DNA of 58,417 nt from positions 1-58,417 of IMG/VR virus record IMGVR_UViG_3300023097_000004; one strand, given 5' to 3'. This document shows, piece by piece, positions 1 through 58,417 of the stretch. The translations under genes and the position numbers were made by a program. Each line of letters begins with the position of its first letter. Positions within the stretch are counted from its first letter, which is position 1. Under the pieces are notes generated by a model, which saw only the letters and a program-made list of their open reading frames with translations, had not been told where the DNA came from and did not search any database. This DNA comes from a virus.

Positions 1-369
1 ATGCAGCAGCTTGAAAAGATGGGTGTAGAATCCAAGAAGGTATCTACAGATCGATCTAATGAGCCATGGCGTAACCTTATGGACGTAATGTATGACGGTA
101 GATTAATTGCAGCACATCGAGAATTACTAGTAGATGAATTGCTAGGTTTAACAGTTCTACCGAACGGTAAAGTTGATCATCCTAGATTAGGTTCTAAAGA
201 TGAGGCTGATGCATTAGCATGTGCAGTTTTTGGAGCCGTAGAGCAGGGCGGTAGAGAAAATGAGGATGGAGAACAAGCTTTTTATAAGAAAGCTGAGATT
301 TTTATGGGTCCTCGCGTAGAATTACCAATAGGTATGTCCCATACTTTGATGATGCCGGAACAATTTTAA
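1..369 (+). CDS. Terminase large subunit, C-terminal fragment (cut by window start)
   Basis: This is the 3' end of a packaging motor gene whose start lies outside the window. The visible 122 residues match the C-terminal nuclease part of terminase large subunits: a NEPW segment near residue 20, H-R-E-L-L near 40, and the K-V-D-H-P...S-K-D-E-A-D-A-L-A segment near 58-73, which is where the last acidic residues and the helix after them sit in this family. It is directly upstream of the portal gene, the usual order. Walker motifs are not visible, so the call rests on the C-terminal signature and on synteny. Confidence 0.85.
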   Translation: MQQLEKMGVESKKVSTDRSNEPWRNLMDVMYDGRLIAAHRELLVDELLGLTVLPNGKVDHPRLGSKDEADALACAVFGAVEQGGRENEDGEQAFYKKAEIFMGPRVELPIGMSHTLMMPEQF

Positions 370-413
370 GTTTCTCCTGCCGATAGTTTAAAAAGCTAAC
401 GGCAGGAGGAATT
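369..413 (+). promoter_or_regulatory. CCGATA promoter candidate inside an SD-sequestering hairpin (portal)
   Basis: CTCCTGCCG (374-382) and CGGCAGGAG (400-408) form a perfect 9-bp inverted repeat. It extends outward to 369/413 with two G-U pairs and so covers the Shine-Dalgarno AGGAGG of the portal gene. The 5' arm contains CCGATA (380-385), the shared -10-like motif. RNA started about 7 nt after the motif would lack the 5' arm and leave the SD free. Read-through RNA from terminase would fold the hairpin. The hairpin is seen; the promoter role is inferred. Confidence 0.55.
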
Positions 414-417
414 AACA

Positions 418-2223
418 ATGGCAAGAGATGATATGGCAACTCCGAAACCACGTTCTATGGTTCAAGTAGGTTTCGATGATAATATGCCATTCACAGAACC
501 TTATAATGGTTCTCACCTGGTGCATAAGCACTCAGAGGTTACAGTTCAGCAACTTGTAAGAATGCGACGCACAGATGGCCAGGCTAGAGCCCTCTATCGT
601 TTGGTGACGTTGCCGATTCGTGCTGCCCTACAAACAGCGACATTTGTACCAGCTCAGATTGAAGAGGGTGGAGAATCTGAAGCTGAGTTTATTGAGCAAC
701 TATTCACATTACCGCCTAATGCTGGTGGAATGAGTGTTCCTCTTACTCGTGTTATTGCTCAGATGCTTCAAGCAGTATTCGATGGATACTCACCGTTTGA
801 AATGGTTTTCTGGCAGCCTAAGACTGGTCCATTGAAGAATAAGTGGACATTGAAGAAGCTTAATTACCTTCCCGCAGATACAGTTAAGTTCCTGGTAACC
901 GAGGATGGTAGCTTCGATGGATTCAGGCAGGTAACTCAGAAGCCTGGCGGAAAGATTCTTGATGTAAAGATTCCTAGAGAGGCTTGCGTATATTATGCAG
1001 CTCAAGAGGAAGAGAATAAGTTCTATGGTCTAAGCTATTTCGAATCAGCTTACTACCATTATGATAAGAAGGTAAAGCTTTACTACTTAATGCACCTTGC
1101 AGCTCAGCGTTCAGCAGTAGGTACTCGTGTTGGTACTGTTCCTGAGGATCATGATCCAGCAGAGCTTTCAGCATTCCGTCAGGGTATTTCTGATATCGGT
1201 GTAGCTCAGTGGATGACAAAGCCCGAGAATTATCTTGTAGAGCTTCTAAAAGAGACAGGTAATTTCGATTTCCTTTCATATATCAACCATCATAACTCTC
1301 AGATGTCTAAGTCTATTCTTGCTGCATTCTTTGATGAGAATCAGGGCACAGGTGGAGATGCATCACTTGTAGACTTTGGTAAGCAGACTGACTCATTGTT
1401 TGTAATGATGCTTCAGACTATTATGACAGAAATTGCATCTATCATTAACCACTACATCATTCCTCGATTCATCGATTGGAACTTCAAATCAGGTAAGTAC
1501 CCTGAATTTCGCTGGGGTCCATTCACAGATGATGATAAGGATGCTATCCAGGAAATCTTCAAGGCAATCGCTGGTATCCAGGGTGGAAACTTCACACCTG
1601 AATTTGCTCGTGAGATTGAGAAGAAGATTTCAGATCAGCTAGGTCTTGAAATTGACTACGAGACTATCGAAAGGGAAGAGGATGAACTTGAGCAGGCTGA
1701 GGCAGTAGATCCTACTGGCCAGATTTCACCTGCTGGGGAGGTATCACCTGCTGATACTATTCCAACAGATATGCTTCCTGAAGGTTTCACTCTAAGCCAT
1801 TTAAATGATATGGGGTTGGTTGAATTGGCTGGAATCCGTAAAGTTAATTCACAGGAAGGTGTTCGCCGTTACGGATTACCTATTGGAACACCTTTAGGTA
1901 CAGGCCAAGGTGGAGCACCGCAGCCACGTAGTTCAACTAGAGCACCTGCTGATGGATCATATGCTAAGTCATCAGATCCACGAGTAAGCCAAGGTACAGC
2001 AGGAGATCCAGCACCTAAGGGTGAGAATGCTACAAGCAATTCTGCTGTATTGAGAATTCTATCTAGTCCTAAGCTTCCAGGAGTTAAGCTTCTGGTATAT
2101 GCAGATGGAACAGTTCAATTCCAATTCTCTAATGGTACCAAGTCATTGCGTAAGAAGTTTGATTGGAAGAAGTTCCAGAGTACAGGCTGGGGCGTAAGCA
2201 AGAAGGAAAAGGGTGTTAAGTAA
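418..2223 (+). CDS. Portal protein
   Basis: 601-residue protein directly after terminase and before the protease, the position of the portal ring that threads DNA into the capsid and anchors the neck. The central part (about 90-420) looks like the SPP1 gp6/phage-portal (DUF935-like) class: F-D-G-Y-S-P-F-E-M-V-F near 120, a long helical stem region, and W-G-P-F-T-D-D-D near 370. The C-terminal 100 residues are a low-complexity Pro/Thr/Ser linker followed by a basic segment (about 545-601) that may be a separate small domain. The start has a strong AGGAGG 8 nt upstream. Function is assigned by family resemblance plus order. Confidence 0.88.
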   Translation: MARDDMATPKPRSMVQVGFDDNMPFTEPYNGSHLVHKHSEVTVQQLVRMRRTDGQARALYRLVTLPIRAALQTATFVPAQIEEGGESEAEFIEQLFTLPPNAGGMSVPLTRVIAQMLQAVFDGYSPFEMVFWQPKTGPLKNKWTLKKLNYLPADTVKFLVTEDGSFDGFRQVTQKPGGKILDVKIPREACVYYAAQEEENKFYGLSYFESAYYHYDKKVKLYYLMHLAAQRSAVGTRVGTVPEDHDPAELSAFRQGISDIGVAQWMTKPENYLVELLKETGNFDFLSYINHHNSQMSKSILAAFFDENQGTGGDASLVDFGKQTDSLFVMMLQTIMTEIASIINHYIIPRFIDWNFKSGKYPEFRWGPFTDDDKDAIQEIFKAIAGIQGGNFTPEFAREIEKKISDQLGLEIDYETIEREEDELEQAEAVDPTGQISPAGEVSPADTIPTDMLPEGFTLSHLNDMGLVELAGIRKVNSQEGVRRYGLPIGTPLGTGQGGAPQPRSSTRAPADGSYAKSSDPRVSQGTAGDPAPKGENATSNSAVLRILSSPKLPGVKLLVYADGTVQFQFSNGTKSLRKKFDWKKFQSTGWGVSKKEKGVK

Positions 2224-2226
2224 GTT

Positions 2227-2517
2227 ATGAATCAGTTCACACAAGAGTTTCGTGATGCTCTGGTGGAACTTGGTGCAAAAGGTTGGACACCTAACCCAGA
2301 GGCCAAGGAGCCCGAGTTTGTTAAGTTTGCTGGTAAAGAGTTGAAGCCAGGAAAGTATGGAAGAGCTAAAGGATATGCTAAGGCATTTCTTATAGTTGAT
2401 TCTGATGGTTTAACTTATTACCAGAATAAGCATGGAGACGTAAGCAAAAGGCTTACTGAGAAGGCATTCCTTACTCACTGGGATGCTGGAATGTCAACTT
2501 ATTTGGGAGAAATTTAA
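2227..2517 (+). CDS. Hypothetical protein between portal and protease
   Basis: 96 residues starting 3 nt after the portal stop, so probably translationally coupled; no strong SD of its own is visible. It is rich in Lys, Gly and aromatic residues with no membrane segment or Cys motif. I do not recognise the family. Its place in the head operon suggests a head-related or accessory structural role, but nothing in the sequence proves this. Confidence 0.6.
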   Translation: MNQFTQEFRDALVELGAKGWTPNPEAKEPEFVKFAGKELKPGKYGRAKGYAKAFLIVDSDGLTYYQNKHGDVSKRLTEKAFLTHWDAGMSTYLGEI

Positions 2518-2523
2518 ATTCTG

Positions 2524-2551
2524 CCGATGATATCTATTGTTATGACAATGG
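2524..2551 (+). promoter_or_regulatory. CCGATG promoter candidate and small hairpin before protease
   Basis: CCGATG (2524-2529), preceded by G, lies 29 nt before the protease start codon. Downstream, CTATTGT and ACAATGG (2534-2551, one G-U pair, loop TATG) form a hairpin just before the SD GGAGG. Unlike several other sites, the hairpin lies wholly after the expected transcription start. Confidence 0.4.
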
Positions 2552-2557
2552 AGGTAT

Positions 2558-3700
2558 ATGGTGAGCGATCTAGTAATTATTCCTAGTAAGGATTCTGTAG
2601 CTTACGATGAGATGGATGAAGCTCGTATTGAGCTATCTCGCAAGAGTACAGGAACCTTATTCAGGAAGCATATCCTATCTAAGGGTGATCTGATTCATCC
2701 TGCAACAGGTAAGAAGATTAAGATTGATGATGCTTTCGTAAAGCAGTTGAAGAGTAACTTCGATAATAAGGTATGCCCTATCGTTCAAGTACCTCTTGCT
2801 AACGACTCTAACCAGCATGTAGAAGATCCTGATCGTAATGTTGGAGAAGTAATTGACGTAGAGATCAGTGGTGACAAGGTATATGCAGTTATTGATGCAC
2901 GTAAGTCTGTAGATAATTTCAAGAACAAGACTTACATTGGTGCCTCTGCAATGCTTTCACTTGACTACACAGATACTTCAACAGGTAAGAAGTCTGGTCC
3001 TACATTATGTCATGTTGCGGTTACTAATAGACCGTACATTACTAATTTAGAGGATTATGAAGAAATAGTTAAAGCATCAGCCGATAATTCAGAAGAGGCG
3101 GTTCTACTAACTGAACCGGTTGAAACTGTTGTAAACGACGATTCCGGTTCAGAGAACGAACCAGAGGTAGAGGAGCACAAAACAATGACTAAGGAAGAGC
3201 TTATTGCAGCTCTGAAGGATGAGCACAGCATTGATGTTGTAGCTCTTCAGGCTGAGGCAGCTAAGCCAGCCGCTACCGACTCAACTGCCGAGCTTTCAAA
3301 CAGGCTTGTAGCAGCTCTAACAGATGCAGGTGTTGTAAAGCTATCCGCTGATGACACTTCTGCCCCTGTTGAGCAGGTTGTTGGTGCTGTAGTAGAGCTA
3401 GCTAGCGATAACGTAAAGCTAACTAACCGAATTGATGCTCTTGAGCTATCAAATCGTGAGAAGGATGCCAAGGCTGAAGTTAAGGCTAAGGTAGCTGAAG
3501 GATTTATTGACCCTGCTAGCGCAGATGCAATGATCGAGCTTTACATGAGTAATACTGATCTATATAACAAGCTTCTACCAGCCGAGCCAAAGGTTAATCT
3601 AAGTGGCCAGGCTGTAGGTACTTCAACTGATGCTGAAGATTCAAAGGTAGAGCTAGATGTAAACGCTGAAGTAGCCCGTCTAAGCGCTCTAGGCGTCTAA
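2558..3700 (+). CDS. Capsid maturation protease fused to scaffold
   Basis: 380 residues. The first about 170 residues resemble phage Mu gpI-type prohead proteases: G-D-L-I-H-P near 45 and P-L-A-N-D-S-N-Q-H-V-E-D-P-D-R-N-V-G-E-V near 80-100, then I-G-A-S-A-M-L-S near 127-135 and an H-V-A-V-T-N-R-P segment near 150. From about 180 on it is acidic and then helical and Lys/Glu/Ala-rich, typical of a scaffold. The order portal, protease/scaffold, decoration, capsid matches the lambda B-C-Nu3-D-E arrangement. Catalytic residues cannot be assigned with certainty from sequence alone. Confidence 0.8.
   Translation: MVSDLVIIPSKDSVAYDEMDEARIELSRKSTGTLFRKHILSKGDLIHPATGKKIKIDDAFVKQLKSNFDNKVCPIVQVPLANDSNQHVEDPDRNVGEVIDVEISGDKVYAVIDARKSVDNFKNKTYIGASAMLSLDYTDTSTGKKSGPTLCHVAVTNRPYITNLEDYEEIVKASADNSEEAVLLTEPVETVVNDDSGSENEPEVEEHKTMTKEELIAALKDEHSIDVVALQAEAAKPAATDSTAELSNRLVAALTDAGVVKLSADDTSAPVEQVVGAVVELASDNVKLTNRIDALELSNREKDAKAEVKAKVAEGFIDPASADAMIELYMSNTDLYNKLLPAEPKVNLSGQAVGTSTDAEDSKVELDVNAEVARLSALGV
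3185..3700 (+). CDS. Nested scaffolding protein (internal in-frame start)
   Basis: An in-frame ATG at 3185 follows an AGGAG at 3171-3175 (9-nt spacing) and sits exactly where the protease domain ends and the helical, acidic scaffold-like part begins. Translation from here would give a 171-residue scaffold, as with lambda Nu3 inside gene C. The product is inferred from the internal ribosome-binding site and the domain boundary. Confidence 0.55.
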   Translation: MTKEELIAALKDEHSIDVVALQAEAAKPAATDSTAELSNRLVAALTDAGVVKLSADDTSAPVEQVVGAVVELASDNVKLTNRIDALELSNREKDAKAEVKAKVAEGFIDPASADAMIELYMSNTDLYNKLLPAEPKVNLSGQAVGTSTDAEDSKVELDVNAEVARLSALGV

Positions 3701-3731
3701 AGAAATTATAATAGAGAGAGGTTGATTAGAC

Positions 3732-4124
3732 ATGGCAACGGATTCTTTTGAGAAGATTCCTTCACCAGGTTACAGTAGCCCTACCCATTCATATGCTCCA
3801 ACTGAGATTCTTTACTCAGCAGTTGGTCTGCGTCAGAAGGGTGTGACACTAGCTGCTAACCAGGGAATTCTTCCAGCAGGTACAGTTCTAGCACAGCATT
3901 CAACAACTAAGCGCTATCACGTATACAACAACGCTGGTTCTAACGGACTAGATACTGCTGTAGGCGTATTGCGTCGTGCCGCTGATACTCGTACAGGCGA
4001 GCAGCAGGGTAATATCGTAATCAGTGGAGCCCTAAAGCTCTCACTTGTTTCAGGTGCAGATGCTTCCGCTATCACTGACCTTAACGCACGTACTAGTGCA
4101 GCAATGGGAACATTCGTATTCTAG
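3732..4124 (+). CDS. Head decoration protein (lambda gpD-like)
   Basis: 130 residues between the protease/scaffold and the major capsid gene. The segment A-N-Q-G-I-L-P-A-G-T-V-L-A (about 41-53) followed by a Y-H-V-Y turn and a V-G-V-L strand is the typical start of gpD-like trimeric capsid-stabilising proteins. Start codon preceded by GAGAGAGG. A terminator follows at once, which would allow this gene and the capsid gene to be expressed at different levels. Confidence 0.78.
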   Translation: MATDSFEKIPSPGYSSPTHSYAPTEILYSAVGLRQKGVTLAANQGILPAGTVLAQHSTTKRYHVYNNAGSNGLDTAVGVLRRAADTRTGEQQGNIVISGALKLSLVSGADASAITDLNARTSAAMGTFVF

Positions 4125-4142
4125 TATATGCTTTACAAATTT

Positions 4143-4166
4143 GGAGCCTTTCGAGGCTCCTTTTTT
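4143..4166 (+). terminator. Intrinsic terminator after decoration gene
   Basis: GGAGCC-TTTCGA-GGCTCC stem-loop followed by six T residues, 19 nt after the stop codon. It ends the portal-protease-decoration unit, so the capsid gene needs its own promoter or read-through. Confidence 0.85.
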
Positions 4167-4216
4167 GTTATCTAGAATTAGTTGTTTATGTTTTCTTACT
4201 TTCAAAAGAAAACTTG

Positions 4217-4350
4217 CCGATACTTAAATTAGACACAGACCAACTGGAAGAGCCAAAGTAATGGCGGTGCAGGTCGGGCCTCTTTGAGGTCGCTACTTAT
4301 TTTTTTGGGAAAGCAAAAACTGCGGCCCCTAATTAAAAAGGAGACTCAAA
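4217..4350 (+). promoter_or_regulatory. Major capsid leader: CCGATA motif and terminator-like hairpin
   Basis: CCGATA at 4217-4222 is preceded by TTG and lies about 130 nt before the capsid start. Within the leader, AAGTA (4256-4260) pairs with TACTT (4294-4298), GCG (4264) with CGC (4291), and an inner GCCTC/GAGGT hairpin closes on TTT. Eight T residues follow (4300-4307). This looks like a second terminator or an attenuator inside the 5' leader of the most abundant virion protein. No gene is visible in the leader. Confidence 0.5.
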
Positions 4351-5373
4351 GTGCCAGATATTAGTCTATTGGAGCCTTTGGTTCTATTGGGCGTCGTAGA
4401 AAAGCTACCCGCCGCTCAGAACATGATTCTGATGAATAGTACACCAAAGCGCCAGGTACCAACACAGACATTCTCATGGGACATCATTCGTGGTTCTCGT
4501 ATGATGGCAAAGCCAAACGTTCCTAACTCTGAAGCCCACATGGTAGGTCGTCTAGGCCGCGAGCAGGCAAGTGCTAGCTTGCTATACGTTCGTGAGAAGA
4601 AGGTTTTCGAGCCTACTACTCTAATGTGGCTACGTGAGGTTGGAACTGTAAACGGTAAGGTTAATGCAGAGCGTGAAGTTGTTCGTGAGCTTCAGGACCT
4701 AAACAGCCGTATCGATGCATTCGTAGAGTACACTCTATGGAAGGCAATTGGTGGTAACCTAGTTCTTGACTTCCCAGATGTTCAGGCAAGTATTGATTAC
4801 AAGTTCCCAGCAGATCACAAGGTTAACGCAACTACTGCATGGGCAACTGCTTCACCATCTGATATTATTGAAGATGTTCAGGCATGGCGTAAGCTTATCC
4901 TGAACCATGGTCGTGTAAACGCAAACAAGGCTTATGCTACACAGAAGACTCTTGACCGCATTATGCACAGCTTCGCAGCTAACGCAGATGTAAACGGATC
5001 TCTTGTACTACAGGCTGGTGGAGCGCTACTATCTGACCGTCTGAAGGATGCATACGTAGCTACAGGTACTCTACCAGGATTCCTAGGACTTGACTGGACT
5101 GCTGTAGAGCATGTATACGAGGCTGATAACGGTGATGAAATCGGATACCTAGCAGATGACACAATCATCCTTGGTAACTTCGACACTAACCGCCCAGTTG
5201 AACTTGTTGAAGGTCCAACTGCCGACTTCAGCGCACCTGCTAACTTCATTGGTCGTTTCTCAAAGAGCTGGACTGAGCCAGACCCTTCAGGTCGTCAGAT
5301 CCTAATTGAGTACAACTTCCTACCGATTGTTACTCGTCCTGAGCAGTTCGTAATTGCAGACGTAACTCCTTAA
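4351..5373 (+). CDS. Major capsid protein
   Basis: 340 residues, GTG start with AGGAG 8 nt upstream. Position after the decoration gene and overall character fit the lambda gpE class (Phage_cap_E) of HK97-fold capsid proteins: an early T-F-S-W-D region near 50, a long helical segment with W-K-A-I-G near 130, and a C-terminal P-D-P-S-G-R-Q-I-L-I-E-Y segment near 310-325 close to the P-loop region. Flanked by its own leader and a strong terminator, which fits very high expression. Confidence 0.85.
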   Translation: MPDISLLEPLVLLGVVEKLPAAQNMILMNSTPKRQVPTQTFSWDIIRGSRMMAKPNVPNSEAHMVGRLGREQASASLLYVREKKVFEPTTLMWLREVGTVNGKVNAEREVVRELQDLNSRIDAFVEYTLWKAIGGNLVLDFPDVQASIDYKFPADHKVNATTAWATASPSDIIEDVQAWRKLILNHGRVNANKAYATQKTLDRIMHSFAANADVNGSLVLQAGGALLSDRLKDAYVATGTLPGFLGLDWTAVEHVYEADNGDEIGYLADDTIILGNFDTNRPVELVEGPTADFSAPANFIGRFSKSWTEPDPSGRQILIEYNFLPIVTRPEQFVIADVTP

Positions 5374-5390
5374 TCTGCCTGATCCATCTT

Positions 5391-5425
5391 GAAGCCACCC
5401 AGTATTGCACTGGGTGGCTTCTTGC
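5391..5425 (+). terminator. Strong terminator after capsid gene
   Basis: GAAGCCACCCAGT (5391-5403) and ACTGGGTGGCTTC (5409-5421) form a perfect 13-bp stem with loop ATTGC, followed by TTGCTGT. It lies 18 nt after the capsid stop codon. Confidence 0.85.
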
Positions 5426-5450
5426 TGTAGTATGAGTATAAGAAATCTAC

Positions 5451-5492
5451 GCACAGTAGTTGTTGGATACATGATTCACCCTGTGCTACACT
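5451..5492 (+). promoter_or_regulatory. Sigma70-like promoter with flanking inverted repeat
   Basis: TTGGAT (5463-5468), an 18-nt spacer and TACACT (5487-5492) with an extended TGC before the -10. GCACAG (5451-5456) and CTGTGC (5481-5486) form a 6-bp inverted repeat enclosing the -35 and spacer. Drives the metallophosphoesterase gene 48 nt downstream. Confidence 0.5.
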
Positions 5493-5540
5493 AACTTAAG
5501 CTGCTCGATTATTACGGGCGCTCACATTAAGGAATAAACT

Positions 5541-6854
5541 TTGTCACAACCTACCGAATGGACTGATGAAAACAAGAATAAGCTTCTTCAGTGTTCAACT
5601 GTGGAGGACTTTGAACTTGCTTTTCCAGGCCGAAATGTTGAAACACTAAAGCGCCGTCAGCGTGAATTTAGAAATCTTCTGGATACTCACTTAGAAGAAA
5701 TTGATAAAATTGCTGAGCAAGGAAGTATTTCTCTTACTGGCGATACTGGTGTAATTAAGACTGGTGCTGTACCTGAGCCTATTACTGACTGGACAGATAC
5801 TATCAAGCTGTGGGGTCTTGACCCTGAGCAGTTTGAAGTAATTCAGCCCGTAACGATGAAGGCTTGGGGGAAGCCAGGAGAGTTCAGATATAGCTACGCT
5901 GCTAGAATCCAAAAGAAGGAGGAAGTAGCTAAGCCTATTGAAGATACTCTTGACATTGCAGGGTGGCGCGAAACCCTAAAGGCTATGTCTAGTAATCCTG
6001 CCAGTAAGATTTATAATGGAACTGGGCTTACTTATACCATCCTGGTAGCAGATCCTCAGATCGGTAAGCCAGGTACTCAAGAGGCTCTAGCTAACTGGTC
6101 AAACGGTATCGAGGGTCATTCAGATAGGATTCGCAATCTTATCGATTCAGGAATGCCTATTGATGGTATTGCTCTTGCCTTCATGGGTGATGAGCATGAG
6201 GGTGCTGTAGGTAACTACTCATCTCAGCCTTATGAAGTTGAAATGGGGTACTCAAAGCAGATCGAGCTAGATTTTGATATGCGAGTATGGAGTATCAGGC
6301 AGCTTCTAGGTTTTAATCTACCTATGCAGATTTCTTCTGTACCATCTAACCATGGTGAGCATACTCGTTTCGGATCTAATAAGGTTCTCACTAGTATCTA
6401 TGATAACAGCTCTACTATGGTAGCTAGCCTGGCCAAGAAGGTATTTGAAGGTACTCACGTCAATGATCTACTAACGTGGCACATTGCAGAGGATCGTCAG
6501 GATACTAACCTAGACCTTAGTGGTATTAAGGCTAACTTTACTCATGGACACATTGCTCATGGTTCTGGTACTAAGACTGGTGGAATCAGTTCTAAGAATG
6601 CTATCGAGAAGCAAATTCTTGGCAGGTTCGAAGAGATTGGTAATACTGAACTATTCTTTACAGCTCATTATCATCACTTCAATACATTAGAGGATCGTGG
6701 ACGTACCTTCTTCGGTTGCCCAGCCCTTGAAGCTGAGAAGTCAAGTAGGTGGTTCTATGATGGATCTGGTGTATGGTCAAGGCCAGGTATGCTAGGTATG
6801 GCTGTAGGGTCTGCTGCTGGTGATCGTGGATGGACTGAGCTTTCTGTAATCTGA
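5541..6854 (+). CDS. Calcineurin-like metallophosphoesterase with N-terminal helical domain
   Basis: 437 residues, TTG start with AAGGAA upstream. The C-terminal two thirds carry metallophosphoesterase motifs in order: A-D-P-Q-I-G-K (about 172), M-G-D-E-H-E-G (about 215, the GD-x-H-E type), S-N-H-G-E-H (about 272, the GNH-type position), H-G-H-I-A-H (about 336) and T-A-H-Y-H-H (about 375). The N-terminal 60 residues look like a small helix-turn-helix (T-V-E-D-F-E-L-A-F-P-G-R-N). Substrate unknown; DNA-repair-type phosphoesterases are close relatives. It is set between capsid and neck genes but has its own terminator and promoter. A second, shorter phosphoesterase lies at 33.0 kb. Confidence 0.75.
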   Translation: MSQPTEWTDENKNKLLQCSTVEDFELAFPGRNVETLKRRQREFRNLLDTHLEEIDKIAEQGSISLTGDTGVIKTGAVPEPITDWTDTIKLWGLDPEQFEVIQPVTMKAWGKPGEFRYSYAARIQKKEEVAKPIEDTLDIAGWRETLKAMSSNPASKIYNGTGLTYTILVADPQIGKPGTQEALANWSNGIEGHSDRIRNLIDSGMPIDGIALAFMGDEHEGAVGNYSSQPYEVEMGYSKQIELDFDMRVWSIRQLLGFNLPMQISSVPSNHGEHTRFGSNKVLTSIYDNSSTMVASLAKKVFEGTHVNDLLTWHIAEDRQDTNLDLSGIKANFTHGHIAHGSGTKTGGISSKNAIEKQILGRFEEIGNTELFFTAHYHHFNTLEDRGRTFFGCPALEAEKSSRWFYDGSGVWSRPGMLGMAVGSAAGDRGWTELSVI

Positions 6855-6859
6855 TAGAA

Positions 6860-6897
6860 TTGTTCAGTTTTCTTAAGTAGTTCTCAAAACTGAACAA
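6860..6897 (+). terminator. 12-bp perfect hairpin after the phosphoesterase gene
   Basis: TTGTTCAGTTTT (6860-6871) and AAAACTGAACAA (6886-6897) pair perfectly around a 14-nt loop, 5 nt after the stop codon. There is no clear U tract after the stem, so this may be a 3'-end stabiliser rather than a classical terminator. Confidence 0.5.
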
Positions 6898-6929
6898 GTA
6901 CACTGTTGACTATATAAGCCATAAATGAA

Positions 6930-6998
6930 CCGATTAACTTAATAGTAAGCAGTGTATAATAGCCGGGCGCTTACGAGCGTTCCGGCTATTTTCTTTAT
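6930..6998 (+). promoter_or_regulatory. Terminator hairpin overlapping a TATAAT promoter, with upstream CCGATT
   Basis: A perfect TATAAT (6955-6960) overlaps the 5' arm of a stem AATAGCCGG (6958-6966)/CCGGCTATT (6982-6990), with an inner CGCT-TACG-AGCG helix and a following TTCTTT. RNA arriving from upstream would terminate here. RNA started at TATAAT would begin inside the 5' arm and escape. CCGATT at 6930-6935 lies further upstream. No good -35 was found for TATAAT. Confidence 0.55.
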
Positions 6999-7026
6999 TA
7001 GGCAGGTCACGGTGGAGGTTCAGGGT

Positions 7027-7404
7027 GTGCTAGATGCAATTGGTCCATGGATCGGTACAATCGGTCCTTTGCCTTTGCTATTCATTGCGCTTGCTCGTGG
7101 TTGGCTATTAACGCCAGCCGGTATGCAAAAGGCATTCGAGTCGCAAGAGGCTAGAATTCAAGAAGCTAAAGCTAACGCTGATGCAAGAATTGCAGATGCC
7201 AAAGAGCGTGAGAGAGAATGGAAGATTAAGGCAGATGAAACTCTCGCTATTGTGCAGTTACAGGGAAAGCAGCTTGACGTGGTAACCGAATTAGGGGAGA
7301 CCTCAGTTAAACTGCTTGAGGCAGTTCACGGCAGATATAATGGCGTAGCTGAAGAGCAGAAGGTTCGCACAACTCACGTAGTGCGTCCAGGCAGGGAGGG
7401 ATAG
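7027..7404 (+). CDS. Membrane-anchored coiled-coil protein
   Basis: About 125 residues. The GTG at 7027 is chosen because GGTGGAGG ends 8 nt upstream; an in-frame ATG at 6952 lies inside the terminator hairpin and has no SD. An N-terminal hydrophobic segment (about 5-28, G-P-L-P-L-L-F-I-A-L-A-R-G-W-L-L) is followed by a long Ala/Glu/Lys-rich coiled coil. First of three small adjacent genes (7027, 7407, 7605) that look membrane-linked. I do not recognise a specific function; such trios occur between head and tail genes in actinobacteriophages. Confidence 0.6.
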   Translation: MLDAIGPWIGTIGPLPLLFIALARGWLLTPAGMQKAFESQEARIQEAKANADARIADAKEREREWKIKADETLAIVQLQGKQLDVVTELGETSVKLLEAVHGRYNGVAEEQKVRTTHVVRPGREG

Positions 7405-7406
7405 AA

Positions 7407-7592
7407 ATGACTATCCACAATGAGGACGAAAAGCGTGGCGAGGATCTTGATGAGATCCAGCACAGAATAGAACAAGCTAAGAAATCTACTAGTGAGCGCT
7501 CAGAGAAGGTTGACGATTTAACTAGTAGATTCAGGGAACTTAGGCGAAAGAATCACTTTAGGCTTATGCTAGAAGAGATTTTTAATGAGTAG
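7407..7592 (+). CDS. Small charged coiled-coil protein
   Basis: 61 residues, start 2 nt after the previous stop with AGGGAGGG upstream. Almost entirely charged residues and heptad-like leucines (D-E-I-Q-H-R-I-E-Q-A-K-K), so probably a short coiled coil. No known family recognised. Likely cotranslated with its membrane neighbours. Confidence 0.55.
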   Translation: MTIHNEDEKRGEDLDEIQHRIEQAKKSTSERSEKVDDLTSRFRELRRKNHFRLMLEEIFNE

Positions 7593-7604
7593 GGGGAGGC
7601 AACA

Positions 7605-7967
7605 ATGATAGAGCTATGGGGCGATATTGGCTTCCTTGTCTTTACTGCATGTTCAATGGTTTTCACTTTGCTCTTCTTGACTCTATCAAGATGGTATAAG
7701 TCATTTACCGCTACATTAATTGCGATTTATATGGTAGGTGTAGTATTTCTATGCACTTATTTATCACTTCGTATTTGGGATATTGAGGTACCAGGAGTTG
7801 AATGGGTAAGGCTTACCATGTTCTGGGTACTGGGTATTTCAATGCTGACTGCGGTTATTGGATTCCTAGAAGTACAATTTGGTAAGCGCGGAGCAGGAAT
7901 TAGGAAGCGTTTAGCGAAGAGATATTCCGATGTAAGAAATAGCGATAACGCTGAAGTAGAGAGGTAG
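7605..7967 (+). CDS. Small multi-spanning membrane protein
   Basis: 120 residues with three hydrophobic segments (about 7-28, 36-58, 70-90) and a basic, soluble tail. Start preceded by AGGGGGAGG. Acts in the host membrane by prediction; role unknown. It could be a holin-like or superinfection-related protein, but its place in the neck region is against assigning lysis. Confidence 0.6.
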   Translation: MIELWGDIGFLVFTACSMVFTLLFLTLSRWYKSFTATLIAIYMVGVVFLCTYLSLRIWDIEVPGVEWVRLTMFWVLGISMLTAVIGFLEVQFGKRGAGIRKRLAKRYSDVRNSDNAEVER

Positions 7968-8512
7968 TGATTGTTGTGCCAGCAAAGCCAAGGAAGACAG
8001 CTACAAAGGCTGTAGATCCTACAGTAGAGAATCAGGAAAATCCTGGAACTTCTGAAGAGGAACGTCCATCTACTGAAACAGATACAGATGCGGCTGCCGT
8101 TCCACCTAAGATGGCACCAGCCTTCCCTGTAGATGACACTGTAGTAAATCAGGAGAACCCTGGAACTTTTGCAGTTGATCGTACCCCAGAGCCACAGATC
8201 GTAACTGATTCTGCTGGTATTGCTTATGATGTAAGCAAGGGGCCATCCCCTCAGCTAGTACAGGAGGATCGAGAGGAAGAGAAGAATCGTATTCGTCAGA
8301 CTACCGCAGCTCTAGACGGTCGCAGTGAGCCTACAGATGATGAAGATTACTTCACTATTAACTTCCTTGAGAGTGGACTTACTTACGCACAGACTGTGTG
8401 GAAGAAGGGTGAATTTGTTCAGGTTCATAAGTCTAAGGAAAAGCCTTGGATGAGTATGAGCGATGAAGAGCAGAAGCGTCGTTTCGGCGCTGTAAAGTTT
8501 GAAAGAAGGTAA
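7967..8512 (+). CDS. Hypothetical protein with internal NQENPGT repeat
   Basis: 181 residues, GTG start overlapping the previous stop by one base; a second GTG at 7976 is an alternative. The N-terminal half is Pro/Thr/Glu-rich and carries the segment V-x-N-Q-E-N-P-G-T twice (about residues 22 and 63), also visible as an imperfect DNA repeat near 8025 and 8148. The C-terminal 60 residues are a compact region ending W-M-S-M-S-D-E-E-Q-K-R-R-F. It may be a small structural protein with a disordered arm. Confidence 0.55.
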   Translation: MIVVPAKPRKTATKAVDPTVENQENPGTSEEERPSTETDTDAAAVPPKMAPAFPVDDTVVNQENPGTFAVDRTPEPQIVTDSAGIAYDVSKGPSPQLVQEDREEEKNRIRQTTAALDGRSEPTDDEDYFTINFLESGLTYAQTVWKKGEFVQVHKSKEKPWMSMSDEEQKRRFGAVKFERR

Positions 8513-8517
8513 CTAGC

Positions 8518-9057
8518 ATGAGTTTAACGCCACCAACTGTAGCGGACTTAGCTACTTTTACAGGTAGGGCCAGCAACACATTTGGCGACTTTGCTTCAGA
8601 GGCGTTAACTCAAGCTACCCTGCTATTTTACTTAGCTACTGAAATAGATAAGTATCCAACAGATCCTAACCTATTTAACTTAGCTAAATATGGAATCCTG
8701 GATATGGCTGACAGTCTTTATTTAAGTCAGCCATACAAGGAATCTACATCTTCACCATTCCAATCTGAGACAATCGGATCTTACTCTTATACTAGGCTTA
8801 CCAAGTCTGTGAAGAAAGGTAATGATACCGGAGTAACTTGGTTTGATCTTGCTGTAAGTAAATTACGTGCAGGAGGATCTGCAATCGGCTCATCTGGATC
8901 TATTGAGGGTATGGAATGGGATGGGTTAGAAGAGGGATCAGGTAGAGGCGGAAGAAACAAGATCGTAGGCGCAACAGGATCATATAATGATGATTTCAGG
9001 GGTGCCTGGGAAATTGATACTTGGCCTGAAGTAATTCATCATCACCCACTACCCTAG
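8518..9057 (+). CDS. Head-tail connector (adaptor) candidate
   Basis: 179 residues, first of four short genes between the capsid block and the tail tube. The N-terminal half is helical (T-V-A-D-L-A-T-F-T-G-R near 8-18, then A-L-T-Q-A-T-L-L-F-Y-L-A-T-E), the usual look of gp6/gp15-type adaptors that dock on the portal. The C-terminal part is Gly/Ser-rich. The call rests mainly on position and helical content. Confidence 0.55.
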   Translation: MSLTPPTVADLATFTGRASNTFGDFASEALTQATLLFYLATEIDKYPTDPNLFNLAKYGILDMADSLYLSQPYKESTSSPFQSETIGSYSYTRLTKSVKKGNDTGVTWFDLAVSKLRAGGSAIGSSGSIEGMEWDGLEEGSGRGGRNKIVGATGSYNDDFRGAWEIDTWPEVIHHHPLP

Positions 9058-9066
9058 GAGATTACA

Positions 9067-9483
9067 ATGAGACATTTATTTGCTTCTCGTGTAGAGATCC
9101 TAGAATCAGTTACTACAGTAGTAGATGCTGCAAGAGTGCAGACCTGGGCTAAATCAGATGATAACTTTGATCCAACATGTGCGCCAGGCGAAATGAAATG
9201 CAGACTTGATCTTATTTTCTTGCGCCCAGGAAAAGATGCACCTGCTCCTGTAGTAGCGGGAAGAAGTCCAGATCGTACGGGAGTAATGCTTTGTAGTTAT
9301 ACTCCCGCACTTCAAGGTGGACAAATCATTAAGGTAATCGATGGTCCTCATTTAGGTTCTATGTTTCTATTGAAGATGCGCCCTGACGAGGCTCAAGGAT
9401 TTAATGCTACTCACCATATTGAAGTTCAGGTTAATGAAGTAAACCAGGCAGGATTTGCATATCCATCAGGAGCGTTGAAGTGA
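9067..9483 (+). CDS. Head closure / neck protein candidate
   Basis: 138 residues, beta-rich, with G-E-M-K-C-R-L-D-L near 40-48 and G-Q-I-I-K-V-I-D-G-P-H near 85-95, a pattern seen in stopper/head-closure proteins (SPP1 gp16-like). Its end overlaps the next start by 4 nt (GTGA). The function is inferred from gene order: adaptor, stopper, tail completion, tail terminator. Confidence 0.5.
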   Translation: MRHLFASRVEILESVTTVVDAARVQTWAKSDDNFDPTCAPGEMKCRLDLIFLRPGKDAPAPVVAGRSPDRTGVMLCSYTPALQGGQIIKVIDGPHLGSMFLLKMRPDEAQGFNATHHIEVQVNEVNQAGFAYPSGALK

Positions 9484-9842
9484 TCAAGATAGAACGTACT
9501 TATGCTGGGATCGAGGCTGAGGTTAATCGCCTAGCTGATGGTCCATCTAGTGCTGACCTACTTGCCTTCGAGATCGTTCTAGAGGACCAGTTTAGGGCCA
9601 CTCAGGCTGCCGTACACGTTATAACTAGATCCCTGAAGGGTTCAGGTAGGTCTGAGTTTAAAATGGATAATAATTCCTGGCAGGGTGAGATTTCATACGG
9701 TGGCCCAACTACCGGAATCAATAACCCAGTTGACTATGCTGAGTATGAAAGAGAGCGCGAAGGTGCTCACGATTTCCTAGCACCAGCAGAGCGTTTAAGC
9801 TCAGGATACATTCAAGCTATGCAAGATTTCTTTAAGGGGTAG
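9480..9842 (+). CDS. Tail completion / neck protein candidate
   Basis: 120 residues, GTG start overlapping the previous stop. The pattern A-T-Q-A-A-V-H-V-I-T-R-S-L-K-G-S-G and the ending A-P-A-E-R-L-S-S-G-Y-I-Q-A-M resemble HK97 gp10-like neck proteins. Third in the connector series. Confidence 0.55.
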   Translation: MIKIERTYAGIEAEVNRLADGPSSADLLAFEIVLEDQFRATQAAVHVITRSLKGSGRSEFKMDNNSWQGEISYGGPTTGINNPVDYAEYEREREGAHDFLAPAERLSSGYIQAMQDFFKG

Positions 9843-9844
9843 AG

Positions 9845-10321
9845 ATGGCTGACACAGTACAAAAGGCAGCATCACTATTCTTGCTGACTAAACCAGATGT
9901 AGTTGCTGTAGTAGGTGAAACTGATGATGGTATCCCATTCATTTTCAGAGATGAAATTCTAGTCAATCTGGAACATGATCAGTATTCAGAGGTTAGTGCT
10001 CTAGTGCTTGAGGATGGTGGACCTTTAGCGGTTAATACTCTAACAAGATTTAGAGCACGTAGACTTCGTGTAACTATCTGGGCTAATGGTATTAGAGATC
10101 CTTTAGGTAACCTTACTAACCCAGGATCAGTTAAAGATAAAATCAATGAGACCTTCTTAGTTATTGATGAGTACTTGCATAGAACTGATTCATCTACTGT
10201 AATGTGGCATGATTTACGTACCATCAGTTCTGACAGAATCGGAGATATCTCTGAACCTGTATCTGTTATCGATGGTGACGGAATTCAAATAGCTACAGTA
10301 AACTATGCAGTATTTTTCTAA
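9845..10321 (+). CDS. Tail terminator candidate
   Basis: 158 residues, last of the connector series and therefore the expected place of the tail terminator that caps the tube. It has an alpha/beta layout with S-E-V-S-A-L-V-L-E-D-G and a late V-N-Y-A-V-F-F strand. Stop codon is directly followed by the CCGATA motif of the glycosyltransferase unit. Confidence 0.5.
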   Translation: MADTVQKAASLFLLTKPDVVAVVGETDDGIPFIFRDEILVNLEHDQYSEVSALVLEDGGPLAVNTLTRFRARRLRVTIWANGIRDPLGNLTNPGSVKDKINETFLVIDEYLHRTDSSTVMWHDLRTISSDRIGDISEPVSVIDGDGIQIATVNYAVFF

Positions 10322-10378
10322 CCGATAATACCTTTAGCTGACGAGATCCCAGGAGGATAAATGCTAAAGGTATTATTG
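10322..10378 (+). promoter_or_regulatory. CCGATAA motif and 14-bp inverted repeat clasping the glycosyltransferase start
   Basis: CCGATAA (10322-10328) overlaps the 5' arm ATAATACCTTTAGC (10325-10338). The 3' arm GCTAAAGGTATTAT (10363-10376) begins at the G of the start codon. The 14-bp repeat is perfect and extends by a G-U and a C-G pair. The SD AGGAGG lies in the 24-nt loop. Read-through RNA would have its start codon in a helix. RNA started about 7 nt after CCGATA would lack nearly all of the 5' arm. Confidence 0.65.
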
Positions 10379-11479
10379 AAGACACCTATGTCTGTGTATA
10401 CAGGTTATGGTAATGACGGAATTGGAATTGCTAGAGCCTTAATGCGTAGTGGTGCAGATGTATATTTGCAACCTACGCATGTAGATGCTCCGCTACCAGA
10501 GGATATTGCGATGCTTCTGACGAAGCGTTTAGTAGCTCCATTTGATTTGATGATTCACCATGTAGATCCAGCACAGCTTGGCCTTATGCCTGAAGAGCGT
10601 AGAGGTTCTAAGGTCACTGTGGGGTGGACAATGTGGGAGTACACCAATCTTAAAAACATGAAGGGCCGCTCTAAGCTAAAGAAGGCCCTAAGAAATTATG
10701 ATGTTATTTTTGGTTATGACGAAGTAACAAAGGCTTGCTTTGAACCTTATGCAGGTCCGAACAATACCTTAGGAGTTCTACAGGGTGGATACCTACCTGA
10801 GAATTGGCCTAAGGTAGAGCGTGATTGGTTCAGTAATCGCTTTGGATTTGCTATGTGTGGAGTTCTTAACGATCGTAAAGATCCGTTTGTATCTATTATG
10901 GCATTCAAGGAACTTAAAGAAGAATATCCTGAAGAGTTTGAACCTGCCGAGCTGCATTTAAAGACCGTAGCACCAGGTTTGCATTCAGCTATGGAGCAGT
11001 GGGTACCTAAACTTCGTGTTCATTATGCATCTTGGCCTGAGGATGTTCTTAAAGAATTCTACAGTATGCAGCATGTACTACTAGCTCCCTCTCGCGGAGA
11101 AGGTAAAAATATGCCAGCATTAGAATTTCAATCAATGGGTGGAGCAGTTATCGCCACTAATTGGGGTGGGCATACTGGATGGCTATCTTCGGAATATGCA
11201 TATCCTCTTGATTATAGATTAGCTCCTGTAGATTTTGATTTTCCTGATACCTACAATGCCAGGGCCGATAAGGATCACATGAAGCAGCTCATGCTTCACA
11301 CCTTTAGAAATCGTGCAGAGGTAAAGCAGAAAGCTGATCTTGCAGCAGAGATCATTCCTCAAATGATGAGCTGGGATAGCGTAGTAAATCGCTTATACCA
11401 GAAGGTTGGTCAGCTTATTCCTGGCAAGGGGACAGAAGTTTATCAGAAATCACTTATGTCAGGAGCTAACAATGAATGA
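10361..11479 (+). CDS. GT-B fold glycosyltransferase
   Basis: 372 residues. N-terminal Rossmann-like half with G-Y-G-N-D-G-I-G-I-A-R-A-L near 17-29, the usual acceptor-side glycine loop. C-terminal half with A-P-S-R-G-E-G-K-N-M-P-A-L-E near 244-257, which is the E-x7-E donor-binding motif of GT4-like enzymes. It sits between the tail terminator and the tail tube genes with its own motif and hairpin. Phage enzymes in this position have been linked to glycosylation of capsid or tail proteins in mycobacteriophages; that role here is inference. DNA or cell-wall glycosylation cannot be excluded. Confidence 0.82.
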   Translation: MLKVLLKTPMSVYTGYGNDGIGIARALMRSGADVYLQPTHVDAPLPEDIAMLLTKRLVAPFDLMIHHVDPAQLGLMPEERRGSKVTVGWTMWEYTNLKNMKGRSKLKKALRNYDVIFGYDEVTKACFEPYAGPNNTLGVLQGGYLPENWPKVERDWFSNRFGFAMCGVLNDRKDPFVSIMAFKELKEEYPEEFEPAELHLKTVAPGLHSAMEQWVPKLRVHYASWPEDVLKEFYSMQHVLLAPSRGEGKNMPALEFQSMGGAVIATNWGGHTGWLSSEYAYPLDYRLAPVDFDFPDTYNARADKDHMKQLMLHTFRNRAEVKQKADLAAEIIPQMMSWDSVVNRLYQKVGQLIPGKGTEVYQKSLMSGANNE

Positions 11480-11750
11480 AGATAAAGAGAGTTGGACTTT
11501 ACCTTGCTTCTCTGAAAAAAGCCCAGCTTTTGTAAAAGACGGCATTGAAATACGATGCCCAGGTAAATTCAAGAAGCTGTTTCTGGTATTGCTTCAGGAC
11601 CATATGCCCGAGCCAGGTACCTACATGGAGATTGCCTGTGCTGATTGTGCCAAGTGGGCAAGAGCAAACGGAGCACCAGGAACTAAGAGGTTACTACATT
11701 ACTACGATACTACAGGTAAATGCGTCGCTAGTAAGGCAACTAGTTCTTAA
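11472..11750 (+). CDS. Small Cys-containing protein
   Basis: 92 residues from an ATG with AGGAG 6 nt upstream, overlapping the end of the glycosyltransferase gene by 8 nt. Cysteines occur at L-P-C-F, E-I-R-C-P and E-I-A-C-A-D-C-A-K-W, so a zinc ribbon is possible, reminiscent of small Com-like regulators, but spacing is irregular. Function unknown; it is tightly coupled to the glycosyltransferase. Confidence 0.55.
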   Translation: MNEDKESWTLPCFSEKSPAFVKDGIEIRCPGKFKKLFLVLLQDHMPEPGTYMEIACADCAKWARANGAPGTKRLLHYYDTTGKCVASKATSS

Positions 11751-11779
11751 TTAATTACATCAGAACAATAAGGGTTTGA

Positions 11780-11823
11780 CCGATGATATAAAAGAATACT
11801 AGTAGAGGGTTACATTTCCCTCT
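11780..11823 (+). promoter_or_regulatory. CCGATG motif and leader hairpin before tail tube gene
   Basis: CCGATG (11780-11785) is followed 18 nt later by AGAGGG (11804-11809)/CCCTCT (11818-11823), a hairpin with loop TTACATTT. About 75 nt separate the motif from the GTG start. The hairpin would be within the 5' leader. Confidence 0.45.
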
Positions 11824-11859
11824 CACGTTCCATTTTATTTGGACAGAAAGGGAAAGACA

Positions 11860-12417
11860 GTGGCAGGATCAAATTTCGAAGGCTTCTCAATTAGCCACGC
11901 AGCCATCCTAGATGGAACTGACGGTACTGAGGAAGAGTTCGGTGACATTTTCGGTGTACGTTCTGGAACGATTGCCGCAGATACAGGTAACTATGATAAC
12001 ACTGGTGATGACTACGTTCTATCATCATGGTTCTGGCTGAACTTCGCCACAGTTACCGTTGAAGCTGGTTATCTTCCATTCAGGACTATTGGTCTTCTAT
12101 CTGGTGCAACTTTAACCTCTTCAGGTACAGGCCAGGGAACTACATATGAAATGGGTCTATGGGAAGAAGATTCCGTAAACCAGCCAGCTCGTCCGATGCT
12201 TATTCGTGTTCCATCAAAGGATAGCGATGGCCAGATTCGAGTAATGGACTTCATTCTATACAAGGTAATCTTTGGTCCTATTAACTTCACAGGACCATCT
12301 TACAAGTCTGGACTTCTACTTAACTACACAGGTCGAGCAGTTATTTCAGACAAGAACGAAAAGGGTGTAACCCTAGCTAAGCGTGCTATTGGCCGCGTAG
12401 TTAACCGTGCAGCGTAA
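11860..12417 (+). CDS. Major tail (tube) protein
   Basis: About 185 residues from GTG 11860, which has AGAAAGGGA 7 nt upstream; a TTG at 11839 has no SD. The protein is beta-rich with many Gly/Thr residues and D-F-I-L-Y-K-V-I-F near its middle, as in siphovirus tube subunits. It directly precedes the frameshifted chaperone genes, which fixes the call by synteny. Confidence 0.75.
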   Translation: MAGSNFEGFSISHAAILDGTDGTEEEFGDIFGVRSGTIAADTGNYDNTGDDYVLSSWFWLNFATVTVEAGYLPFRTIGLLSGATLTSSGTGQGTTYEMGLWEEDSVNQPARPMLIRVPSKDSDGQIRVMDFILYKVIFGPINFTGPSYKSGLLLNYTGRAVISDKNEKGVTLAKRAIGRVVNRAA

Positions 12418-12453
12418 TTAAAACTTAAAGCCCACTGAGACCAGGAGTCCAAA

Positions 12454-12990
12454 ATGGCAAAAGCAAGTCCAAAAGATGTAGATGTAATTATCAATGCAGG
12501 AGATTCTGTAGTATTATCTTCAGGAACTAAGGTCGTTATTCAGCCCTTAAAGGCACGACAGTTCTTCAAGTTACTACGTATCGTAACCCACGGTGCTGGT
12601 GGAATGCTTCTTAACGTTAAATTCTCAGGTGACGATACCCCTGAAGAGTTTGGCGCAAAGCTATTTGCTCTAGTTGGTTTTGCTATCCCTGATGCTGAAG
12701 ATGAGGTTATCGACTTCCTTCTAGCAATGGTTGAATCTGAGGGAGTAAAGGCAGGCCGTAACCTTAGCAAGGAAGAGAAGCAGACAAATAAAGAACTTAC
12801 TGAGTCCTTGTTTGAAGAGCTTTATAACCCAGAGCTAGAAGATGTTATTACCATCATTGAGGCAATCGTACAGCGCGAAGCTGAAGACTTGCAGGCACTG
12901 GGAAAACGTCTAATGAGCATGTTCGATCTAGCGAAGAAGACAGGCCAAGTACCTCAGACAATGACAGAGCAAGCGCCAGTAGCGGAGTAG
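12454..12990 (+). CDS. Tail assembly chaperone, short form (G-like)
   Basis: 178 residues upstream of the tape measure gene. Helical, with an acidic C-terminal half, typical of gpG-like chaperones that bind the tape measure during tail assembly. AGGAG precedes the start. A canonical slippery heptamer lies inside (12900-12906), giving the longer form listed next. Confidence 0.82.
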   Translation: MAKASPKDVDVIINAGDSVVLSSGTKVVIQPLKARQFFKLLRIVTHGAGGMLLNVKFSGDDTPEEFGAKLFALVGFAIPDAEDEVIDFLLAMVESEGVKAGRNLSKEEKQTNKELTESLFEELYNPELEDVITIIEAIVQREAEDLQALGKRLMSMFDLAKKTGQVPQTMTEQAPVAE

Positions 12991-13460
12991 TTCCGCATAT
13001 CCCTGGGATTGATCTAGTAGGCCCTATCTCAAGAGCGTTTAATGTCATCAGTTCTACTTATGGGTGGACTGATGACATTATTCTTGACCTTACTTTACGT
13101 CGTATAAGGCAAATCCTTGCGACTATTACCGAAGCCAGGTTCTTGGAACAAAGAGATCAGAGACTTCAGCTATCCTGGCAGACTAGAAATCTAGCTATGG
13201 TAGTAGCTGCGGCAGGCTCAAACAGCTCTGAGGAACTAATGAAGTTTGCAGCTAATCTGACGATAGATAAAGAAGAGTTCGAGCTATTCGGTCAGGGCGA
13301 TTTCAAACCCGTACAGATAGATAAGAAGGTAGCCGTTAACGCACAAACTCAAGAAGCTCAGGCCCAAAAGAACTATGAGGCTGCTGCTGATAGAAACAGT
13401 ATGGATATGCTAGCCATGTTCGGAATGAAACTATCAGAGGGTAAGCCAGGCCACGATTAA
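12454..13460 (+). CDS. Tail assembly chaperone, -1 frameshift product (GT-like)
   Basis: G_GGA_AAA at 12900-12906 is a textbook -1 slippery site in the reading frame of the short chaperone, equivalent to lambda's GGGAAAG. The -1 frame is open from 12885 to the stop at 13460 and has no good start codon of its own. Slippage after codon 151 adds 184 residues, including G-W-T-D-D-I-I-L-D-L-T near the T-domain start. Predicted length is 335. The ratio of short to long product normally matters for tail length control. Confidence 0.85.
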
Positions 13461-13482
13461 ATGAAACCTTGGAGGTTGCACG

Positions 13483-16400
13483 GTGACTAGCCCATCAGGC
13501 TCAGAGCATGTATCTCGTTATCGTGCCCTCGCAGAGTTCGACAACCTTATCCGTGAGGCTAAGAAGGCTCAGCGCGCCCTACGTGAATTGCGTGAAGAGG
13601 AAGCTAAGCTAAATGCTCAGTCTATGGCTGAGGATAAAAAAGTTGCAGCATCAAAAGCAGACAGAGCTAAGGCTGAAAAGCAGAGCGCTGATTCTGCTAA
13701 GAGGTCTGTAGAGGATCTAGGAAAGAATAAGGCTACAGCCGAAAAGGCTGGTGAAGATACTGGTGCATCCTTTACTAAGGGAATGGGCCGTAAGCTAGAG
13801 CAGGATTCCAAGAGTGGATCTAATGCTCAATTCCTATCTGCTGCAACAAAGGCATTAAGCCAGGCATTTGCTAAAGCTGGAGATGAATCCGGAGCAGGTT
13901 TCGTAGGTAATGTTAAGAAGAAGATTACCAAGGATGCCCCCGAATTAGGTAATGACTCTACATTCAGTACTACGCTAAAGAAGATTCAAGATAAGTTCTC
14001 TAAGGAGGGAACTAGTACAGGTAATGCATTCGTACAAGGCTTTGCTACTAAGCTACGAGATTTGAATGCAACACTAAGCGTACTTGGTTTCGATAAGCTT
14101 GATTTAGATGTAGACACTGAAGATGCCAAGCAGGCAATGAAGTCTGTAGAGTTAGAACTTCGTAAGCTAGGACATGAATCAGCTAATCCTCAGGTTACTA
14201 TCGATACAACCCGAGCATTGAATAGTCTACGTGCTATTCAGAAGCTATTCAAGGATGAAGTTGCTGAAGACATCATCAAGGAATCTAAGAGAATCCAGGA
14301 TGAGCTTAAGATTATTGATGGGCTCCCTTCAGGTAGGGCATTCAAGTTCTGGGCATTAACTGCGCTATCTGATATGTCTCGTGTATTCAGTGAGGCCGAG
14401 AAGGGAACTACTGTATTCGAAAGGCTACGTAGAGCCGCTGCGGCAGGTGGAGGCGGTGGTGGAGGAAACTTTATCCAGTCATTTGTTTCTGGATTCGATG
14501 ACTTCTCAGAGGCAAGCTCTAAGCTACTACAGCGCCTAAGTCGAGTATCTGGCGAGCTATATAGAATGCCTGGACTTATCGGTGTAATCGTATCTGCTAT
14601 CCCCGCACTTGTTTCAGGAATTGGTGCTCTTGGTGGTGGAGCATTAGGAACTGCTAGCGCACTAGGATCACTTTCTGGATTACTAGCTGCTGGTCCTGGA
14701 TTGATCTTTGCATTTATTGGAGCTATTGGAGGAACTAAGCAAGCTCTTGGTGGAATGGCTGAGCTTCTAAAGAATGCTCGTCAGGCTAGAGAGCAGCAGG
14801 CTGAAGCTGAGGAAAAGGCAAGATTAGGAACTGAGAAAGCTCTTACAGCTACTCAGAAGTATGAGCTTGCCCTAAAGAACCTTGATCCGGCAACACAGAA
14901 GGTTACTGAGGCGTTTGTAGCGTTCACCGAAGCATATGCTGAAGGACAGAGACGTGTTAGCGAAAAGTTCTTTGTAGAAATTGCTGATCAGACTGAACGT
15001 CTTAATAAGCTACTTCCTATCTCAGAGAACTTCTTTGGTAAGTCAGCCTCTGCTGTAGGTAGACTTGCTGATGAAGGTATTAGAATGCTTACCTCAGGTC
15101 CGTGGAAGCGTGACTTTGGTATCATCGCTAATGAAAATGCTAAGAACATTGAGAATATGGGTAAGGCCGGTTTCGCGTTAATTAACGTGTTCCGTAATAT
15201 CGCCGTGGCTGCTGCACCATTTACTCGCTGGGTAACAGGAGCATTAAAGGATGGCGCTGAAGCATTTGCGGAATGGTCAGCTCAAGCTCGCTCTGATGGA
15301 ACTATTTTAACATTCCTTGATCAGACAACTGAATCCGCTCAGATTCTATGGCAGATCCTTAAGAACCTAGGTAATGTAGTTAATTCATTCTTCCAGTCTA
15401 CAGTAGATCAGGGACAGGATTACCTAAGAACTCTTGAGGATATCACTGGTGGATGGGCAGATGTAGCTGAGCAGCAGGAAGCAGCTAACTCACCTCTACG
15501 TAAGTGGATGCAGGATATTCAGCCAGTGCTAACAAGTATTGGTGCTCTTATCCGTGATCTAGCTCGTGGAATTGCTGGACTAGCATCTGACCAGGATAGT
15601 ATCTCTACAATGGTTGCATTGCTAGATACTCTACGTACTAGAGTTCTTCCACCTATTCTTGAAATTCTACGTCAGCTAAATGAGTCAGGAATTGCTGTAA
15701 CAGTTACAGAGGCAATTGGTGATCTTCTAGATGCTATCGCTAAGTTCTTGGATAGTGGAGCAACACAGGCTCTTAGTGTATTTGTAACTGTACTGGCTAG
15801 TTTTGCAGAATTATTATTCAACATCGCAGCTCTTCCTGGTATTAGTAATGTTCTAGGATCTGTTGCTGCTGGAGTTGCTGCTATTGCTGCGGTATCTGTA
15901 GTTGCTAGGTTTACAGGACTATTCAAGCTATGGGACTTCTTTACATGGATGACTCGTAACAAGGGTAATCTATCAGGTGCCTTTGCCGATGCTGCACGTG
16001 GAGCTGCCGGACTATCTACTGTTGGTGGACAGCAAGCATTACCTAAGAATATTCCAAGCACTGTTGGATCAGTTGGTGCAATCGGATCTGAGGTATTAGA
16101 TCAGCAGGCTAAGGCAACTGAACGAGTAGGTAACGCATCTACTAGAGCTGCTACCCAAACTGGTAGATTCGCAAGTGCTCTTAATGGTGTACGTGCCGCT
16201 GGAGGTGTAGCAAGAGGTGCATTAAGTAGCCTGTCATCATTTGTTGGCGGGCCATGGGGTGTGGCATTAATTGGAGCTACAGTTCTAGTAGGAGCTATCA
16301 CATCTGAATTAGCTAATAACAAGCAGGAGGCACAAGATACTAAGGATGCATTCCTAGCACTAAAGAATGCATACTCTGACCTATCACAGGGAGATTCCTC

Positions 16401-18315
16401 TGGAATTGACCAGCTTGCTCAGACTGATGAAAAGCTTAGAAGTATTCTTGAAAGTTCTAAGAGTTATGGCCTTAGCGTAAAGGATGTTTCTGGTGCGCTA
16501 AATAACCAGTCTCAGAGCTTGAGTAGAGTTAACGCTCAGCTTGATGCTCAGATCAAGTATCTTCAGGCACAAGTTCCTGAGAACTACAATAGTATTGGTG
16601 GCCAGGGTGAAGCTGATAAGTTAGCTGGTAAGCAGGGTCCTCAGGATGCTGTGAATGCGGCTATTGCATATAAGAAGCAGATTAACGAGGTAGCTGATGC
16701 TCAGACTCGTCAAAATGCTGTCATGAGTAATGCTGCTGATATCAGTAGAACTTATCAGGATAGGTTGAGTGGACTTACTCAAGAGCAAGTAAACAGCGCT
16801 ACTGCTGCGGGAGAAATCCAGGGTAGAATCCAAAAGCTATCTTCAGCTCTTGATACATTATCTAGCGCTACCTCATCTGCTGAGAACAAGAGTAGTGCCC
16901 TTAGGGATATCATCAATGATGAAAAGGGTGCTATGATCAATGCCACTGAGGCAACTGAATCATGGTCTAGTAGAATGCTTGATTTAAAGGATTCTATTTC
17001 TGCTAACGGTAGAAGCCTTGACGTTCATAGTAGAGCAGGTCTACGTAACCGTGATGCCCTTGAGGAAGCAGCAAAGGCTACACGTGAGCTTTATTTACAG
17101 GATATCGCATCTGGTACTCCTATGGATCAGGCATTAAGGCGCCACCAGGCTAGAATTAAGGAATTGCAGAGAGAGGCTGATAAGGCTAACTTGAGCAAGA
17201 CTGAAACTCGTAAGCTTATTGATGCTTATGGTGACGTACCTGATGATGTTAAGACTAACATTGAAACTCAGGGATACGTTAAGGTTTACCAGCAAATGCA
17301 GGATCTTAAGGCATTGCAGGCATCCCTACAGAGTGGTAAGAGTCTAGATGAGGCCGCTAAGGAAGTAGAGCAGTCTAAGGCTCGTGCTAATGCCCATGGT
17401 TATGCTACTGGTGGACCCGTCTATGGTCAGGGTACTCGTACCTCTGACTCTATTCAGGCATGGCTATCTAATGGTGAGTTTGTTCAGCCTACTGATGCCG
17501 TAGAGTATTACGGTATGCCTTTGATGGAAGCATTAAGAACTCGTAAGCTTGATAAGGCAGTTATTCAGGAGGCTTTACCTGATGATGGTCATGGATTCGC
17601 TAGTGGAGGTTCACATAGTAAGAATTGTCCTGCATGTGCTTCAGGTGGTCATAACTTCGCTAAAGGTGGAGGTGTTGGATGGCCATTCCCTGTAGATACA
17701 TCAGACACTATGATCAAGAAGGCATGGGCTAATGATTTAGGTGGCCTTGGTGGTGCGGCAGGTGGAAATGGTTATAAGTGGCAGATGGCAGTACTTCGTC
17801 AGGCATTCCCTGGCTTGCAGCTTATCTCTGGTTTCCGCCCAGGAGCTAGAACACTATCAGGAAACAGGTCTTATCACTCTGTAGGTAGAGCCGTTGACCT
17901 TCCGCCACGTAGAGATGTAGCTCAGTGGATTCGTGCTAACTATGGTGCCCGCACCAAGGAACTTATTACTCCATATAACGATCTTAACCTACACAATGGT
18001 AAGCCACATCGTTATACTGGTGCAATTTGGAATCAGCACAACTTCGCTGGTGGAAATGCTCACGATCACTGGGCTTTCAAGGATGGTGGTCTGGTAGACC
18101 TTATGAAGATGATGGGAATGGATAACCTGGCACCAAGTCAGCAAACTCCACTTCCTTCAACTCCAAGAACTCTATCACCTGCTGCAAGCGCAGTAGTTAA
18201 TAATTCAACAGATACTTCAAGGACATTTGGTGACGTTATCATTAACAACCCTGTACCAGAGCGTGCAGGAGATTCAATCAGAGATGCCCTTTACAGGACT
18301 AATCTACTATTCTAG
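13483..18315 (+). CDS. Tape measure protein with C-terminal M15-like peptidase domain
   Basis: 1610 residues, GTG start with TTGGAGG upstream. Long coiled-coil N-terminal part, Gly-rich hydrophobic segments (about 365-430 and 790-830), then L-S-N-G-E-F-V-Q-P near 1325 as in many tape measures. Residues about 1400-1535 form an enzyme-like domain: S-G-F-R-P-G near 1450, S-Y-H-S-V-G-R-A-V-D-L near 1463 (the S-x-H-x3-G-x-A-x-D zinc motif of VanY/D,D-carboxypeptidases) and H-D-H-W near 1526. The domain probably cuts peptidoglycan during DNA entry. Sets tail length: 1610 residues would predict a tail of about 240 nm if the usual 1.5 Å per residue holds. Confidence 0.9.
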   Translation: MTSPSGSEHVSRYRALAEFDNLIREAKKAQRALRELREEEAKLNAQSMAEDKKVAASKADRAKAEKQSADSAKRSVEDLGKNKATAEKAGEDTGASFTKGMGRKLEQDSKSGSNAQFLSAATKALSQAFAKAGDESGAGFVGNVKKKITKDAPELGNDSTFSTTLKKIQDKFSKEGTSTGNAFVQGFATKLRDLNATLSVLGFDKLDLDVDTEDAKQAMKSVELELRKLGHESANPQVTIDTTRALNSLRAIQKLFKDEVAEDIIKESKRIQDELKIIDGLPSGRAFKFWALTALSDMSRVFSEAEKGTTVFERLRRAAAAGGGGGGGNFIQSFVSGFDDFSEASSKLLQRLSRVSGELYRMPGLIGVIVSAIPALVSGIGALGGGALGTASALGSLSGLLAAGPGLIFAFIGAIGGTKQALGGMAELLKNARQAREQQAEAEEKARLGTEKALTATQKYELALKNLDPATQKVTEAFVAFTEAYAEGQRRVSEKFFVEIADQTERLNKLLPISENFFGKSASAVGRLADEGIRMLTSGPWKRDFGIIANENAKNIENMGKAGFALINVFRNIAVAAAPFTRWVTGALKDGAEAFAEWSAQARSDGTILTFLDQTTESAQILWQILKNLGNVVNSFFQSTVDQGQDYLRTLEDITGGWADVAEQQEAANSPLRKWMQDIQPVLTSIGALIRDLARGIAGLASDQDSISTMVALLDTLRTRVLPPILEILRQLNESGIAVTVTEAIGDLLDAIAKFLDSGATQALSVFVTVLASFAELLFNIAALPGISNVLGSVAAGVAAIAAVSVVARFTGLFKLWDFFTWMTRNKGNLSGAFADAARGAAGLSTVGGQQALPKNIPSTVGSVGAIGSEVLDQQAKATERVGNASTRAATQTGRFASALNGVRAAGGVARGALSSLSSFVGGPWGVALIGATVLVGAITSELANNKQEAQDTKDAFLALKNAYSDLSQGDSSGIDQLAQTDEKLRSILESSKSYGLSVKDVSGALNNQSQSLSRVNAQLDAQIKYLQAQVPENYNSIGGQGEADKLAGKQGPQDAVNAAIAYKKQINEVADAQTRQNAVMSNAADISRTYQDRLSGLTQEQVNSATAAGEIQGRIQKLSSALDTLSSATSSAENKSSALRDIINDEKGAMINATEATESWSSRMLDLKDSISANGRSLDVHSRAGLRNRDALEEAAKATRELYLQDIASGTPMDQALRRHQARIKELQREADKANLSKTETRKLIDAYGDVPDDVKTNIETQGYVKVYQQMQDLKALQASLQSGKSLDEAAKEVEQSKARANAHGYATGGPVYGQGTRTSDSIQAWLSNGEFVQPTDAVEYYGMPLMEALRTRKLDKAVIQEALPDDGHGFASGGSHSKNCPACASGGHNFAKGGGVGWPFPVDTSDTMIKKAWANDLGGLGGAAGGNGYKWQMAVLRQAFPGLQLISGFRPGARTLSGNRSYHSVGRAVDLPPRRDVAQWIRANYGARTKELITPYNDLNLHNGKPHRYTGAIWNQHNFAGGNAHDHWAFKDGGLVDLMKMMGMDNLAPSQQTPLPSTPRTLSPAASAVVNNSTDTSRTFGDVIINNPVPERAGDSIRDALYRTNLLF

Positions 18316-18329
18316 GAAGGAGGTAAAGA

Positions 18330-19169
18330 ATGTCTAACAGTTCAGATGAGTATTGGGAGATTGGTGGAATATCTCTCAACCAGTATTGCCATTCTATTAA
18401 AACAGTTGGAGGCTCACGTTTAGCTGTACCTAAGCTAAGAGGGGATAACGTTCTTTACCCCTTCCGTGATGGTAGATCATTCAGAGCTAAAAAGGCTGAC
18501 TCTCGAATCATTACCTTAGCTATGTGGGTTGCAGGTATTGATCCTGATACAGATCAGCCAGGAAGTAATCAACTTACTCAATTCAATGATAACTGGCGAG
18601 CATTGCAGAAGGCATTCTGGTCACCTGATGAGCAATTAGTTTTGACTCGTCGTTGGTGGGAGAATGCCTCAGCTCCAGTATTGCGAGAGGCTACTGCGCT
18701 CTGTGAATTAGCGGGAACTATGGACCCTACTATGACAGGGCGTACAAGAGCTGACTTCGCAGTTGACCTACTACTCTCAGACCCCTATTTCTACGGTCCA
18801 GAATTAACGCAGACGCTCGAAGTAGGGGATCTGGTAGTAGTGAACAACCCTGGAGACATTGATGCCTGGTTGACTTTAAATATTGAATTAAATGGTGAAT
18901 TAGTTTCTCCTACACTGACCAATCAGACTACCAATCCTCATACCTGGTTTAGAGTAAATACCGCAGTAGTAGCCGATGAGGTAAACGTAAGTGTTGGTGA
19001 TTTTACAGTTACTAACACATTCGATAACAGTAATCTGGTAGGTTCAGTTACTCACTCAGGTTTCCGAGCTTGGATGAGATTAGCGCCAGGTAATAATACT
19101 TTGAAATTAACATCTCTCGGTAACAGTTCCGGGAACGCGGTCATTACATTCAGACCAGCATATCTGTGA
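18330..19169 (+). CDS. Distal tail protein (Dit-like)
   Basis: 279 residues, immediately after the tape measure, with AAGGAGG upstream. Layout fits distal tail proteins: an N-terminal part ending in the D-L-L-L-S-D-P-Y-F-Y-G segment (about 143-154), common at the end of the Dit N-domain, and a C-terminal galectin-like beta domain. It would link tube, tape measure and tip. Confidence 0.7.
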   Translation: MSNSSDEYWEIGGISLNQYCHSIKTVGGSRLAVPKLRGDNVLYPFRDGRSFRAKKADSRIITLAMWVAGIDPDTDQPGSNQLTQFNDNWRALQKAFWSPDEQLVLTRRWWENASAPVLREATALCELAGTMDPTMTGRTRADFAVDLLLSDPYFYGPELTQTLEVGDLVVVNNPGDIDAWLTLNIELNGELVSPTLTNQTTNPHTWFRVNTAVVADEVNVSVGDFTVTNTFDNSNLVGSVTHSGFRAWMRLAPGNNTLKLTSLGNSSGNAVITFRPAYL

Positions 19170-19180
19170 AAGGTTTATAA

Positions 19181-19996
19181 ATGCGTTACTACAGCAACGT
19201 TGCAGTTCTTACTACTCTATCTAACGTAGGTGGTATCTCTACAGGTGCCACCGAAATCACTCCTGCCTCAACAACAGGTTTCCCTTCACAGTACCCATAT
19301 ACTCTTAGATTAGAACCAGATACCTCAAATGAGGAATTGGTAACAGTTACAGGCCCTAAGGGCGGATCTCCTGGTACTTTAATCATTACTCGTGCATCTG
19401 ACGGTACTACCGCCAAAACTCATGCATCAGGTTCAGCTATTGTTCATGGTGTATCTGCTCGTGACTTCCAAGAACCTCAGGATCACATGGCTAACACTAC
19501 ACCTGCTGGTGTGCACGGATTACCCGAATCAGCATGGGAATCTACATTCACCGTATATAAGTCAGTAGATCAGGGTTATTCTAGTGATGTAACTTTGAAT
19601 GACGATACCGTGTTGAAGTTTGCTGCTGTAGCCAATACAAAGTACAAGGTAGAATTATATGCTATCTGTTCAGGTGGTGCAGGAGACATTGTATTAGCTT
19701 GGTCAGTACCATCTGGCGCAGGTGGATTAAGATCAGTTCTTGGCCCTACTGCTGCATCTACTAACCGAGACGATACTAATATGAGAACTGGTGCTCATGG
19801 TTATGGCGCCAGTATCGCATATGGTTTGAACAGTGATGATAACTTCTGGACATCTATTCAGGAGAGGTTCGTAATCTCTATTGGTGCTACACCTGGGAAC
19901 GTAACTCTTCAGCACGCTCAGAATACATCTAACGCTGCTCAGACAGTTATGCGAGCATCTTCATATATGACAGTTACTAAGCTAATCAATGGTTAA
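19181..19996 (+). CDS. Minor tail protein
   Basis: 271 residues, beta-rich. The N-terminal 90 residues (T-T-G-F-P-S-Q-Y-P-Y-T-L-R-L near 25-38, then A-S-D-G-T-T-A-K-T-H near 66-75) are a type of small tail domain often seen before receptor-binding parts. The C-terminal 150 residues are clearly related to the C-terminus of the protein at 25561: both have G-D-I/F-V/K-L-A-W, R-S-V/W-S-L-G-P and an ending A-Q-N-T-S-N-A-A...R-A-S/N-S. Suggests a shared trimeric or carbohydrate-binding domain. Confidence 0.65.
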   Translation: MRYYSNVAVLTTLSNVGGISTGATEITPASTTGFPSQYPYTLRLEPDTSNEELVTVTGPKGGSPGTLIITRASDGTTAKTHASGSAIVHGVSARDFQEPQDHMANTTPAGVHGLPESAWESTFTVYKSVDQGYSSDVTLNDDTVLKFAAVANTKYKVELYAICSGGAGDIVLAWSVPSGAGGLRSVLGPTAASTNRDDTNMRTGAHGYGASIAYGLNSDDNFWTSIQERFVISIGATPGNVTLQHAQNTSNAAQTVMRASSYMTVTKLING

Positions 19997-20014
19997 TTTT
20001 AGGAGTGTAAGGCC

Positions 20015-23000
20015 GTGAGTCTAGCATCACTACCTCATAAGATCCCCTTCAATTTAGGTGGCCTGGTTCGCCCAGGGACCGTGAAGGCATATGGTTTCAC
20101 TGGCGTATTGCCAAAAAGGCTTCCATTTACTTTAAGTGCTCTCGTATCGGAACCAGAAATTCCGTATGGAAGTATTGGGTGGGAGCTTATTTGCCGTGCT
20201 CATGATGATTTTCAAACTGAGCTTTTGAGGACCAATGACTTTACTAGCCTTACATTCTCTCGTGAACTAAGTGCATTCGGTGCATCATCATTCTCACTTA
20301 ACTTAGATCATCCACTGTTTCAGAATACTCTAGCTAATGGTTCATCTATTGAAGAGCTTTTTGATTATGAGAATCTGTGGGAAATCCGTTTCGATGGAAA
20401 GATTCGTTTCCAGGTTTTAGGTACTGCTGTAGTAGATTCCCAGATTAATGATGCAGAGATCCGTTCCGCTACTGTCTCAGGATCAGGAACAGGTAAGGTT
20501 CTTGAATGGGCTAGCGTATACCCTACAGGATTCCCGGATAACATTATCACCAAGCTAGAGACATTGGTTGATCCATTTACCGGAGAGACACTTAATACTG
20601 ATATTTGGGAGAATACAGGTTACCGTACTGGAATCTCTTTAACTTCCCTTGGCGCTAAGCAGGAGGCATCAGCAGATCACGATAGATTTGTTGAAGCTAA
20701 TAAAAACCTAACTGAAGATGTTACTCAAGCTACTGCTGCATACAATGCTGAGAAGGTTGATTATGCGGCAGTGTATAAGGATAAAACATCTACTGCCGCT
20801 GAGAAGAAGGAAGCTACTAAGCAGCTTAATGAGGCTAAGGTAGCCCTAGATAAGGCTAAGGCAGCCAAGGTAGTTAATGATAAGCTAACTGTATGGGCAT
20901 TAGCACGAGATACATTTGCTAATGGTATTGTTACAGATGACAGCTTTGGACACCTTAAGCTAACTCTATCCTCAGCAGGATCTATTTATGTGCGCTCAGG
21001 CGAGTACGACTTTGATAGCTCTGGTATCTCTATTGGTGTAGATGTCGCCCCATCAGATCCAGCAGCAGATGGACAGATCCATACTGTACTGAAGCTTAGC
21101 TATGCAGGGTCATCTAACAATTATGCTCGTATGTATACTGCTAGAGTAAACAATGAGCTAAGAATGATTGCTGAAGTATCTAATAACTCAAGCGTAGCCA
21201 TTGAGGACTGGGCTATGAATATGGGTGCAATGAAGTATTGGAGAATCCGTGAAGATAACGGATTTGTAGTCTTTGACACTTCACCTGATGACACTGTATG
21301 GACTGAGAGGTTCAGATCAGCTTACACCTGGGATGCTTCACCTGTTGTAGCTCAACTAGGACTTGACCTTATCGGTAACGTAGGAATTGCATTACCTCTA
21401 TCAGCATACTTCTTTAAGATGAACCTGACTGCTATTCCTGCTGTAGAGCCTGTAATGGCACTGTTCTTAGAGTTGTTGGGTGCTGCCCAAAGTCGTGGAA
21501 CAATTCCTTACGTAGATCCTGACTTTACTGATGCAGTTGATTCTCGTGGATTAGCTTGGATTGGTAAGCCTATCGTTGATGTGCAAGAAGGTACTAAGCT
21601 ATCTCTAGCATTAAATGACCTTGCACAAATCCAGCAGGCTGACTGGATTATGGACCCTGATTTCAAGCTGAAGATTTACCAGCGTACTAAGGGTGATATT
21701 GTTATTCCTCCTGTATTCTTCGCTAAGGAAGATGTAGTATTTCATGAGGCGGGATCACAGATCAGTAAGGAACGTTCTCGTAGTAGAGACCAGATTGCTA
21801 ACTCTATCGTTGGTAAGAATGCTGCTGGAGAATATGCTTACATTGAGGATGCTGACTCTATCGATAAGTTTCAGAGGCGTGAGGCATTTATTCAGGCCGG
21901 AAACGCTGATGATGTAGCTAATCTAGCTCTAGTACTTGATTCATCCCTGGAAGAATTAAAGGGTGAAAAAACATCTTGGAAGGTAGTAGTTGCTGCTGAC
22001 CAGCCAGGTAGGCGAGTATTTGAGGATTACGATGTAGGAGATTGGATCTCAATCGAAAATATCGATTCCAAGAATAACATCACTGTTGGTCAGTGGAGAG
22101 TTGTCGGGATTGCTGTTCAGGTTGTTAGCGATGGAATTACTACTGTAGAACTAACTCTACAATCACGAATGGAGCTATTAGCTCAAAGACTTAAGTCTCA
22201 AGTTGACAATATGTCACCTTCAAGCGCTTCTGGTGGAACAACACTAGGAAGTGCTATTAGTGCTGCCGTATTACTTGAGCAGGCTACTCTAGCAGGATTG
22301 AAAGATGTAGTAATTCCAAACCCTGTAGAGGGTGATGTACTTACTTACGCAAATGGATTCTGGGTACCTGCTGCGCCGGGTGATAAAACTGTACCTATGA
22401 CTCCTGAATTTGTTTCAGTATTCAGTAATGTTTACTACCCTGCTGATGGAGTATCTGTCCGCGCTCAGGCTGAATTATCATGGACACTTCCTACTAATAC
22501 TGATGGATCTATTATCAGTGATGGTCACCACTTCGAACTAAGGTACCGCCCTGATGTAAGTGCTGATTACCCTGCAACATGGGAGGAAGCTCACCAGTAT
22601 GATTGGAATGAGGTTTACACTTGGGGTCAGCCTACTATTCCGCCTATTACTAATTCAGGGTGGCAAGTACTTTATGTAGGCTGGGATGACCTTAGTACAG
22701 TAATCCAAGAGTTAAGCCCTGGCGTTGATTATGAAGTTCAGATTCGTGCAGTTGATTCATCAACACCTCAGCACTTCTCTGATTGGTCAGATATTTACAC
22801 ATTTTCAGCCAATAGAGATACGATCGCTCCACCTATGCCAGCTCCACCTGTAATTGCATCTAGTTTACTAGGTATTCAGGTGCAGCACTTCTTAGGTAGA
22901 TTTGATGGGGGACAGTTCAACCTACCTCCTGATATGTCTCACCTAGAAATTCACGTAGGTGGCCCATCATTTTACCCTGATGAATCTACCAGAGTAGGAA

Positions 23001-24556
23001 AGATTATTGCTGACCAGGGTATGATTAGGTCAGGTACTCCTGTAATCCAGACATTCAATTTGGAAAGTACAGATAATATCTGGGTAAGAGTAATTGCTGT
23101 AGACAAGGCTGGAAACAAGTCTGGTCCATCTCCTGCTGTTACATCTACCATTAACCTAATTGATGATGCACATATCAGTGATCTAACAGCATCAAAGATT
23201 ACTGCTGGTACTATCAGCTCATCTATTATTTTGGCAGGTGTTATCAAGACAGCGGAGACAGGTGCTCGCGCTGAAATGAACTTTGAAGGATTCAGGATCT
23301 TCTCAGAGGATGAGGATGCTACTGTTAGCCTTCTAGGTAACCCTGCTGAAAACGGTAACTTCCTAATGATCAAGGATCTAGAAGATCCTACTCAAACATT
23401 AGCAGGAATTGATGGTACAGGTAGAGGTTCATTCCAGAGCGCTACTATCTCTGATGATATTACTATTCAAGGAGAATTACTTCTAGAAGAAATCATCAAC
23501 CCTCGCTCTAAGGGAGTTATCTCAATCGGTAGTTATACTGGTGCATCTTATGTAGGTGCAGGTATAAACATCGAGCGTGGTTTCATGGAGATCAGCTTCA
23601 TCGCTGAGGAATCTAGAACTTATATGATCTGTTTCGTAACTGAATGGGAATCTACTGTAGCAACAGATAGATTGGTATTGCGTTTAAGAGATGCTGGTGA
23701 GGATGACCCATCTCTTGCATTACCATACCTTCAGCAGGCTATTGCACCAGGCGTTGATGGTCCTGCCGCTAACCAGGGCGCTCAGATTATTTACTCAGGT
23801 ACATTCACACCAGGATTGCATAGAGTACTTGTATCATTCTACTGTACTAATGGAGTAGCCACACTTAACCCTCCTGGTGGATCTGGCCAGCCAGAAAACA
23901 CTACCCTGATTTGGGTTGAGGATGTAGGTCTACCTAAGACAGATACAGTAATTCTCAACGATGCTGGAATTGATGTTTACAATGCACCAGCGCCTACAGA
24001 TCCTACTAACAATGTATCAAAGCCACCTAAGCCAAAGCCTAAGGTTGAATACACTAAAACATATTCAGCTACCTGGTCTGGAACTTATCGTTCAAACGGT
24101 GACTATTCATCATCTCATGGATCACAAATGGTACAAGGTGATTCCGGAGCTGATTCATGGCTAAACGATGCACGATCATTGTGTGGATTCAACTATGCTC
24201 AGATTATGAAGGATACTAAGGGCGCGACAATTAAGGCATGTTATGTTACACTGTATGCAAACCATTGGTACTGGAATGATGGAGGAACCGCTCGTATCGG
24301 TACACATAACTATACCGGTAGGCCGGGATCATGGTCGGGCTCAAGAGTAGATGAGCAAAGAGTTTCATCCTCTAACTGGCCTAAGCCTGGAAAGCGTAAG
24401 GTAAGCCTTGGTACTGGAATTGGAAATGATTTCAAGTCAGGGGCAGCTAAAGGTATCGCCTTGGGTCCTACCTCAGGTTCCAAAACTCAATATGGTAAAT
24501 TCAATGGTAATGGACAGTCTAATGAGCCTGTTCTAACTATCGTATACGTCAAGTAA
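20015..24556 (+). CDS. Tail tip / central fibre protein (minor tail protein)
   Basis: 1513 residues, GTG start with AGGAG upstream. The first about 700 residues look like a siphovirus tip protein (Tal/gp27-like), with an Ala/Lys-rich helical insertion near 240-290. A fibronectin type III-like segment with W-T-L-P-T-N near 825, V-D-Y-E-V-Q-I-R-A-V-D near 905 and a further repeat near 950-1050 follows. An A-S-K-I-T-A-G-T-I-S-S segment near 1065 is common in tip proteins. The C-terminal 150 residues (W-S-G-T-Y-R-S-N-G near 1355) form a Gly/Ser/Trp-rich domain, possibly adhesive. Probably contacts the host surface. Confidence 0.72.
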   Translation: MSLASLPHKIPFNLGGLVRPGTVKAYGFTGVLPKRLPFTLSALVSEPEIPYGSIGWELICRAHDDFQTELLRTNDFTSLTFSRELSAFGASSFSLNLDHPLFQNTLANGSSIEELFDYENLWEIRFDGKIRFQVLGTAVVDSQINDAEIRSATVSGSGTGKVLEWASVYPTGFPDNIITKLETLVDPFTGETLNTDIWENTGYRTGISLTSLGAKQEASADHDRFVEANKNLTEDVTQATAAYNAEKVDYAAVYKDKTSTAAEKKEATKQLNEAKVALDKAKAAKVVNDKLTVWALARDTFANGIVTDDSFGHLKLTLSSAGSIYVRSGEYDFDSSGISIGVDVAPSDPAADGQIHTVLKLSYAGSSNNYARMYTARVNNELRMIAEVSNNSSVAIEDWAMNMGAMKYWRIREDNGFVVFDTSPDDTVWTERFRSAYTWDASPVVAQLGLDLIGNVGIALPLSAYFFKMNLTAIPAVEPVMALFLELLGAAQSRGTIPYVDPDFTDAVDSRGLAWIGKPIVDVQEGTKLSLALNDLAQIQQADWIMDPDFKLKIYQRTKGDIVIPPVFFAKEDVVFHEAGSQISKERSRSRDQIANSIVGKNAAGEYAYIEDADSIDKFQRREAFIQAGNADDVANLALVLDSSLEELKGEKTSWKVVVAADQPGRRVFEDYDVGDWISIENIDSKNNITVGQWRVVGIAVQVVSDGITTVELTLQSRMELLAQRLKSQVDNMSPSSASGGTTLGSAISAAVLLEQATLAGLKDVVIPNPVEGDVLTYANGFWVPAAPGDKTVPMTPEFVSVFSNVYYPADGVSVRAQAELSWTLPTNTDGSIISDGHHFELRYRPDVSADYPATWEEAHQYDWNEVYTWGQPTIPPITNSGWQVLYVGWDDLSTVIQELSPGVDYEVQIRAVDSSTPQHFSDWSDIYTFSANRDTIAPPMPAPPVIASSLLGIQVQHFLGRFDGGQFNLPPDMSHLEIHVGGPSFYPDESTRVGKIIADQGMIRSGTPVIQTFNLESTDNIWVRVIAVDKAGNKSGPSPAVTSTINLIDDAHISDLTASKITAGTISSSIILAGVIKTAETGARAEMNFEGFRIFSEDEDATVSLLGNPAENGNFLMIKDLEDPTQTLAGIDGTGRGSFQSATISDDITIQGELLLEEIINPRSKGVISIGSYTGASYVGAGINIERGFMEISFIAEESRTYMICFVTEWESTVATDRLVLRLRDAGEDDPSLALPYLQQAIAPGVDGPAANQGAQIIYSGTFTPGLHRVLVSFYCTNGVATLNPPGGSGQPENTTLIWVEDVGLPKTDTVILNDAGIDVYNAPAPTDPTNNVSKPPKPKPKVEYTKTYSATWSGTYRSNGDYSSSHGSQMVQGDSGADSWLNDARSLCGFNYAQIMKDTKGATIKACYVTLYANHWYWNDGGTARIGTHNYTGRPGSWSGSRVDEQRVSSSNWPKPGKRKVSLGTGIGNDFKSGAAKGIALGPTSGSKTQYGKFNGNGQSNEPVLTIVYVK

Positions 24557-24559
24557 AGG

Positions 24560-25474
24560 ATGAAAGTGTTTAAGAGTATTCTAGCAGCATCGACAATTAC
24601 AGTGATGACTCTCTTCAGTGCTGCACCAGTATCCGCTAAGCCTAAGGTACCTGTAACAGTAAGCTCTACTACTGTAGAATCTATTGCTCACGCTACAGGT
24701 AAGGGTGATGCACCTGAAAATACTATTCAGGGAATTGATAAGGCTGCATCACTAGGTGCTACCTGGGTAGAGATTGATATTAGATGGAACAGGTCTAATA
24801 TGCCTATCGCTATGCATAATGCAGAGGTAGATCCTACTACTAATGGAACAGGTCTACTGAATAGTTATTGGCTTGGACCCATTAATGATTTAGATGCTGC
24901 TGATTATGATCAGTGGGATGACAAGAATGCTAATGGTACTTGGGTATATCCTCAATACCACGGTACTTATGTAGGTGATGGTGGAGATGTAAAGGCTAAG
25001 GTTCACCCACCTTATGGTTGGGAATTCTTCAATGCCGCATCAGTAGATAACATCAAATTATTGATGGACATTAAGGAGACTCCTACACAGGAACAGGCAG
25101 CAAACCTATACTACTATATCACTAGCTTCGGGTATGAGTCCAAGGTTATCTGGCAGGGAACTGCCGCAAGTATCGCAGCTATGAAGAGCTATGGTTACAA
25201 TAACCTAACCTATTACTTGTTTGAAACTCCTGCATCAGGAACTATGCGTACAGGAGAATCAATTCAGGCTATGGGAGCTTCAGGAATTACTGTTAACTGG
25301 CCTGCTGTCAATGCTAATTTTGTTAACTACTATCATGCATATGGTCTTCAGGTATTTACTTGGACTACTAATAATGCTGCTGATGATGTTCCTGCAAGAT
25401 GGACTGCTCTTAATAACGCTGGTGTAGATGCAATCATTACTGATCAGCATGATGTGCTGAGAGCGATGTTCTAA
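24560..25474 (+). CDS. Glycerophosphodiester phosphodiesterase-like enzyme with signal peptide
   Basis: 304 residues. A Sec-type signal peptide is visible: M-K-V-F-K, a hydrophobic core, then A-P-V-S-A-K-P with likely cleavage after A. The GDPD barrel follows: A-H-A-T-G-K-G-D-A-P-E-N-T near 42-54, W-V-E-I-D-I-R near 70-76, M-H-N near 87, L-M-D-I-K-E near 168 and D-A-I-I-T-D near 293. The usual H-R-G is H-A-T here. The family hydrolyses glycerophosphodiesters, including teichoic acid units. Its place inside the tail operon suggests cell-envelope degradation. A signal peptide on a virion protein would be odd, so secretion from the infected cell is an alternative. Confidence 0.72.
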   Translation: MKVFKSILAASTITVMTLFSAAPVSAKPKVPVTVSSTTVESIAHATGKGDAPENTIQGIDKAASLGATWVEIDIRWNRSNMPIAMHNAEVDPTTNGTGLLNSYWLGPINDLDAADYDQWDDKNANGTWVYPQYHGTYVGDGGDVKAKVHPPYGWEFFNAASVDNIKLLMDIKETPTQEQAANLYYYITSFGYESKVIWQGTAASIAAMKSYGYNNLTYYLFETPASGTMRTGESIQAMGASGITVNWPAVNANFVNYYHAYGLQVFTWTTNNAADDVPARWTALNNAGVDAIITDQHDVLRAMF

Positions 25475-25484
25475 GGAACAGATA

Positions 25485-25533
25485 CTTACCTACACTTGGA
25501 TCTGAGTGAAGAGAGTACCGATTTAGTAGTAAG
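25485..25533 (+). promoter_or_regulatory. CCGATT motif with surrounding imperfect inverted repeat
   Basis: CCGATT (25518-25523) lies 37 nt before the tail fibre start. CTTACCTAC (25485-25493) and GTAGTAAG (25526-25533) can pair with one bulged C, enclosing the motif. Weaker than the other sites of this type. Confidence 0.4.
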
Positions 25534-25560
25534 ACTTAACGTGTAACCTAGGAGGTACAG

Positions 25561-26646
25561 ATGTCAGGAACAACCCCCAGAGTGGGACTTTACTTACCAG
25601 CAGATGATGGTAGTGAACCAATCAATGTAGCTACGGATCTAAACGACAACTTAGAGAAGATCGATGCTACTATGGGGTTTGTTCCTGCTCTGGAATCTAC
25701 TCCACCATCAACTACATTTAATGGTATGGGTAGATATAATACTGATACTGGTAAAGTAAGCTATAACAAGGCAGGTGTATGGACTCAGATCCTATCTGCT
25801 GGTGCGGCATTCGTAGGAGATATCCTTATGGATACTGCTAAGAAGATTGGTATTGGAACTTTAGTACCTAACTCAGTAATCGATGTTGTTGTAGCTACTA
25901 TTGCAGCACAACCTACTTTATTGAGATTCAGACAGGCAGCAGATACTCAATCACGTATGCAGCTTGATCATGATGGAATCAAGTTCGGACCTGGTAACGC
26001 TCTACCAGAGGTGCACTTGTACCGCCCTACAACAGCTCAGCTAGCTCTAGCAGGGGCAGGTCTATCACTAGGTAGTACTCTTGATGTTACAGGTGCTACG
26101 AGTGTAAATGATTTAGATGTATCAGGTGATTTAAACCTTGGTGGAGACGTAGTTACCGATTTAAATGTCGTAGGTAATATTTCAGGAACAGGTAAAGGCT
26201 ACACCCAGGTAATTCGAAAGACTACTGATGCAACAAGAACATCTAATGCTACAACTTCAGTAGATCCAGATATGGTTGTAGCATTAGCAGCAAATACAAA
26301 TTACCTTATCGAATTCTATATGATGATCTCAGGAACAGCAGGAGACTTTAAACTTGCTTGGAATGCACCTGCTGGATCTACGGTTTATCGTTGGTCTCTT
26401 GGTCCTGATGTAGCTGCAACATCTAACTCTAACGTAACAATGAGAACTAGTATTCACGTACCAGCCTCAGAACCAGCATTCGGAGTATTCTCAGATACTT
26501 CATGGAGTGGAGCGAAAGAAACAATTATTGTCCTTAATGGTGCAACAGCAGGTAACTTCCAATTGAAGTGGGCACAGAACACATCTAATGCTGCGGTAAC
26601 TACATTAAGAGCCAATTCATTTATGTTAGTCAGAAAAATTGACTAA
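25561..26646 (+). CDS. Tail fibre / receptor-binding protein candidate
   Basis: 361 residues, AGGAGG upstream. An N-terminal attachment-like part (P-R-V-G-L-Y-L-P near 6-13) is followed by a beta-repeat middle and a C-terminal domain related to that of the protein at 19181. The middle region (D-V-T-G-A-T-S-V-N-D-L-D-V-S-G near 180) looks like a triple-helical stalk. Receptor unknown. Confidence 0.62.
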   Translation: MSGTTPRVGLYLPADDGSEPINVATDLNDNLEKIDATMGFVPALESTPPSTTFNGMGRYNTDTGKVSYNKAGVWTQILSAGAAFVGDILMDTAKKIGIGTLVPNSVIDVVVATIAAQPTLLRFRQAADTQSRMQLDHDGIKFGPGNALPEVHLYRPTTAQLALAGAGLSLGSTLDVTGATSVNDLDVSGDLNLGGDVVTDLNVVGNISGTGKGYTQVIRKTTDATRTSNATTSVDPDMVVALAANTNYLIEFYMMISGTAGDFKLAWNAPAGSTVYRWSLGPDVAATSNSNVTMRTSIHVPASEPAFGVFSDTSWSGAKETIIVLNGATAGNFQLKWAQNTSNAAVTTLRANSFMLVRKID

Positions 26647-26694
26647 AGTAACAAGATCAATTATACTTAAGATAAGTAACTGTTTTACTTATCT
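26639..26694 (+). promoter_or_regulatory. Sigma70 promoter overlapping fibre stop codon, with hairpin at start site
   Basis: TTGACT (26639-26644), 17-nt spacer, TATACT (26662-26667). AGATAAGTAA (26670-26679) and TTACTTATCT (26685-26694) form a perfect 10-bp stem with loop CTGTT beginning 2 nt after the -10. The expected start site is inside the 5' arm. This promoter would drive the holin candidate and possibly the helicase/sigma block. Confidence 0.65.
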
Positions 26695-26711
26695 CCACAA
26701 GGAGGAAAGAA

Positions 26712-27041
26712 ATGGGAACCCTAGCTCTTATTGCTGCTGTAGTAAAGAAGTTTGTTGACTTTGTACGTCAGCTACGTGGTAAGGATACAAGTGCAATTGT
26801 TACTCAGCTACTAGCTTGGGTACTTGGAATTGTGGCTGTATACCTAACTGCTCACGTAGACTTCGCTTCAGCAGTCAGCTTTGCAAACATGTCTCTAGAC
26901 CAGATGGGACTATTGACACAGACTGTTCTAGGTATTCTAGTAGGTTCAGTTGGATCTGTTGGTAAGGATGCCCTAAAGGCCCTTGACAATAACCAGACAG
27001 AGGCAGCACCTAAGTTGGTACCTGACACTTACGAAAAGTAG
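26712..27041 (+). CDS. Small membrane protein, holin candidate
   Basis: 109 residues, AGGAGG upstream. Two hydrophobic segments (about 34-52 and 67-90), short charged N-terminus and a soluble charged tail. Position right after the tail fibre genes is a common site for lysis genes. No endolysin gene is adjacent, so the holin call is tentative. Confidence 0.5.
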   Translation: MGTLALIAAVVKKFVDFVRQLRGKDTSAIVTQLLAWVLGIVAVYLTAHVDFASAVSFANMSLDQMGLLTQTVLGILVGSVGSVGKDALKALDNNQTEAAPKLVPDTYEK

Positions 27042-27049
27042 AGGATAAT

Positions 27050-27220
27050 TTGACGAGCCGACTCCTACATTCACCTGCCGCTTCCCCTAACTGGGACAGG
27101 TATGCTACACTCTTAGAAGATGCATACTTGGCATTCCAAGAAGACGTGATCTACGTCGTGCAGGTAGTGGAGTCGGCTCGTTCGATTTCCACTAAGAAAA
27201 ACAAGCGAACTAAACTTTAG
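27050..27220 (+). CDS. Small TTG-start protein enclosed in a 13-bp inverted repeat
   Basis: 56 residues from TTG 27050 with AGAGGATA just upstream. Middle part W-D-R-Y-A-T-L-L-E-D-A-Y-L-A-F is an amphipathic helix; the end is strongly basic. ACGAGCCGACTCC (27053-27065) and GGAGTCGGCTCGT (27169-27181) are a perfect inverted repeat around most of the gene, and inner hairpins CTTGG-CATT-CCAAG and GACGT-GATCT-ACGTC are visible. It could be coding, a structured RNA, or both. No family recognised. Confidence 0.5.
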   Translation: MTSRLLHSPAASPNWDRYATLLEDAYLAFQEDVIYVVQVVESARSISTKKNKRTKL

Positions 27221-27228
27221 GAGTAAGC

Positions 27229-28836
27229 GTGCTGTTTGAGGCTAGTAAGCTGCCAGCGGCAAAAAAGGCAGCCGCAGCCAATAGAGTTAGAACACTAAAA
27301 GACGTAAAGCTACCAGATTTAAAATATTTTAATAGTGATCCTTGTGCTAACCATGAGGTCCCAAACCCTGCCTGCCAACAGTGCGGGGTTATTTTTCGCG
27401 CTCATCAGCGAGTGGGGGTAGCCTGGCTATTCTTAGCTGAAAAAGGATTGCTAGCTGATTCTGTCGGAACAGGAAAGACTATTCAAGCCGCTGGAATGCT
27501 CGCTATTATGAAAGAGGCCGGTGAGCTTGAAGAGGATAAAGTATTAGTAATCTGTAGACCTGCTGCCGTACCTCAGTGGGAAGATCAGCTAAATAGGCTT
27601 CTCAAGGACGTAAAGGTAATTGTAGGTGATGGTCCTAAGAAGAAGCGTATTGATAAGTACTTAGCGGCAGATTGGAATATCTGCGTCATTAGCTATCAGA
27701 TGCTTATCAATGATTTAGAGGCACTAGAACTTGCCTTTAATTTCCGTGCTGTATTTATTGATGACGTTGACCCTCTCCGCAATGGAGATACTGCAACATC
27801 ATATGCAATTAACAGGATTACCCGCAAGAGCGCACGTATTCCTATTCTTACAGGAACGCCTCTTCAGAAAAGGCTAAATGACCTTTATCACGTACTTCAA
27901 CCTCTTAACATTAGAGATATTTTAGGCTCGCCCATCTCCTTCGAGAGGAGGTATCTAGATAAGCAAACTGTAACTGAAACATCTAATGGTAAGATGATTA
28001 CTAGTAAGCGTGTAGTAGGTTATAGACATCTTGATGAATTTAAGGAAAAGATTGCGCACTTAACTCTAAGGCGTACAGCGGCAGATATTGATGATGTTGA
28101 TCTTCCTGCTGTAATCTCTACTAACGTATTCCTCGATCCTTATCCATTGCAGATGGAAAAGTACAATGACCTCAAGGCCGGTGTATTAAGAATTATCAAG
28201 GCCGAGGGCACTGAGGTTAAGAGAGCTACAGCTATTGCCAAGTTCATTTACGGAGCACAAATCTGTGGAGGACTTGCAGCATTAGGTGAGGCTGATAGGC
28301 CAAGGACATCAGTTAAGCTGGATTGGCTTGAAGATAAGTTAGTAGATGGTGACCTTAGCGAAGATAAAGTAGTAACCTTCATCAACTTTAGAAATAATGT
28401 TCGTGCCCTTCAGGCAAGGCTAGATAGAGCAGGAGTTCAATACGTTACTATTTGGGGAGAGAATAAGAATAATGCTGAGCGCTATGCTGCACAGCAGGAA
28501 TTCTGGCAGAACCCTGATTGTAGAGTATTGATTGGTACAACCTCAATTGAGCAGTCACTAAACCTACAGATTGCTAGGCATCTAGTAAATGTGGATATGA
28601 TTATGAATCCTTCAAGAATGGAACAGCTAGCCGGTCGTGTAAGGCGAGATGGCTCAGCTCATAAGTCAGTTTACGTTCATAACCTTCTTACTATAGGTAC
28701 GCAGGAGGAAGGTTATCTTCCTGCTCTTGAGCGTGAGCAGGCTCTTATTGATCATATCTGGGATTCTCGTAGTGAATTGTTTGCTGCACTATCTCCACTT
28801 GAATTGCTTCAAATGATCGGGGGTAGTAGTAGGTGA
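27229..28836 (+). CDS. SNF2-family DEAD/H helicase
   Basis: 535 residues, GTG start with AGGAG upstream. Motifs in order: zinc-like C-x9-C-x2-C near 39-52, Walker A L-A-D-S-V-G-T-G-K-T (75-84), motif Ia I-C-R-P-A-A-V-P-Q-W (108-117), motif II I-D-D-V-D (177-181), motif III T-G-T-P-L-Q-K near 208, and in the second domain I-N-F-R near 385, T-T-S-I-E-Q-S-L-N-L-Q near 436 and Q-L-A-G-R-V-R-R near 466. Remodels or translocates on duplex DNA in replication, recombination or transcription. Overlaps the sigma factor gene by 4 nt. Confidence 0.9.
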   Translation: MLFEASKLPAAKKAAAANRVRTLKDVKLPDLKYFNSDPCANHEVPNPACQQCGVIFRAHQRVGVAWLFLAEKGLLADSVGTGKTIQAAGMLAIMKEAGELEEDKVLVICRPAAVPQWEDQLNRLLKDVKVIVGDGPKKKRIDKYLAADWNICVISYQMLINDLEALELAFNFRAVFIDDVDPLRNGDTATSYAINRITRKSARIPILTGTPLQKRLNDLYHVLQPLNIRDILGSPISFERRYLDKQTVTETSNGKMITSKRVVGYRHLDEFKEKIAHLTLRRTAADIDDVDLPAVISTNVFLDPYPLQMEKYNDLKAGVLRIIKAEGTEVKRATAIAKFIYGAQICGGLAALGEADRPRTSVKLDWLEDKLVDGDLSEDKVVTFINFRNNVRALQARLDRAGVQYVTIWGENKNNAERYAAQQEFWQNPDCRVLIGTTSIEQSLNLQIARHLVNVDMIMNPSRMEQLAGRVRRDGSAHKSVYVHNLLTIGTQEEGYLPALEREQALIDHIWDSRSELFAALSPLELLQMIGGSSR

Positions 28837-29561
28837 ATTACGATAAAGATACTCTGATCCTACAGCATCTTAGTTTGGCTAAGCAGATTGCGCTGCGAGA
28901 GTGGCGCACTGCTACCCATGCATTAGATAAAGATGACATGCTAGGATTAGCTTATTTAGGTCTTACTGATGCGGCTAATCGCTGGGAATCGTACTGTGAA
29001 CGTAAAGGGTATGAGCCTAGTGCTGTGCAGTACTTCAAGGTCTTTGCTAGCCTAAGGATTCGTGGTACTATCAGGGATAGTATACGTTCAGATGATTGGG
29101 CTACCAGAACTCTCAGAAGTAAATCTAAGAGACTAAAAGAGGCAGGCCAGGATGAGGGAGTACCTGTAGAGGTACTTGCTGAACGTACTGAGATGACTGT
29201 ATCTGAAATCAATAAGGTCAATGCTAGATTAGCTGCTAGGCCAGTCAGTTTAGATGCTCACCTTAACACATCTGGATCAGGATATGAATCAGGTAACTCT
29301 AATGAGAATCAAGTAAAGGATGAAATCGATACAGAAGGTTCAGTATTCGCAAAAGAGATGACAGATATCTTCATTGATACTGTTCGTAGTCTTCCAATAG
29401 CTGAGCAACTTGTATTGGTACTACATTACTACAGTAGACTAGATTTTAGAAAAATTTCAGAGGAACTTGATTTAGCTGAACCTAAAATTTCTCAATTACA
29501 TGCTTCGGCAGTGTCATCAGTTAAAGAAGCATTATTATACGCAGCAGTAGAAAGAGGATAA
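28833..29561 (+). CDS. Sigma factor of the FliA/WhiG (sigma28-like) group
   Basis: 242 residues, GTG start overlapping the helicase stop. Region 2 near 33-100 has D-D-M-L-G-L-A-Y-L-G-L-T-D-A-A and the hallmark F-A-S-L-R-I-R-G-T-I-R-D-S-I-R-S-D-D-W followed by R-T-L-R-S-K-S-K-R. This matches the RIRGAxxDxLRSxDWxPRxxR signature of FliA/WhiG and the related SigB/SigF group. Region 4 near 187-235 is a helix-turn-helix with R-K-I-S-E-E-L-D-L-A-E-P-K-I-S-Q-L-H. FliA/WhiG sigma factors read a GCCGATAA -10. CCGATA-like motifs precede many late genes here, so it is probably the late transcription switch. It is inferred, not shown. Confidence 0.88.
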   Translation: MNYDKDTLILQHLSLAKQIALREWRTATHALDKDDMLGLAYLGLTDAANRWESYCERKGYEPSAVQYFKVFASLRIRGTIRDSIRSDDWATRTLRSKSKRLKEAGQDEGVPVEVLAERTEMTVSEINKVNARLAARPVSLDAHLNTSGSGYESGNSNENQVKDEIDTEGSVFAKEMTDIFIDTVRSLPIAEQLVLVLHYYSRLDFRKISEELDLAEPKISQLHASAVSSVKEALLYAAVERG

Positions 29562-30014
29562 GTGTCACTACCTATTAAAATTAAAAGGCTACACGATTTA
29601 GCTAAAATTCCTACATACTCTAAGTATGGAGATGCTGGCGCAGACATTTACTCTATCGATTATGGAGTATTAGATCCAGGGGAACAGAGATTAATTTCTA
29701 CAGGAATCGCTATTGAAATTCCTTATGGTTGGGTTGGCCTTATTCATCCTAGGTCTGGGCTAGCAGCTAAGCTTGGTGTAACTGTTTTGAACTCTCCTGG
29801 AACAATCGATGCAGGTTTCCGTGGAGAGATTAGAATTAATTTACATAACACTAACGTAACACCATACTCATTCTGTATTCACGATAGAATTGCTCAGATT
29901 ATTTTTCAAGAAGTTGGTATCGCTGACTTTGAAGAGGTAGATGAATTAAGCAATTCTGTTCGTGGTTTAGGTGGGCATGGATCTACAGGAGGTTTTAATG
30001 CCAGCAGGGTTTAG
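29562..30014 (+). CDS. dut: dUTPase (dUTP pyrophosphatase)
   Basis: 150 residues, GTG start directly after the sigma factor stop. All five trimeric dUTPase motifs are visible: G-D-A-G-A-D (22-27), P-R-S-G-L-A near 65-70, G-T-I-D-A-G-F-R-G-E-I near 82-92, R-I-A-Q-I-I-F near 107-113, and R-G-L-G-G-H-G-S-T-G-G near 135-145. Converts dUTP to dUMP, limiting uracil in DNA and feeding dTMP synthesis. Confidence 0.96.
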   Translation: MSLPIKIKRLHDLAKIPTYSKYGDAGADIYSIDYGVLDPGEQRLISTGIAIEIPYGWVGLIHPRSGLAAKLGVTVLNSPGTIDAGFRGEIRINLHNTNVTPYSFCIHDRIAQIIFQEVGIADFEEVDELSNSVRGLGGHGSTGGFNASRV

Positions 30015-30267
30015 AAATAGAACAGTAAAGCCCGACCTCTCCCGTCCTAAGGTTGATTTAGACCGAACAGGTGTGATAAGGGAGTGGCGTGAGGTAGAGG
30101 TGCAGGATCTTGTCGAAGGTGATACAGTAGCAGGTATGGGTGTTGTGGTATCTACCATGCCAACATGTCGAGGTGAGATTGTCCTTGAAGTTGGATTACC
30201 TGTAACTAAAACTCATTTCATTAATGAGAGTGATATCCTTAAGGCATTCGTTAAGAAAGGAAGTTAA
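29998..30267 (+). CDS. Small hypothetical protein overlapping dUTPase end
   Basis: 89 residues from ATG 29998, chosen for its ACAGGAGG 5 nt upstream; overlaps dut by 17 nt. Beta-rich, with R-E-V-E-V-Q-D-L-V-E-G-D-T-V-A-G-M-G resembling a small SH3/OB-like barrel. Function unknown; sits between dut and the helicase gene. Confidence 0.6.
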   Translation: MPAGFRNRTVKPDLSRPKVDLDRTGVIREWREVEVQDLVEGDTVAGMGVVVSTMPTCRGEIVLEVGLPVTKTHFINESDILKAFVKKGS

Positions 30268-31730
30268 TGGCTCGTACCTCGTTAGAGCATAGTAAGGTAG
30301 TACTTGGAGCAATTCTTCCTAAGCGTCTAGACCTTCTCAATAAGGCTTTGATTCAGCTTACTGTAGATCATTTCCCTGATCCTCAGTATAAGGCTCTTTA
30401 CATGCTTATGGAACGCTACCTGGAAACTGCTGGTGGTGTACTTACTAAGAATGCATTGATTGAGCAGCTTAGTAAGAGAAATGTAGATGCAGGTAAGATT
30501 GCTTTATACGAAACTACCTATGATGTACTTGCTGCATCTGAGGTAGATGAATCTGATTTTAAGTGGAGTGTCGAGCAGCTTAAGGAACTAGCTGCTGCTC
30601 AAGATACTGCTCAGGCAATTACTGAAGGTATGGAAATCCTTAACCGTGGAGCTAAAGACTCTAAAGGTGAGGATCTATTCGGTCACGATGATGCACGTAA
30701 ACATATCCTTACTAAGTTTGCTGAAATCGATAGAGACCTCAGTATGCAAGAATCTCCTGAGGGTGATTCACGTACCGAGGCTGAAGAGATTATGCAAGAG
30801 TACTTATCAGCTAGGACGTTTGGCGGTATCAAGTTTGGTATTCCTGAACTAGATGATAAGCTTGGTGGAGGTTTACAGAATGGTGAACTAGACTTAGTAG
30901 TAGGGTATTCATCATCTGGTAAGACTAGCCTTGCAACTATTCAATTAGCTTGGCACGCAGCTATCATGCAAGGAAAGAATGTAGTTATCTGTACTTCAGA
31001 GACACTACGTCCACAGGTAAGGCGTAAGCTAATCTGTAGGCATAGTAAGTTACCTCAATTCGGGCTTGATGAAGGAATCAATTCACGAGACTTAAAGCGA
31101 GGTAAGGGATATCTTAAGCCTGAAGAGGAAGCTATTCTTCCTGCTATCCTAGATGATTACACATCTGATAATCCTAATTATGGCAAACTAGTTATCGTTC
31201 AGATTCCTAGAGGTGCTACAATCGGTACAGTAGAGGGTAAACTACTCAGATATCAGCGAGAGTTCCAAGTAGATTTGGCTATCGTAGACTATCTTGCTCT
31301 ACTGAGATCAGATCGTAAACGTTCAAGTATGCGTGAAGAGCTTTCAGCTATTGTGCAAGAAGCTAAGCAGATGGCTACTACATTTGATGATGGTCGTGGT
31401 ATTCCTGTAGTTAGTCCTTGGCAGGTAAACCGTGATTCATGGAAGGAAGCTCAGAAGGCTGGTAGTTATAATTCATCAGCTCTAGCAGAAACCTCTGAGG
31501 CTACCTCATCATCTGATGTTGTAATTTCTTTGCTTGAGCCAGAGGGTGTGGACTCTCGTTATACTGACTTGATTATGCAGGTAGTAAAGAATCGTGATGG
31601 TGAGAAGTCTAATAGAATTGATGTTAGTGTAGATTATGCAACTAGTTTCTTTTCTACAGATAGAAGAAGTACCGGGAACAGTGTAGGTAACTTCCTTCTA
31701 TCACCTGATACCGTCTTTGGTGGTCTGTAG
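30267..31730 (+). CDS. DnaB-like replicative helicase
   Basis: 487 residues, start overlapping the previous stop by one base. N-terminal helical domain (about 1-130), linker, then RecA-like ATPase: Walker A V-G-Y-S-S-S-G-K-T-S near 211-220, Walker B L-A-I-V-D-Y-L-A-L-L near 335-344, and S-P-W-Q-V-N-R-D near 383-390 (the Q/N sensor loop), followed by R-D-G-E-K near 443. Unwinds DNA at the replication fork and probably loads with the primase-like protein at 32034. Confidence 0.85.
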   Translation: MARTSLEHSKVVLGAILPKRLDLLNKALIQLTVDHFPDPQYKALYMLMERYLETAGGVLTKNALIEQLSKRNVDAGKIALYETTYDVLAASEVDESDFKWSVEQLKELAAAQDTAQAITEGMEILNRGAKDSKGEDLFGHDDARKHILTKFAEIDRDLSMQESPEGDSRTEAEEIMQEYLSARTFGGIKFGIPELDDKLGGGLQNGELDLVVGYSSSGKTSLATIQLAWHAAIMQGKNVVICTSETLRPQVRRKLICRHSKLPQFGLDEGINSRDLKRGKGYLKPEEEAILPAILDDYTSDNPNYGKLVIVQIPRGATIGTVEGKLLRYQREFQVDLAIVDYLALLRSDRKRSSMREELSAIVQEAKQMATTFDDGRGIPVVSPWQVNRDSWKEAQKAGSYNSSALAETSEATSSSDVVISLLEPEGVDSRYTDLIMQVVKNRDGEKSNRIDVSVDYATSFFSTDRRSTGNSVGNFLLSPDTVFGGL

Positions 31731-31735
31731 TTACG

Positions 31736-31798
31736 TTGACAAGGCTGGTCTGATACACTAGACTGGCCTTGCTTCATATACCGATAATTTTAATATGA
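31736..31798 (+). promoter_or_regulatory. Tandem promoter region with inverted repeats
   Basis: TTGACA (31736-31741), 17-nt spacer, TAGACT (31759-31764). Arms 31740-31751 and 31760-31771 pair over 12 bp with two G-U pairs and contain the spacer and -10. Just downstream CCGATAA (31781-31787) lies in the loop of CTTCATAT/ATATGAGG (31772-31779, 31793-31800, one G-U). Two promoter types may therefore serve the primase/clamp-loader operon. Confidence 0.6.
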
Positions 31799-31827
31799 GG
31801 TACACGCCACTGAAAGGGGCTTAAATA

Positions 31828-32034
31828 ATGGAATCACTAACTAGTTCTGATAGATGCGATAGTTGTTCGGCTCAGGGGTATGTAGTTGTCGTAAGGAAAG
31901 GACACTCAGATTTTATTTTCTGTGGTCATCATTACGCTAAACTAGCAACCTCACTTGAGGCGGCAGGCTGGACTGTATCCGTAGATACTCGTGAGCTTCT
32001 AACTCGTAGGCCAGTAGGTGCAGAGGTAAGTTAA
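31828..32034 (+). CDS. DUF7455-like small zinc protein
   Basis: 68 residues, AAAGGGG upstream. C-D-S-C-S-A-Q-G-Y-V near 10-19 and F-I-F-C-G-H-H-Y near 29-36 match the CxxC...CxxH pattern of a small protein family widespread in actinobacteria and their phages. Structural zinc is likely; function unknown. Ends on the start of the next gene. Confidence 0.7.
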   Translation: MESLTSSDRCDSCSAQGYVVVVRKGHSDFIFCGHHYAKLATSLEAAGWTVSVDTRELLTRRPVGAEVS

Positions 32035-32609
32035 TGAAACTAGGTCAGAGAACATCATGGATTGACCAAGCCAATAATAATGTTAAGATAACTGATGTTC
32101 TAGAAAGTATAGGAGTATTCGTACCTTCTACTATTCTCAATGGTGGAAATAAGAAGATCCACTGCCCATTTGGATTTTATCATTCAGATGGTGGGTATGC
32201 CAAAGCAATGCGTGTATACCTAGCGAATAACACAGTGTGGTGTTTTTCGTGCAGTAAAAGATATAGTCCTGTCTCACTAGCATCTGCCGCGTGGGACATC
32301 TCTTGGCCAGCAGCCGCTATGAGGCTCTTAGAGGACTCTGGTTTTAAGCCTAAGAGCTTAGAAGAACGTTGGGCTGATGCGGTAGCTACGGAGAAAGTAG
32401 AGCCGGATTTATTAGCTCTGGCTGATGCCTTGAAGATGTTCTGTTCGGGGGTTAGGCCAGATTGGAATATAGTTCAGTTAGATGATAAGGTAGGTACTAA
32501 ACTTAATCAATGCCTGGACTTACTTAATGCAGTAAAATCAGATGAAGATGCTGTAAAGTGGCTTAATGTCTGTAAGCAGGTAATGACTAAAACTTTAGGA
32601 GACCTATAA
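32034..32609 (+). CDS. CHC2-type zinc-finger primase-like protein
   Basis: 191 residues. After a short helix, H-C-P-F-G-F-Y-H near 43-50 and W-C-F-S-C near 66-70 give the C-x5-H...C-x2-C primase zinc motif (C44, H50, C67, C70). The TOPRIM catalytic domain is missing, so this is either a priming accessory or half of a split primase. Gene order next to DnaB-like helicase and clamp-loader genes supports a replication role. Confidence 0.72.
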   Translation: MKLGQRTSWIDQANNNVKITDVLESIGVFVPSTILNGGNKKIHCPFGFYHSDGGYAKAMRVYLANNTVWCFSCSKRYSPVSLASAAWDISWPAAAMRLLEDSGFKPKSLEERWADAVATEKVEPDLLALADALKMFCSGVRPDWNIVQLDDKVGTKLNQCLDLLNAVKSDEDAVKWLNVCKQVMTKTLGDL

Positions 32610-33022
32610 TGCCATGTACTGAAACAGTAGCAAGAGGGCAAAAAGAATATGATTTCTTTTCCCAAATGACTATGGATACTAATAGGTTATCTTGTTGTGG
32701 CCCTATTACTACTTTAGCATTTGGTGGTCCTGCTCTTGAGCACCTACTACTAGCATTACAACAGATTGGGATGGATGAAGGATACCTTGACGCCTTTAAC
32801 GCTCAGGTGGTAGACTCAGAGTTCGTCTCAGCTGAGATGTGCGCTAAGCACTGGATCATGCATAGTAGAACGATCGGTGCACTAGCACTACACACAGAAG
32901 ATCAGACACAAGCAGAGATTGCTTACTATATCTATATGCTTGTGTGTGTAGCTAATGAGTGGGATAATAAAGAAATCAGTAACTATCTCAAGACGGTAGT
33001 TGCAATGGAAAAGAAAGAGTAA
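32609..33022 (+). CDS. Hypothetical helical protein
   Basis: 137 residues, start overlapping the previous stop. Several Cys near the N-terminus (M-P-C-T, S-C-C-G-P) but no clean zinc spacing; the rest is helical. No family recognised. Cotranscribed with primase-like and phosphoesterase genes. Confidence 0.55.
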   Translation: MPCTETVARGQKEYDFFSQMTMDTNRLSCCGPITTLAFGGPALEHLLLALQQIGMDEGYLDAFNAQVVDSEFVSAEMCAKHWIMHSRTIGALALHTEDQTQAEIAYYIYMLVCVANEWDNKEISNYLKTVVAMEKKE

Positions 33023-33024
33023 CT

Positions 33025-33879
33025 ATGTCTAAGATCATGTTGCTAGGCGATACTCATGGCAACACAAAATTTATTTTCAGAGCAATTAGAGAAGCTAAAG
33101 CTCAAGGTGTTAGCTGGATTTACCAAGTAGGAGACTTTGGATATTGGGAGCATTCTCCTTGGGGAGTAGTGTATCTTAATCATGTAAGTGAAGCTTTAAT
33201 GGATGCTAAGATTGAATTAGTATTTATTCAGGGTAATCATGATAAGGTATCTCTTATTCCAGAGAAGTACAGCGCTATGCAGGGATTTTACTCTATCCGT
33301 CCTGGTCTATGGTATGCTCCTAATGGAACCTTTTGGGATTTTCATGGGAAATCATTTCTAGTTCTTGGTGGAGCTTACTCTGTAGATAAGGATATTCGTC
33401 TAGAGGATGAGGACATTAAAGCCCATCAAGAGGCTAAGGTAATGTTTGCTAAGAGCGGATATCCTTGGGCTCGTTGCCTAGATGAGGCACGTCAGAAAAC
33501 TGCTGGAACTTCTTGGTTTCCTGAGGAAGAAATGTCAGATAGTGATTTGGATAGAATCCTAGATGAGGTTAAGAATGAGCGAGTAGATGTTATTCTAGCT
33601 CACGATAAGCCTATCTCTAGTAATCCAATGACCAAGCTTCTTCCTATTCCAGAGACAATTCCTAACCAGCGCAGATTGCAGAAGGCTGTAAACACTCTTC
33701 AGCCTAAAATGTTTGTGCATGGACATTTGCATGTACGCTATAGAGATACTATTCGCTGTGGTGACGATAATGCATATACACTGGTTGAAGGGCTTGGTGC
33801 TGATGTACCTAACTTCAATCAATCCAGAACTGATTGGCGCGCAAATGATGCGTGGGAGATCCTAACTATAGGAGAATGA
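33025..33879 (+). CDS. Calcineurin-like phosphoesterase
   Basis: 284 residues. Complete metallophosphoesterase motif set: G-D-T-H-G-N (8-13), Q-V-G-D-F-G-Y (35-41), Q-G-N-H-D-K (70-75), L-A-H-D-K-P near 191-196 and V-H-G-H-L-H near 230-235. Acts on a phosphoester of unknown identity; homologues include Ser/Thr phosphatases and nucleic acid or cyclic nucleotide hydrolases. Confidence 0.85.
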   Translation: MSKIMLLGDTHGNTKFIFRAIREAKAQGVSWIYQVGDFGYWEHSPWGVVYLNHVSEALMDAKIELVFIQGNHDKVSLIPEKYSAMQGFYSIRPGLWYAPNGTFWDFHGKSFLVLGGAYSVDKDIRLEDEDIKAHQEAKVMFAKSGYPWARCLDEARQKTAGTSWFPEEEMSDSDLDRILDEVKNERVDVILAHDKPISSNPMTKLLPIPETIPNQRRLQKAVNTLQPKMFVHGHLHVRYRDTIRCGDDNAYTLVEGLGADVPNFNQSRTDWRANDAWEILTIGE

Positions 33880-33886
33880 GAATCTT

Positions 33887-34084
33887 GTGTTAGTGCATGA
33901 GGCTATCGAATTAGAAGTAAAATTATATGTTGGTTATTGTGAATTAGCAGCAAAGCATGAGCCAGATGAGTATATCTACAGGTTGATGGCTCATGCTGTC
34001 TTTTATCATATTCTTGAGCTACGTAGCACTAACCGATATTCCCCTCTTGGTGTCTTTGTAACGAGTAAACTCACCGATTCTTAA
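33887..34084 (+). CDS. Small hypothetical protein
   Basis: 65 residues from GTG 33887 (AGGAG 12 nt upstream; GTG 33893 is an alternative start). Helical with aromatic residues; no motif. A CCGATT (34074-34079) lies over its 3' end, 47 nt before the next start, and may be a promoter element for the following gene. Confidence 0.45.
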   Translation: MLVHEAIELEVKLYVGYCELAAKHEPDEYIYRLMAHAVFYHILELRSTNRYSPLGVFVTSKLTDS

Positions 34085-34126
34085 TAAGTGGCTAAATACA
34101 AGCCCTGATTGAGATGAGGTAAGGTT

Positions 34127-34507
34127 ATGGCACAGTCAAGCAAGTGGCACGCAACTCGTGAGGCTCGAATGAAAGAGCTTTTCGATGGTAAGCAATTTAC
34201 TGTTGAATCAGCATTCAAGAATGAAGAGCCTCAGGAGACTCCATTAGGATATAAGGTTAAGAGTGGTTGGCGTCTAGTCTCTACAGATGGTAGTATGCAC
34301 ATCGTAGTAGGTAAGTCATTACTAAATAAATTAGCTGATAGTGGCGCTGTTGAAAAGCCTGCAACCAGGAAGCGTGGTAGACCACGTAAAGAACAACCGC
34401 TTGAGCAGGCAGAGCAGTGGGCATCGAGAGATATTCCAGATGATGCTCAGCAAATAACTCAAGCAGGACCAACATACGATAATCCTAACGCAGATCAGAA
34501 GGCTTAA
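34127..34507 (+). CDS. Basic protein with AT-hook-like motif
   Basis: 126 residues. Residues about 80-90 read R-K-R-G-R-P-R-K-E, an AT-hook core (G-R-P flanked by basic residues), followed by an acidic Gln-rich tail. The N-terminal 70 residues are a small alpha/beta region. It could bind the AT-rich phage DNA. Set directly before the clamp-loader genes; no further function is evident. Confidence 0.55.
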   Translation: MAQSSKWHATREARMKELFDGKQFTVESAFKNEEPQETPLGYKVKSGWRLVSTDGSMHIVVGKSLLNKLADSGAVEKPATRKRGRPRKEQPLEQAEQWASRDIPDDAQQITQAGPTYDNPNADQKA

Positions 34508-34510
34508 TAT

Positions 34511-35296
34511 ATGTTAGTAGGTCACCAGGGGGTAATTGGGGCATTAAGTTCTCAGTTGCCCCCGGTTTCTATCATTACAGGTCCACCATCTGTGGGCAAA
34601 AGACTTATTGCGGCTCATGCTGCGATGACTAATAATATTTCTCGTGTAGATTTCACGGAGGTGCCTAAGCTTACAGTTAGCGAAGCTAGTAGAATCAAAA
34701 GTTTCATGTCTGTCAGCCCTATGCAACAATTGAAGTTTGCGCTCATAGACTTGGATAATGCTAGTACGCCAGCGATAAATGATCTACTGGTAGCATTAGA
34801 GAATCCTCCTAGCTATGCTAGATTCTCATTGATCTCTTCTAGTCGTGTACCTAGAACATTACGTACGCGCGCAGCTAAATTCACTGTAGGTCTATTATCT
34901 CAAGATGAATTACTACAGATTCTAGTAAGCAAGGGAATCGATGAAAAAGATGCATCTAAAGTTAGTAAGCTTGGTAGAGTGGATCTCGCTATTGCAGCGT
35001 GTTCTGGTATCGCATCGAGGACAACAGCTTTAACAGTTCTACAGGCAGCAATAAGCAATGACTATATTTTATTCGCACAAGCATATAAAGCAGTAGATGA
35101 TAATACAGCGAGAGTAATTCTTAATATCATGGAAGAGTCAGCATCCCAGAAGTGGAAGCTGTTCAACCCTGAATACCTAGGAGCCTTTGCAGATCGCAGA
35201 GTAGCGCTAGCTGTGCTATCATCATGGAGTAATGTCTCTGCTGCTCGCCCTAAGCTGGCAGTCAGAGCAGCACTAGAATCAATTATGAGAGGCTGA
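34511..35296 (+). CDS. Clamp loader delta'/gamma-like AAA+ subunit
   Basis: 261 residues. Walker A G-P-P-S-V-G-K-R near 24-31; A-L-I-D-L-D-N-A near 76-83 in the Walker B position; L-L-V-A-L-E-N-P-P-S-Y-A-R-F near 90-103 and S-S-S-R-V-P-R-T-L-R-T-R near 107-118 match the V-E-E-P-P...S-x-x-x-x-x-L-x-x-x-x-R-S-R pattern of DnaX/HolB. It would open a sliding clamp together with the delta-like protein at 35633. Confidence 0.72.
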   Translation: MLVGHQGVIGALSSQLPPVSIITGPPSVGKRLIAAHAAMTNNISRVDFTEVPKLTVSEASRIKSFMSVSPMQQLKFALIDLDNASTPAINDLLVALENPPSYARFSLISSSRVPRTLRTRAAKFTVGLLSQDELLQILVSKGIDEKDASKVSKLGRVDLAIAACSGIASRTTALTVLQAAISNDYILFAQAYKAVDDNTARVILNIMEESASQKWKLFNPEYLGAFADRRVALAVLSSWSNVSAARPKLAVRAALESIMRG

Positions 35297-35299
35297 TGT

Positions 35300-35629
35300 A
35301 TGTCAGATAAGGAAAACACTGCTAAGTTTTTAGCAGATTTAGATGAAGCTCAAAAGACAGTAGACCAGCTAAGTCAAAGTAATGTTGCTAGAATCGAGAA
35401 TCTAGCTAACCAGGGGATTCCGCTAGGACCTGAAATTCTAGCCCTTCTTAAGGTGGAAGCTCTTATAGAGACTGTGCTAGCATCTCGTGAAGCAAAGCTG
35501 ATTTTCCAGCATAATCTTGAGACTCGCAAGAAAAACTTTATCGAGGATCTACTAAAAGAGATTCGTCAAATGCAGCTCACTCAAGGTGTAGCCGCTGCTA
35601 GAAGTAAACTGATCACACCAGGAAAGTAG
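35300..35629 (+). CDS. Hypothetical helical protein between clamp-loader genes
   Basis: 109 residues, almost entirely helical with charged heptads (K-F-L-A-D-L-D-E-A-Q-K-T-V-D-Q). Lies 3 nt before the delta-like gene and so is probably part of the same complex or operon. No family recognised. Confidence 0.55.
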   Translation: MSDKENTAKFLADLDEAQKTVDQLSQSNVARIENLANQGIPLGPEILALLKVEALIETVLASREAKLIFQHNLETRKKNFIEDLLKEIRQMQLTQGVAAARSKLITPGK

Positions 35630-35632
35630 CTC

Positions 35633-36589
35633 ATGAATTTTAATCAGTGGAAAGGTTTTGTAGATAAAGGATCTATACCTAAAATTATCTACTGCTGCGG
35701 AGATCAATCAGCTCTCGTTGAATTAGTAGTTGAAGATGTTAAGAATCTACTGCAAGTACCTGTAACTGATTTTATTGATATTGATGCTAAGCAGGATTCA
35801 TCCGTTTGGGATCGTGCTAGTCAGTACCCTCTAGATCCTAACAGTAATAGACTTATAGTAGTTCGTAATGCTGAAGCTGTTAATAACTGGTATGAACTAG
35901 AGCCCTGGCTAGCACAGACCAGGAATAACAAAACCAACTACATCCTATTTGTATCTTACAGCGCTGATGCTCCTAGTGTTTATGCTAAGGGTAAGAAGGT
36001 AGGATACGCTGAGCATATTGAAATCATCAGAGCTAAAGGAAAGTTTGTTAAATGCTCCCAACCTAATGATGAGGATCTTGTTAAGTGGGGTCGAAGTTAT
36101 GGCCTTACCGAACAGGCATCTAAGTACTTAGTAGAGCGTACATCAGGTGATACTAATATGATGCTTGATGTTCTACGAAAGATTCATATTTGGAATGGAT
36201 CTCCTAGCGTTAAAGCGTTAGACCTTTTATGTGAAGAGCAGGCACTCGATTCCTTTGCTGATTACTTAATGCTACGTGATAAGAGAACTGCCTATATTGC
36301 GCTATCTACTATGTCTCATGAGGATAAGGCTAAGATTATCTCTCATTTAGATTATAGGCTTGATACTATGATGGAAATCTCACGTTGTGTACGTAAGCGT
36401 ATGTATGCTACTGATATCGCTGCAACGACAGGAATTAAGATTTTCCTGATTAAGAGATTTCTACCTGTAACAAAAGAGTACACAGATGCGAAAATCAAGT
36501 ATTGCAGGCAGGTACTTGCCATGATAGACTCAAGCCTCAACAATGGTGTAAAAGTAGGATTATGGGAGACGTTAATAACATTATGGTAA
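35633..36589 (+). CDS. DNA polymerase III delta-like subunit (HolA-like)
   Basis: 318 residues with the layout of delta: an N-terminal alpha/beta domain with I-I-Y-C-C-G-D-Q-S-A-L-V near 18-29 in place of the usual P-loop remnant, R-L-I-V-V-R-N-A-E near 82-90, then F-V-K-C-S-Q-P near 137 and helical lid/collar regions ending in a C-terminal helical bundle. The Walker residues are degenerate, as expected for delta. Pairing with the delta'-like gene suggests a phage clamp loader; no clamp gene is seen in the window. Confidence 0.65.
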   Translation: MNFNQWKGFVDKGSIPKIIYCCGDQSALVELVVEDVKNLLQVPVTDFIDIDAKQDSSVWDRASQYPLDPNSNRLIVVRNAEAVNNWYELEPWLAQTRNNKTNYILFVSYSADAPSVYAKGKKVGYAEHIEIIRAKGKFVKCSQPNDEDLVKWGRSYGLTEQASKYLVERTSGDTNMMLDVLRKIHIWNGSPSVKALDLLCEEQALDSFADYLMLRDKRTAYIALSTMSHEDKAKIISHLDYRLDTMMEISRCVRKRMYATDIAATTGIKIFLIKRFLPVTKEYTDAKIKYCRQVLAMIDSSLNNGVKVGLWETLITLW

Positions 36590-36891
36590 AACGAGATTTT
36601 GCAAAGCAGCCAATTACAGATGCAGAAGTTTTGTATTGTCGTTGGTATGCTGTAGCTGATGATACTATTGGTGGCTGGGCTATTAGTAATGTTCCCGAAC
36701 CTGTGTCACAATTGAATCCTTATGAAGGTAGATTTGAACTAGGTTCGTTTATGACCTTTTATGAGGCAAGTCATATTGCATTTGTGCACAATGCTTGGTA
36801 CGATTCTGTAGTGGCAATGAGTTACATTGAGAATTTGGGAGCAACCTTCCTCACTTACTGCAATCATGCTGAGTTGACAAGAACTCACTAG
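36583..36891 (+). CDS. Small hypothetical protein coupled to delta-like gene
   Basis: 102 residues from the ATG at 36583, which overlaps the upstream stop (ATGGTAA), a coupling arrangement; an in-frame ATG at 36562 is an alternative. Aromatic-rich (Y-C-R-W-Y near 18-22, H-N-A-W-Y-D-S near 67-73). Function unknown. Its last codons hold the promoter of the deaminase gene. Confidence 0.5.
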   Translation: MVKRDFAKQPITDAEVLYCRWYAVADDTIGGWAISNVPEPVSQLNPYEGRFELGSFMTFYEASHIAFVHNAWYDSVVAMSYIENLGATFLTYCNHAELTRTH

Positions 36892-36902
36892 AGTGATAGG
36901 CT
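36874..36902 (+). promoter_or_regulatory. Promoter for leaderless deaminase mRNA
   Basis: TTGACA (36874-36879), 17-nt spacer, TAGGCT (36897-36902), then 6 nt to ATG 36909. With a start site 7 nt after the -10, the mRNA would begin at the A of the start codon. The spacer contains TCACT-AG-AGTGA. Confidence 0.7.
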
Positions 36903-36908
36903 CTGGTC

Positions 36909-37301
36909 ATGAAGCGACATGATAACCTGATCCGACGAGCTGTTCGGGTTGCTGAGCAGAGTACTTATCGATGGAGGCATGGAGCAGTAGTAGCCAAGGG
37001 TAATAAAGTACTAGGGTCTGCACCTAATAAGTTTCGTAATGCTCCTGCAATTGATGAGCATAATGTTAGTGATCATGCTGAGCGTGCAACTCTTCGAGAA
37101 CTTCTGAAGGTTAGGGATGACTTGAGGGGTTGCACGATCTATATTGCTAGAGTCGATAGTAGGGGCGATACTCAGATGTCTCGTCCTTGTACTTGGTGTA
37201 TGTGGGCTATTATCTCAGCAGGTATTAAAGAAATTGTATACACCAACGAGTTGGGCTCTTATAGTGTTGAGAAAGTCAACCCTGGACGCCTGACCGATTG
37301 A
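36909..37301 (+). CDS. Cytidine/deoxycytidylate deaminase-like protein
   Basis: 130 residues, predicted leaderless. Zinc deaminase motifs: D-H-A-E-R-A near 56-61 (H-A-E, with Glu as proton shuttle) and S-R-P-C-T-W-C near 94-100 (P-C-x2-C). Probably makes dUMP from dCMP or a free nucleoside; acts with dut and the dCTP deaminase at 52245 to enlarge the dUMP pool. Confidence 0.82.
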   Translation: MKRHDNLIRRAVRVAEQSTYRWRHGAVVAKGNKVLGSAPNKFRNAPAIDEHNVSDHAERATLRELLKVRDDLRGCTIYIARVDSRGDTQMSRPCTWCMWAIISAGIKEIVYTNELGSYSVEKVNPGRLTD

Positions 37302-37418
37302 TGTGGTAAGATTGAGTTGTTCCTGAGGGTGGGCTGTTCTGAGGCTATAGACTCTACAGCATAGGTGGACTGTAAGACTTAGCTATAAGGTAGTTAAGCA
37401 TGTAGGTAAGGAACACAT
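37283..37418 (+). promoter_or_regulatory. Promoter and structured leader of tRNA-Leu unit
   Basis: TGGACG (37283-37288), 18-nt spacer containing CCGATT (37294-37299), TAAGAT (37307-37312). Downstream, near 37345-37388, TATAG...CTATA and CTCTACAG...CTGTAAGA can pair, and GCATGT/ACATGC encloses the bases just before the tRNA. No gene in this 117-nt gap. Confidence 0.4.
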
Positions 37419-37501
37419 GCCAGGGTGGCGTAACGGCAGCCGCGCTCGACTCAAAATCGAGTGTCCGAAAGGGCGTGAGGGTTCGATTCCCTTCCTTGGT
37501 A
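37419..37501 (+). tRNA. tRNA-Leu(CAA)
   Basis: Type II tRNA. Acceptor GCCAGGG/CCTTGGT, anticodon stem CTCGA/TCGAG with loop CTCAAAA (anticodon CAA), long variable arm TGTCCGAAAGGGCG, T arm GAGGG-TTCGATT-CCCTT, discriminator A. C74 is encoded, the rest of CCA is not. Reads UUG codons. Confidence 0.9.
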
Positions 37502-37535
37502 CTTTGTTACATAGTAAGTTAAAGGGAGAAATAAC

Positions 37536-37703
37536 TTGAGCGAGAACAAGAAGCAGACTTGGGAAATGACATACGATGAAATTTTCCAGGACTGGGCTAG
37601 TCGCCACAGTTTTGGTGCTAAGGGTGAACTAACGCCTTCAGAGGCTAAGGAAGTTCACAAGCACTGGATGCGACTAGGCAAGGAAGCTGCGGCAGGGTTC
37701 TAA
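37536..37703 (+). CDS. Small hypothetical protein, TTG start
   Basis: 55 residues from TTG 37536 with AAGGGAG 8 nt upstream. Begins M-S-E-N-K-K-Q-T-W-E-M and is helical (E-A-K-E-V-H-K-H-W). Stop overlaps the start of the next gene (TAATG). No family recognised. Confidence 0.6.
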   Translation: MSENKKQTWEMTYDEIFQDWASRHSFGAKGELTPSEAKEVHKHWMRLGKEAAAGF

Positions 37704-38128
37704 TGCTTACTTCAGCAATTCTTTTTGCTGTATTCTTAGGGACTGCTATTGTTGCCCATCAAGTTGCTGATCATTTATTTCAGACTGATAAGATGGCAAG
37801 CAATAAAGCAAAGCCAGGTCGCACTGGTTGGTCTCATATTTTACAGCATGTGTTTGCATATCATATAGTAATGTTTATTATGCTTCTTGTTACATGTGTA
37901 CTTCTTAATGTACCTGTAACACTACTTGGAGTATTTTCAGCATTGCTATTCTCAGGGGTTAGTCATGCATTCCTAGATAGGCGTTGGCCTGTTAAGTGGT
38001 TCTTGACTCACGTAGGAGCATCTAACTTTGCGGAGATACAAACACCTATCTGCGGTATGTATTTAGCTGATCAGAGTTTGCATTATTTCTGTTTATGGAT
38101 TTCAGCACTGCTATTTGCTTGTCTGTAG
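37703..38128 (+). CDS. Membrane protein, DUF3307-like
   Basis: 141 residues with four hydrophobic segments. H-Q-V-A-D-H-L-F-Q-T-D-K-M-A near 19-32 and H-I-L-Q-H-V-F-A-Y-H near 45-54 match the conserved His/Asp pattern of DUF3307 membrane proteins. Function unknown. Translationally coupled to the upstream small gene. Confidence 0.65.
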   Translation: MLTSAILFAVFLGTAIVAHQVADHLFQTDKMASNKAKPGRTGWSHILQHVFAYHIVMFIMLLVTCVLLNVPVTLLGVFSALLFSGVSHAFLDRRWPVKWFLTHVGASNFAEIQTPICGMYLADQSLHYFCLWISALLFACL

Positions 38129-38137
38129 GTTTAGCCT

Positions 38138-38560
38138 ATGACAGTGAATCCATTAAACTGTAGTCTATCTCAGTGGTCAGGAATAGATGATGAATGCCGC
38201 TGGTGTAGTTCTAAATTAGATGCGGTACAAAAGCGGTGGTGTAGTGGCACATGTCTTGATACATGGCGATTGCACCACCGTTATTTTTTGGCACGTCAAT
38301 TAGCTTTGAAGCGATCAAGGCGAAAGTGTATGTGCTTCAGACCTGAGAATGAGCAACGTCATAGCTGCTGTGCTAGTTGTGGTCGCTGTGAACTGGTGGT
38401 AAGGTTACGAGGCGACGAGATGACCTGTGACCACATCATTCCACGTAGAGGCGATAAGTCAAGGTTTAGTTGTAAGCATCATCCTGACAACTTACAGATA
38501 TTATGTTCTACTTGTCATAATACTAAGTCTAAGGAAGATGAATTATTATATGGGAATTAA
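38138..38560 (+). CDS. HNH endonuclease
   Basis: 140 residues, Cys-rich N-terminus (C-R-W-C-S-S, W-C-S-G-T-C) then C-C-A-S-C-G-R-C near 79-86 and the HNH core T-C-D-H-I-I-P-R-R (H97 region), H-H-P-D-N-L-Q-I-L-C-S-T-C-H near 115-128. Free-standing homing-type or recombination nuclease inserted between a membrane gene and the DNA polymerase gene. Confidence 0.82.
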   Translation: MTVNPLNCSLSQWSGIDDECRWCSSKLDAVQKRWCSGTCLDTWRLHHRYFLARQLALKRSRRKCMCFRPENEQRHSCCASCGRCELVVRLRGDEMTCDHIIPRRGDKSRFSCKHHPDNLQILCSTCHNTKSKEDELLYGN

Positions 38561-38584
38561 GTGGTTATCCTTTAAGCAAACCAC
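38561..38584 (+). repeat. Small hairpin before DNA polymerase gene
   Basis: GTGGTT (38561-38566) and AACCAC (38579-38584) form a 6-bp stem with a 12-nt loop just after the HNH stop codon. It may be a weak terminator or part of the polymerase leader; no U tract follows. Confidence 0.35.
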
Positions 38585-38599
38585 AGATCAGGAGAGCAG

Positions 38600-41023
38600 A
38601 TGTCTACAGTTAATAAGAATTATGATGTAGTACGTTCCACAGAAGAGTTAAGTCAATTCTTTGATAAGATCGTCGCAGAAGGTAAGCCATTTGGTTTCGA
38701 TATTGAAACTGGATATCACGGTCCTGATGATGATCGAGGTTCACTTAAGCTAGAGACAAATTTACTTGTAGGTTTTAGCTTTACTAATTCACTTAACTGG
38801 GCAAGGTATGTACCTCTTGCTCATGATTTTGCAGAGAACATTACAGATCATATGCGAGTAGCAGAAATTCTATGGTCAGCATTTAAGACAAAACTATTAG
38901 TAGCTCACAATGTAGGATTCGAACTTAGGCGAATGGCTAGGTTCTTCCGAGAAATGCTATCTGATCATCCTCTATACGGTAAAGAAGTTACAGAATCTAA
39001 GGGATATTTCCCTGTTCGTTCTTGTACCCAGGTAGAGGCATATATTCTTAGAGAATTCCAGGAGTTTGGTCTTAAGGATCTGGTACTTAATAAATTCCAG
39101 CATCAGATGATCAAGTTTGAAGAACTATTCGATAAGCTAACTGAGAAGAACAAGAAGGCTTTTCGATTCAATGTACTTGACCTGACAAATAAGGTCATTA
39201 CGTATGCTTGTGAGGATGCACTCTGGTGTCTAGGTCTTCATCTAGATGCTTACCCTAAAGTTAAAGATCAGCTCATGTATAAAGTGGATATGGAAATCTG
39301 CTATGTCATTTGTGACATGGAAGATTGTGGTATTCGCTATGACTGGTTCTTTATGCAGGAGGCATCAGCAAGAGCTAAAGACTTCACAGCTTTGTTGAAC
39401 GACGAGATTCAAACTGAACTAGCTCACCTACTGGGTATGGGTGAAACTAAGCTCAACGTAAATCTGGCAAGCCCTAAACAGCTATCTGAGATCCTGTACG
39501 ATCGCCTAGGTTTGGTAGTCAACATCTACACCACAAGTACTAAGGGTGCAGCTAAGGCTGATAAGAAGATGTCTACAGGTAAAATGGCTCTTGATGCGCT
39601 AGCTGAGAAGCATCCTGTCGTCAAGAAGATTTCTCAATATAAGAATCTTAAGCGTCTTACCGGATCATTCCTGGATAAGTATGCAAAAGATTATGGGTAT
39701 GCTCCTGATGGAATGGTACACCCATCACTTAACCAGAGTTATGTGCGTACTGCTCGATTCTCATCAGCTAATCCAAACCAGCAGAATCAGCCATCAATCA
39801 ATATTAAGACACCAGAGGGCAAGTACCTAAGCTATTGGTACACACTTAATAATGGAATTGAATTTAAGCTGAACTTCAGGGATGCAGTAATTGCACCAGA
39901 GGATTTTTACATCCTTGGATTCGACCTTTCACAGGCTGAGTATCGTGCTGCCGCTGGACTGGCAGATGAGACAGCTCTTATTGAGGCATTCGCTAATGAT
40001 GAGGATGTCCACACTAAGGTAGCTGCTATGATGTTCAAGGTGCCTATGGATAAAGTTACTAAAGAACTTAGGTCAAAGGCTAAGACTCTAGGATTCGGAC
40101 TTTTGTTCGGTATGACTGCATCAGCTCTGGCAAAAAGGCTTAACTGTTCTATTGAAGAGGCTGAGGATCTGTTTGCTCAGTACTTCGCAGCATTTCCTAA
40201 GCTTAAGCGTTGGACAGATAAGCAGATTGAATACGGCTATGAACATGGTTATGTAGTAACTAAGTTTGGCCGTAAGATCCCTATCTGGGAATTGCAGGAC
40301 TCTCGCCGCTGGATTCGTGAGGGTGGAGAGCGTGCCTGCTTCAATTATCCTGTTCAGGGTGGAGCTACAGGTGACTATGTTCGTATTGGAATGGTTAGAG
40401 CCCGTAAAGTAATTCAGCAGAATGGTTGGCAGGATAAAGTTCGACTGTTCATGAACGTTCACGACGCTCTTGAATTCTATGTTCACCGCAGCCTTGATCC
40501 AGTAGAGGTAATCCATGCTCTACAGCCAGCAGTAATCTTTGATGTTCCTGGCTGGCCTAAGATGGTAGCTGACTGGCATATCGGAAAGCGTTGGGGATCA
40601 GTAAAGGAGCTAGAGCTAGATTCAGATGGAACAGTAAGAGTTAAGGATGGACCTACTCTAGGAACTAGATACTTACCTACACTTCAAAATGAAGAGGTAG
40701 CAGTGGAGGAACCTAGTAGGAATACATACTTACCTACACTTGGATCTGAGGATGAGCAGCAGTCTAAGCACATCATTGTGGAGCTGAAGAATATGCCTAC
40801 TAAGGATAAGTTCAAGGCTTTCATTGATTATGCGACCAAGGTAGAGGGAACTAATACTATTGAAGTCAAGACTCCTGTAGGTGTAGCTGCAATTCCTATT
40901 ACTACAGGATTAACTCCTGAGAAGTATGCATCTGTTATCCGTAGTTTGTTCGATGATGCTGAGACCTACTATAAGGTTTCTGAGCAGGCGCTTGATGATC
41001 TTGCTGCTGACATTGCATTCTAA
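38600..41023 (+). CDS. DNA polymerase I-like (family A) with 3'-5' exonuclease domain
   Basis: 807 residues, AGGAGAG upstream. Exonuclease: F-G-F-D-I-E-T-G near 30-37 (D-x-E), L-V-A-H-N-V-G-F-E near 98-106, and Y-A-C-E-D-A near 199-204. Polymerase: motif A D-L-S-Q-A-E-Y-R near 441-448, motif B R-S-K-A-K-T-L-G-F-G-L-L-F-G near 491-504, motif C V-H-D-A near 619-622. The last about 130 residues are an unusual extension with a duplicated Y-L-P-T-L (about 690 and 711) and a small alpha/beta tail. Main phage replicase. Confidence 0.92.
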   Translation: MSTVNKNYDVVRSTEELSQFFDKIVAEGKPFGFDIETGYHGPDDDRGSLKLETNLLVGFSFTNSLNWARYVPLAHDFAENITDHMRVAEILWSAFKTKLLVAHNVGFELRRMARFFREMLSDHPLYGKEVTESKGYFPVRSCTQVEAYILREFQEFGLKDLVLNKFQHQMIKFEELFDKLTEKNKKAFRFNVLDLTNKVITYACEDALWCLGLHLDAYPKVKDQLMYKVDMEICYVICDMEDCGIRYDWFFMQEASARAKDFTALLNDEIQTELAHLLGMGETKLNVNLASPKQLSEILYDRLGLVVNIYTTSTKGAAKADKKMSTGKMALDALAEKHPVVKKISQYKNLKRLTGSFLDKYAKDYGYAPDGMVHPSLNQSYVRTARFSSANPNQQNQPSINIKTPEGKYLSYWYTLNNGIEFKLNFRDAVIAPEDFYILGFDLSQAEYRAAAGLADETALIEAFANDEDVHTKVAAMMFKVPMDKVTKELRSKAKTLGFGLLFGMTASALAKRLNCSIEEAEDLFAQYFAAFPKLKRWTDKQIEYGYEHGYVVTKFGRKIPIWELQDSRRWIREGGERACFNYPVQGGATGDYVRIGMVRARKVIQQNGWQDKVRLFMNVHDALEFYVHRSLDPVEVIHALQPAVIFDVPGWPKMVADWHIGKRWGSVKELELDSDGTVRVKDGPTLGTRYLPTLQNEEVAVEEPSRNTYLPTLGSEDEQQSKHIIVELKNMPTKDKFKAFIDYATKVEGTNTIEVKTPVGVAAIPITTGLTPEKYASVIRSLFDDAETYYKVSEQALDDLAADIAF

Positions 41024-41041
41024 GTAAGACACTGCTAGACT
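41013..41041 (+). promoter_or_regulatory. Promoter for leaderless 41048 gene
   Basis: Weak -35 TTGCAT (41013-41018), 17-nt spacer, TAGACT (41036-41041), then exactly 6 nt to ATG 41048. Same geometry as the other leaderless promoters. CTGCT/AGCAG forms an inverted repeat around the start site. Confidence 0.5.
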
Positions 41042-41047
41042 TGACTG

Positions 41048-41308
41048 ATGAGCAGCGATGAGTTTTCAGTTAAGTGTCATAATTGTAATGGGGAAGTCAG
41101 TGGATGGTATCAAAATATTCACTATACGTTAACTGCTGAGCGATCAGTTCAAGGTGCTCAGACAATTTACTTATCATGTGGATGCTCCATTGACTTCCCC
41201 GACTGGCAAGTTGATGTTCGTACAGGCTTAGTCAGAATTTTAGACTTTACAGGAAACCTATTCATCGAATTTGAAGATGATGAAATGCTTTTGGAGGAAG
41301 AAGATTGA
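41048..41308 (+). CDS. Hypothetical protein, predicted leaderless
   Basis: 86 residues. C-H-N-C near 10-13 and C-G-C near 45-47 suggest a small zinc ribbon; acidic C-terminus. No SD is visible, which fits the leaderless prediction. Unknown function; first of a run leading to the dNMP kinase. Confidence 0.6.
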   Translation: MSSDEFSVKCHNCNGEVSGWYQNIHYTLTAERSVQGAQTIYLSCGCSIDFPDWQVDVRTGLVRILDFTGNLFIEFEDDEMLLEEED

Positions 41309-41589
41309 GAGTTCTAAGAGGCGGAAGCGCTGAAGTAGAATCGAATAAATGGTTCAAGTTTGATATTGAGTTAGATGAGTCAGACCTTCAGGCAATTGTT
41401 ATCAAGAATGGTCTTGATGCAGATAAGCTGACAGTTGGTCAGAAGTATCAACTACTTGTATCTCAAGCTGAGATCCTGGTAACATTGCAAATGGAAGGCC
41501 AGAGCCTTACGGGCGAAAAGTCATCCCGTTTGCTTATGGCAGAGTTAAGTGCTCTCATTAGTAGGATGCCTCATGCTGATAGCGTTTAG
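41305..41589 (+). CDS. Hypothetical protein
   Basis: 94 residues, start overlapping the previous stop by 4 nt (TTGA), with TTGGAGG upstream. Alternating helix and strand with no recognised motif. Overlaps the dNMP kinase start by 17 nt. Confidence 0.55.
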   Translation: MRVLRGGSAEVESNKWFKFDIELDESDLQAIVIKNGLDADKLTVGQKYQLLVSQAEILVTLQMEGQSLTGEKSSRLLMAELSALISRMPHADSV

Positions 41590-42142
41590 TGGTCTTAAGG
41601 GTTCAGGTAAGGATACTGCCGCTAAGGTCCTTGTTAATGAGTATGGCTTTACTAAGATTGCTTTTGCTGATATTTTGCGTGAGGCGCTTTTAGTTCTTGA
41701 TCCTCAAGTACCTAGTAAAGTAGGACATTATTATTCATTATCTTATTTGGTAAAGATGTATGGTTGGGATCAGATTAAGCGTGAACTACCTGAGGTTCGT
41801 AGACTTCTACAAGTATTTGGTACTGAAGTTGGTAGAATGCTTTTCGGTACTAATGTGTGGGTAGACCTTTTAGCGAAGAAGTTTCCTGACATTGTTGATG
41901 AAGAATCTCGTTATGTTATTACTGATTGTAGATTTGATAATGAAGTAGATTTTGTTCGTGATAATGGTGGCATAGTTACTTGGATTGAACGACCAGGGTT
42001 ACAGTCAGATGGCCATGCATCAGAGTCAACTGCTATTCGTGATCTAGCTTCAGTAATTCTTCATAATGATGAAACAGTAGAAGAGTTACATGAAGATATC
42101 AGGTTTATGATGTTCATGAGAGGAATTGATCCTATTGAGTGA
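41573..42142 (+). CDS. Deoxynucleoside monophosphate kinase
   Basis: 189 residues from ATG 41573. P-loop F-S-G-L-K-G-S-G-K-D-T-A near 5-16, then I-A-F-A-D-I-L-R near 29-36, L-Q-V-F-G-T-E-V-G-R near 77-86, I-T-D-C-R-F-D-N-E near 114-122. This is the T4 gp1-type dNMP kinase fold. Supplies dNDPs for replication. GTG 41549 is in frame but lies far inside the previous gene. Confidence 0.85.
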   Translation: MLIAFSGLKGSGKDTAAKVLVNEYGFTKIAFADILREALLVLDPQVPSKVGHYYSLSYLVKMYGWDQIKRELPEVRRLLQVFGTEVGRMLFGTNVWVDLLAKKFPDIVDEESRYVITDCRFDNEVDFVRDNGGIVTWIERPGLQSDGHASESTAIRDLASVILHNDETVEELHEDIRFMMFMRGIDPIE

Positions 42143-42608
42143 AGAGAATACATTACATACTGAACTTGGTAATCTGATCAATGAAACTATCAAACTTCGT
42201 ATGTCAGTTAGTACTCTAGATGCTGACGCTGAGTTCCCTGAAATTCATACTGAGCTTATCAAATGCCAGGGCGCATTAACAGGAATTGAAATGTTACTCA
42301 GTAAGGCAATTAGAGCTAAGGCTAAACTTGATAGGCAAGTATTTGTTTTCAAGATGAACCATCAAGAGCAGTGGGATAGGGCAATTTCTGCGCCATCCAA
42401 GCGTGTAGCCTTCAGTGAGTATGCAACAGGTAAGGAAAAGGCCGCAGAGGCTAATCTAGCTACCTTAAACAGTGCTCGTGAGCTACGCAAGGTAGAGGAC
42501 ACTCAAGCATTCGCTCTTGAAGCAGTAGAGGTCATTCGTCTACACTACTATGGGCTAGACAAGGTACGACAGGATCTACGTAAGAGACTAGATATTCTCT
42601 CAGCTTGA
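42135..42608 (+). CDS. Helical protein next to SSB gene
   Basis: About 157 residues from TTG 42135 (AGAGGA 10 nt upstream); TTG 42126 is an alternative. Nearly all helical with long charged segments. Genes here, just before the single-strand binding protein, are sometimes recombination mediators (UvsY-like), but I see no signature to prove this. Confidence 0.5.
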   Translation: MSEENTLHTELGNLINETIKLRMSVSTLDADAEFPEIHTELIKCQGALTGIEMLLSKAIRAKAKLDRQVFVFKMNHQEQWDRAISAPSKRVAFSEYATGKEKAAEANLATLNSARELRKVEDTQAFALEAVEVIRLHYYGLDKVRQDLRKRLDILSA

Positions 42609-42633
42609 TCCAAGATCGAGACTGTGGTAGAAT
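42605..42633 (+). promoter_or_regulatory. Promoter for SSB gene
   Basis: TTGATC (42605-42610), 17-nt spacer, TAGAAT (42628-42633). Start site would be near 42640, giving a leader of about 50 nt before ATG 42692. Confidence 0.55.
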
Positions 42634-42691
42634 AGATGTAGCGATCCAGAAGCGTTCGCTCGAATCAAAGAGAAGAAAAGAGATTAATTTT

Positions 42692-43576
42692 ATGGCTAAG
42701 ATGTCCTTCAGTTCAGAGAACAAGTCAGCAAGTTCAGAGCAGTTTCCCCGACTAAAGCTAGTCCAGGATGAGACAGCTCGTATTCACATTTACGAGGCAC
42801 CTGACGTAGGTTATGTTCACAATCTACGTATGCCTACTCTAGTAAATGGTATGCCTAAGTACAAGTCAGGCCCTAAGGGTGAAGAGATGGAATTTGATTT
42901 CGTAGGAAATCCCATCTGCCTAGGTAAGCCTGATATTCTTCAGGATCGTGGTATGGATCCCAAGAACTGCCCTGCATGTAAGGCAGCAGAGACCAACCCT
43001 GACCAGTTCCAGCGTCCTAAGCGTCGTTTCGCAATGCACGTTTTCCAGTACGCAACTAACGGAACTTCAAAGCCTACTAAGAGCTTCCAGGGTTCAGTTA
43101 AGATTTGGGCATTCACTGATCAGAAGTTCAATGAAATTGCTGACCTTCGTGATGAGGCACCTAACAAGGATCTATCTAAGATCGATGTTATTCTCGGTCC
43201 TTGTGAGAATCAGCTATTCCAGAAGTACAAGATCATTCCTTCTAGTATGGTAAAGAAGGATGAGAACCAGGATCTCTTTGATGAGATCATTGAAGAGAAT
43301 AAGGTTGAAGACCTTGAGCCATTCCTAGGTCGCGTTGTCAAGAAGGTTGAATACCTTGAGGATGACCTAGATAAGATTCGTGCTCGTTGGCGTGTAGTTA
43401 ACGGCCAGGCAAGTGAGACTAATAGCGATAATCTAGTAGGCGCTGAGCGTAACCTAGATGCTGGTCTTGAGGGTCTACTAGATAACGACACTAAGGCATC
43501 AACTACTAAGGTAGAAGAGAAGCCTCGCAATAAGCAGGATGCTGTAGACCTAGAGGATCTACTTAACGGTCTCTAG
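42692..43576 (+). CDS. Single-stranded DNA-binding protein (gp32-like)
   Basis: 294 residues from ATG 42692; an upstream in-frame ATG at 42605 overlaps the previous gene and lies upstream of the promoter start site. N-terminal basic/Ser part, then C-P-A-C near 92-95 within a zinc-like region, a large OB-type core, and an acidic C-terminus ending D-L-E-D-L-L-N-G-L, typical of SSB protein-interaction tails. Coats single-stranded DNA during replication and recombination. Confidence 0.75.
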   Translation: MAKMSFSSENKSASSEQFPRLKLVQDETARIHIYEAPDVGYVHNLRMPTLVNGMPKYKSGPKGEEMEFDFVGNPICLGKPDILQDRGMDPKNCPACKAAETNPDQFQRPKRRFAMHVFQYATNGTSKPTKSFQGSVKIWAFTDQKFNEIADLRDEAPNKDLSKIDVILGPCENQLFQKYKIIPSSMVKKDENQDLFDEIIEENKVEDLEPFLGRVVKKVEYLEDDLDKIRARWRVVNGQASETNSDNLVGAERNLDAGLEGLLDNDTKASTTKVEEKPRNKQDAVDLEDLLNGL

Positions 43577-43592
43577 GATTATATGATATACT
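43563..43592 (+). promoter_or_regulatory. Weak promoter before endonuclease VII gene
   Basis: TTAACG (43563-43568), 18-nt spacer, TATACT (43587-43592). Overlaps the SSB stop codon region. The -35 is poor; the -10 is good. Confidence 0.4.
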
Positions 43593-43632
43593 GATAACTT
43601 CATAGCGACTAACACGATTGAGGGTCAGGATA

Positions 43633-44088
43633 ATGGCACAACCTAAAGTAAAATCATGTAAAGATTGTGGTTCTACGACTAGGAAATTGCCGCATCCTGG
43701 CCCTCGTTGTGTTACATGCTTTAGAGTTAGAAAGAAGTTATTAAGAGCTAACAGTCACTCTAGTAGAATGCTCAAGGACTATAAGTTGGCACCAGGAGAG
43801 TATGACGCTCTCTATGAAGCACAGGGCGGAATGTGCTACACTTGTGGTCCATGGACAGGTAATAGAGGTCTTAGTAAGAAACTCTCTGTCGATCACGATC
43901 ACTCCTGCTGCCCGACTACTCCAATCTGCGGTAAATGTATCAGAGGGCTTATTTGCTCTCGTTGCAATAGTTTACTAGGAGAACTTGGAGATTCATCAGG
44001 GCACTTGTTTGATAGAATCGATAAGATTCGAGATTATGCTAAGAACCCGCCTGCACAGAAACTATTGGAGAAAATTCGTGAGCAGTAA
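43633..44088 (+). CDS. Recombination endonuclease VII-like protein
   Basis: 151 residues from ATG 43633 (AGGGTCAGGA upstream). Zinc ribbon C-K-D-C near 9-12 with C-V-T-C near 26-29, then G-M-C-Y-T-C-G near 66-72, V-D-H-D-H near 85-89, and I-R-G-L-I-C-S-R-C-N near 104-113, the endonuclease VII/HNH set. Resolves branched DNA before packaging. Confidence 0.85.
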   Translation: MAQPKVKSCKDCGSTTRKLPHPGPRCVTCFRVRKKLLRANSHSSRMLKDYKLAPGEYDALYEAQGGMCYTCGPWTGNRGLSKKLSVDHDHSCCPTTPICGKCIRGLICSRCNSLLGELGDSSGHLFDRIDKIRDYAKNPPAQKLLEKIREQ

Positions 44089-44263
44089 AGCTGATCCTTA
44101 TTGTTGTGTAAGCAATGGGCATATTATACATCACTGTATACATAGATCAATAGATGATGTAGTAGAAAAAGCTAGAGCTACTAAATTTAAATTGACAGAT
44201 GCTCAAGTTAAAGATATTCAAGATATCCTCAATGAGGCTAGTGCAAAGGTTGATAATGACTAA
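44078..44263 (+). CDS. Small hypothetical protein
   Basis: 61 residues from GTG 44078 with TTGGAG 8 nt upstream; overlaps the endonuclease end by 11 nt. Early C-C and H-H-C residues hint at metal binding. Unknown function. Confidence 0.55.
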   Translation: MSSKADPYCCVSNGHIIHHCIHRSIDDVVEKARATKFKLTDAQVKDIQDILNEASAKVDND

Positions 44264-44486
44264 CGTTGTTCCTAATGATATAGCTAAGGCTATAGCAGAG
44301 CATATTTTACTAGCAAGTATTCAAGATGTTGAGTGGTTGACTGTAGGTGAGATGACATCAGATTACTTTGAATATGGCGAGGGTAAACCCTTCGAGCATA
44401 TTTATAAAGTTGATGAATCTGCCGTATGGGATCAGGTAGATTATTGGCTTACAAGGTCTAATGTCAATATTACATTTGAGGAGTAA
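44256..44486 (+). CDS. Small hypothetical acidic protein
   Basis: 76 residues from ATG 44256, AAAGG upstream; overlaps the previous gene by 8 nt. Acidic, aromatic-rich, no motif recognised. Confidence 0.55.
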   Translation: MTNVVPNDIAKAIAEHILLASIQDVEWLTVGEMTSDYFEYGEGKPFEHIYKVDESAVWDQVDYWLTRSNVNITFEE

Positions 44487-44487
44487 T

Positions 44488-44613
44488 ATGCATAAAAGGC
44501 AAGAATGTAAGCATGGTACTTTAATAGCTCAGTGTAGATGCCCAGCACCCAATAAACAAATCATTATTTTACCTTGTCCAGAATGGTGCCCAAATAAAGA
44601 AGAGACGGAATAG
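44488..44613 (+). CDS. Tiny Cys-rich protein
   Basis: 41 residues from ATG 44488 (GAGGAG upstream), ending 3 nt before recA-like. Cys pattern E-C-K-H, Q-C-R-C-P and P-C-P-E-W-C-P suggests a small zinc knuckle. Similar tiny Cys proteins cluster at the right end of the window. Confidence 0.6.
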   Translation: MHKRQECKHGTLIAQCRCPAPNKQIIILPCPEWCPNKEETE

Positions 44614-44616
44614 CAT

Positions 44617-45702
44617 ATGCCACCAAAGGAAAAAGCTAAAGCAAGTATTGCAGAGATTATGGCAGCAGCAAGTAAGAAGTATGCAGATAAGTATACTGAG
44701 GGTTTTGTAGCTGATGTCAAATTCTTAACTACTAATAACATTGGTGCAGATGATATTCTAGGTGGTGGCGTTGCTGTAGGTCGCATTGCTCAATTCTATG
44801 GTAAGTCTCAGTCAGGTAAGACGACCGCAGCCCTACAGACAGCCGCAGGAGTACAGCAGGCTATTTTAGCAGAAGAATCTGATGACATTATTCTTTACAT
44901 GGATTATGAATGTGCATTGGATGAAACTTATGCTCGTAGCCTTGGTCTAGATGTTCATGATGGGTCCTTTGCACTAATTAGACCTGAGGACTTTGAGACC
45001 GGTGCAAACATTACTAGAGACCTTATTAACACAGGTAAGGTCAGACTACTGGTATGGGATTCTGTAGCCGCAGCAATTCCCTCAACAGTGTTTGCCGAGG
45101 ACGTAGGTAAGGCAGCGGTAGCTCCACTAGCTAGACTGATGTCTCAGTTCTTGGGTATGCTAAATCCTATACTACTCAAAACTAATACCTCAGCTATCTT
45201 TATCAATCACGTACATAACGCTATTGGTGGAATGCCAGGATTTGGTGCACCGCAGAAGACTCGCCCAGGTGGAGAGAAGCTAACTTACTACTCTTCACAG
45301 ATGGTAGAGTTTATTGGAACTTCCAAGGAAAAGGGTAAAGTTCTTAATGTATACGGTGAAGAAGTAGAGGTAGCTGTAGCTACTGAAGTTAAAATGGTAT
45401 GCACTAAGAATAAGGTAGCAATGCCTCAGCGTGAGGCTAAGGCTCTTGTTCGTTATGGTATTGGATTTGATAACCTTTGGGCTGCTCGTAAAGTACTTGA
45501 GCACAATAAACTAATTATCAGTTCTGGTGCTTGGATTAAAGTTGATGAGTCTCTAGGTGGAGATAACTTCAATGGCTCATCAAAATTCAATGAGAAGGCA
45601 GTTAGTGATCCTGCATGGCGCCAAAAGCTTATCGATGCAGCAGTAGAAATTCTTGATGCTGATCGTGCCAAGAAGGCTACTGGTACTGAACCTGTTGACT
45701 GA
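44617..45702 (+). CDS. RecA-like recombinase
   Basis: 361 residues. Walker A Y-G-K-S-Q-S-G-K-T-T near 62-71, L-Y-M-D-Y-E-C-A near 92-99, Walker B L-L-V-W-D-S-V-A-A near 144-152, F-I-N-H-V near 193-197 (L2/Q-type position with His), and A-P-Q-K-T-R-P-G-G near 208-216. The C-terminal domain is shorter and unlike bacterial RecA, as usual for phage forms. Strand exchange in repair and replication restart. Confidence 0.88.
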   Translation: MPPKEKAKASIAEIMAAASKKYADKYTEGFVADVKFLTTNNIGADDILGGGVAVGRIAQFYGKSQSGKTTAALQTAAGVQQAILAEESDDIILYMDYECALDETYARSLGLDVHDGSFALIRPEDFETGANITRDLINTGKVRLLVWDSVAAAIPSTVFAEDVGKAAVAPLARLMSQFLGMLNPILLKTNTSAIFINHVHNAIGGMPGFGAPQKTRPGGEKLTYYSSQMVEFIGTSKEKGKVLNVYGEEVEVAVATEVKMVCTKNKVAMPQREAKALVRYGIGFDNLWAARKVLEHNKLIISSGAWIKVDESLGGDNFNGSSKFNEKAVSDPAWRQKLIDAAVEILDADRAKKATGTEPVD

Positions 45703-45758
45703 CCACACTGATTCTGATAGGATGGATGGGCAAGGGCGAAAGTCCAACCCATCCATCC
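45695..45758 (+). promoter_or_regulatory. Promoter overlapped by an 11-bp inverted repeat
   Basis: TTGACT (45695-45700), 17-nt spacer, TAGGAT (45718-45723). GGATGGATGGG (45720-45730) and CCCATCCATCC (45748-45758) are perfectly complementary. The 5' arm spans the -10 to the start site, so only read-through RNA from recA could fold it. The promoter overlaps the recA stop codon. Confidence 0.6.
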
Positions 45759-45774
45759 TCCAAAGGGAGATATT

Positions 45775-46884
45775 TTGACCATCCTAATCGATGACGTAAA
45801 AGATAAGCTACTTACGCTTGACACTGTTCGTGAGACTCTAGCCGCTACTGAGCCTGTTCGTGCCTATGATTTTGAGGTAGGTGGAAACCAGGTTGCTTTC
45901 AAGCTAACTGAGGGTTTCAACCATGAGCTAAAGGCTACCCAGGCAGATGCACCTCTAGAGGGTTTTGTTACTGTCAGTGGTACTGAGCTTCAGCTAACTC
46001 CTGACTCTCTTTATGGTCTAGCTGGTGAGGCATTCATGACTAAGGGGTTCGTACAGAACTATCCTGCTGAAGTCATTGAAGATGCCCTTAACCATCAGTA
46101 CAATTCTGGGCTAACCGGTAAGGACTTCAAGATCCTTGCTGTAGGTAATCGTAAGGCAGCAGCTATTACTCGTGGTGCCCTACAGCCTTATTCAAACCTT
46201 CGCTTCCTTGAGATTGCTCTTGAGGCTATTGAGAAGAAGTATGGTAGCGGTGAAGTATGGGCAGATTATAAGTTTGTTCACAACCTGAAGCAGACCCATC
46301 TTCGTCTTATTGTTCCTGAGCACATTCGTGTAATGCAGAATACAGGAACAGAAAATGATACCTGGTCAGCAGGTCTTCAGCTAAAGAACTCCCTTAACGG
46401 TGATGAGCAGACTGAGATCAATGCTTACCTATTCCGCTATTGGTGTACTAATGGTGCTATCGATACTATGAATGCTAGCAATAGTGTTTGGTCTCGTCGC
46501 GGCGCTGTTGGTAAGGGTGATGCAGTATTTGATTGGGCTAAGGATGCAGTTGATGAGGCGCTATCAGGGCTTGAGGGTTCATTTGATGCAGTACAGTCAC
46601 TAACTGATGTGAGTATTGAGGGTACTGCCGTTGAGGCTCTTCGAGGTGTATTCGATACATTCAAGATTCCTCAGGCTGAGCGTAACCGTATCACCAGTAC
46701 AATGGTTAATGAGGATACTCTTACTATGTACTCACTTATGCAGGCTGTAACTCAGGCCGCTAACAGTGCAGATGTAAAGCCTCACATTGTAGATAGCCTT
46801 ATGCGTGCAGGTGGAGAGATTCCTCTTCTTGTAGCCGAGGGTCGTTGTGACTCTTGTCACAGGTTCATGGATCACCAGCACTGA
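45775..46884 (+). CDS. DUF932-like protein
   Basis: 369 residues, TTG start with AAGGGAG upstream. L-F-R-Y-W-C-T-N-G-A-I near 222-232 and a preceding G-L-Q-L-K-N-S-L-N-G segment fit the DUF932 (phage/plasmid-like TIGR03299) family, whose function is unknown. Ends C-D-S-C-H-R-F-M-D-H, a possible metal-binding tail. Next to recA, so a recombination or anti-defence role is conceivable but unproven. Confidence 0.72.
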   Translation: MTILIDDVKDKLLTLDTVRETLAATEPVRAYDFEVGGNQVAFKLTEGFNHELKATQADAPLEGFVTVSGTELQLTPDSLYGLAGEAFMTKGFVQNYPAEVIEDALNHQYNSGLTGKDFKILAVGNRKAAAITRGALQPYSNLRFLEIALEAIEKKYGSGEVWADYKFVHNLKQTHLRLIVPEHIRVMQNTGTENDTWSAGLQLKNSLNGDEQTEINAYLFRYWCTNGAIDTMNASNSVWSRRGAVGKGDAVFDWAKDAVDEALSGLEGSFDAVQSLTDVSIEGTAVEALRGVFDTFKIPQAERNRITSTMVNEDTLTMYSLMQAVTQAANSADVKPHIVDSLMRAGGEIPLLVAEGRCDSCHRFMDHQH

Positions 46885-46891
46885 TTTAAGC

Positions 46892-46944
46892 TTGACGGAT
46901 TGGGTGTCCTCTGATAGGCTTCTGGCCATGGAAGGCACCCAATC
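46892..46944 (+). promoter_or_regulatory. Leaderless promoter with 9-bp inverted repeat
   Basis: TTGACG (46892-46897), 17-nt spacer, TAGGCT (46915-46920), 7 nt to ATG 46928. GATTGGGTG (46898-46906) in the spacer is the exact complement of CACCCAATC (46936-46944) in the first codons. Read-through RNA would put the start codon in the loop. Confidence 0.62.
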
Positions 46945-47128
46945 GGTGTATCTGGATATAGCCGAATACGAAAGGACAGTAGCTCAAGGTAGCGAACCTG
47001 AAACATGGTGTACGCACGTTGAAGGTTACTGGGTACAGATAGTTCCAGCTATTGTGTATGAATTGGAATACAGAGGACTTTTGACAGCAGAGGAAACTCT
47101 GAGCGTATACATTGAGAGGAAGCTATAA
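46928..47128 (+). CDS. Hypothetical protein, predicted leaderless
   Basis: 66 residues from ATG 46928, chosen because it lies 7 nt after a good -10 and no SD precedes it. Acidic, helical C-terminus (T-A-E-E-T-L-S-V-Y-I-E-R-K-L). No family recognised. Stop overlaps the next start by one base. Confidence 0.62.
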   Translation: MEGTQSVYLDIAEYERTVAQGSEPETWCTHVEGYWVQIVPAIVYELEYRGLLTAEETLSVYIERKL

Positions 47129-47439
47129 TGGATTACAACTTCAATTATGCTGACTGGGGACTAGAAATGGTTCTTCAGACTGAGGCGTATGACTATCAGT
47201 GGGATATCTTTACTATCTTCAAGGAAGCTGAAACTGGCTACTATTACTGGATAGCTGAAAGTGGTTGCTCATGTGATGGTCCTCTTGAAGATGTGAGGTC
47301 AAAGAGCGACTTTACTCGTGGTAGTAAGCAGGAACTTATGCGTGCTTTTAGTGAGTGGATCAATGATAGCTCGATCTATTCACTTCGCCCCCAGGGTGCT
47401 GACCGTACTGAGTACCTTGCAGAGCTAGCGAGGATTTAA
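47128..47439 (+). CDS. Hypothetical protein (DUF7574-like)
   Basis: 103 residues, AGAGGAAG upstream. Y-Y-Y-W-I-A-E-S-G-C-S-C-D-G-P near 38-52 is a strongly patterned segment seen in small actinobacteriophage proteins. Function unknown. Confidence 0.6.
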   Translation: MDYNFNYADWGLEMVLQTEAYDYQWDIFTIFKEAETGYYYWIAESGCSCDGPLEDVRSKSDFTRGSKQELMRAFSEWINDSSIYSLRPQGADRTEYLAELARI

Positions 47440-47442
47440 GTC

Positions 47443-47472
47443 TTGACGGGAGCCTAGTGAATCTGCTAGGCT
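47443..47472 (+). promoter_or_regulatory. Promoter overlapping a terminator-like hairpin
   Basis: TTGACG (47443-47448), 18-nt spacer, TAGGCT (47467-47472). AGCCTAG (47451-47457) and CTAGGCT (47466-47472) form a 7-bp stem followed by TTCTCT, so read-through RNA could terminate here. Drives the HNH gene 43 nt downstream. Confidence 0.58.
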
Positions 47473-47514
47473 TTCTCTATAATTACACCGCAACTAAACG
47501 AAGGGAGAGCGGTG

Positions 47515-47970
47515 ATGTTAACTGGAAGTGTAACAGTATATAACACAGATGGCGTTACCGTTCTTCACACTGTATCTGTAGCTCACGCTATTAGAATGGT
47601 TATTCGTGAAGTTGCGGAGGTAATCGAAGAGACTGAAGAGTTGATCGGTAACTTTTTTCGCCCTGTCGCAGTTAGGTTGGTCAGATACCAAAAGATGCAG
47701 TGGAGGTATCAAAGGCAACCTAAATGGAGTAAGAATGGTGTTCTAAAAAGAGATAACTACACCTGTGCATTCTGTGCAGGTAAGGCAACTACTATCGACC
47801 ATGTAAAGCCTAAGGCTCAAGGTGGAGGTAATAGTTGGAAGAATACTATTGCTGCATGTTCTCCATGTAATAACAAAAAGGCTGACAGAACTCCTGATCA
47901 GGCTAGAATGCCCTTGATGTTCGCACCAAAGGTTCCTGACTGGTCAGATGTTTATAAGAGGAAAGCATAA
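47515..47970 (+). CDS. HNH endonuclease
   Basis: 151 residues from ATG 47515 (GGGAG 7 nt upstream; GTG 47512 is less well placed). N-terminal 60 residues unlike the nuclease part. HNH core: R-D-N-Y-T-C-A-F-C-A-G near 77-87, T-T-I-D-H-V-K-P near 91-98, N-T-I-A-A-C-S-P-C-N-N-K-K near 109-121. Free-standing nuclease. Confidence 0.85.
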   Translation: MLTGSVTVYNTDGVTVLHTVSVAHAIRMVIREVAEVIEETEELIGNFFRPVAVRLVRYQKMQWRYQRQPKWSKNGVLKRDNYTCAFCAGKATTIDHVKPKAQGGGNSWKNTIAACSPCNNKKADRTPDQARMPLMFAPKVPDWSDVYKRKA

Positions 47971-48146
47971 TGACAGAACAAGAGCTTGCTAAATTTAGAC
48001 AGCATTTGATTGCTAAACCTCATTATATGAAGACAAGTTCAGCTAATTCTAAATCTATAGAATATCTAGTAGAGTGGCATAGCCATGATCATGAAATACA
48101 TGAAGTAGCTAGAGACCATAGTGAAAGCCATATCTTTAAGAACTAA
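47970..48146 (+). CDS. Small His-rich protein
   Basis: 58 residues, ATG overlapping the previous stop, AGAGGAAAG upstream. H-S-H-D-H-E-I-H near 38-45 and H-S-E-S-H near 51-55 give a clear His cluster, so metal binding is possible. No family recognised. Confidence 0.58.
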   Translation: MTEQELAKFRQHLIAKPHYMKTSSANSKSIEYLVEWHSHDHEIHEVARDHSESHIFKN

Positions 48147-48148
48147 AT

Positions 48149-48198
48149 AAAAAGAGCGAACCGATATTGTAATAGACGTATCGGTTCGCTCTTTTTAT
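48149..48198 (+). promoter_or_regulatory. 18-bp perfect inverted repeat containing CCGATA; terminator/promoter
   Basis: AAAAAGAGCGAACCGATA (48149-48166) and TATCGGTTCGCTCTTTTT (48179-48196) pair perfectly around a 12-nt loop. As RNA it is a strong terminator with a U tract. CCGATA (48161-48166) is the end of the 5' arm, and the expected start site is in the loop. RNA from upstream should stop here, while RNA begun at CCGATA would pass. It isolates the tail fibre gene from the early operon. Confidence 0.72.
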
Positions 48199-48213
48199 TG
48201 TGAGGTATCTTTC

Positions 48214-50469
48214 ATGGCGCTGCCAACTATAATTACTGTCAAGGGTACCTACCTGAAATTAGATGGTACGCCAGAGACAGGTTCTATCACATTTACTTCT
48301 AAGGTATACGTGCTTTATTCAGAGGATGAATTTTCCGTAGTACCTAGTTCAAAGACAGCTATTCTAGATGAAAACGGTAGCTTCGAATTAGAGTTACCAG
48401 CATCTAATGACCCTGACTGGACTCCTGTAGGATGGCGCTATACTGTAGTGACTAAGGTTAGTGGAGATTACTCTGTATTTCAGACTGTAATTCCATATAA
48501 CGCTCCTGGTGGAGAGGTCTTTATGAATGATCTACTACCAGTAACCTCAGGCGGGTCAGGGCTTTATGCAGCTTATTCTCACACTCATATGGGTTTTGTT
48601 ACTGAGGATGATGTTACCGAGATCGTAGAGGCATCTGTTGGTGCAGTTGTAGAGGATGCTGTCGCTGATGCTTTAGTTGGAGAATTAGTTAACTATGCTC
48701 CGATTAGCCATACTCATGCAGCATCAGCTATTGTATCTGGTACTATCGCAATAGCTCGACTTCCTATAGGTGTAGGATCTAATCAGGTAGCTGCTGGTGA
48801 CCATACTCATAATTATGATGCTGTTTATGCTCCGCTAATTCATAACCATAATGGAGTTTATGCAGTAGTTAACCATAACCATGACGCTACTTATTCACCA
48901 CTAGGTCATAACCACGATACATTGTATGCACCTATTAACCATAACCATGCGGGAGTGTACGCTCCTGTATCCCATAACCATGCGATCTCTGATGTTACAG
49001 GTTTGCAGGTAGCACTTAATGGATTGCAGCCAGCAGGAAGTTATTTAGTAGCTGCTGATATTGCTAACCTAGCAACTACAAGTGCATTAACTAGTGGTTT
49101 AGCTCTTAAGCTAGATAAAGCTGGTGGCGAGATTGTAGATTCTACTATTACTGTCCGCAAGGGTGATAATAGCTCTGGTATCCGTATGCGTTCATCAGGT
49201 GGTGCCGTTGATTTTGATAAAATGAATGGTGACATCATTGTTGGGTCTTTCGCTGGCCCTGGATTCTCAGGAACACAAACTAATATTCAGCGTTGGAGAA
49301 ATGATGGAACTACCTTTGTAGGTAAGACATCTTTCAGTGCATCAGCATATGGTGAAGAGCAGGTAATTGATGCTGGATCTGGTGAGGCTAGAATTGGTGC
49401 AAAGAATGGTTTAGGTAACCTACGTTTCTGTGGCTACACAGCAACCAACACCTCACCTGCCTCAGGTACCTGGACATTAAATGATCTCGTCCTGGACACT
49501 CTGGGGCGCTTGTGGAGGTGTTCTGTAGCTGGTACTCCTGGTACTTGGGTGACTGTTGATAAAACAGCTATTGGCCTATCTAATGTTGATAATACAGCAG
49601 ATACAGCTAAGCCAGTAAGTACAGCTCAGCAAACAGCACTAAACCTAAAAGCCAATATTGCATCACCTACATTTACTGGTACTGTAGGCGGTATTACTAA
49701 ATCTATGGTTGGCTTAGCTAATGTGGATAATACCGCTGATACTGCAAAGCCTGTATCTACTGCGCAGCAGACAGCCCTGGATCTGAAGGCTAATCTTGCG
49801 AGCCCTACATTTACAGGAACAGTTGCAGGTATTACCAAATCTATGGTAGGGTTAGCTAACGTTGATAACACAGCAGATTCAGCTAAGCCTATTAGTGCTT
49901 TACAGGCCGTAGCTAATGCTGCTAACGTAAGAGCATCAGACCATAATTATGGCGGATGGACATTTGATCCTGCTATGGTTCAGGGTAATGGTTTAGTAGT
50001 TACTTCAGGTCTTACTTATGTCATTCGTTTACGTATCATGAGTGCATTAGTAACTAACTTGCATTTCCATATTACTACTCCTGGTGCTACATTGACATCA
50101 GGTCAGTGCTTTGCTACGCTTCATGATGATTCAGGAGTATTGCTTGCAGCTAGCGCTGTTACATCAGATTTATCAGGATCAGGTACTAACGGATGGCTGA
50201 CAGGTGGACTTAAGACTCATCCTCTTGTAGCTGCTCAGGTAACTACTCCTGGTAACTGGTATAAGATTAGATTCTGGTTCAATGGAACTACTGGACCAAC
50301 CTTCTCTCGTGCGCTAAGCTCATCATCTGCTATCCTGAATGCAGGGCTATCAGCTCCTAACTTCAGGTATGCCACAGCAGATACAGGAGTTACCACATTA
50401 GCTAGTGCACCTGGTACTATTGGTACACAAACAGGAGATTCCATCGCAAGGTGGGCAGCAGTTTCCTAG
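48214..50469 (+). CDS. Tail fibre with HxH repeats
   Basis: 751 residues, about 22 kb from the other tail genes. N-terminal attachment-like domain (1-110). Then repeated Y-A-P-x-x-H-N-H units (about 120-265), at least six H-x-H motifs that in T4-type fibres bind iron along a thin needle. Two full copies and one partial copy of a K-S-M-V-G-L-A-N-V-D-N-T-A-D repeat follow (about 450-560). The C-terminal about 190 residues form a beta-rich tip, perhaps receptor-binding. The promoter motif upstream is of the late type. Confidence 0.8.
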   Translation: MALPTIITVKGTYLKLDGTPETGSITFTSKVYVLYSEDEFSVVPSSKTAILDENGSFELELPASNDPDWTPVGWRYTVVTKVSGDYSVFQTVIPYNAPGGEVFMNDLLPVTSGGSGLYAAYSHTHMGFVTEDDVTEIVEASVGAVVEDAVADALVGELVNYAPISHTHAASAIVSGTIAIARLPIGVGSNQVAAGDHTHNYDAVYAPLIHNHNGVYAVVNHNHDATYSPLGHNHDTLYAPINHNHAGVYAPVSHNHAISDVTGLQVALNGLQPAGSYLVAADIANLATTSALTSGLALKLDKAGGEIVDSTITVRKGDNSSGIRMRSSGGAVDFDKMNGDIIVGSFAGPGFSGTQTNIQRWRNDGTTFVGKTSFSASAYGEEQVIDAGSGEARIGAKNGLGNLRFCGYTATNTSPASGTWTLNDLVLDTLGRLWRCSVAGTPGTWVTVDKTAIGLSNVDNTADTAKPVSTAQQTALNLKANIASPTFTGTVGGITKSMVGLANVDNTADTAKPVSTAQQTALDLKANLASPTFTGTVAGITKSMVGLANVDNTADSAKPISALQAVANAANVRASDHNYGGWTFDPAMVQGNGLVVTSGLTYVIRLRIMSALVTNLHFHITTPGATLTSGQCFATLHDDSGVLLAASAVTSDLSGSGTNGWLTGGLKTHPLVAAQVTTPGNWYKIRFWFNGTTGPTFSRALSSSSAILNAGLSAPNFRYATADTGVTTLASAPGTIGTQTGDSIARWAAVS

Positions 50470-50471
50470 GC

Positions 50472-50500
50472 TTGACACTCTGGTAGAGTTGATGTAAGGT
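50472..50500 (+). promoter_or_regulatory. Sigma70-like promoter of a structured RNA
   Basis: TTGACA (50472-50477), 17-nt spacer, TAAGGT (50495-50500), then AGTAG. No start codon follows at a usable distance. Nearly identical -10 surroundings (TAAGGTAGTAG) occur at 53556. Confidence 0.68.
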
Positions 50501-50506
50501 AGTAGT

Positions 50507-50610
50507 TGTTAGCGAGGTAGTGAAGCAAGGTGTGGCGACCTTGTGAGGAACGAGGTGCGCTGAGGACCCGTATTCTGCATATAGTGGCAGGGGTTACTCG
50601 ATCTCGCTAA
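50507..50610 (+). ncRNA. Predicted structured non-coding RNA
   Basis: About 104 nt starting where the promoter predicts. TTAGCGAG (50509-50516) and CTCGCTAA (50603-50610) form an 8-bp closing helix. Inside, CAAGGT-GTGGCG-ACCTTG is a perfect 6-bp hairpin, and CTGC/GCAG with ACCC/GGGGT form a second arm. No ORF of merit. I do not recognise a known RNA family. Confidence 0.6.
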
Positions 50611-50618
50611 TAAGCCAC

Positions 50619-50647
50619 TTGACAGAAGCTTACCGATAAGGTAAAGT
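50619..50647 (+). promoter_or_regulatory. Promoter of the first tRNA cluster
   Basis: TTGACA (50619-50624), 17-nt spacer that includes CCGATA (50633-50638), TAAAGT (50642-50647). TTACC and GGTAA flank the GATAA core. Either both promoter classes overlap here or the CCGATA is a chance match. Confidence 0.62.
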
Positions 50648-50652
50648 AGTAC

Positions 50653-50696
50653 ATGTAAGCAGGTAACAGCCTGGTAGACCAGATGCTTGCTTACAT
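50653..50696 (+). ncRNA. Structured 5' leader of tRNA cluster 1
   Basis: ATGTAAGCA (50653-50661) and TGCTTACAT (50688-50696) form a 9-bp helix with an inner CTGG-TAGA-CCAG arm, ending 3 nt before tRNA-Arg. The leader at 53567 has the same design. Possibly a processing signal. Confidence 0.5.
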
Positions 50697-50699
50697 CAA

Positions 50700-50772
50700 G
50701 TCCGCATAGCTCAGTGGATAGAGCGCTTCGCTACGAACGAAGAGGTCGGGGGTTCAAATCCCTCTGTGGATA
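50700..50772 (+). tRNA. tRNA-Arg(ACG)
   Basis: Acceptor GTCCGCA/TGTGGAT, D arm GCTC/GAGC, anticodon stem CTTCG/CGAAG with loop CTACGAA (ACG), T arm GGGGG-TTCAAAT-CCCTC, discriminator A. C74 encoded. Confidence 0.92.
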
Positions 50773-50775
50773 CGT

Positions 50776-50821
50776 TGAAGGTCCGTTCATCAAGAGATTT
50801 GACGGTAATCTCTTGCCTTCA
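50776..50821 (+). repeat. Folded inter-tRNA spacer (Arg-Asp)
   Basis: TGAAGG (50776-50781)/CCTTCA (50816-50821) enclose a perfect 9-bp hairpin CAAGAGATT/AATCTCTTG with loop TGACGGT. Probably a processing hairpin. Confidence 0.5.
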
Positions 50822-50828
50822 GCTCCAA

Positions 50829-50901
50829 GCTTTCGTGGTGTAAAGGTTAGCATAGTTGATTGTCAATCAACAGGTGGGGGTTCGACTTCCCCTCGGGAGC
50901 G
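50829..50901 (+). tRNA. tRNA-Asp(GTC)
   Basis: Anticodon stem GTTGA/TCAAC with loop TTGTCAA (GTC), T loop TTCGACT, acceptor GCTTTCG/CGGGAGC with G-U pairs, discriminator G, C74 encoded. The acceptor/T-stem register is slightly ambiguous by one base. The ORF for a small zinc protein starts directly after C74. Confidence 0.85.
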
Positions 50902-50902
50902 C

Positions 50903-51037
50903 ATGGCTAAATGGATAATGTGTCAAACTTGTCATGGTAATGGTGTAATTCAAAAAGAAGTTAAGCCTGGGGTTTGGAAAGAAGTTAAGTGCCCTGCCAA
51001 GTGTAATAAAGGCAAGGTAAATATGGGCACAGTGTAA
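50903..51037 (+). CDS. Tiny zinc-ribbon protein directly joined to tRNA-Asp
   Basis: 44 residues starting right after C74 of tRNA-Asp. C-Q-T-C-H-G-N-G and a second C-P-A-K-C-N-K-G-K resemble a DnaJ-type CxxCxGxG zinc finger. The only SD-like sequence, GGGAG, is the tRNA acceptor strand. tRNA 3' processing would make the mRNA nearly leaderless. The next tRNA starts 2 nt after the stop codon. Confidence 0.65.
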   Translation: MAKWIMCQTCHGNGVIQKEVKPGVWKEVKCPAKCNKGKVNMGTV

Positions 51038-51038
51038 T

Positions 51039-51109
51039 GCGATATTAGCACAATGGTAGTGCGACTGCTTGCCATGCAGTATACAGGAGTTCGATTCTCC
51101 TATGTCGCT
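51039..51109 (+). tRNA. tRNA-Gly(GCC)
   Basis: Acceptor GCGATAT/ATGTCGC, anticodon stem ACTGC/GCAGT with loop TTGCCAT (GCC), T arm AGGAG-TTCGATT-CTCCT, discriminator T, C74 encoded. Confidence 0.92.
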
Positions 51110-51121
51110 CCGGAAGTTCAG

Positions 51122-51179
51122 TGAGAGTACGGTAAAAGGCTGAGATGACGCCCTTCGTCTGGATGAAGCAAACCTCTCA
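51122..51179 (+). repeat. Folded inter-tRNA spacer (Gly-Gly)
   Basis: TGAGAG (51122-51127)/CTCTCA (51174-51179) enclose two mutually exclusive small hairpins, GACG/CGTC and CTTC/GAAG. Possibly a processing structure. Confidence 0.4.
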
Positions 51180-51181
51180 AT

Positions 51182-51252
51182 GCGGATATGATGTAGTGGT
51201 AACATAAGTGATTTCCAATCATTTCTCGCCGGTTCGAACCCGGCTATCCGCT
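51182..51252 (+). tRNA. tRNA-Gly(TCC)
   Basis: Acceptor GCGGATA/TATCCGC, anticodon stem AGTGA/TCATT with loop TTTCCAA (TCC), T arm GCCGG-TTCGAAC-CCGGC, discriminator T, C74 encoded. Confidence 0.92.
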
Positions 51253-51253
51253 C

Positions 51254-51369
51254 GCAATAGATTATGCACACCGGTTAATGTCGCTGGGCGGAAGTGCTTA
51301 TGTGTGCTCATAGTGATACCCAGCAAGTCTCTGACAGAGCTGCCAAAGGACAGAGACCATAATCTTTGC
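51254..51369 (+). ncRNA. Predicted pseudoknotted structured RNA between tRNAs
   Basis: Closing helix GCAA(T)AGATTATG (51254-51266) with CATAATCTTTGC (51358-51369), 12 bp and one bulged T. GCACAC (51266-51271)/GTGTGC (51302-51307) and GCTGGG (51283-51288)/CCCAGC (51319-51324) interleave, which defines an H-type pseudoknot. GTCTCTG (51327-51333)/CAGAGAC (51351-51357) forms a third helix abutting the closing helix. No known class recognised. Confidence 0.65.
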
Positions 51370-51374
51370 AACAA

Positions 51375-51449
51375 GCCGTTGTAGCTTAATCAGGTTAAAG
51401 CCCTCGCTTGGTATGCGATGAGTAGCGCGTTCGAGCCGCGCTGACGGCT
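51375..51449 (+). tRNA. tRNA-Thr(GGT)
   Basis: Acceptor GCCGTTG/TGACGGC, D arm GCTT/AAGC, anticodon loop TTGGTAT (GGT) on stem CTCGC/GCGAT (outer pair mismatched), T arm GCGCG-TTCGAGC-CGCGC, discriminator T, C74 encoded. Confidence 0.88.
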
Positions 51450-51451
51450 CT

Positions 51452-51512
51452 TAGTTTGTATGGGCATAGGAGTCCCCTTGAAATAAAGGGCATGATACTT
51501 CCCAGCAAACTA
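51452..51512 (+). ncRNA. Repeated RNA element, copy 1 (Thr-Cys spacer)
   Basis: Closing stem TAGTTTG (51452-51458)/CAAACTA (51506-51512). The core TATGGGCATAG...CCCTTGAAATAAAGGGCAT...CCCA is shared with the copy at 54316. Inside are CCCTT-GAAAT-AAGGG and TGGG/CCCA. The closing stems differ in sequence between copies but both pair, which argues for a conserved RNA structure. Confidence 0.65.
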
Positions 51513-51516
51513 TCAT

Positions 51517-51595
51517 GCGCTATGGTAGTAGATGGATCTGCTGCTCGTCTGCAAAACGAGTTTATACATTTCCGGTTCGATTCCGGCATAGTGCT
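51517..51595 (+). tRNA. tRNA-Cys(GCA)
   Basis: Acceptor GCGCTAT/ATAGTGC, anticodon stem CTCGT/ACGAG with loop CTGCAAA (GCA), T arm CCGG-TTCGATT-CCGG, discriminator T, C74 encoded. The usual T at position 8 seems to be G. A small ORF starts directly after C74. Confidence 0.85.
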
Positions 51596-51596
51596 C

Positions 51597-51740
51597 ATGG
51601 TTAAAGTTGATATGACTAATTGGCAATGTCGATTGCCTCGATGCAGCTCAGTAGGTAAGTTTAAAATTACTGAAGAGCGTACTAAAAGTTATGTTACTAA
51701 GTGTAGGTCTTGCAGCCTAGTTAATGTTTTTATGAAGTAA
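51597..51740 (+). CDS. Tiny zinc-ribbon protein directly joined to tRNA-Cys
   Basis: 47 residues starting right after C74 of tRNA-Cys. W-Q-C-R-L-P-R-C-S-S near 9-18 and K-C-R-S-C-S near 35-40 give a C-x4-C...C-x2-C ribbon. No SD upstream other than tRNA sequence, which fits leaderless translation after tRNA release. Confidence 0.6.
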   Translation: MVKVDMTNWQCRLPRCSSVGKFKITEERTKSYVTKCRSCSLVNVFMK

Positions 51741-51741
51741 T

Positions 51742-51778
51742 CCGATAATACTCCTATCACATAGATGGGAGTATTTTT
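51742..51778 (+). promoter_or_regulatory. CCGATA motif overlapping a terminator/SD hairpin
   Basis: CCGATA (51742-51747) runs into AATACTCCTATC (51747-51758), which pairs with GATGGGAGTATT (51764-51775) over 12 bp with one G-U; a U tract follows. The 3' arm holds the SD GGGAG of the next gene. TAATGTTT at 51722 matches the sigma28 -35 consensus TAAAGTTT in 7 of 8 positions at the standard spacing. Confidence 0.6.
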
Positions 51779-52153
51779 ATGTCAGAAATACGTAAGACAC
51801 GAGTTCGTGTAGCGGTAGGCCCAGTAAAATCTGTTCATGATGGTGATACATTCACTATGGAATATTTAGATTTAGGCTGGGGGGTTAGAATATATCCTAT
51901 AGATGAAGGTGAGCCAGGTCACTGCTCTATCAGAATTACATTACCTGATGGCGGCTGGTATGACGCTCCCGAGACTAAGGATAAAGCCCGCTCTAAATTA
52001 GCCACTTCATACTTGAGGGCGATAATTCCTCAAGGGACAATTGTTTCTCTTGTGTCATATGGATTTACTATGGGAAGAACATTAGCGTCAGTAACCTTGC
52101 CAGATGGTCAAGATATTGCTACACTTATGATTCAAGCAGGCCATACTAAATAG
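51779..52153 (+). CDS. SNase-like (thermonuclease fold) nuclease
   Basis: 124 residues. V-H-D-G-D-T-F near 19-25, an Arg in S-I-R-I-T near 52-56, D-A-P-E-T near 64-68 and G-R-T-L-A-S-V near 99-105 follow the staphylococcal nuclease order, with the catalytic Arg, Glu, Arg triad likely present. Degrades nucleic acid, perhaps host DNA or RNA. No signal peptide, so it should act inside the cell. Confidence 0.75.
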   Translation: MSEIRKTRVRVAVGPVKSVHDGDTFTMEYLDLGWGVRIYPIDEGEPGHCSIRITLPDGGWYDAPETKDKARSKLATSYLRAIIPQGTIVSLVSYGFTMGRTLASVTLPDGQDIATLMIQAGHTK

Positions 52154-52229
52154 AAAATAGAGACCAAGCTCTAAGGTGCTGTATTTAGCCGAGACCTTTT
52201 ATGGTGCCTGTCGATGAGGTCTCTATTTT
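52154..52229 (+). repeat. 12-bp perfect inverted repeat between nuclease and dCTP deaminase genes
   Basis: AAAATAGAGACC (52154-52165) and GGTCTCTATTTT (52218-52229) pair perfectly. AAGGT/ACCTT can form inside. The 3' arm ends in a T tract, so it may terminate transcription or control the gene that starts 15 nt later. Confidence 0.55.
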
Positions 52230-52244
52230 CATGGGGAGACATGA

Positions 52245-52853
52245 GTGCTATTATCTAATAGAGATATACTTGAAGAGAAGCGATTTGACAATATTGTCAT
52301 AGAGCCATTCCACCCTGAATTAATGCAGCCATCTAGTTATGATGTAACGTTGAGCTGCGAATTTCTAGTACAGAGGCGTACTCACCCTGATTACCTAGCC
52401 TTTAATGATGTAATAGATCCTAAAGTAGATAGCTCTAATCATTTCCAAGCTGTTACCGTACCCAAGGGTTCAGCTATTGAGATAAAGCCTGATAGCTTTA
52501 TTCTTGCATCAACCCACGAGGCTATTGCTTTAGGTGCTAATATAACTGCAAGGTGTGAAGGTAAGTCAAGTTTAGGTAGACTAGGTTTACAGATTCATTC
52601 AACTGCTGGGTTTATTGACCCAGGATTTGAGGGAACTGTTACCTTAGAATTATCTAATAATGGAACTACGCCTATTCTATTATATCCTGGAATGAAGATT
52701 GCTCAGCTATGCTTTTTCAAGCTACCTCAGCCATCTACTATTCTTTATGGTTCTAGATTTGCTGGATCTCATTATCAAAACCAGAGCGGACCCACAGCTA
52801 GCAAGGTTCATGAGAACTTCAAAATTTATGATGTGTACCCTGTTGACGAGTAG
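52245..52853 (+). CDS. dcd: dCTP deaminase
   Basis: 202 residues, GTG start with GGGGAG 7 nt upstream. Family signature: P-S-S-Y-D-V-T-L near 29-36, C-E-G-K-S-S-L-G-R-L-G near 105-115, T-A-G-F-I-D-P-G-F-E-G near 119-129, then E-L-S-N near 134 and G-M-K-I-A-Q-L near 148-154. Converts dCTP to dUTP; with dUTPase it makes dUMP. Confidence 0.92.
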   Translation: MLLSNRDILEEKRFDNIVIEPFHPELMQPSSYDVTLSCEFLVQRRTHPDYLAFNDVIDPKVDSSNHFQAVTVPKGSAIEIKPDSFILASTHEAIALGANITARCEGKSSLGRLGLQIHSTAGFIDPGFEGTVTLELSNNGTTPILLYPGMKIAQLCFFKLPQPSTILYGSRFAGSHYQNQSGPTASKVHENFKIYDVYPVDE

Positions 52854-52871
52854 CCAATGCCAGAGTAGACT
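52843..52871 (+). promoter_or_regulatory. Leaderless promoter within end of dcd
   Basis: TTGACG (52843-52848), 17-nt spacer, TAGACT (52866-52871), then 6 nt to ATG 52878. Confidence 0.65.
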
Positions 52872-52877
52872 GCTAGG

Positions 52878-52904
52878 ATGCATGACATAAATTGGAGTAA
52901 TTGA
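52878..52904 (+). CDS. 8-residue leaderless leader peptide
   Basis: ATG 52878 lies 6 nt after the -10 and opens a peptide M-H-D-I-N-W-S-N whose stop TGA overlaps the next ATG (TGATG). GGAG, the SD of the following gene, lies in its last codons. It may simply deliver ribosomes to the next gene by coupling. Confidence 0.45.
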   Translation: MHDINWSN

Positions 52905-53125
52905 TGTTGCCTAGAAAATTCTACAGTATGAAAGCAAATGAACTTGCTGAAAACTTAGATGTAGCTAAAGACGCATTAAAGACCTTTAAGACGGGTCCTG
53001 AGCATTTACGCAGTAGAGTATCAGCTCAGGAAAGACTTGTTCTAGAGTTAACTAATCTCAGGAAAAAGAAGCTGCTTGAAGAGAAGGATGCTAAGCGTAA
53101 AGAAGCTAGAGCTAAGAAGGCTTGA
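52904..53125 (+). CDS. Small basic coiled-coil protein
   Basis: 73 residues from ATG 52904. Helical and strongly basic, ending in a Lys/Arg/Ala-rich tail (K-R-K-E-A-R-A-K-K-A). May bind nucleic acid; no family recognised. The next promoter overlaps its stop codon. Confidence 0.58.
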   Translation: MLPRKFYSMKANELAENLDVAKDALKTFKTGPEHLRSRVSAQERLVLELTNLRKKKLLEEKDAKRKEARAKKA

Positions 53126-53150
53126 CGAGGACTCCACAGTAGAGTAAGCT
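53122..53150 (+). promoter_or_regulatory. Leaderless promoter
   Basis: TTGACG (53122-53127), 17-nt spacer, TAAGCT (53145-53150), then 6 nt to ATG 53157. Confidence 0.68.
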
Positions 53151-53156
53151 CATCTC

Positions 53157-53276
53157 ATGGCAAAAGATAAGAGGGAAGAGCCCAAGGGTGGAGCACACCG
53201 CAAGGGCAAGTATCGATGCAAGGCACAAGGTTGTCCTGGTCACAAGAGTAAAGATGGTTTCTGTACTCTCCTGTAG
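53157..53276 (+). CDS. Tiny basic zinc-binding candidate, leaderless
   Basis: 39 residues starting at the predicted transcription start. Lys/Gly-rich, with Y-R-C-K-A-Q-G-C-P-G-H and a late F-C; C-x4-C-x2-H-type spacing hints at a zinc knuckle. No SD. Confidence 0.62.
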   Translation: MAKDKREEPKGGAHRKGKYRCKAQGCPGHKSKDGFCTLL

Positions 53277-53279
53277 TAC

Positions 53280-53308
53280 TTGACGAATCTGACAGAGTAG
53301 GATAAGCT
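53280..53308 (+). promoter_or_regulatory. Leaderless promoter
   Basis: TTGACG (53280-53285), 17-nt spacer, TAAGCT (53303-53308), then 6 nt to ATG 53315. Confidence 0.68.
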
Positions 53309-53314
53309 ACTTAC

Positions 53315-53524
53315 ATGACCAAAACAGTAAGCTACACCACTAAGAAGTGCATGTTCTGTGGTAAGTCGAAGAAGATCGACCTGCCTGAGGATGGCTTTAA
53401 CAAGTGGAAATCAGGTGAGTTTGTGCAGGTTGCCTTTCCAGGGCTATCCCCTGATACTCGTGAACTTCTGATTACGGGTGTTGACAGTAAGTGCTGGGAT
53501 GACAACATGGCTGATGAGGACTAA
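53315..53524 (+). CDS. Small protein with CxxC, leaderless
   Basis: 69 residues. K-K-C-M-F-C-G-K-S-K-K near 11-21 resembles a half zinc ribbon; the rest is a short alpha/beta region with Q-V-A-F-P-G-L-S. Similar small proteins are common in actinobacteriophages. Function unknown. Confidence 0.65.
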   Translation: MTKTVSYTTKKCMFCGKSKKIDLPEDGFNKWKSGEFVQVAFPGLSPDTRELLITGVDSKCWDDNMADED

Positions 53525-53532
53525 ATAAGTAC

Positions 53533-53561
53533 TTGACAGCCTGTAAGACATGGTGTAAGGT
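53533..53561 (+). promoter_or_regulatory. Promoter of the second tRNA cluster
   Basis: TTGACA (53533-53538), 17-nt spacer, TAAGGT (53556-53561), then AGTAG and the leader helix. Confidence 0.68.
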
Positions 53562-53566
53562 AGTAG

Positions 53567-53626
53567 ATGTAAGTGATGTTCCTGAGTACACAGCTCAGAC
53601 ACCTGGCGGTGACGGCCCACTTACAT
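53567..53626 (+). ncRNA. Structured 5' leader of tRNA cluster 2
   Basis: ATGTAAGTG (53567-53575)/CACTTACAT (53618-53626) form a 9-bp helix around two arms, CTGAG/CTCAG and CACC/GGTG, ending 3 nt before tRNA-Ala. Same plan as the leader at 50653 but with two inner arms and a changed closing stem. Confidence 0.5.
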
Positions 53627-53629
53627 TAT

Positions 53630-53702
53630 GGGATCGTAGCTCCAACGGTAGAGCGCCTGTTTTGCAATCAGGAGGATGACGGTTCGAATCCGTCCGGTTC
53701 CA
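53630..53702 (+). tRNA. tRNA-Ala(TGC)
   Basis: Acceptor GGGATCG/CGGTTCC, D arm GCTC/GAGC, anticodon loop TTTGCAA (TGC), T arm with TTCGAAT, discriminator A, C74 encoded. The innermost anticodon stem pair is T-T. Confidence 0.88.
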
Positions 53703-54065
53703 CGTAAAGAGTGAAGTAAATGGCAGTAACAGGTTCGATTCCTGCTTAGGTATGGTACTAAGGCTAAGCCAAATTGGGGGCACCCGCTGGAAAGGTTCAA
53801 TTCCTTTCACTTTACTCTTACAGATTTAGAGTACACAGTAAGTTACTTGTCCATGTGGGCGCTAATTAAATGCTAATGTGCTGATGTACTCTAACATACA
53901 TAAATCTTGGATCTGGGAAAGTGTGCTAGACTAGCGGTGGGAGTCCGTGTTACGATTTATGCTAAGCTTCTAGATTGTTATAGCTGTGGGTAACGATAAT
54001 GCGGTCTAGAATATAGGGTCAGTTAACTTAAGCTCTTGCTGATCTGAAAATTTCCACGGCACCAA
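53703..54065 (+). other. Long non-coding stretch with T-arm-like and helical segments
   Basis: No credible gene in 363 nt. Near 53730 and 53795 there are two T-arm-like units, ACAGG-TTCGATT-CCTGC and GAAAGG-TTCAATT-CCTTTC, within a helix GTAAAG/CTTTAC. Then TAGAGTAC/GTACTCTA (about 53826-53895) and TTCTAGA/TCTAGAA (about 53968-54014) close further domains. It could hold decayed tRNAs or one large structured RNA. Confidence 0.45.
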
Positions 54066-54136
54066 GCCCGGTTCGTCTAATGGGAGGGCCGCACGTTTAC
54101 ACCGTGCAGACGGCAGTTCGATTCTGTCACCGGGTA
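54066..54136 (+). tRNA. tRNA-Val(TAC)
   Basis: Acceptor GCCCGGT/ACCGGGT, anticodon stem GCACG/CGTGC with loop TTTACAC (TAC), T arm GGCAG-TTCGATT-CTGTC, discriminator A, C74 encoded. Confidence 0.92.
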
Positions 54137-54152
54137 CTTGAAAGGCAATTAT

Positions 54153-54226
54153 GGATCGGTAGCTCAGCGGTATAGAGCAGTGGACTCTTAATCCATTGGT
54201 CGTGGGTTCGAATCCCACTCGATCCA
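54153..54226 (+). tRNA. tRNA-Lys(CTT)
   Basis: Acceptor GGATCGG/TCGATCC, anticodon stem GTGGA/TCCAT with loop CTCTTAA (CTT), T arm GTGGG-TTCGAAT-CCCAC, discriminator A, C74 encoded. Confidence 0.92.
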
Positions 54227-54238
54227 CATCTTAAAAAT

Positions 54239-54313
54239 GGTTCATTAGCTTAGTCTGGCTAAAGCAGCGGCCTCTTAATCCGAAGATCCTCGGTTCGAAT
54301 CCGAGATGAACCA
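54239..54313 (+). tRNA. tRNA-Lys(CTT), second copy with mismatched anticodon stem
   Basis: Acceptor GGTTCAT/ATGAACC, loop CTCTTAA (CTT), T arm CTCGG-TTCGAAT-CCGAG. The anticodon stem GCGGC/TCCGA has mismatches at both ends (C-T and G-A). Its arms resemble the Lys(TTT) tRNA at 54385. It may be a diverged or failing copy. Confidence 0.82.
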
Positions 54314-54315
54314 CT

Positions 54316-54378
54316 TGAAATTGTATGGGCATAGACATTCCCTTGGAATAAAGGGCATATCCTTTCCCAACAATTTCA
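54316..54378 (+). ncRNA. Repeated RNA element, copy 2 (Lys-Lys spacer)
   Basis: Closing stem TGAAATTG (54316-54323)/CAATTTCA (54371-54378), core TATGGGCATAG...CCCTTGGAATAAAGGGCAT...CCCA. Homologous to 51452-51512 with compensatory differences in the closing stem. Confidence 0.65.
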
Positions 54379-54384
54379 TTTAAT

Positions 54385-54460
54385 GATCCATTAGCTCAGT
54401 CTGGTATAGAGCAGCGGACTTTTAATCCGAAGTGCGTAGGTTCAAATCCTACATGGATCA
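54385..54460 (+). tRNA. tRNA-Lys(TTT)
   Basis: Acceptor GATCCAT/ATGGATC, anticodon stem GCGGA/TCCGA with loop CTTTTAA (TTT), T arm GTAGG-TTCAAAT-CCTAC, discriminator A, C74 encoded. Confidence 0.9.
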
Positions 54461-54696
54461 CCGTTGGTTATGCTCGGGTGACTTTCCATTGAGGAAACGG
54501 AACCTGGGGGTACAGTATTCAAAAGCATGTGTGCCAGCATATGTTATTCAGTTCAGGACGGCCAAGAGTCGTAAGTTCTGGGAGCTGTAATGGTAAAAGC
54601 AGGGCTGGCACCCTGTTAGATTCGTGGCTTTAGCTTACAAGGGAAAGCGCTCCTGCGAAAGGGAGAGAGACGGTTCGATTCCGTGGGTCGCACAAT
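54461..54696 (+). other. tRNA-like non-coding stretch
   Basis: No gene in 236 nt. CCGTT/AACGG closes a first hairpin. Near 54575-54615 a D-arm-like GCT/AGC precedes CAGGG-CTGGCA-CCCTG. Near 54628-54690 a second D-arm-like GCTT/AAGC, a short stem-loop and a perfect T arm ACGG-TTCGATT-CCGT follow. I could not find a 5' acceptor strand that pairs with the 3' end, so these look like broken or fused tRNAs. Confidence 0.4.
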
Positions 54697-54769
54697 GCCC
54701 TAGTAGCTCAATGGATAGAGCAGGCGGTTTCTACCCGTCAGGTTGGGGGTTCGAATCCCTCCTGGGGCA
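54697..54769 (+). tRNA. tRNA-Arg(TCT)
   Basis: Acceptor GCCCTAG/CTGGGGC, anticodon stem GGCGG/CCGTC with loop TTTCTAC (TCT), T loop TTCGAAT, discriminator A, C74 encoded. A small ORF starts directly after C74. Reads AGA/AGG, which are frequent in this phage and rare in GC-rich hosts. Confidence 0.92.
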
Positions 54770-54770
54770 C

Positions 54771-54899
54771 ATGGCTAAAAAGTGCGAACAGCACGGAGAT
54801 AGAATAATTATTACTAAAGGTATTACTCGATGCTATTATTGTGGTAGAGCCTTAACTCCAAATCACTTTAAGGGGAAGCCTAAAAACAATGGAGTGTAA
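54771..54899 (+). CDS. Tiny zinc-ribbon protein directly joined to tRNA-Arg
   Basis: 42 residues starting right after C74 of tRNA-Arg. K-C-E-Q-H-G-D near 4-10 and R-C-Y-Y-C-G-R-A near 20-27 form a CxxH...CxxC ribbon. No SD apart from tRNA bases. Third example of this tRNA-ORF junction. Overlaps the next gene by 11 nt. Confidence 0.65.
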   Translation: MAKKCEQHGDRIIITKGITRCYYCGRALTPNHFKGKPKNNGV

Positions 54900-55185
54900 G
54901 AGGCACGGCATTAACATGTTTGTAGATGCGCAAGATAATCTACGATGCAAAGATTGCTATGATATTATTGCTAGGGTCAAGCGCCCAGGCGTAAACACTG
55001 CAAATGCAGTTCAACGAATCAAGAAAGATAAATACCCTACAGTTAAAAAGGGTGATAAAATCACCTGTGCTGGCTGTAAAGGTAAGGGTATTGTACTTGT
55101 CAGACCTGCTAACAAGAAGACAGGTGAACTTGCAGTTAAAGATACTTGCAAGGGCTGTAAGGGTAGACGATACTTCATAGTCTGA
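54889..55185 (+). CDS. Small protein with two zinc ribbons
   Basis: 98 residues. First ribbon C-K-R-H-G near 3-7 with C-K-D-C near 19-22, closely similar to the 54771 product; second C-A-G-C-K-G-K-G near 60-67 with C-K-G-C-K-G near 88-93, DnaJ-like CxxCxGxG. It looks like a fusion of the two ribbon types seen as separate small genes nearby. Function unknown. Confidence 0.65.
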   Translation: MECKRHGINMFVDAQDNLRCKDCYDIIARVKRPGVNTANAVQRIKKDKYPTVKKGDKITCAGCKGKGIVLVRPANKKTGELAVKDTCKGCKGRRYFIV

Positions 55186-55193
55186 GGAATTAA

Positions 55194-55376
55194 ATGAGTA
55201 GTAAGTATCCTAAACCTTTAAAGGGTTCCAGAGTTACGTGCTTAGCGTGTAAAGATGGAAAGATTTTAGTTCCGAGGGCTAAACTTAAAGATGTTAAGTT
55301 TATTAAGTCTTCTGATAAATTTGTTGCTGTAGATTGTGGGCCTTGCGAGGGCAAGGGTTACATCATAGCAAAATGA
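55194..55376 (+). CDS. Small DnaJ-type zinc-ribbon protein
   Basis: 60 residues. C-L-A-C-K-D-G-K near 16-23 and C-G-P-C-E-G-K-G-Y near 48-56 are two CxxCxGxx halves, matching the C-terminal ribbon of the upstream protein. Probably arisen by duplication. AGG only 5-8 nt upstream is the sole SD hint. Confidence 0.62.
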   Translation: MSSKYPKPLKGSRVTCLACKDGKILVPRAKLKDVKFIKSSDKFVAVDCGPCEGKGYIIAK

Positions 55377-55419
55377 TGCTATACTAGAGCCACCAGCCTG
55401 AACAAGGTTCGGTGGCTCT
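55357..55419 (+). promoter_or_regulatory. Extended -10 promoter with 9-bp hairpin at start site
   Basis: TGC-TATACT (-10 at 55380-55385) with a poor -35 GTTACA at 55357. AGAGCCACC (55386-55394) and GGTGGCTCT (55411-55419) pair perfectly directly after the -10, with an inner GAAC-AAG-GTTC. The start site should lie inside the 5' arm. Confidence 0.5.
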
Positions 55420-55437
55420 TAGCGTATGGAGGTATCT

Positions 55438-55554
55438 GTGGCTAAAAAAGAAAAGAAGCGTAAATGTAAGAATCATGGAAGCGCTACTAAGCAGAATATG
55501 CTAAAAGAAAACGCACCTGTAATATGTTTAGCGTGTAACGAGGAAGTTAGATGA
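55438..55554 (+). CDS. Tiny basic zinc-ribbon protein
   Basis: 38 residues from GTG 55438 with GGAGG 6 nt upstream. C-K-N-H-G near 10-14 and C-L-A-C-N near 30-34 repeat the CxxH...CxxC ribbon of the 54771 product. Stop overlaps the next start (ATGA). Confidence 0.6.
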   Translation: MAKKEKKRKCKNHGSATKQNMLKENAPVICLACNEEVR

Positions 55555-56489
55555 TTCACTCTATATCATGTAAGAATTTCCAGAGTCTACAAGATGTAGA
55601 AATTGAACTAGGGAAGTTTACTGTAATTGTCGGTGCATCTAGTAGTGGAAAGTCAGCTCTAATCAGAGCTATCGAGGCCATAGCTAGTAATTCATTGAAC
55701 TCCGATAATATAATGCAAGGAACTAAACATGCATCTGTAGCAGTTACTACGGATACCGCTACAATAACTATTGAAAGAAGCGTAGGAGGATCTAGTGTTT
55801 ACAAGATTACTGAAACTGGCAGCAAAGAATCCAGCTTTACTAAGCTTAATCGTCAAGTACCTTCCCAAGTTACAGAAGTTCTTGGCATCCCGCCGAGCAC
55901 CAAAGAAGTAAAGTCGATAAGTTTCGCTAGTCAACATGATGCACCTTATCTATTGACTGAAACATCTAGCAATGCTGCAAGGATTCTAGGGGAATTAACA
56001 AATGTCTCTACTATCTTTGCAGCAGTTAGTAAAGCTAGCAAGAAAGCAAAGGCAGCATCTACATTACTGAACCTGCGTAAGAAGGATCAGGAAGCAGTAA
56101 TGAAGCAGATTGTAGAATATGCAGATATTAAAGCTCAAGCTAGCGCTATGACTGAGGTAGAGGATATCTGGGAAGAACTTTCAGATATCAGTGCTTGGCA
56201 ATTGAACCTGGCTAACTCTGTAGATAGGGCGCAGCGCGCCTCAGATGCTCTCAGCAAGGTTAGAATAATTCCAGAGCCTCCTAGTATGTCTGAGCTAGTA
56301 AGGGTGCAGGATCAACTCAGGGCTTTTAAAGCTGCTTTGAAGTCTGCTATCCTGGCTACAAAGAAGATCCAGGAGTTGATTGAGCAAATAGATACTTTGG
56401 ATCATACTGTATCAGATATTGAAACCGAACTACACAAACTATTAACTAATGCAGGGCAGTGCCCATTATGTCATCAAGAGGTTAAATAG
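55551..56489 (+). CDS. Rad50/SbcC-like ATPase, N-terminal half ending at a zinc hook
   Basis: 312 residues. Walker A V-G-A-S-S-S-G-K-S-A near 28-37 after the F-Q-S-L-Q-D-V-E-I-E-L start typical of Rad50/RecF/SMC proteins; S-F-A-S-Q-H-D near 120-126 is the Q-loop. Coiled-coil region about 160-295, then C-P-L-C-H near 305-309, a zinc-hook CxxC. The protein stops there, so the Walker B/signature half is missing from this gene and not visible in the rest of the window. It may be split, or work as a truncated form. Confidence 0.72.
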   Translation: MIHSISCKNFQSLQDVEIELGKFTVIVGASSSGKSALIRAIEAIASNSLNSDNIMQGTKHASVAVTTDTATITIERSVGGSSVYKITETGSKESSFTKLNRQVPSQVTEVLGIPPSTKEVKSISFASQHDAPYLLTETSSNAARILGELTNVSTIFAAVSKASKKAKAASTLLNLRKKDQEAVMKQIVEYADIKAQASAMTEVEDIWEELSDISAWQLNLANSVDRAQRASDALSKVRIIPEPPSMSELVRVQDQLRAFKAALKSAILATKKIQELIEQIDTLDHTVSDIETELHKLLTNAGQCPLCHQEVK

Positions 56490-56490
56490 A

Positions 56491-56817
56491 ATGCCAAAAG
56501 GTAATTTTAAAGTTCCCTACAATGAAGCTGGCGATTTGATGAAGTCTGTTCATCGCTGGGCAGTACCTCATGAATGGAAAGATAATACTCCATTTCTCGC
56601 TAAGTTAAAACTGGATGGCTGGATTAGCCCTAGTACCATTAAGTTTAAAGACGTAGATACCGGTCTATACTATCCGATGTTTCTTACAGAACTGGTAGAA
56701 TTGATTAAGGTCTCAGAACTTTCTGAAGGCGTAACATATAAGATGTACTGGATGGTTGTTAAGAAGAATATGGATTACGGTATTAGATTGGCGGAATCTG
56801 ATGAGATCCCAGGATAA
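56491..56817 (+). CDS. Hypothetical protein
   Basis: 108 residues from ATG 56491 (AAGAGG upstream). Mixed alpha/beta with several Trp (H-R-W, H-E-W, D-G-W). No family recognised. Follows the ATPase gene by 1 nt and may be functionally linked. Confidence 0.6.
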   Translation: MPKGNFKVPYNEAGDLMKSVHRWAVPHEWKDNTPFLAKLKLDGWISPSTIKFKDVDTGLYYPMFLTELVELIKVSELSEGVTYKMYWMVVKKNMDYGIRLAESDEIPG

Positions 56818-56836
56818 TAGAGGAATCAAAAAGAAT

Positions 56837-57112
56837 ATGGATTCTGAGGAATTCCTCCTGGTGTTTGACTCTGAGGACCCAGAATTTGCAAGAGGATTTG
56901 CTTGTGGTGAAATTTGGGCCTGCCTCAGTGATGATGTAGCAGTAGTTAAGGCAGTTATTACATCAGATTGTACTGAGATGGTTATGCGTATGGCTGAAGC
57001 TGCTAACTATGATTTCGAAGCTAGGGATCTATCAGTAGAGGAATTAGAATTTTTGCAGCAGGATAATCCTGATGAATGGCTTATTGTAGTAATGAGGGCA
57101 AGAAATGCCTAA
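56837..57112 (+). CDS. Hypothetical acidic protein
   Basis: 91 residues from ATG 56837 (AGAGGA about 12 nt upstream); ATG 56801 is an in-frame alternative overlapping the previous gene. Very acidic, helical. No family recognised. Confidence 0.55.
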   Translation: MDSEEFLLVFDSEDPEFARGFACGEIWACLSDDVAVVKAVITSDCTEMVMRMAEAANYDFEARDLSVEELEFLQQDNPDEWLIVVMRARNA

Positions 57113-57257
57113 TGATGATAGTGTACTAGACTGGGATAACTTATCTGATGAAGATAAGGATAAAGTTCAAAAGCTTTATGAAGAGCTTCAGGATTTATTT
57201 AATAAATATACTAAGAAAGAAGAGGAACCGTGCGTAGATTCAACCTCCGTAGATTAG
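57105..57257 (+). CDS. Small acidic helical protein
   Basis: 50 residues from ATG 57105 with GAGGG 6 nt upstream, overlapping neighbours on both sides. Acidic N-terminus and an amphipathic helix (V-Q-K-L-Y-E-E-L-Q-D-L-F). Unknown function. Confidence 0.58.
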   Translation: MPNDDSVLDWDNLSDEDKDKVQKLYEELQDLFNKYTKKEEEPCVDSTSVD

Positions 57258-57442
57258 ATGATGAGACAGGAATCTCAGGAGTAGGTATAGTAACTGAAGG
57301 TGTTCAGTTTACTGATGGTTCTTGTGCTATGAGATGGATGACATCTACCAGTTCTGTTTGTTTCTATAAGAGTATCGAAGATGTAATTATTATTCACGGT
57401 CATGGCGGCAAGACCGTAGTAGAATGGCAGGATGATGAGTGA
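57230..57442 (+). CDS. Small hypothetical protein
   Basis: 70 residues from GTG 57230, GAGGA upstream. Beta-rich with G-V-Q-F-T-D-G-S-C-A-M-R-W, a pattern seen in many small actinobacteriophage proteins. Overlaps the next start by 11 nt. Confidence 0.58.
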   Translation: MRRFNLRRLDDETGISGVGIVTEGVQFTDGSCAMRWMTSTSSVCFYKSIEDVIIIHGHGGKTVVEWQDDE

Positions 57443-57620
57443 ACCTACAACACCTTATGTAGCTCAATTAATGAGTGAGCTACTATTTGTTATTAAAGAT
57501 ATTACTGAAAATGCCAGCCTGTATAAGAAATCAGAGTTGGAGGGCTTTAAGGTTCGCGCTCAGGAGTTGATCTCTGTAGTCGATGTCAATATCAAAAACG
57601 ATAACTACTACGACGCTTGA
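57432..57620 (+). CDS. Small helical protein
   Basis: 62 residues from ATG 57432 (57435 also possible). Helical throughout. Stop codon overlaps the -35 of the next promoter. No family recognised. Confidence 0.55.
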   Translation: MMSEPTTPYVAQLMSELLFVIKDITENASLYKKSELEGFKVRAQELISVVDVNIKNDNYYDA

Positions 57621-57646
57621 CACCCTCGATCTACTCTGATAGATTG
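57617..57646 (+). promoter_or_regulatory. Leaderless promoter with inverted repeat
   Basis: TTGACA (57617-57622), 17-nt spacer, TAGATT (57640-57645), then 6 nt to ATG 57652. CGATCTA (57627-57633) and TAGATTG (57640-57646) pair with one G-U, covering spacer and -10. Confidence 0.66.
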
Positions 57647-57651
57647 AAGTC

Positions 57652-57801
57652 ATGAAGGGAGCTGACATGCAAACTTATAAGCGCAAGATGGATGCTGAGG
57701 AACTACGTCAGCTCCTAGAACTTCGCCGCTCTAACGCATCTTCTAAGCACAAGAACAGGAAGAAGTATGACAGAAAGCGACTCAAGCGAGAGTCTGTCTA
57801 A
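57652..57801 (+). CDS. Small basic protein, leaderless
   Basis: 49 residues from ATG 57652, exactly at the predicted transcription start; an internal ATG 57667 has GGGAG upstream and could be a second start. Strongly basic C-terminal half (K-H-K-N-R-K-K-Y-D-R-K-R). Nucleic-acid binding is plausible. Confidence 0.6.
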   Translation: MKGADMQTYKRKMDAEELRQLLELRRSNASSKHKNRKKYDRKRLKRESV

Positions 57802-57946
57802 TTACTGTGGACCTTACTACTCTATGCAGGCTGAGGCTATTGGTGTACACTGGAAGCCAGGCCAAGCTCACTTTGATACTAAAGTGAAGGTAGTAGTTGA
57901 CACTATCAGTTCAGAGAGTGTAGACTCTTCGCATGAAGATGGATAA
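57767..57946 (+). CDS. Small hypothetical protein
   Basis: 59 residues from ATG 57767 (AGGAAG 5 nt upstream), overlapping both neighbours in different frames. Ser/Glu-rich ends with a central aromatic stretch (N-Y-C-G-P-Y-Y-S-M). Contains the promoter of the next gene. Confidence 0.55.
   Translation: MTESDSSESLSNYCGPYYSMQAEAIGVHWKPGQAHFDTKVKVVVDTISSESVDSSHEDG
57897..57926 (+). promoter_or_regulatory. Leaderless promoter
   Basis: TTGACA (57897-57902), 18-nt spacer, TAGACT (57921-57926), then 6 nt to ATG 57933. AGAGT-GTAG-ACTCT surrounds the -10. Confidence 0.66.
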
Positions 57947-58082
57947 GAAGGCACCTGCTAACTGTGCAGCATGTGGACATAAGCCCACACCAATTAATAA
58001 ACTTGTAAGAATTGCAAGCGGTAAGTGGATTCACAAATCTCATATTTCAGATCCTAATAGTGGATTCTATAAAGCCAAGTAG
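57933..58082 (+). CDS. Tiny zinc-ribbon candidate, leaderless
   Basis: 49 residues at the predicted start site. N-C-A-A-C-G-H near 10-16 is a CxxC-x-H half ribbon, with W-I-H-K-S-H near 32-37. No SD. The next promoter begins right at its stop codon. Confidence 0.62.
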   Translation: MKMDKKAPANCAACGHKPTPINKLVRIASGKWIHKSHISDPNSGFYKAK

Positions 58083-58117
58083 TTGACAAGCCCTAACAGC
58101 TCTGCTAAGCTGTTAGG
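58083..58117 (+). promoter_or_regulatory. Promoter of third tRNA cluster with 10-bp inverted repeat
   Basis: TTGACA (58083-58088), 17-nt spacer, TAAGCT (58106-58111). CCTAACAGCT (58092-58101) and AGCTGTTAGG (58108-58117) pair perfectly around a loop that holds the start of the -10. tRNA-Met begins 6 nt later. Confidence 0.66.
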
Positions 58118-58122
58118 AGCAA

Positions 58123-58193
58123 GCCGGGTTAGTTCAAAGGTAGAACGATGCTCTCATAAGGCATAGAAGATGGATCGTTACCATCACTCGGTA
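58123..58193 (+). tRNA. tRNA-Met(CAT)
   Basis: Acceptor GCCGGGT/ACTCGGT, anticodon stem ATGCT/GGCAT with loop CTCATAA (CAT), T stem GATGG/CCATC with an unusual T loop ATCGTTA, discriminator A, C74 encoded. Could be elongator Met or, if modified, Ile(CAU). Confidence 0.82.
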
Positions 58194-58195
58194 CT

Positions 58196-58267
58196 AGCGG
58201 ATTGGAGAAGTGGTATCTCGCAAGCGTCATGAGCTTGAAATCACCTGTTCGACTCAGGTATCCGCCA
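58196..58267 (+). tRNA. tRNA with CAT anticodon, 1-72 mismatch (initiator-like?)
   Basis: GCGGAT/ATCCGC with an apparent A1-C72 mismatch, anticodon stem CAAGC/GCTTG with loop GTCATGA (CAT), T arm ACCTG-TTCGACT-CAGGT, discriminator A, C74 encoded. A 1-72 mismatch is an initiator feature, but the three G-C pairs typical of initiator anticodon stems are missing, so Met, fMet and Ile(CAU) all remain possible. Confidence 0.78.
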
Positions 58268-58272
58268 CGTCA

Positions 58273-58370
58273 GACTATAGTTAGCCTCTGATTCAAGCTT
58301 CTATAGTCATAGTAATCCAAGGGGTCTCGTCAAGGCGAGCAGGTATATGAGAAGCATGAGCTTCCCCTGG
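58273..58370 (+). repeat. Folded spacer after tRNA-Met
   Basis: GACTATAG (58273-58280)/CTATAGTC (58301-58308) form one perfect 8-bp hairpin. CCA(A)GGGG (58317-58324)/CCCCTGG (58364-58370) close a second domain with inner CTCG/CGAG and GAAGC-ATGA-GCTTC hairpins. A further example of structured inter-tRNA sequence. Confidence 0.45.
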
Positions 58371-58375
58371 AACAT

Positions 58376-58417
58376 GCCGGTTTCGTATAATGGTAGTACA
58401 GCGGCTTCCAACCTTCA
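58376..58417 (+). tRNA. Partial tRNA, possibly Gly(TCC), cut by window end
   Basis: GCCGGTT acceptor strand, D arm GTA/TAC with TGGTA, then loop CTTCCAA. The anticodon stem pairs poorly in the visible part and the 3' half is missing, so identity is uncertain. Confidence 0.5.

Follow-up and report, generated by a model that had tools for sequence, protein, structure and literature searches.

Here we describe a putative phage late transcription system in the DNA of a virus (IMG/VR record IMGVR_UViG_3300023097_000004; the whole 58,417-nt stretch was analysed and is called the window below). The window encodes a sigma factor homologous to FliA and WhiG, and a short motif, CCGAT, stands on one strand just before its virion genes; the motif is kept at these places in relatives, takes a different form in different lineages, is accompanied by no conserved -35 element, and shares out the genome with promoters of the host type between virion genes and the rest, all of which is shown by comparison of sequences. 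It is very likely that the protein is a late sigma of the phage that acts on virion promoters through an extended -10 element alone, although contact between sigma and motif, the start sites and the timing of transcription are inferred from sequence alone.

The sigma homology rests on several searches. The match to the TIGR02479 profile covers residues 8-234 of 242 (E 8e-33), that to the sequence of a solved FliA structure (6pmi) covers residues 4-231 (E 1e-13), the protein matches PHROG 351 (sigma factor), and regions 2, 3 and 4 all align with FliA/WhiG over the full length. At 114 bits it misses the curated NCBIfam cut-off for TIGR02479 (189.6 bits), and because neither this cut-off nor the -35 feature is met, we call the protein FliA/WhiG-like and not a member; with that qualifier, the claim of an earlier note, made by a model from the letters of the window, that this gene encodes a FliA/WhiG-type sigma factor has held. 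Residues D81, R84 and R91 of FliA, which reportedly read the GCCG part of GCCGATAA (Koo et al. 2009), are present in the alignment as D82, R85 and R92 of the window sigma. The protein is thus like FliA (sigma28) and WhiG in its full-length regions, in these three residues and in the -10 core CCGAT, and unlike them in its lower score, in having no conserved -35, in serving phage virion genes and in a -10 that drifts within the family. An AlphaFold model made with four sequences was too poor to use (pLDDT 54). Distant matches to the sigma (24-29%) were also found in human faecal contigs, which are unannotated and may be bacterial.

Enrichment of CCGAT is positional, on the plus strand just before genes, and not window-wide. 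Over the whole window CCGATD shows no excess (42 observed, 36.9 expected) and CCGATA is near chance (18 against 13.6 expected). Among plus-strand 5-mers, CCGAT is nonetheless the most intergenic (11 intergenic and 15 coding occurrences in a window that is ~10% intergenic, p 1.6e-5), and it ranks first among 5-mers in the stretch 20-70 nt ahead of same-strand starts (11/48, p 1.4e-6), with a single match on the minus strand of those upstream regions; in the close relative G001 it is likewise the most enriched word at this distance. Comparing intergenic with coding counts was a check proposed in the earlier note, and the intergenic concentration on the plus strand held, with the total count at expectation. 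A search for 8-mers over-represented against a Markov expectation proved insensitive and was dropped.

The CCGAT(A/G/T) sites named in the earlier note were all found where it had placed them (Table 1). Its distance of 30-50 nt between motif and start codon held in part, most distances being 34-59 nt with exceptions at the capsid gene (134 nt) and at 6952 (22 nt). Of the weaker sites it had proposed over gene ends, 34074 is supported by a relative and 37294 is not, no support for a motif site having been found there or at 34033; the site at 50633 remains ambiguous, and the conserved site inside the protease gene was absent from its list. A host-type TTGACA-17-TAGACT promoter (31736) lies just upstream of the motif at 31781, and the two perhaps form a dual promoter, a possibility only. 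In the window a perfect 21-bp inverted repeat has the motif at 48161 as its left arm; we rejected the reading that it is merely the arm of a terminator, as G003 has the motif without the hairpin.

Table 1. Positions in the window of the sigma gene, the motif sites and the host-type promoter ahead of the sigma gene run
Feature	Position	Strand	Among the 11 conserved sites	Relatives and remarks
CCGATA, putative late -10 before portal gene (418)	380..385	+	yes	kept in G003, G006
CCGATG, putative late -10 before head protease gene (2558)	2524..2529	+	yes	kept in G003; lineage versions in most relatives
CCGATA, putative internal late promoter at +523 of protease gene	3081..3086	+		lineage-own versions in relatives
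CCGATA, putative late -10, 134 nt ahead of major capsid gene (4351)	4217..4222	+	yes	kept in G003, G006
CCGATT, putative late -10 before 6952 (start codon uncertain)	6930..6935	+	yes	CCGATA at equal distance in G002
CCGATA, putative late -10 before glycosyltransferase gene (10361)	10322..10327	+	yes	kept in G002, G003, G006
CCGATG, putative late -10 before tail tube / major tail protein gene (11839)	11780..11785	+	yes	most of 59 relatives have the motif or a lineage version
CCGATT, putative late -10 before 25561	25518..25523	+	yes	kept in G002, G003
Host-type promoter-like TTGACT-17-TATACT before gene run 26712 - helicase - sigma	26639..26667	+		
FliA/WhiG-like phage sigma factor	28833..29561	+		242 aa; profile, structure and PHROG matches
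CCGATA before 31828	31781..31786	+	yes	CCGATA in G002, CCGATC in G003
CCGATT before 34127, overlapping gene end	34074..34079	+	yes	kept in G002
CCGATA before tail fibre gene (48214)	48161..48166	+	yes	kept in G003
CCGATA before tRNA genes, in spacer of TTGACA-17-TAAAGT promoter	50633..50638	+		ambiguous; comparable only with close relative
CCGATA before 51779	51742..51747	+	yes	kept in G001, G003; upstream -35-like sequence not kept

Three relatives were obtained through the sigma, G001 (95-97% DNA identity) and the more distant G002 and G003 (~73%). At 11 testable sites from the earlier list (marked in Table 1), CCGAT is kept before orthologous genes in G002, G003 or both while the flanking DNA has changed, and of all 1024 5-mers none is shared in greater excess before orthologous genes, the Shine-Dalgarno words GGAGG and AGGAG ranking below it; 7- and 8-mers common at these places were mostly Shine-Dalgarno-like or noise and were set aside. 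The G003 record (135,654 bp, with a DnaB gene spanning the contig ends) has further motif sites at 92275, before a collagen-like gene, at 96181, before two paired genes of which the second resembles an M15-type peptidase, and at 101435, ahead of genes leading to the terminase (gene labels by eye). Upstream enrichment of CCGAT is absent in the unrelated phages with Mu-type portals Blueberry, JackieB and Finn; Finn has an annotated sigma, but not one among the matches to the window sigma.

The earlier suggestion of a relaxed -35, clear only at 51722, did not hold, as no conserved -35 exists. The -35-like TAAAGTTT at that position is not kept even in a 95% identical relative, and across 27 sites of the window clade and 71 others the -35 region carries almost no information; these sites were picked by the motif itself, and only positions outside it are informative. 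The FliA -35, TAAAGTTT, at a spacing of 11 nt has a mean match of 3.15/8 against 3.25 at control offsets. The strongest upstream position in the window clade, an A found 21 nt before the motif in 17/27 sites, is absent from the 71-site set, in which purines are favoured at 12 and 15 nt past the first base of the motif, a placing compatible with the inferred start sites. What the sites do share in the window lineage is an extended -10, [TA][AG]CCGAT[ATG][AT]T, and the window-clade core CCGAT matches the FliA -10, GCCGATAA (consensus quoted in PMC2859248).

The wider family consists of large phages of about 125-141 kb, and the genome behind the window is probably ~135 kb. A cultured member of the family is Microbacterium phage Magritte, which infects Microbacterium foliorum (capsid 52% and portal 51% identical, gene order similar), and its gene 47 (OR553905, 47155-47895), annotated as 'DNA binding protein', is a homologue of the sigma (26-28%) and a candidate for re-annotation as such; the Magritte genome paper does not mention a sigma (PMC11663251). 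We detected the sigma in 26 of the 37 records searched, and match positions show that the other 11 stop short of where it would be expected, which leaves no relative without the sigma to serve as a test. The question raised earlier, whether relatives without the sigma keep the motif, meets the finding that the sigma is present in every relative whose contig reaches the locus.

Versions of the motif (CCGAT, TCGATAG, GCGATAG, ACGATAG, ACGATAATA and CCAATGG) occupy matching places across most sigma-bearing relatives, and most of the 59 tail tube loci found with a profile of the tail tube protein have CCGAT or a version upstream of that gene. Taken as repeated 8-11-mers in the late modules and counted on the plus and minus strands, these versions are GCGATAGTA in G019 and G021 (10/0 and 9/0), ACGATAGTA in G036 (8/0), ACGATAATA in G037 (7/0), CGATATCC in Magritte (7/0), CCGATATC in G023 (5/0) and CCAATGGTA in G034 (5/0), where each lineage-specific 9-mer would be expected by chance, on length alone, ~0.15 times in 40 kb. 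An intergenic k-mer search with no CGAT prior put the versions at the top in G019, G036, G037, G034, G018, G016, G031 and G030, and did not put the motif at the top in the window, Magritte, G026, G028 or G035. In G035 neither the k-mer search nor inspection of the protease gene found a recognisable motif; at the positions of FliA D81, R84 and R91 its sigma carries N, S and P. Single CCGAT sites in GC-rich genomes are weaker evidence because chance CCGAT words are many there. Sites in Magritte often lie 5-8 nt before ATG or GTG, a spacing that would fit a -10.

Examined relatives with a protease orthologue, G035 excepted, carry their own version of the motif inside that gene at +499 to +538 and in the same frame. 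The versions include TCGATATCC (Magritte, in its scaffold/protease gene, 18889), GCGATAGTA (G019, G021), ACGATAGTA (G036) and CCAATGGTA (G034); near matches, found by eye after strict patterns had failed, are CCGATGG (G031) and TCGATGG (G018), and in G028 CCGAATAC was seen, again by eye, both inside the gene and upstream of it. Because the encoded residues vary along with the motif, selection at this site appears to act on the DNA. An in-frame ATG lies downstream of the 3081 site, and it is plausible that the putative internal promoter yields a nested scaffold protein, a product for which we have only inference.

Promoters of the host type have a complementary distribution. Sites of the form TTGAC-16/18-TANNNT outside genes number zero in the window's first 26.6 kb and about a dozen beyond (Fisher p 0.005, categories counted by hand), and in G003 the virion module has few of them and the remainder of the record many; motif sites cluster on virion genes, host-type promoters on the rest of the genome. 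Sequences resembling the host-type promoter ahead of the sigma gene run were also seen, by eye, in G002, G003 and G006. Separately, the tRNA-rich region holds three related copies of a promoter-like TTGACA-17-TAAGGT/TAAAGT sequence (50471, 50618 and 53532), and 15 tRNA-like genes, 14 of them confirmed by Rfam, lie between 37419 and 58268. A scan of genome contigs with the tail tube protein for a clue to the host returned no relative, and an actinobacterial host is a guess, possible in the light of Magritte and of the -10 style of the TTGACA promoters.

In the mechanism we propose, the sigma would be produced early from the gene run 26712-29561 behind its host-type promoter and would join host RNA polymerase, and virion-gene transcription would then begin at promoters made of one extended -10 with no conserved -35, D82, R85 and R92 of the sigma reading the CCG part. 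One such promoter would lie within the protease gene, perhaps driving a nested scaffold protein, and across the family sigma and promoters would have drifted together; in Magritte, late 5' ends are predicted 5-9 nt after [CT]CGATATCCCTG. The earlier inference that the phage turns on its late genes with its own sigma is supported by these results. That the sigma reads the motif remains inferred, as do the start sites, the timing and the nested product, there being no transcription, binding, start-site or in vitro data.

Covariation between sigma and motif is suggestive only, and may or may not reflect recognition. The 17 phage sigmas whose motif starts wholly or in part with C have R or K at FliA position 91, like FliA. 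The residue is lost in G019 (S), G021 (E) and G037 (V), where the first motif base is G, G and A, losses that represent about two independent events, G021 being a sister of G019. In G034 the sigma has D81M and the motif is CCAAT. As exceptions, R91 is kept in G018 (first base T) and G036 (A). The association of residue 91 with the first motif base reaches p 0.010, uncorrected for relatedness or column choice, and eight other sigma columns outrank it; given these exceptions, the uncorrected p and the better columns, we rejected the covariation as proof of recognition. A bolder reading is that, within this one sigma family, changes at the base-reading residues have altered the -10 that is recognised (with T, A or G in place of the first C, CCAAT in place of CCGAT, and a CCGAATAC form), and that the -35 has been given up although region 4 is still there; we would give this no better than an equal chance of being right. 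If it is, each sigma would be matched to its own set of promoters, to the exclusion of the others.

Among rival explanations, the one that survives best is that CCGAT is the site of another phage regulator, an activator or repressor, working on host-sigma promoters, with the sigma serving some other purpose. In its favour, two window sites (31781 and 50633) adjoin or fall inside host-type promoters, the motif is short, and sigma and motif share a phylogeny, such that another co-inherited phage regulator is not excluded. We nevertheless consider it unlikely: no host-type promoter stands near the sites in 1-26 kb, the motif keeps to one strand, a short distance before genes, and abuts Magritte start codons as a -10 would, it agrees with the FliA -10, and in G035, the only lineage without a recognisable motif, the sigma has lost FliA D81, R84 and R91 together. 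Less likely still is that a FliA/WhiG sigma of the host reads these promoters, with the phage copy serving as a backup or modulating host genes. The window-clade -10 does equal the bacterial sigma28 consensus and the host is unknown, but the FliA -35 is not conserved at the sites, and many relatives that retain the phage sigma have a motif that differs from GCCGATAA. That the motif is an accident of chance or composition singled out by eye, for which the whole-window counts at expectation might speak, is all but ruled out by orthologous sites kept in 73% identical DNA, by lineage 9-mers repeated on one strand only and by prior-free recovery in eight genomes.

Our preferred reading, a late sigma acting through an extended -10, is not new in principle, as phage-encoded late sigmas are already known from T4, SPO1, phiEco32 and 7-11. 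T4 gp55 and SPO1 gp28/gp34 are essential sigmas that redirect the host polymerase to later classes of phage genes (PMC9429907), and differ from the window protein in sequence. T4 late transcription additionally requires a sliding clamp and a co-activator; in the present system no partner has been identified. The phage sigma phiEco32 gp36 sends the host core enzyme to single-element, -35-less middle/late promoters before virion genes, as proposed here by sequence only, in a phage that likewise has host-type (there sigma70) promoters on its early genes. Unlike the window sigma, which retains region 4, gp36 has no region 4 homology, the reason its authors give for the missing -35, and its consensus, tAATGTAtA, is unrelated to the CCGAT motif (PMC8948821). 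Late promoters of phage 7-11 match those of its relative phiEco32 in position and differ in sequence (PMC8948821), much as positions are kept between relatives here despite sequence change; 7-11 gp47 is, however, of another sigma type, with a bipartite consensus, GTAAtg-16-aCTA (PMC8948821). What sets the present system apart is its FliA/WhiG-like source, the presence of region 4 without a conserved -35, a putative promoter internal to a gene, and a motif that exists in a series of versions. We found no earlier description of such a system in the literature searched, which left out most subscription papers.

These results make the late promoter set of a large-phage family predictable from sequence alone, and the cultured Magritte makes the prediction testable. 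If the drift reflects changed recognition, matched sigma/promoter pairs could reveal the residues that set -10 specificity in a widespread type of alternative sigma, show how a sigma with region 4 manages without a -35, and offer candidate orthogonal transcription parts for laboratory use.

Several further elements were observed in the window. A structured RNA element (4231-4298) lies between the putative capsid promoter and the capsid gene, with 12 predicted pairs of which 9 have pair-preserving changes on both sides (19 sequences). It occurs once each in 19 of 24 records searched, is absent from three unrelated phages and has no Rfam match; its model was built from most records searched, G004, G007, G008, G015 and G028 not being used, and it may possibly act in cis as a leader of the capsid mRNA. 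The 25561 protein (25561-26646) resembles the 19181 protein (19181-19996) in its C-terminal part (~41% over 146 aa in the close relative), for which reason 25561 may encode a virion protein. Finally, a family of 33-nt repeats with GATACTTACCTACACTT is present at 25474-25506, 40661-40693 and 40718-40750, and related copies occur in G003 and also before the 25561 orthologue in relatives.

Follow-up and report, generated by a model that had tools for sequence, protein, structure and literature searches.

A candidate structured RNA between two tRNA genes of an uncultivated phage and its neighbouring spacer RNAs

Results

An element between tRNA-Gly and tRNA-Thr

The stretch of DNA analysed here (the window) comprises a 58,417-base record from an uncultivated phage, with tRNA genes from about 50.6 kb onwards. 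Within this array, tRNA-Gly(tcc) is followed directly by an element of about 116 nt, here termed S4, which takes up the whole gap to tRNA-Thr(ggt) except for a 5-nt linker (Table 1). The only listed open reading frame that touches S4 (50867-51271, minus strand) spans tRNA genes and covers just the first 18 nt of the element, and Rfam 15 gave no match inside it, either at gathering score across the window or in a sensitive scan of 50470-55000 at E up to 5. The original prediction, which had placed a structured RNA between two tRNAs, explained by no reading frame and matching no familiar RNA family, was supported on each of these points, and the S4 family is undescribed in Rfam 15. Neither ARAGORN nor the tRNA model detected a tRNA or tRNA-like pseudogene in 51254-51369, and we rejected the reading of S4 as a tRNA on that ground.

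Table 1. Positions of S4, its helices and the features discussed with it (window coordinates unless a record is named)
Feature	Coordinates	Strand	Basis or remark
Sigma-70-like promoter, TTGACA-17-TAAAGT	50619-50647	+	10/12 consensus; ahead of the tRNA operon
S2, pseudoknotted spacer RNA	50774-50828	+	Same operon as S4; 5 double-change pairs vs L006
tRNA-Gly(tcc)	51182-51253	+	ARAGORN / Rfam; directly upstream of S4
S4, structured element	51254-51369	+	Helices, folding energy, homologue, consensus fold
H1, closing helix	51254-51266 with 51358-51369	+	12 pairs, 4 + 8 around bulged U51258
H2, proposed pseudoknot helix	51266-51271 with 51302-51307	+	6 pairs; unsupported
H3	51283-51288 with 51319-51324	+	6 pairs
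H4, hairpin	51327-51333 with 51351-51357	+	7 pairs; stacked on H1
AACAA linker, S4 to tRNA-Thr	51370-51374	+	Sequence
tRNA-Thr(ggt)	51375-51450	+	ARAGORN / Rfam; downstream of S4
Terminator-like stem	51747-51775	+	12 pairs + U tract, consensus match; operon end
Ro60/TROVE genes (loci L095-L100)	G002 90587-91483; G003 38567-39487; G004 33846-34715		Inside or beside tRNA arrays
Ro60/TROVE gene, Microbacterium phage Magritte	76553-78184		Beside tRNA genes

Four Watson-Crick helices of at least 6 pairs, and no others, fit in the 116 nt of S4, all present as they had been described. The closing helix, H1, is flush with the end of tRNA-Gly and leaves no unpaired nucleotide at either terminus, where the prediction had allowed for a few, and hairpin H4 directly adjoins it, as had been claimed. 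G51266 is used twice, in the eighth pair of H1 and the first pair of H2, and because both helices claim it the pairs of S4 cannot all form at once.

Chance expectations were taken from 4000 dinucleotide shuffles of S4. A closing helix of at least 11 pairs arose in none of them, a hairpin of at least 7 pairs alone in 402 and a 6+6 Watson-Crick H-type pseudoknot alone in 547; pseudoknot and hairpin jointly were uncommon (88/4000), and with G-U pairs permitted a 6+6 pseudoknot appeared in 1910 of 2000 shuffles. The proposal that such order exceeds chance thus stands for the closing helix and falls for the pseudoknot. The minimum free energy of the element, -30.7, is ordinary: shuffles average -29.5 (z -0.32), and 70 of 200 do as well or better. 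With a nested ensemble model, which cannot represent pseudoknots, H1 is near certain in the window copy, H3 has a probability of about 0.68 and H4 of about 0.57, while in the homologue described below the values are 0.8-0.9 and 0.99, respectively. S4 is probably a real folded RNA.

Conservation and distribution of S4

The single homologue of S4 (locus L004) lies in a related record, G001 (IMG/VR 3300023070_000001), in the same position between tRNA-Gly and tRNA-Thr; the tRNA-Gly upstream is identical at 72/72 positions, and 72 extra nucleotides separate the element from tRNA-Thr as compared with the window. The two copies differ at 12 of 117 aligned columns (92.1% identity), and all 12 differences lie outside the 38 columns that make up H1 and H4 (P=0.0067). 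H3 is also paired in the homologue, with one bulged A, and the RNAalifold common fold of the two copies is a three-way junction without a pseudoknot. H2 loses one of its six pairs there, the fourth, a C-G pair in the window that becomes a non-pairing G.A through changes at both positions. H2 and H3 do interleave, as an H-type pseudoknot would have them, but with a frequency at chance level in the shuffles and with H2 not conserved in the sole homologue we regard the pseudoknot as unsupported. In this comparison with one homologue no pair of S4 shows a compensatory change, so the fold is backed by conservation and not by compensation.

We compared five related records: the window (G000), G001, G002 (L005), G003 (L006) and G004 (L074). 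S4 is absent from G002 and G003 in searches of both records, and from G004 when the flanking operon was used as query and when an S4 model (R1) was run on stretches of that record; the Gly-Thr slot of these three records appears to hold short reading frames. Across 28 sources, R1 matched only the window and L004, and across 30 further sources (16 new pattern loci and 14 dCTP-deaminase loci) its best score was 20.1 bits (E 0.25). A blastn search of phages with S4 returned five records with chance-level matches only, and S4 patterns retrieved 9, 2 and 2 stretches from viral_contigs, each set including the G001 copy, and 14 stretches from genome_contigs. S4 was not found in the two searched stretches (62000-133228) of Microbacterium phage Magritte, a distant cultured relative that shares the tRNA array and a Ro-like protein.

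A putative tRNA operon around S4

The stretch from the promoter-like site to the terminator-like stem (Table 1) also holds tRNA-Arg, tRNA-Asp, a second tRNA-Gly and a Cys tRNA. Promoter-like matches in the region number 6 against 7.5 expected, which is weak evidence alone, and a similar TTGACA-N17-TAAGGT can be read by eye before tRNA-Arg in locus L003; terminator-like matches number 4 against 2.7 expected in shuffles. Since the promoter and terminator are single matches, no commoner than in shuffles, we infer the operon from its layout. A tRNA-Cys(gca)-like gene at 51516-51595 was missed by ARAGORN in the window and detected in L002; Rfam scores it as tRNA-Sec, just under the cut-off.

Other tRNA spacers of the lineage

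In the window and G001, the first spacers are flanked by tRNAs that are 93-100% identical, except for the downstream Cys tRNA at only 70%, while three of the spacers (Arg-Asp 52.7%, Gly-Gly 51.6%, Thr-Cys 54.7%) align barely or show no relationship; S4 stands at 92.1%. Such divergence between near-identical tRNAs suggests that spacers are swapped like exchangeable cassettes. Of 40 spacers of 45-200 nt from the five records, some of them mutual homologues, 11 are closed near the flanking tRNAs by a helix of 7 pairs or more, against 1.04 expected from shuffles; spacers starting with ATG or with a GTG frame longer than 30 codons were left out of this count. With 72 nt following S4 in L004, the S4 spacer of that locus scored only 3, and the 11 of 40 is therefore not tuned to S4. 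In Magritte, a flush closing helix was found in none of 11 spacers. Folding energies average a z of -1.42 over 44 non-coding spacers, 13 of them below -2, but six spacers with longer open reading frames also average -1.26, so minimum free energy alone cannot separate the spacer classes.

Several neighbouring spacers covary. In G001-G004, the spacer preceding tRNA-Glu(ttc) (alignment A2, four sequences) forms an H-type pseudoknot in which 51/51 cells are paired, 7 of 13 pairs show double changes and the A-rich third loop is conserved. A second, larger pseudoknotted RNA, at window positions 54463-54623 and common to all five records, has 65/65 cells paired (five sequences) and double changes in 3 of 13 pairs; its long helix is invariant, only its short helix covaries, and the measure "further pair types" is not above shuffles. 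S2, compared in two sequences, has 5 of 18 pairs doubly changed and one pair broken, a result that 15 of 500 shuffles equal; its closing helix covaries with L006, and pairing is possible between the hairpin loop and the 5' bulge of the same RNA. The Pro-His spacers gave no sensible alignment with the S5 spacer family. By analogy, the covarying neighbours lend plausibility to S4 as a functional member of a set of this kind, an argument that bears on S4 indirectly.

As a separate observation, the window holds two paralogous spacer RNAs, at 51451-51515 and 54315-54384 (TATGGGCATAG ... AATAAAGGGCAT), whose closing stems, judged by eye, carry compensatory differences.

Discussion

We favour the interpretation, with a probability of roughly 0.6, that S4 is a small structured non-coding spacer-cassette RNA of a phage tRNA operon and that routine tRNA processing sets it free. 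The RNA would fold as a three-way junction composed of the 12-pair closing helix, the H3 arm and the H4 hairpin stacked on the closing helix, and would be co-transcribed with tRNA-Arg, -Asp, -Gly, -Gly, -Thr and -Cys. The 5' end of the RNA would arise from cleavage at the 3' end of tRNA-Gly and its 3' end from RNase P cutting ahead of tRNA-Thr, giving a product of about 121 nt, AACAA tail included, the ends of which the closing helix would tie and protect. Such an RNA may serve as an insulating or protective spacer or may act in trans as a small RNA. This interpretation draws on the closing helix that no shuffle reproduced, the unchanged H1 and H4, the retention of H3 and the consensus three-way junction, together with the tRNA-flush position, the bracketing promoter- and terminator-like sites, the 11 of 40 closing helices and three covarying spacer families; against it stand the ordinary folding energy, a single homologue without compensation, absence from three of the five records and the 0 of 11 spacers in Magritte.

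S4 is non-coding and lies within the predicted phage tRNA operon, and its kind resembles two stable RNAs from the tRNA cluster of phage T4, C and D, structured RNAs of about 100-150 nt that are not known to be related to S4 in sequence. Within a literature search conducted largely at the level of listings, nothing on phage tRNA spacers of this kind was found.

S4 could instead be a passive insulator whose closing helix prevents the neighbouring tRNAs from misfolding together, the released RNA being functionless and degraded. The recurrence of tRNA-flush closing helices around differing interiors, and the apparent exchange of spacer interiors between near-identical tRNA pairs, are what such a role would predict, but the interiors of some spacers are strongly conserved and covarying, and H4, which is unnecessary for tying the ends, is unchanged in the homologue. 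We consider this explanation possible, if unlikely. Distinctly improbable is a chance or decaying sequence, in which H1 would be what remains of an inverted repeat and the inner helices would be fortuitous: inner helices at or near chance frequency, an ordinary folding energy and the absence of S4 from three relatives would all fit, but a closing helix found in 0/4000 shuffles would not, nor would an H1 and H4 left unchanged while the rest of S4 accumulated 12 differences.

Very improbable, too, is that S4 belongs to an undescribed class of self-cleaving ribozymes and matures tRNA ends in the manner of theta ribozymes. Theta ribozymes are reported to be HDV-like and to sit at tRNA 3' ends in phages (PMC10879173), and S4 shares with them the placement of a folded RNA directly at the 3' end of a phage tRNA; unlike them, S4 has no nested double pseudoknot starting from the tRNA end. 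No ribozyme family of Rfam matched S4 at E up to 5. A minimal (P4-less) HDV-like descriptor had zero matches in the window array, and a P4-bearing descriptor found two starts somewhere in its 8067 nt; a deliberately relaxed descriptor gave many chance-like fits and was uninformative. The sole candidate 7-pair P1 beginning with G starts at nt 27 of S4, away from the tRNA end, and the conserved part of S4 is a simple closing helix. With no P1 at the tRNA 3' end within a nested double pseudoknot, we rejected an HDV-like or theta ribozyme as the identity of S4.

Ro60 (TROVE) genes lie within the tRNA arrays of three of the five records and beside tRNA genes in Magritte (Table 1), and directly upstream of the TROVE genes are Y-RNA-like repeats with GAGYCGRA, GGTTATC and tRNA-like modules, one of which gives a full-length but sub-threshold match to YrlA (29.8 bits vs 69). 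Bacterial and phage Y RNAs (Rfam YrlA, RF02553) are like S4 in lying in tRNA arrays and in having ends joined by a bulged helix, but S4 has neither the Y motif nor a tRNA-like module. The motif was not found in the window, and in the scanned stretches of G001 its single match coincides in part with tRNA-Glu and appears accidental. Neither the window nor G001, the only records with S4, yielded a TROVE gene, although both are fragments and its absence there is therefore not proven, and R1 found nothing in the TROVE neighbourhoods. That S4 is a phage Y RNA bound by a Ro60/TROVE protein is thus extremely improbable, and we rejected it.

If S4 and its neighbours are truly excised, phage tRNA arrays would also cradle non-coding RNAs that annotation has missed. 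The surrounding set of covarying, exchangeable spacer RNAs, several families of which covary enough for modelling and testing, is a more interesting result than S4 itself. A broader proposal, speculative and in our estimation quite unlikely, is that the lineage maintains, between its tRNA genes, a repertoire of interchangeable structured RNA cassettes that includes S4; the cassettes would be promoterless, excised by tRNA maturation alone and passed from phage to phage as defence or anti-defence genes are, for example as decoys for tRNA-cutting nucleases or RNA-decay enzymes. Among the other spacers of the lineage, the Leu-Leu spacer (L005 14745-14925; L006 14820-14919) holds a tRNA-like RNA with a greatly enlarged T-arm region.
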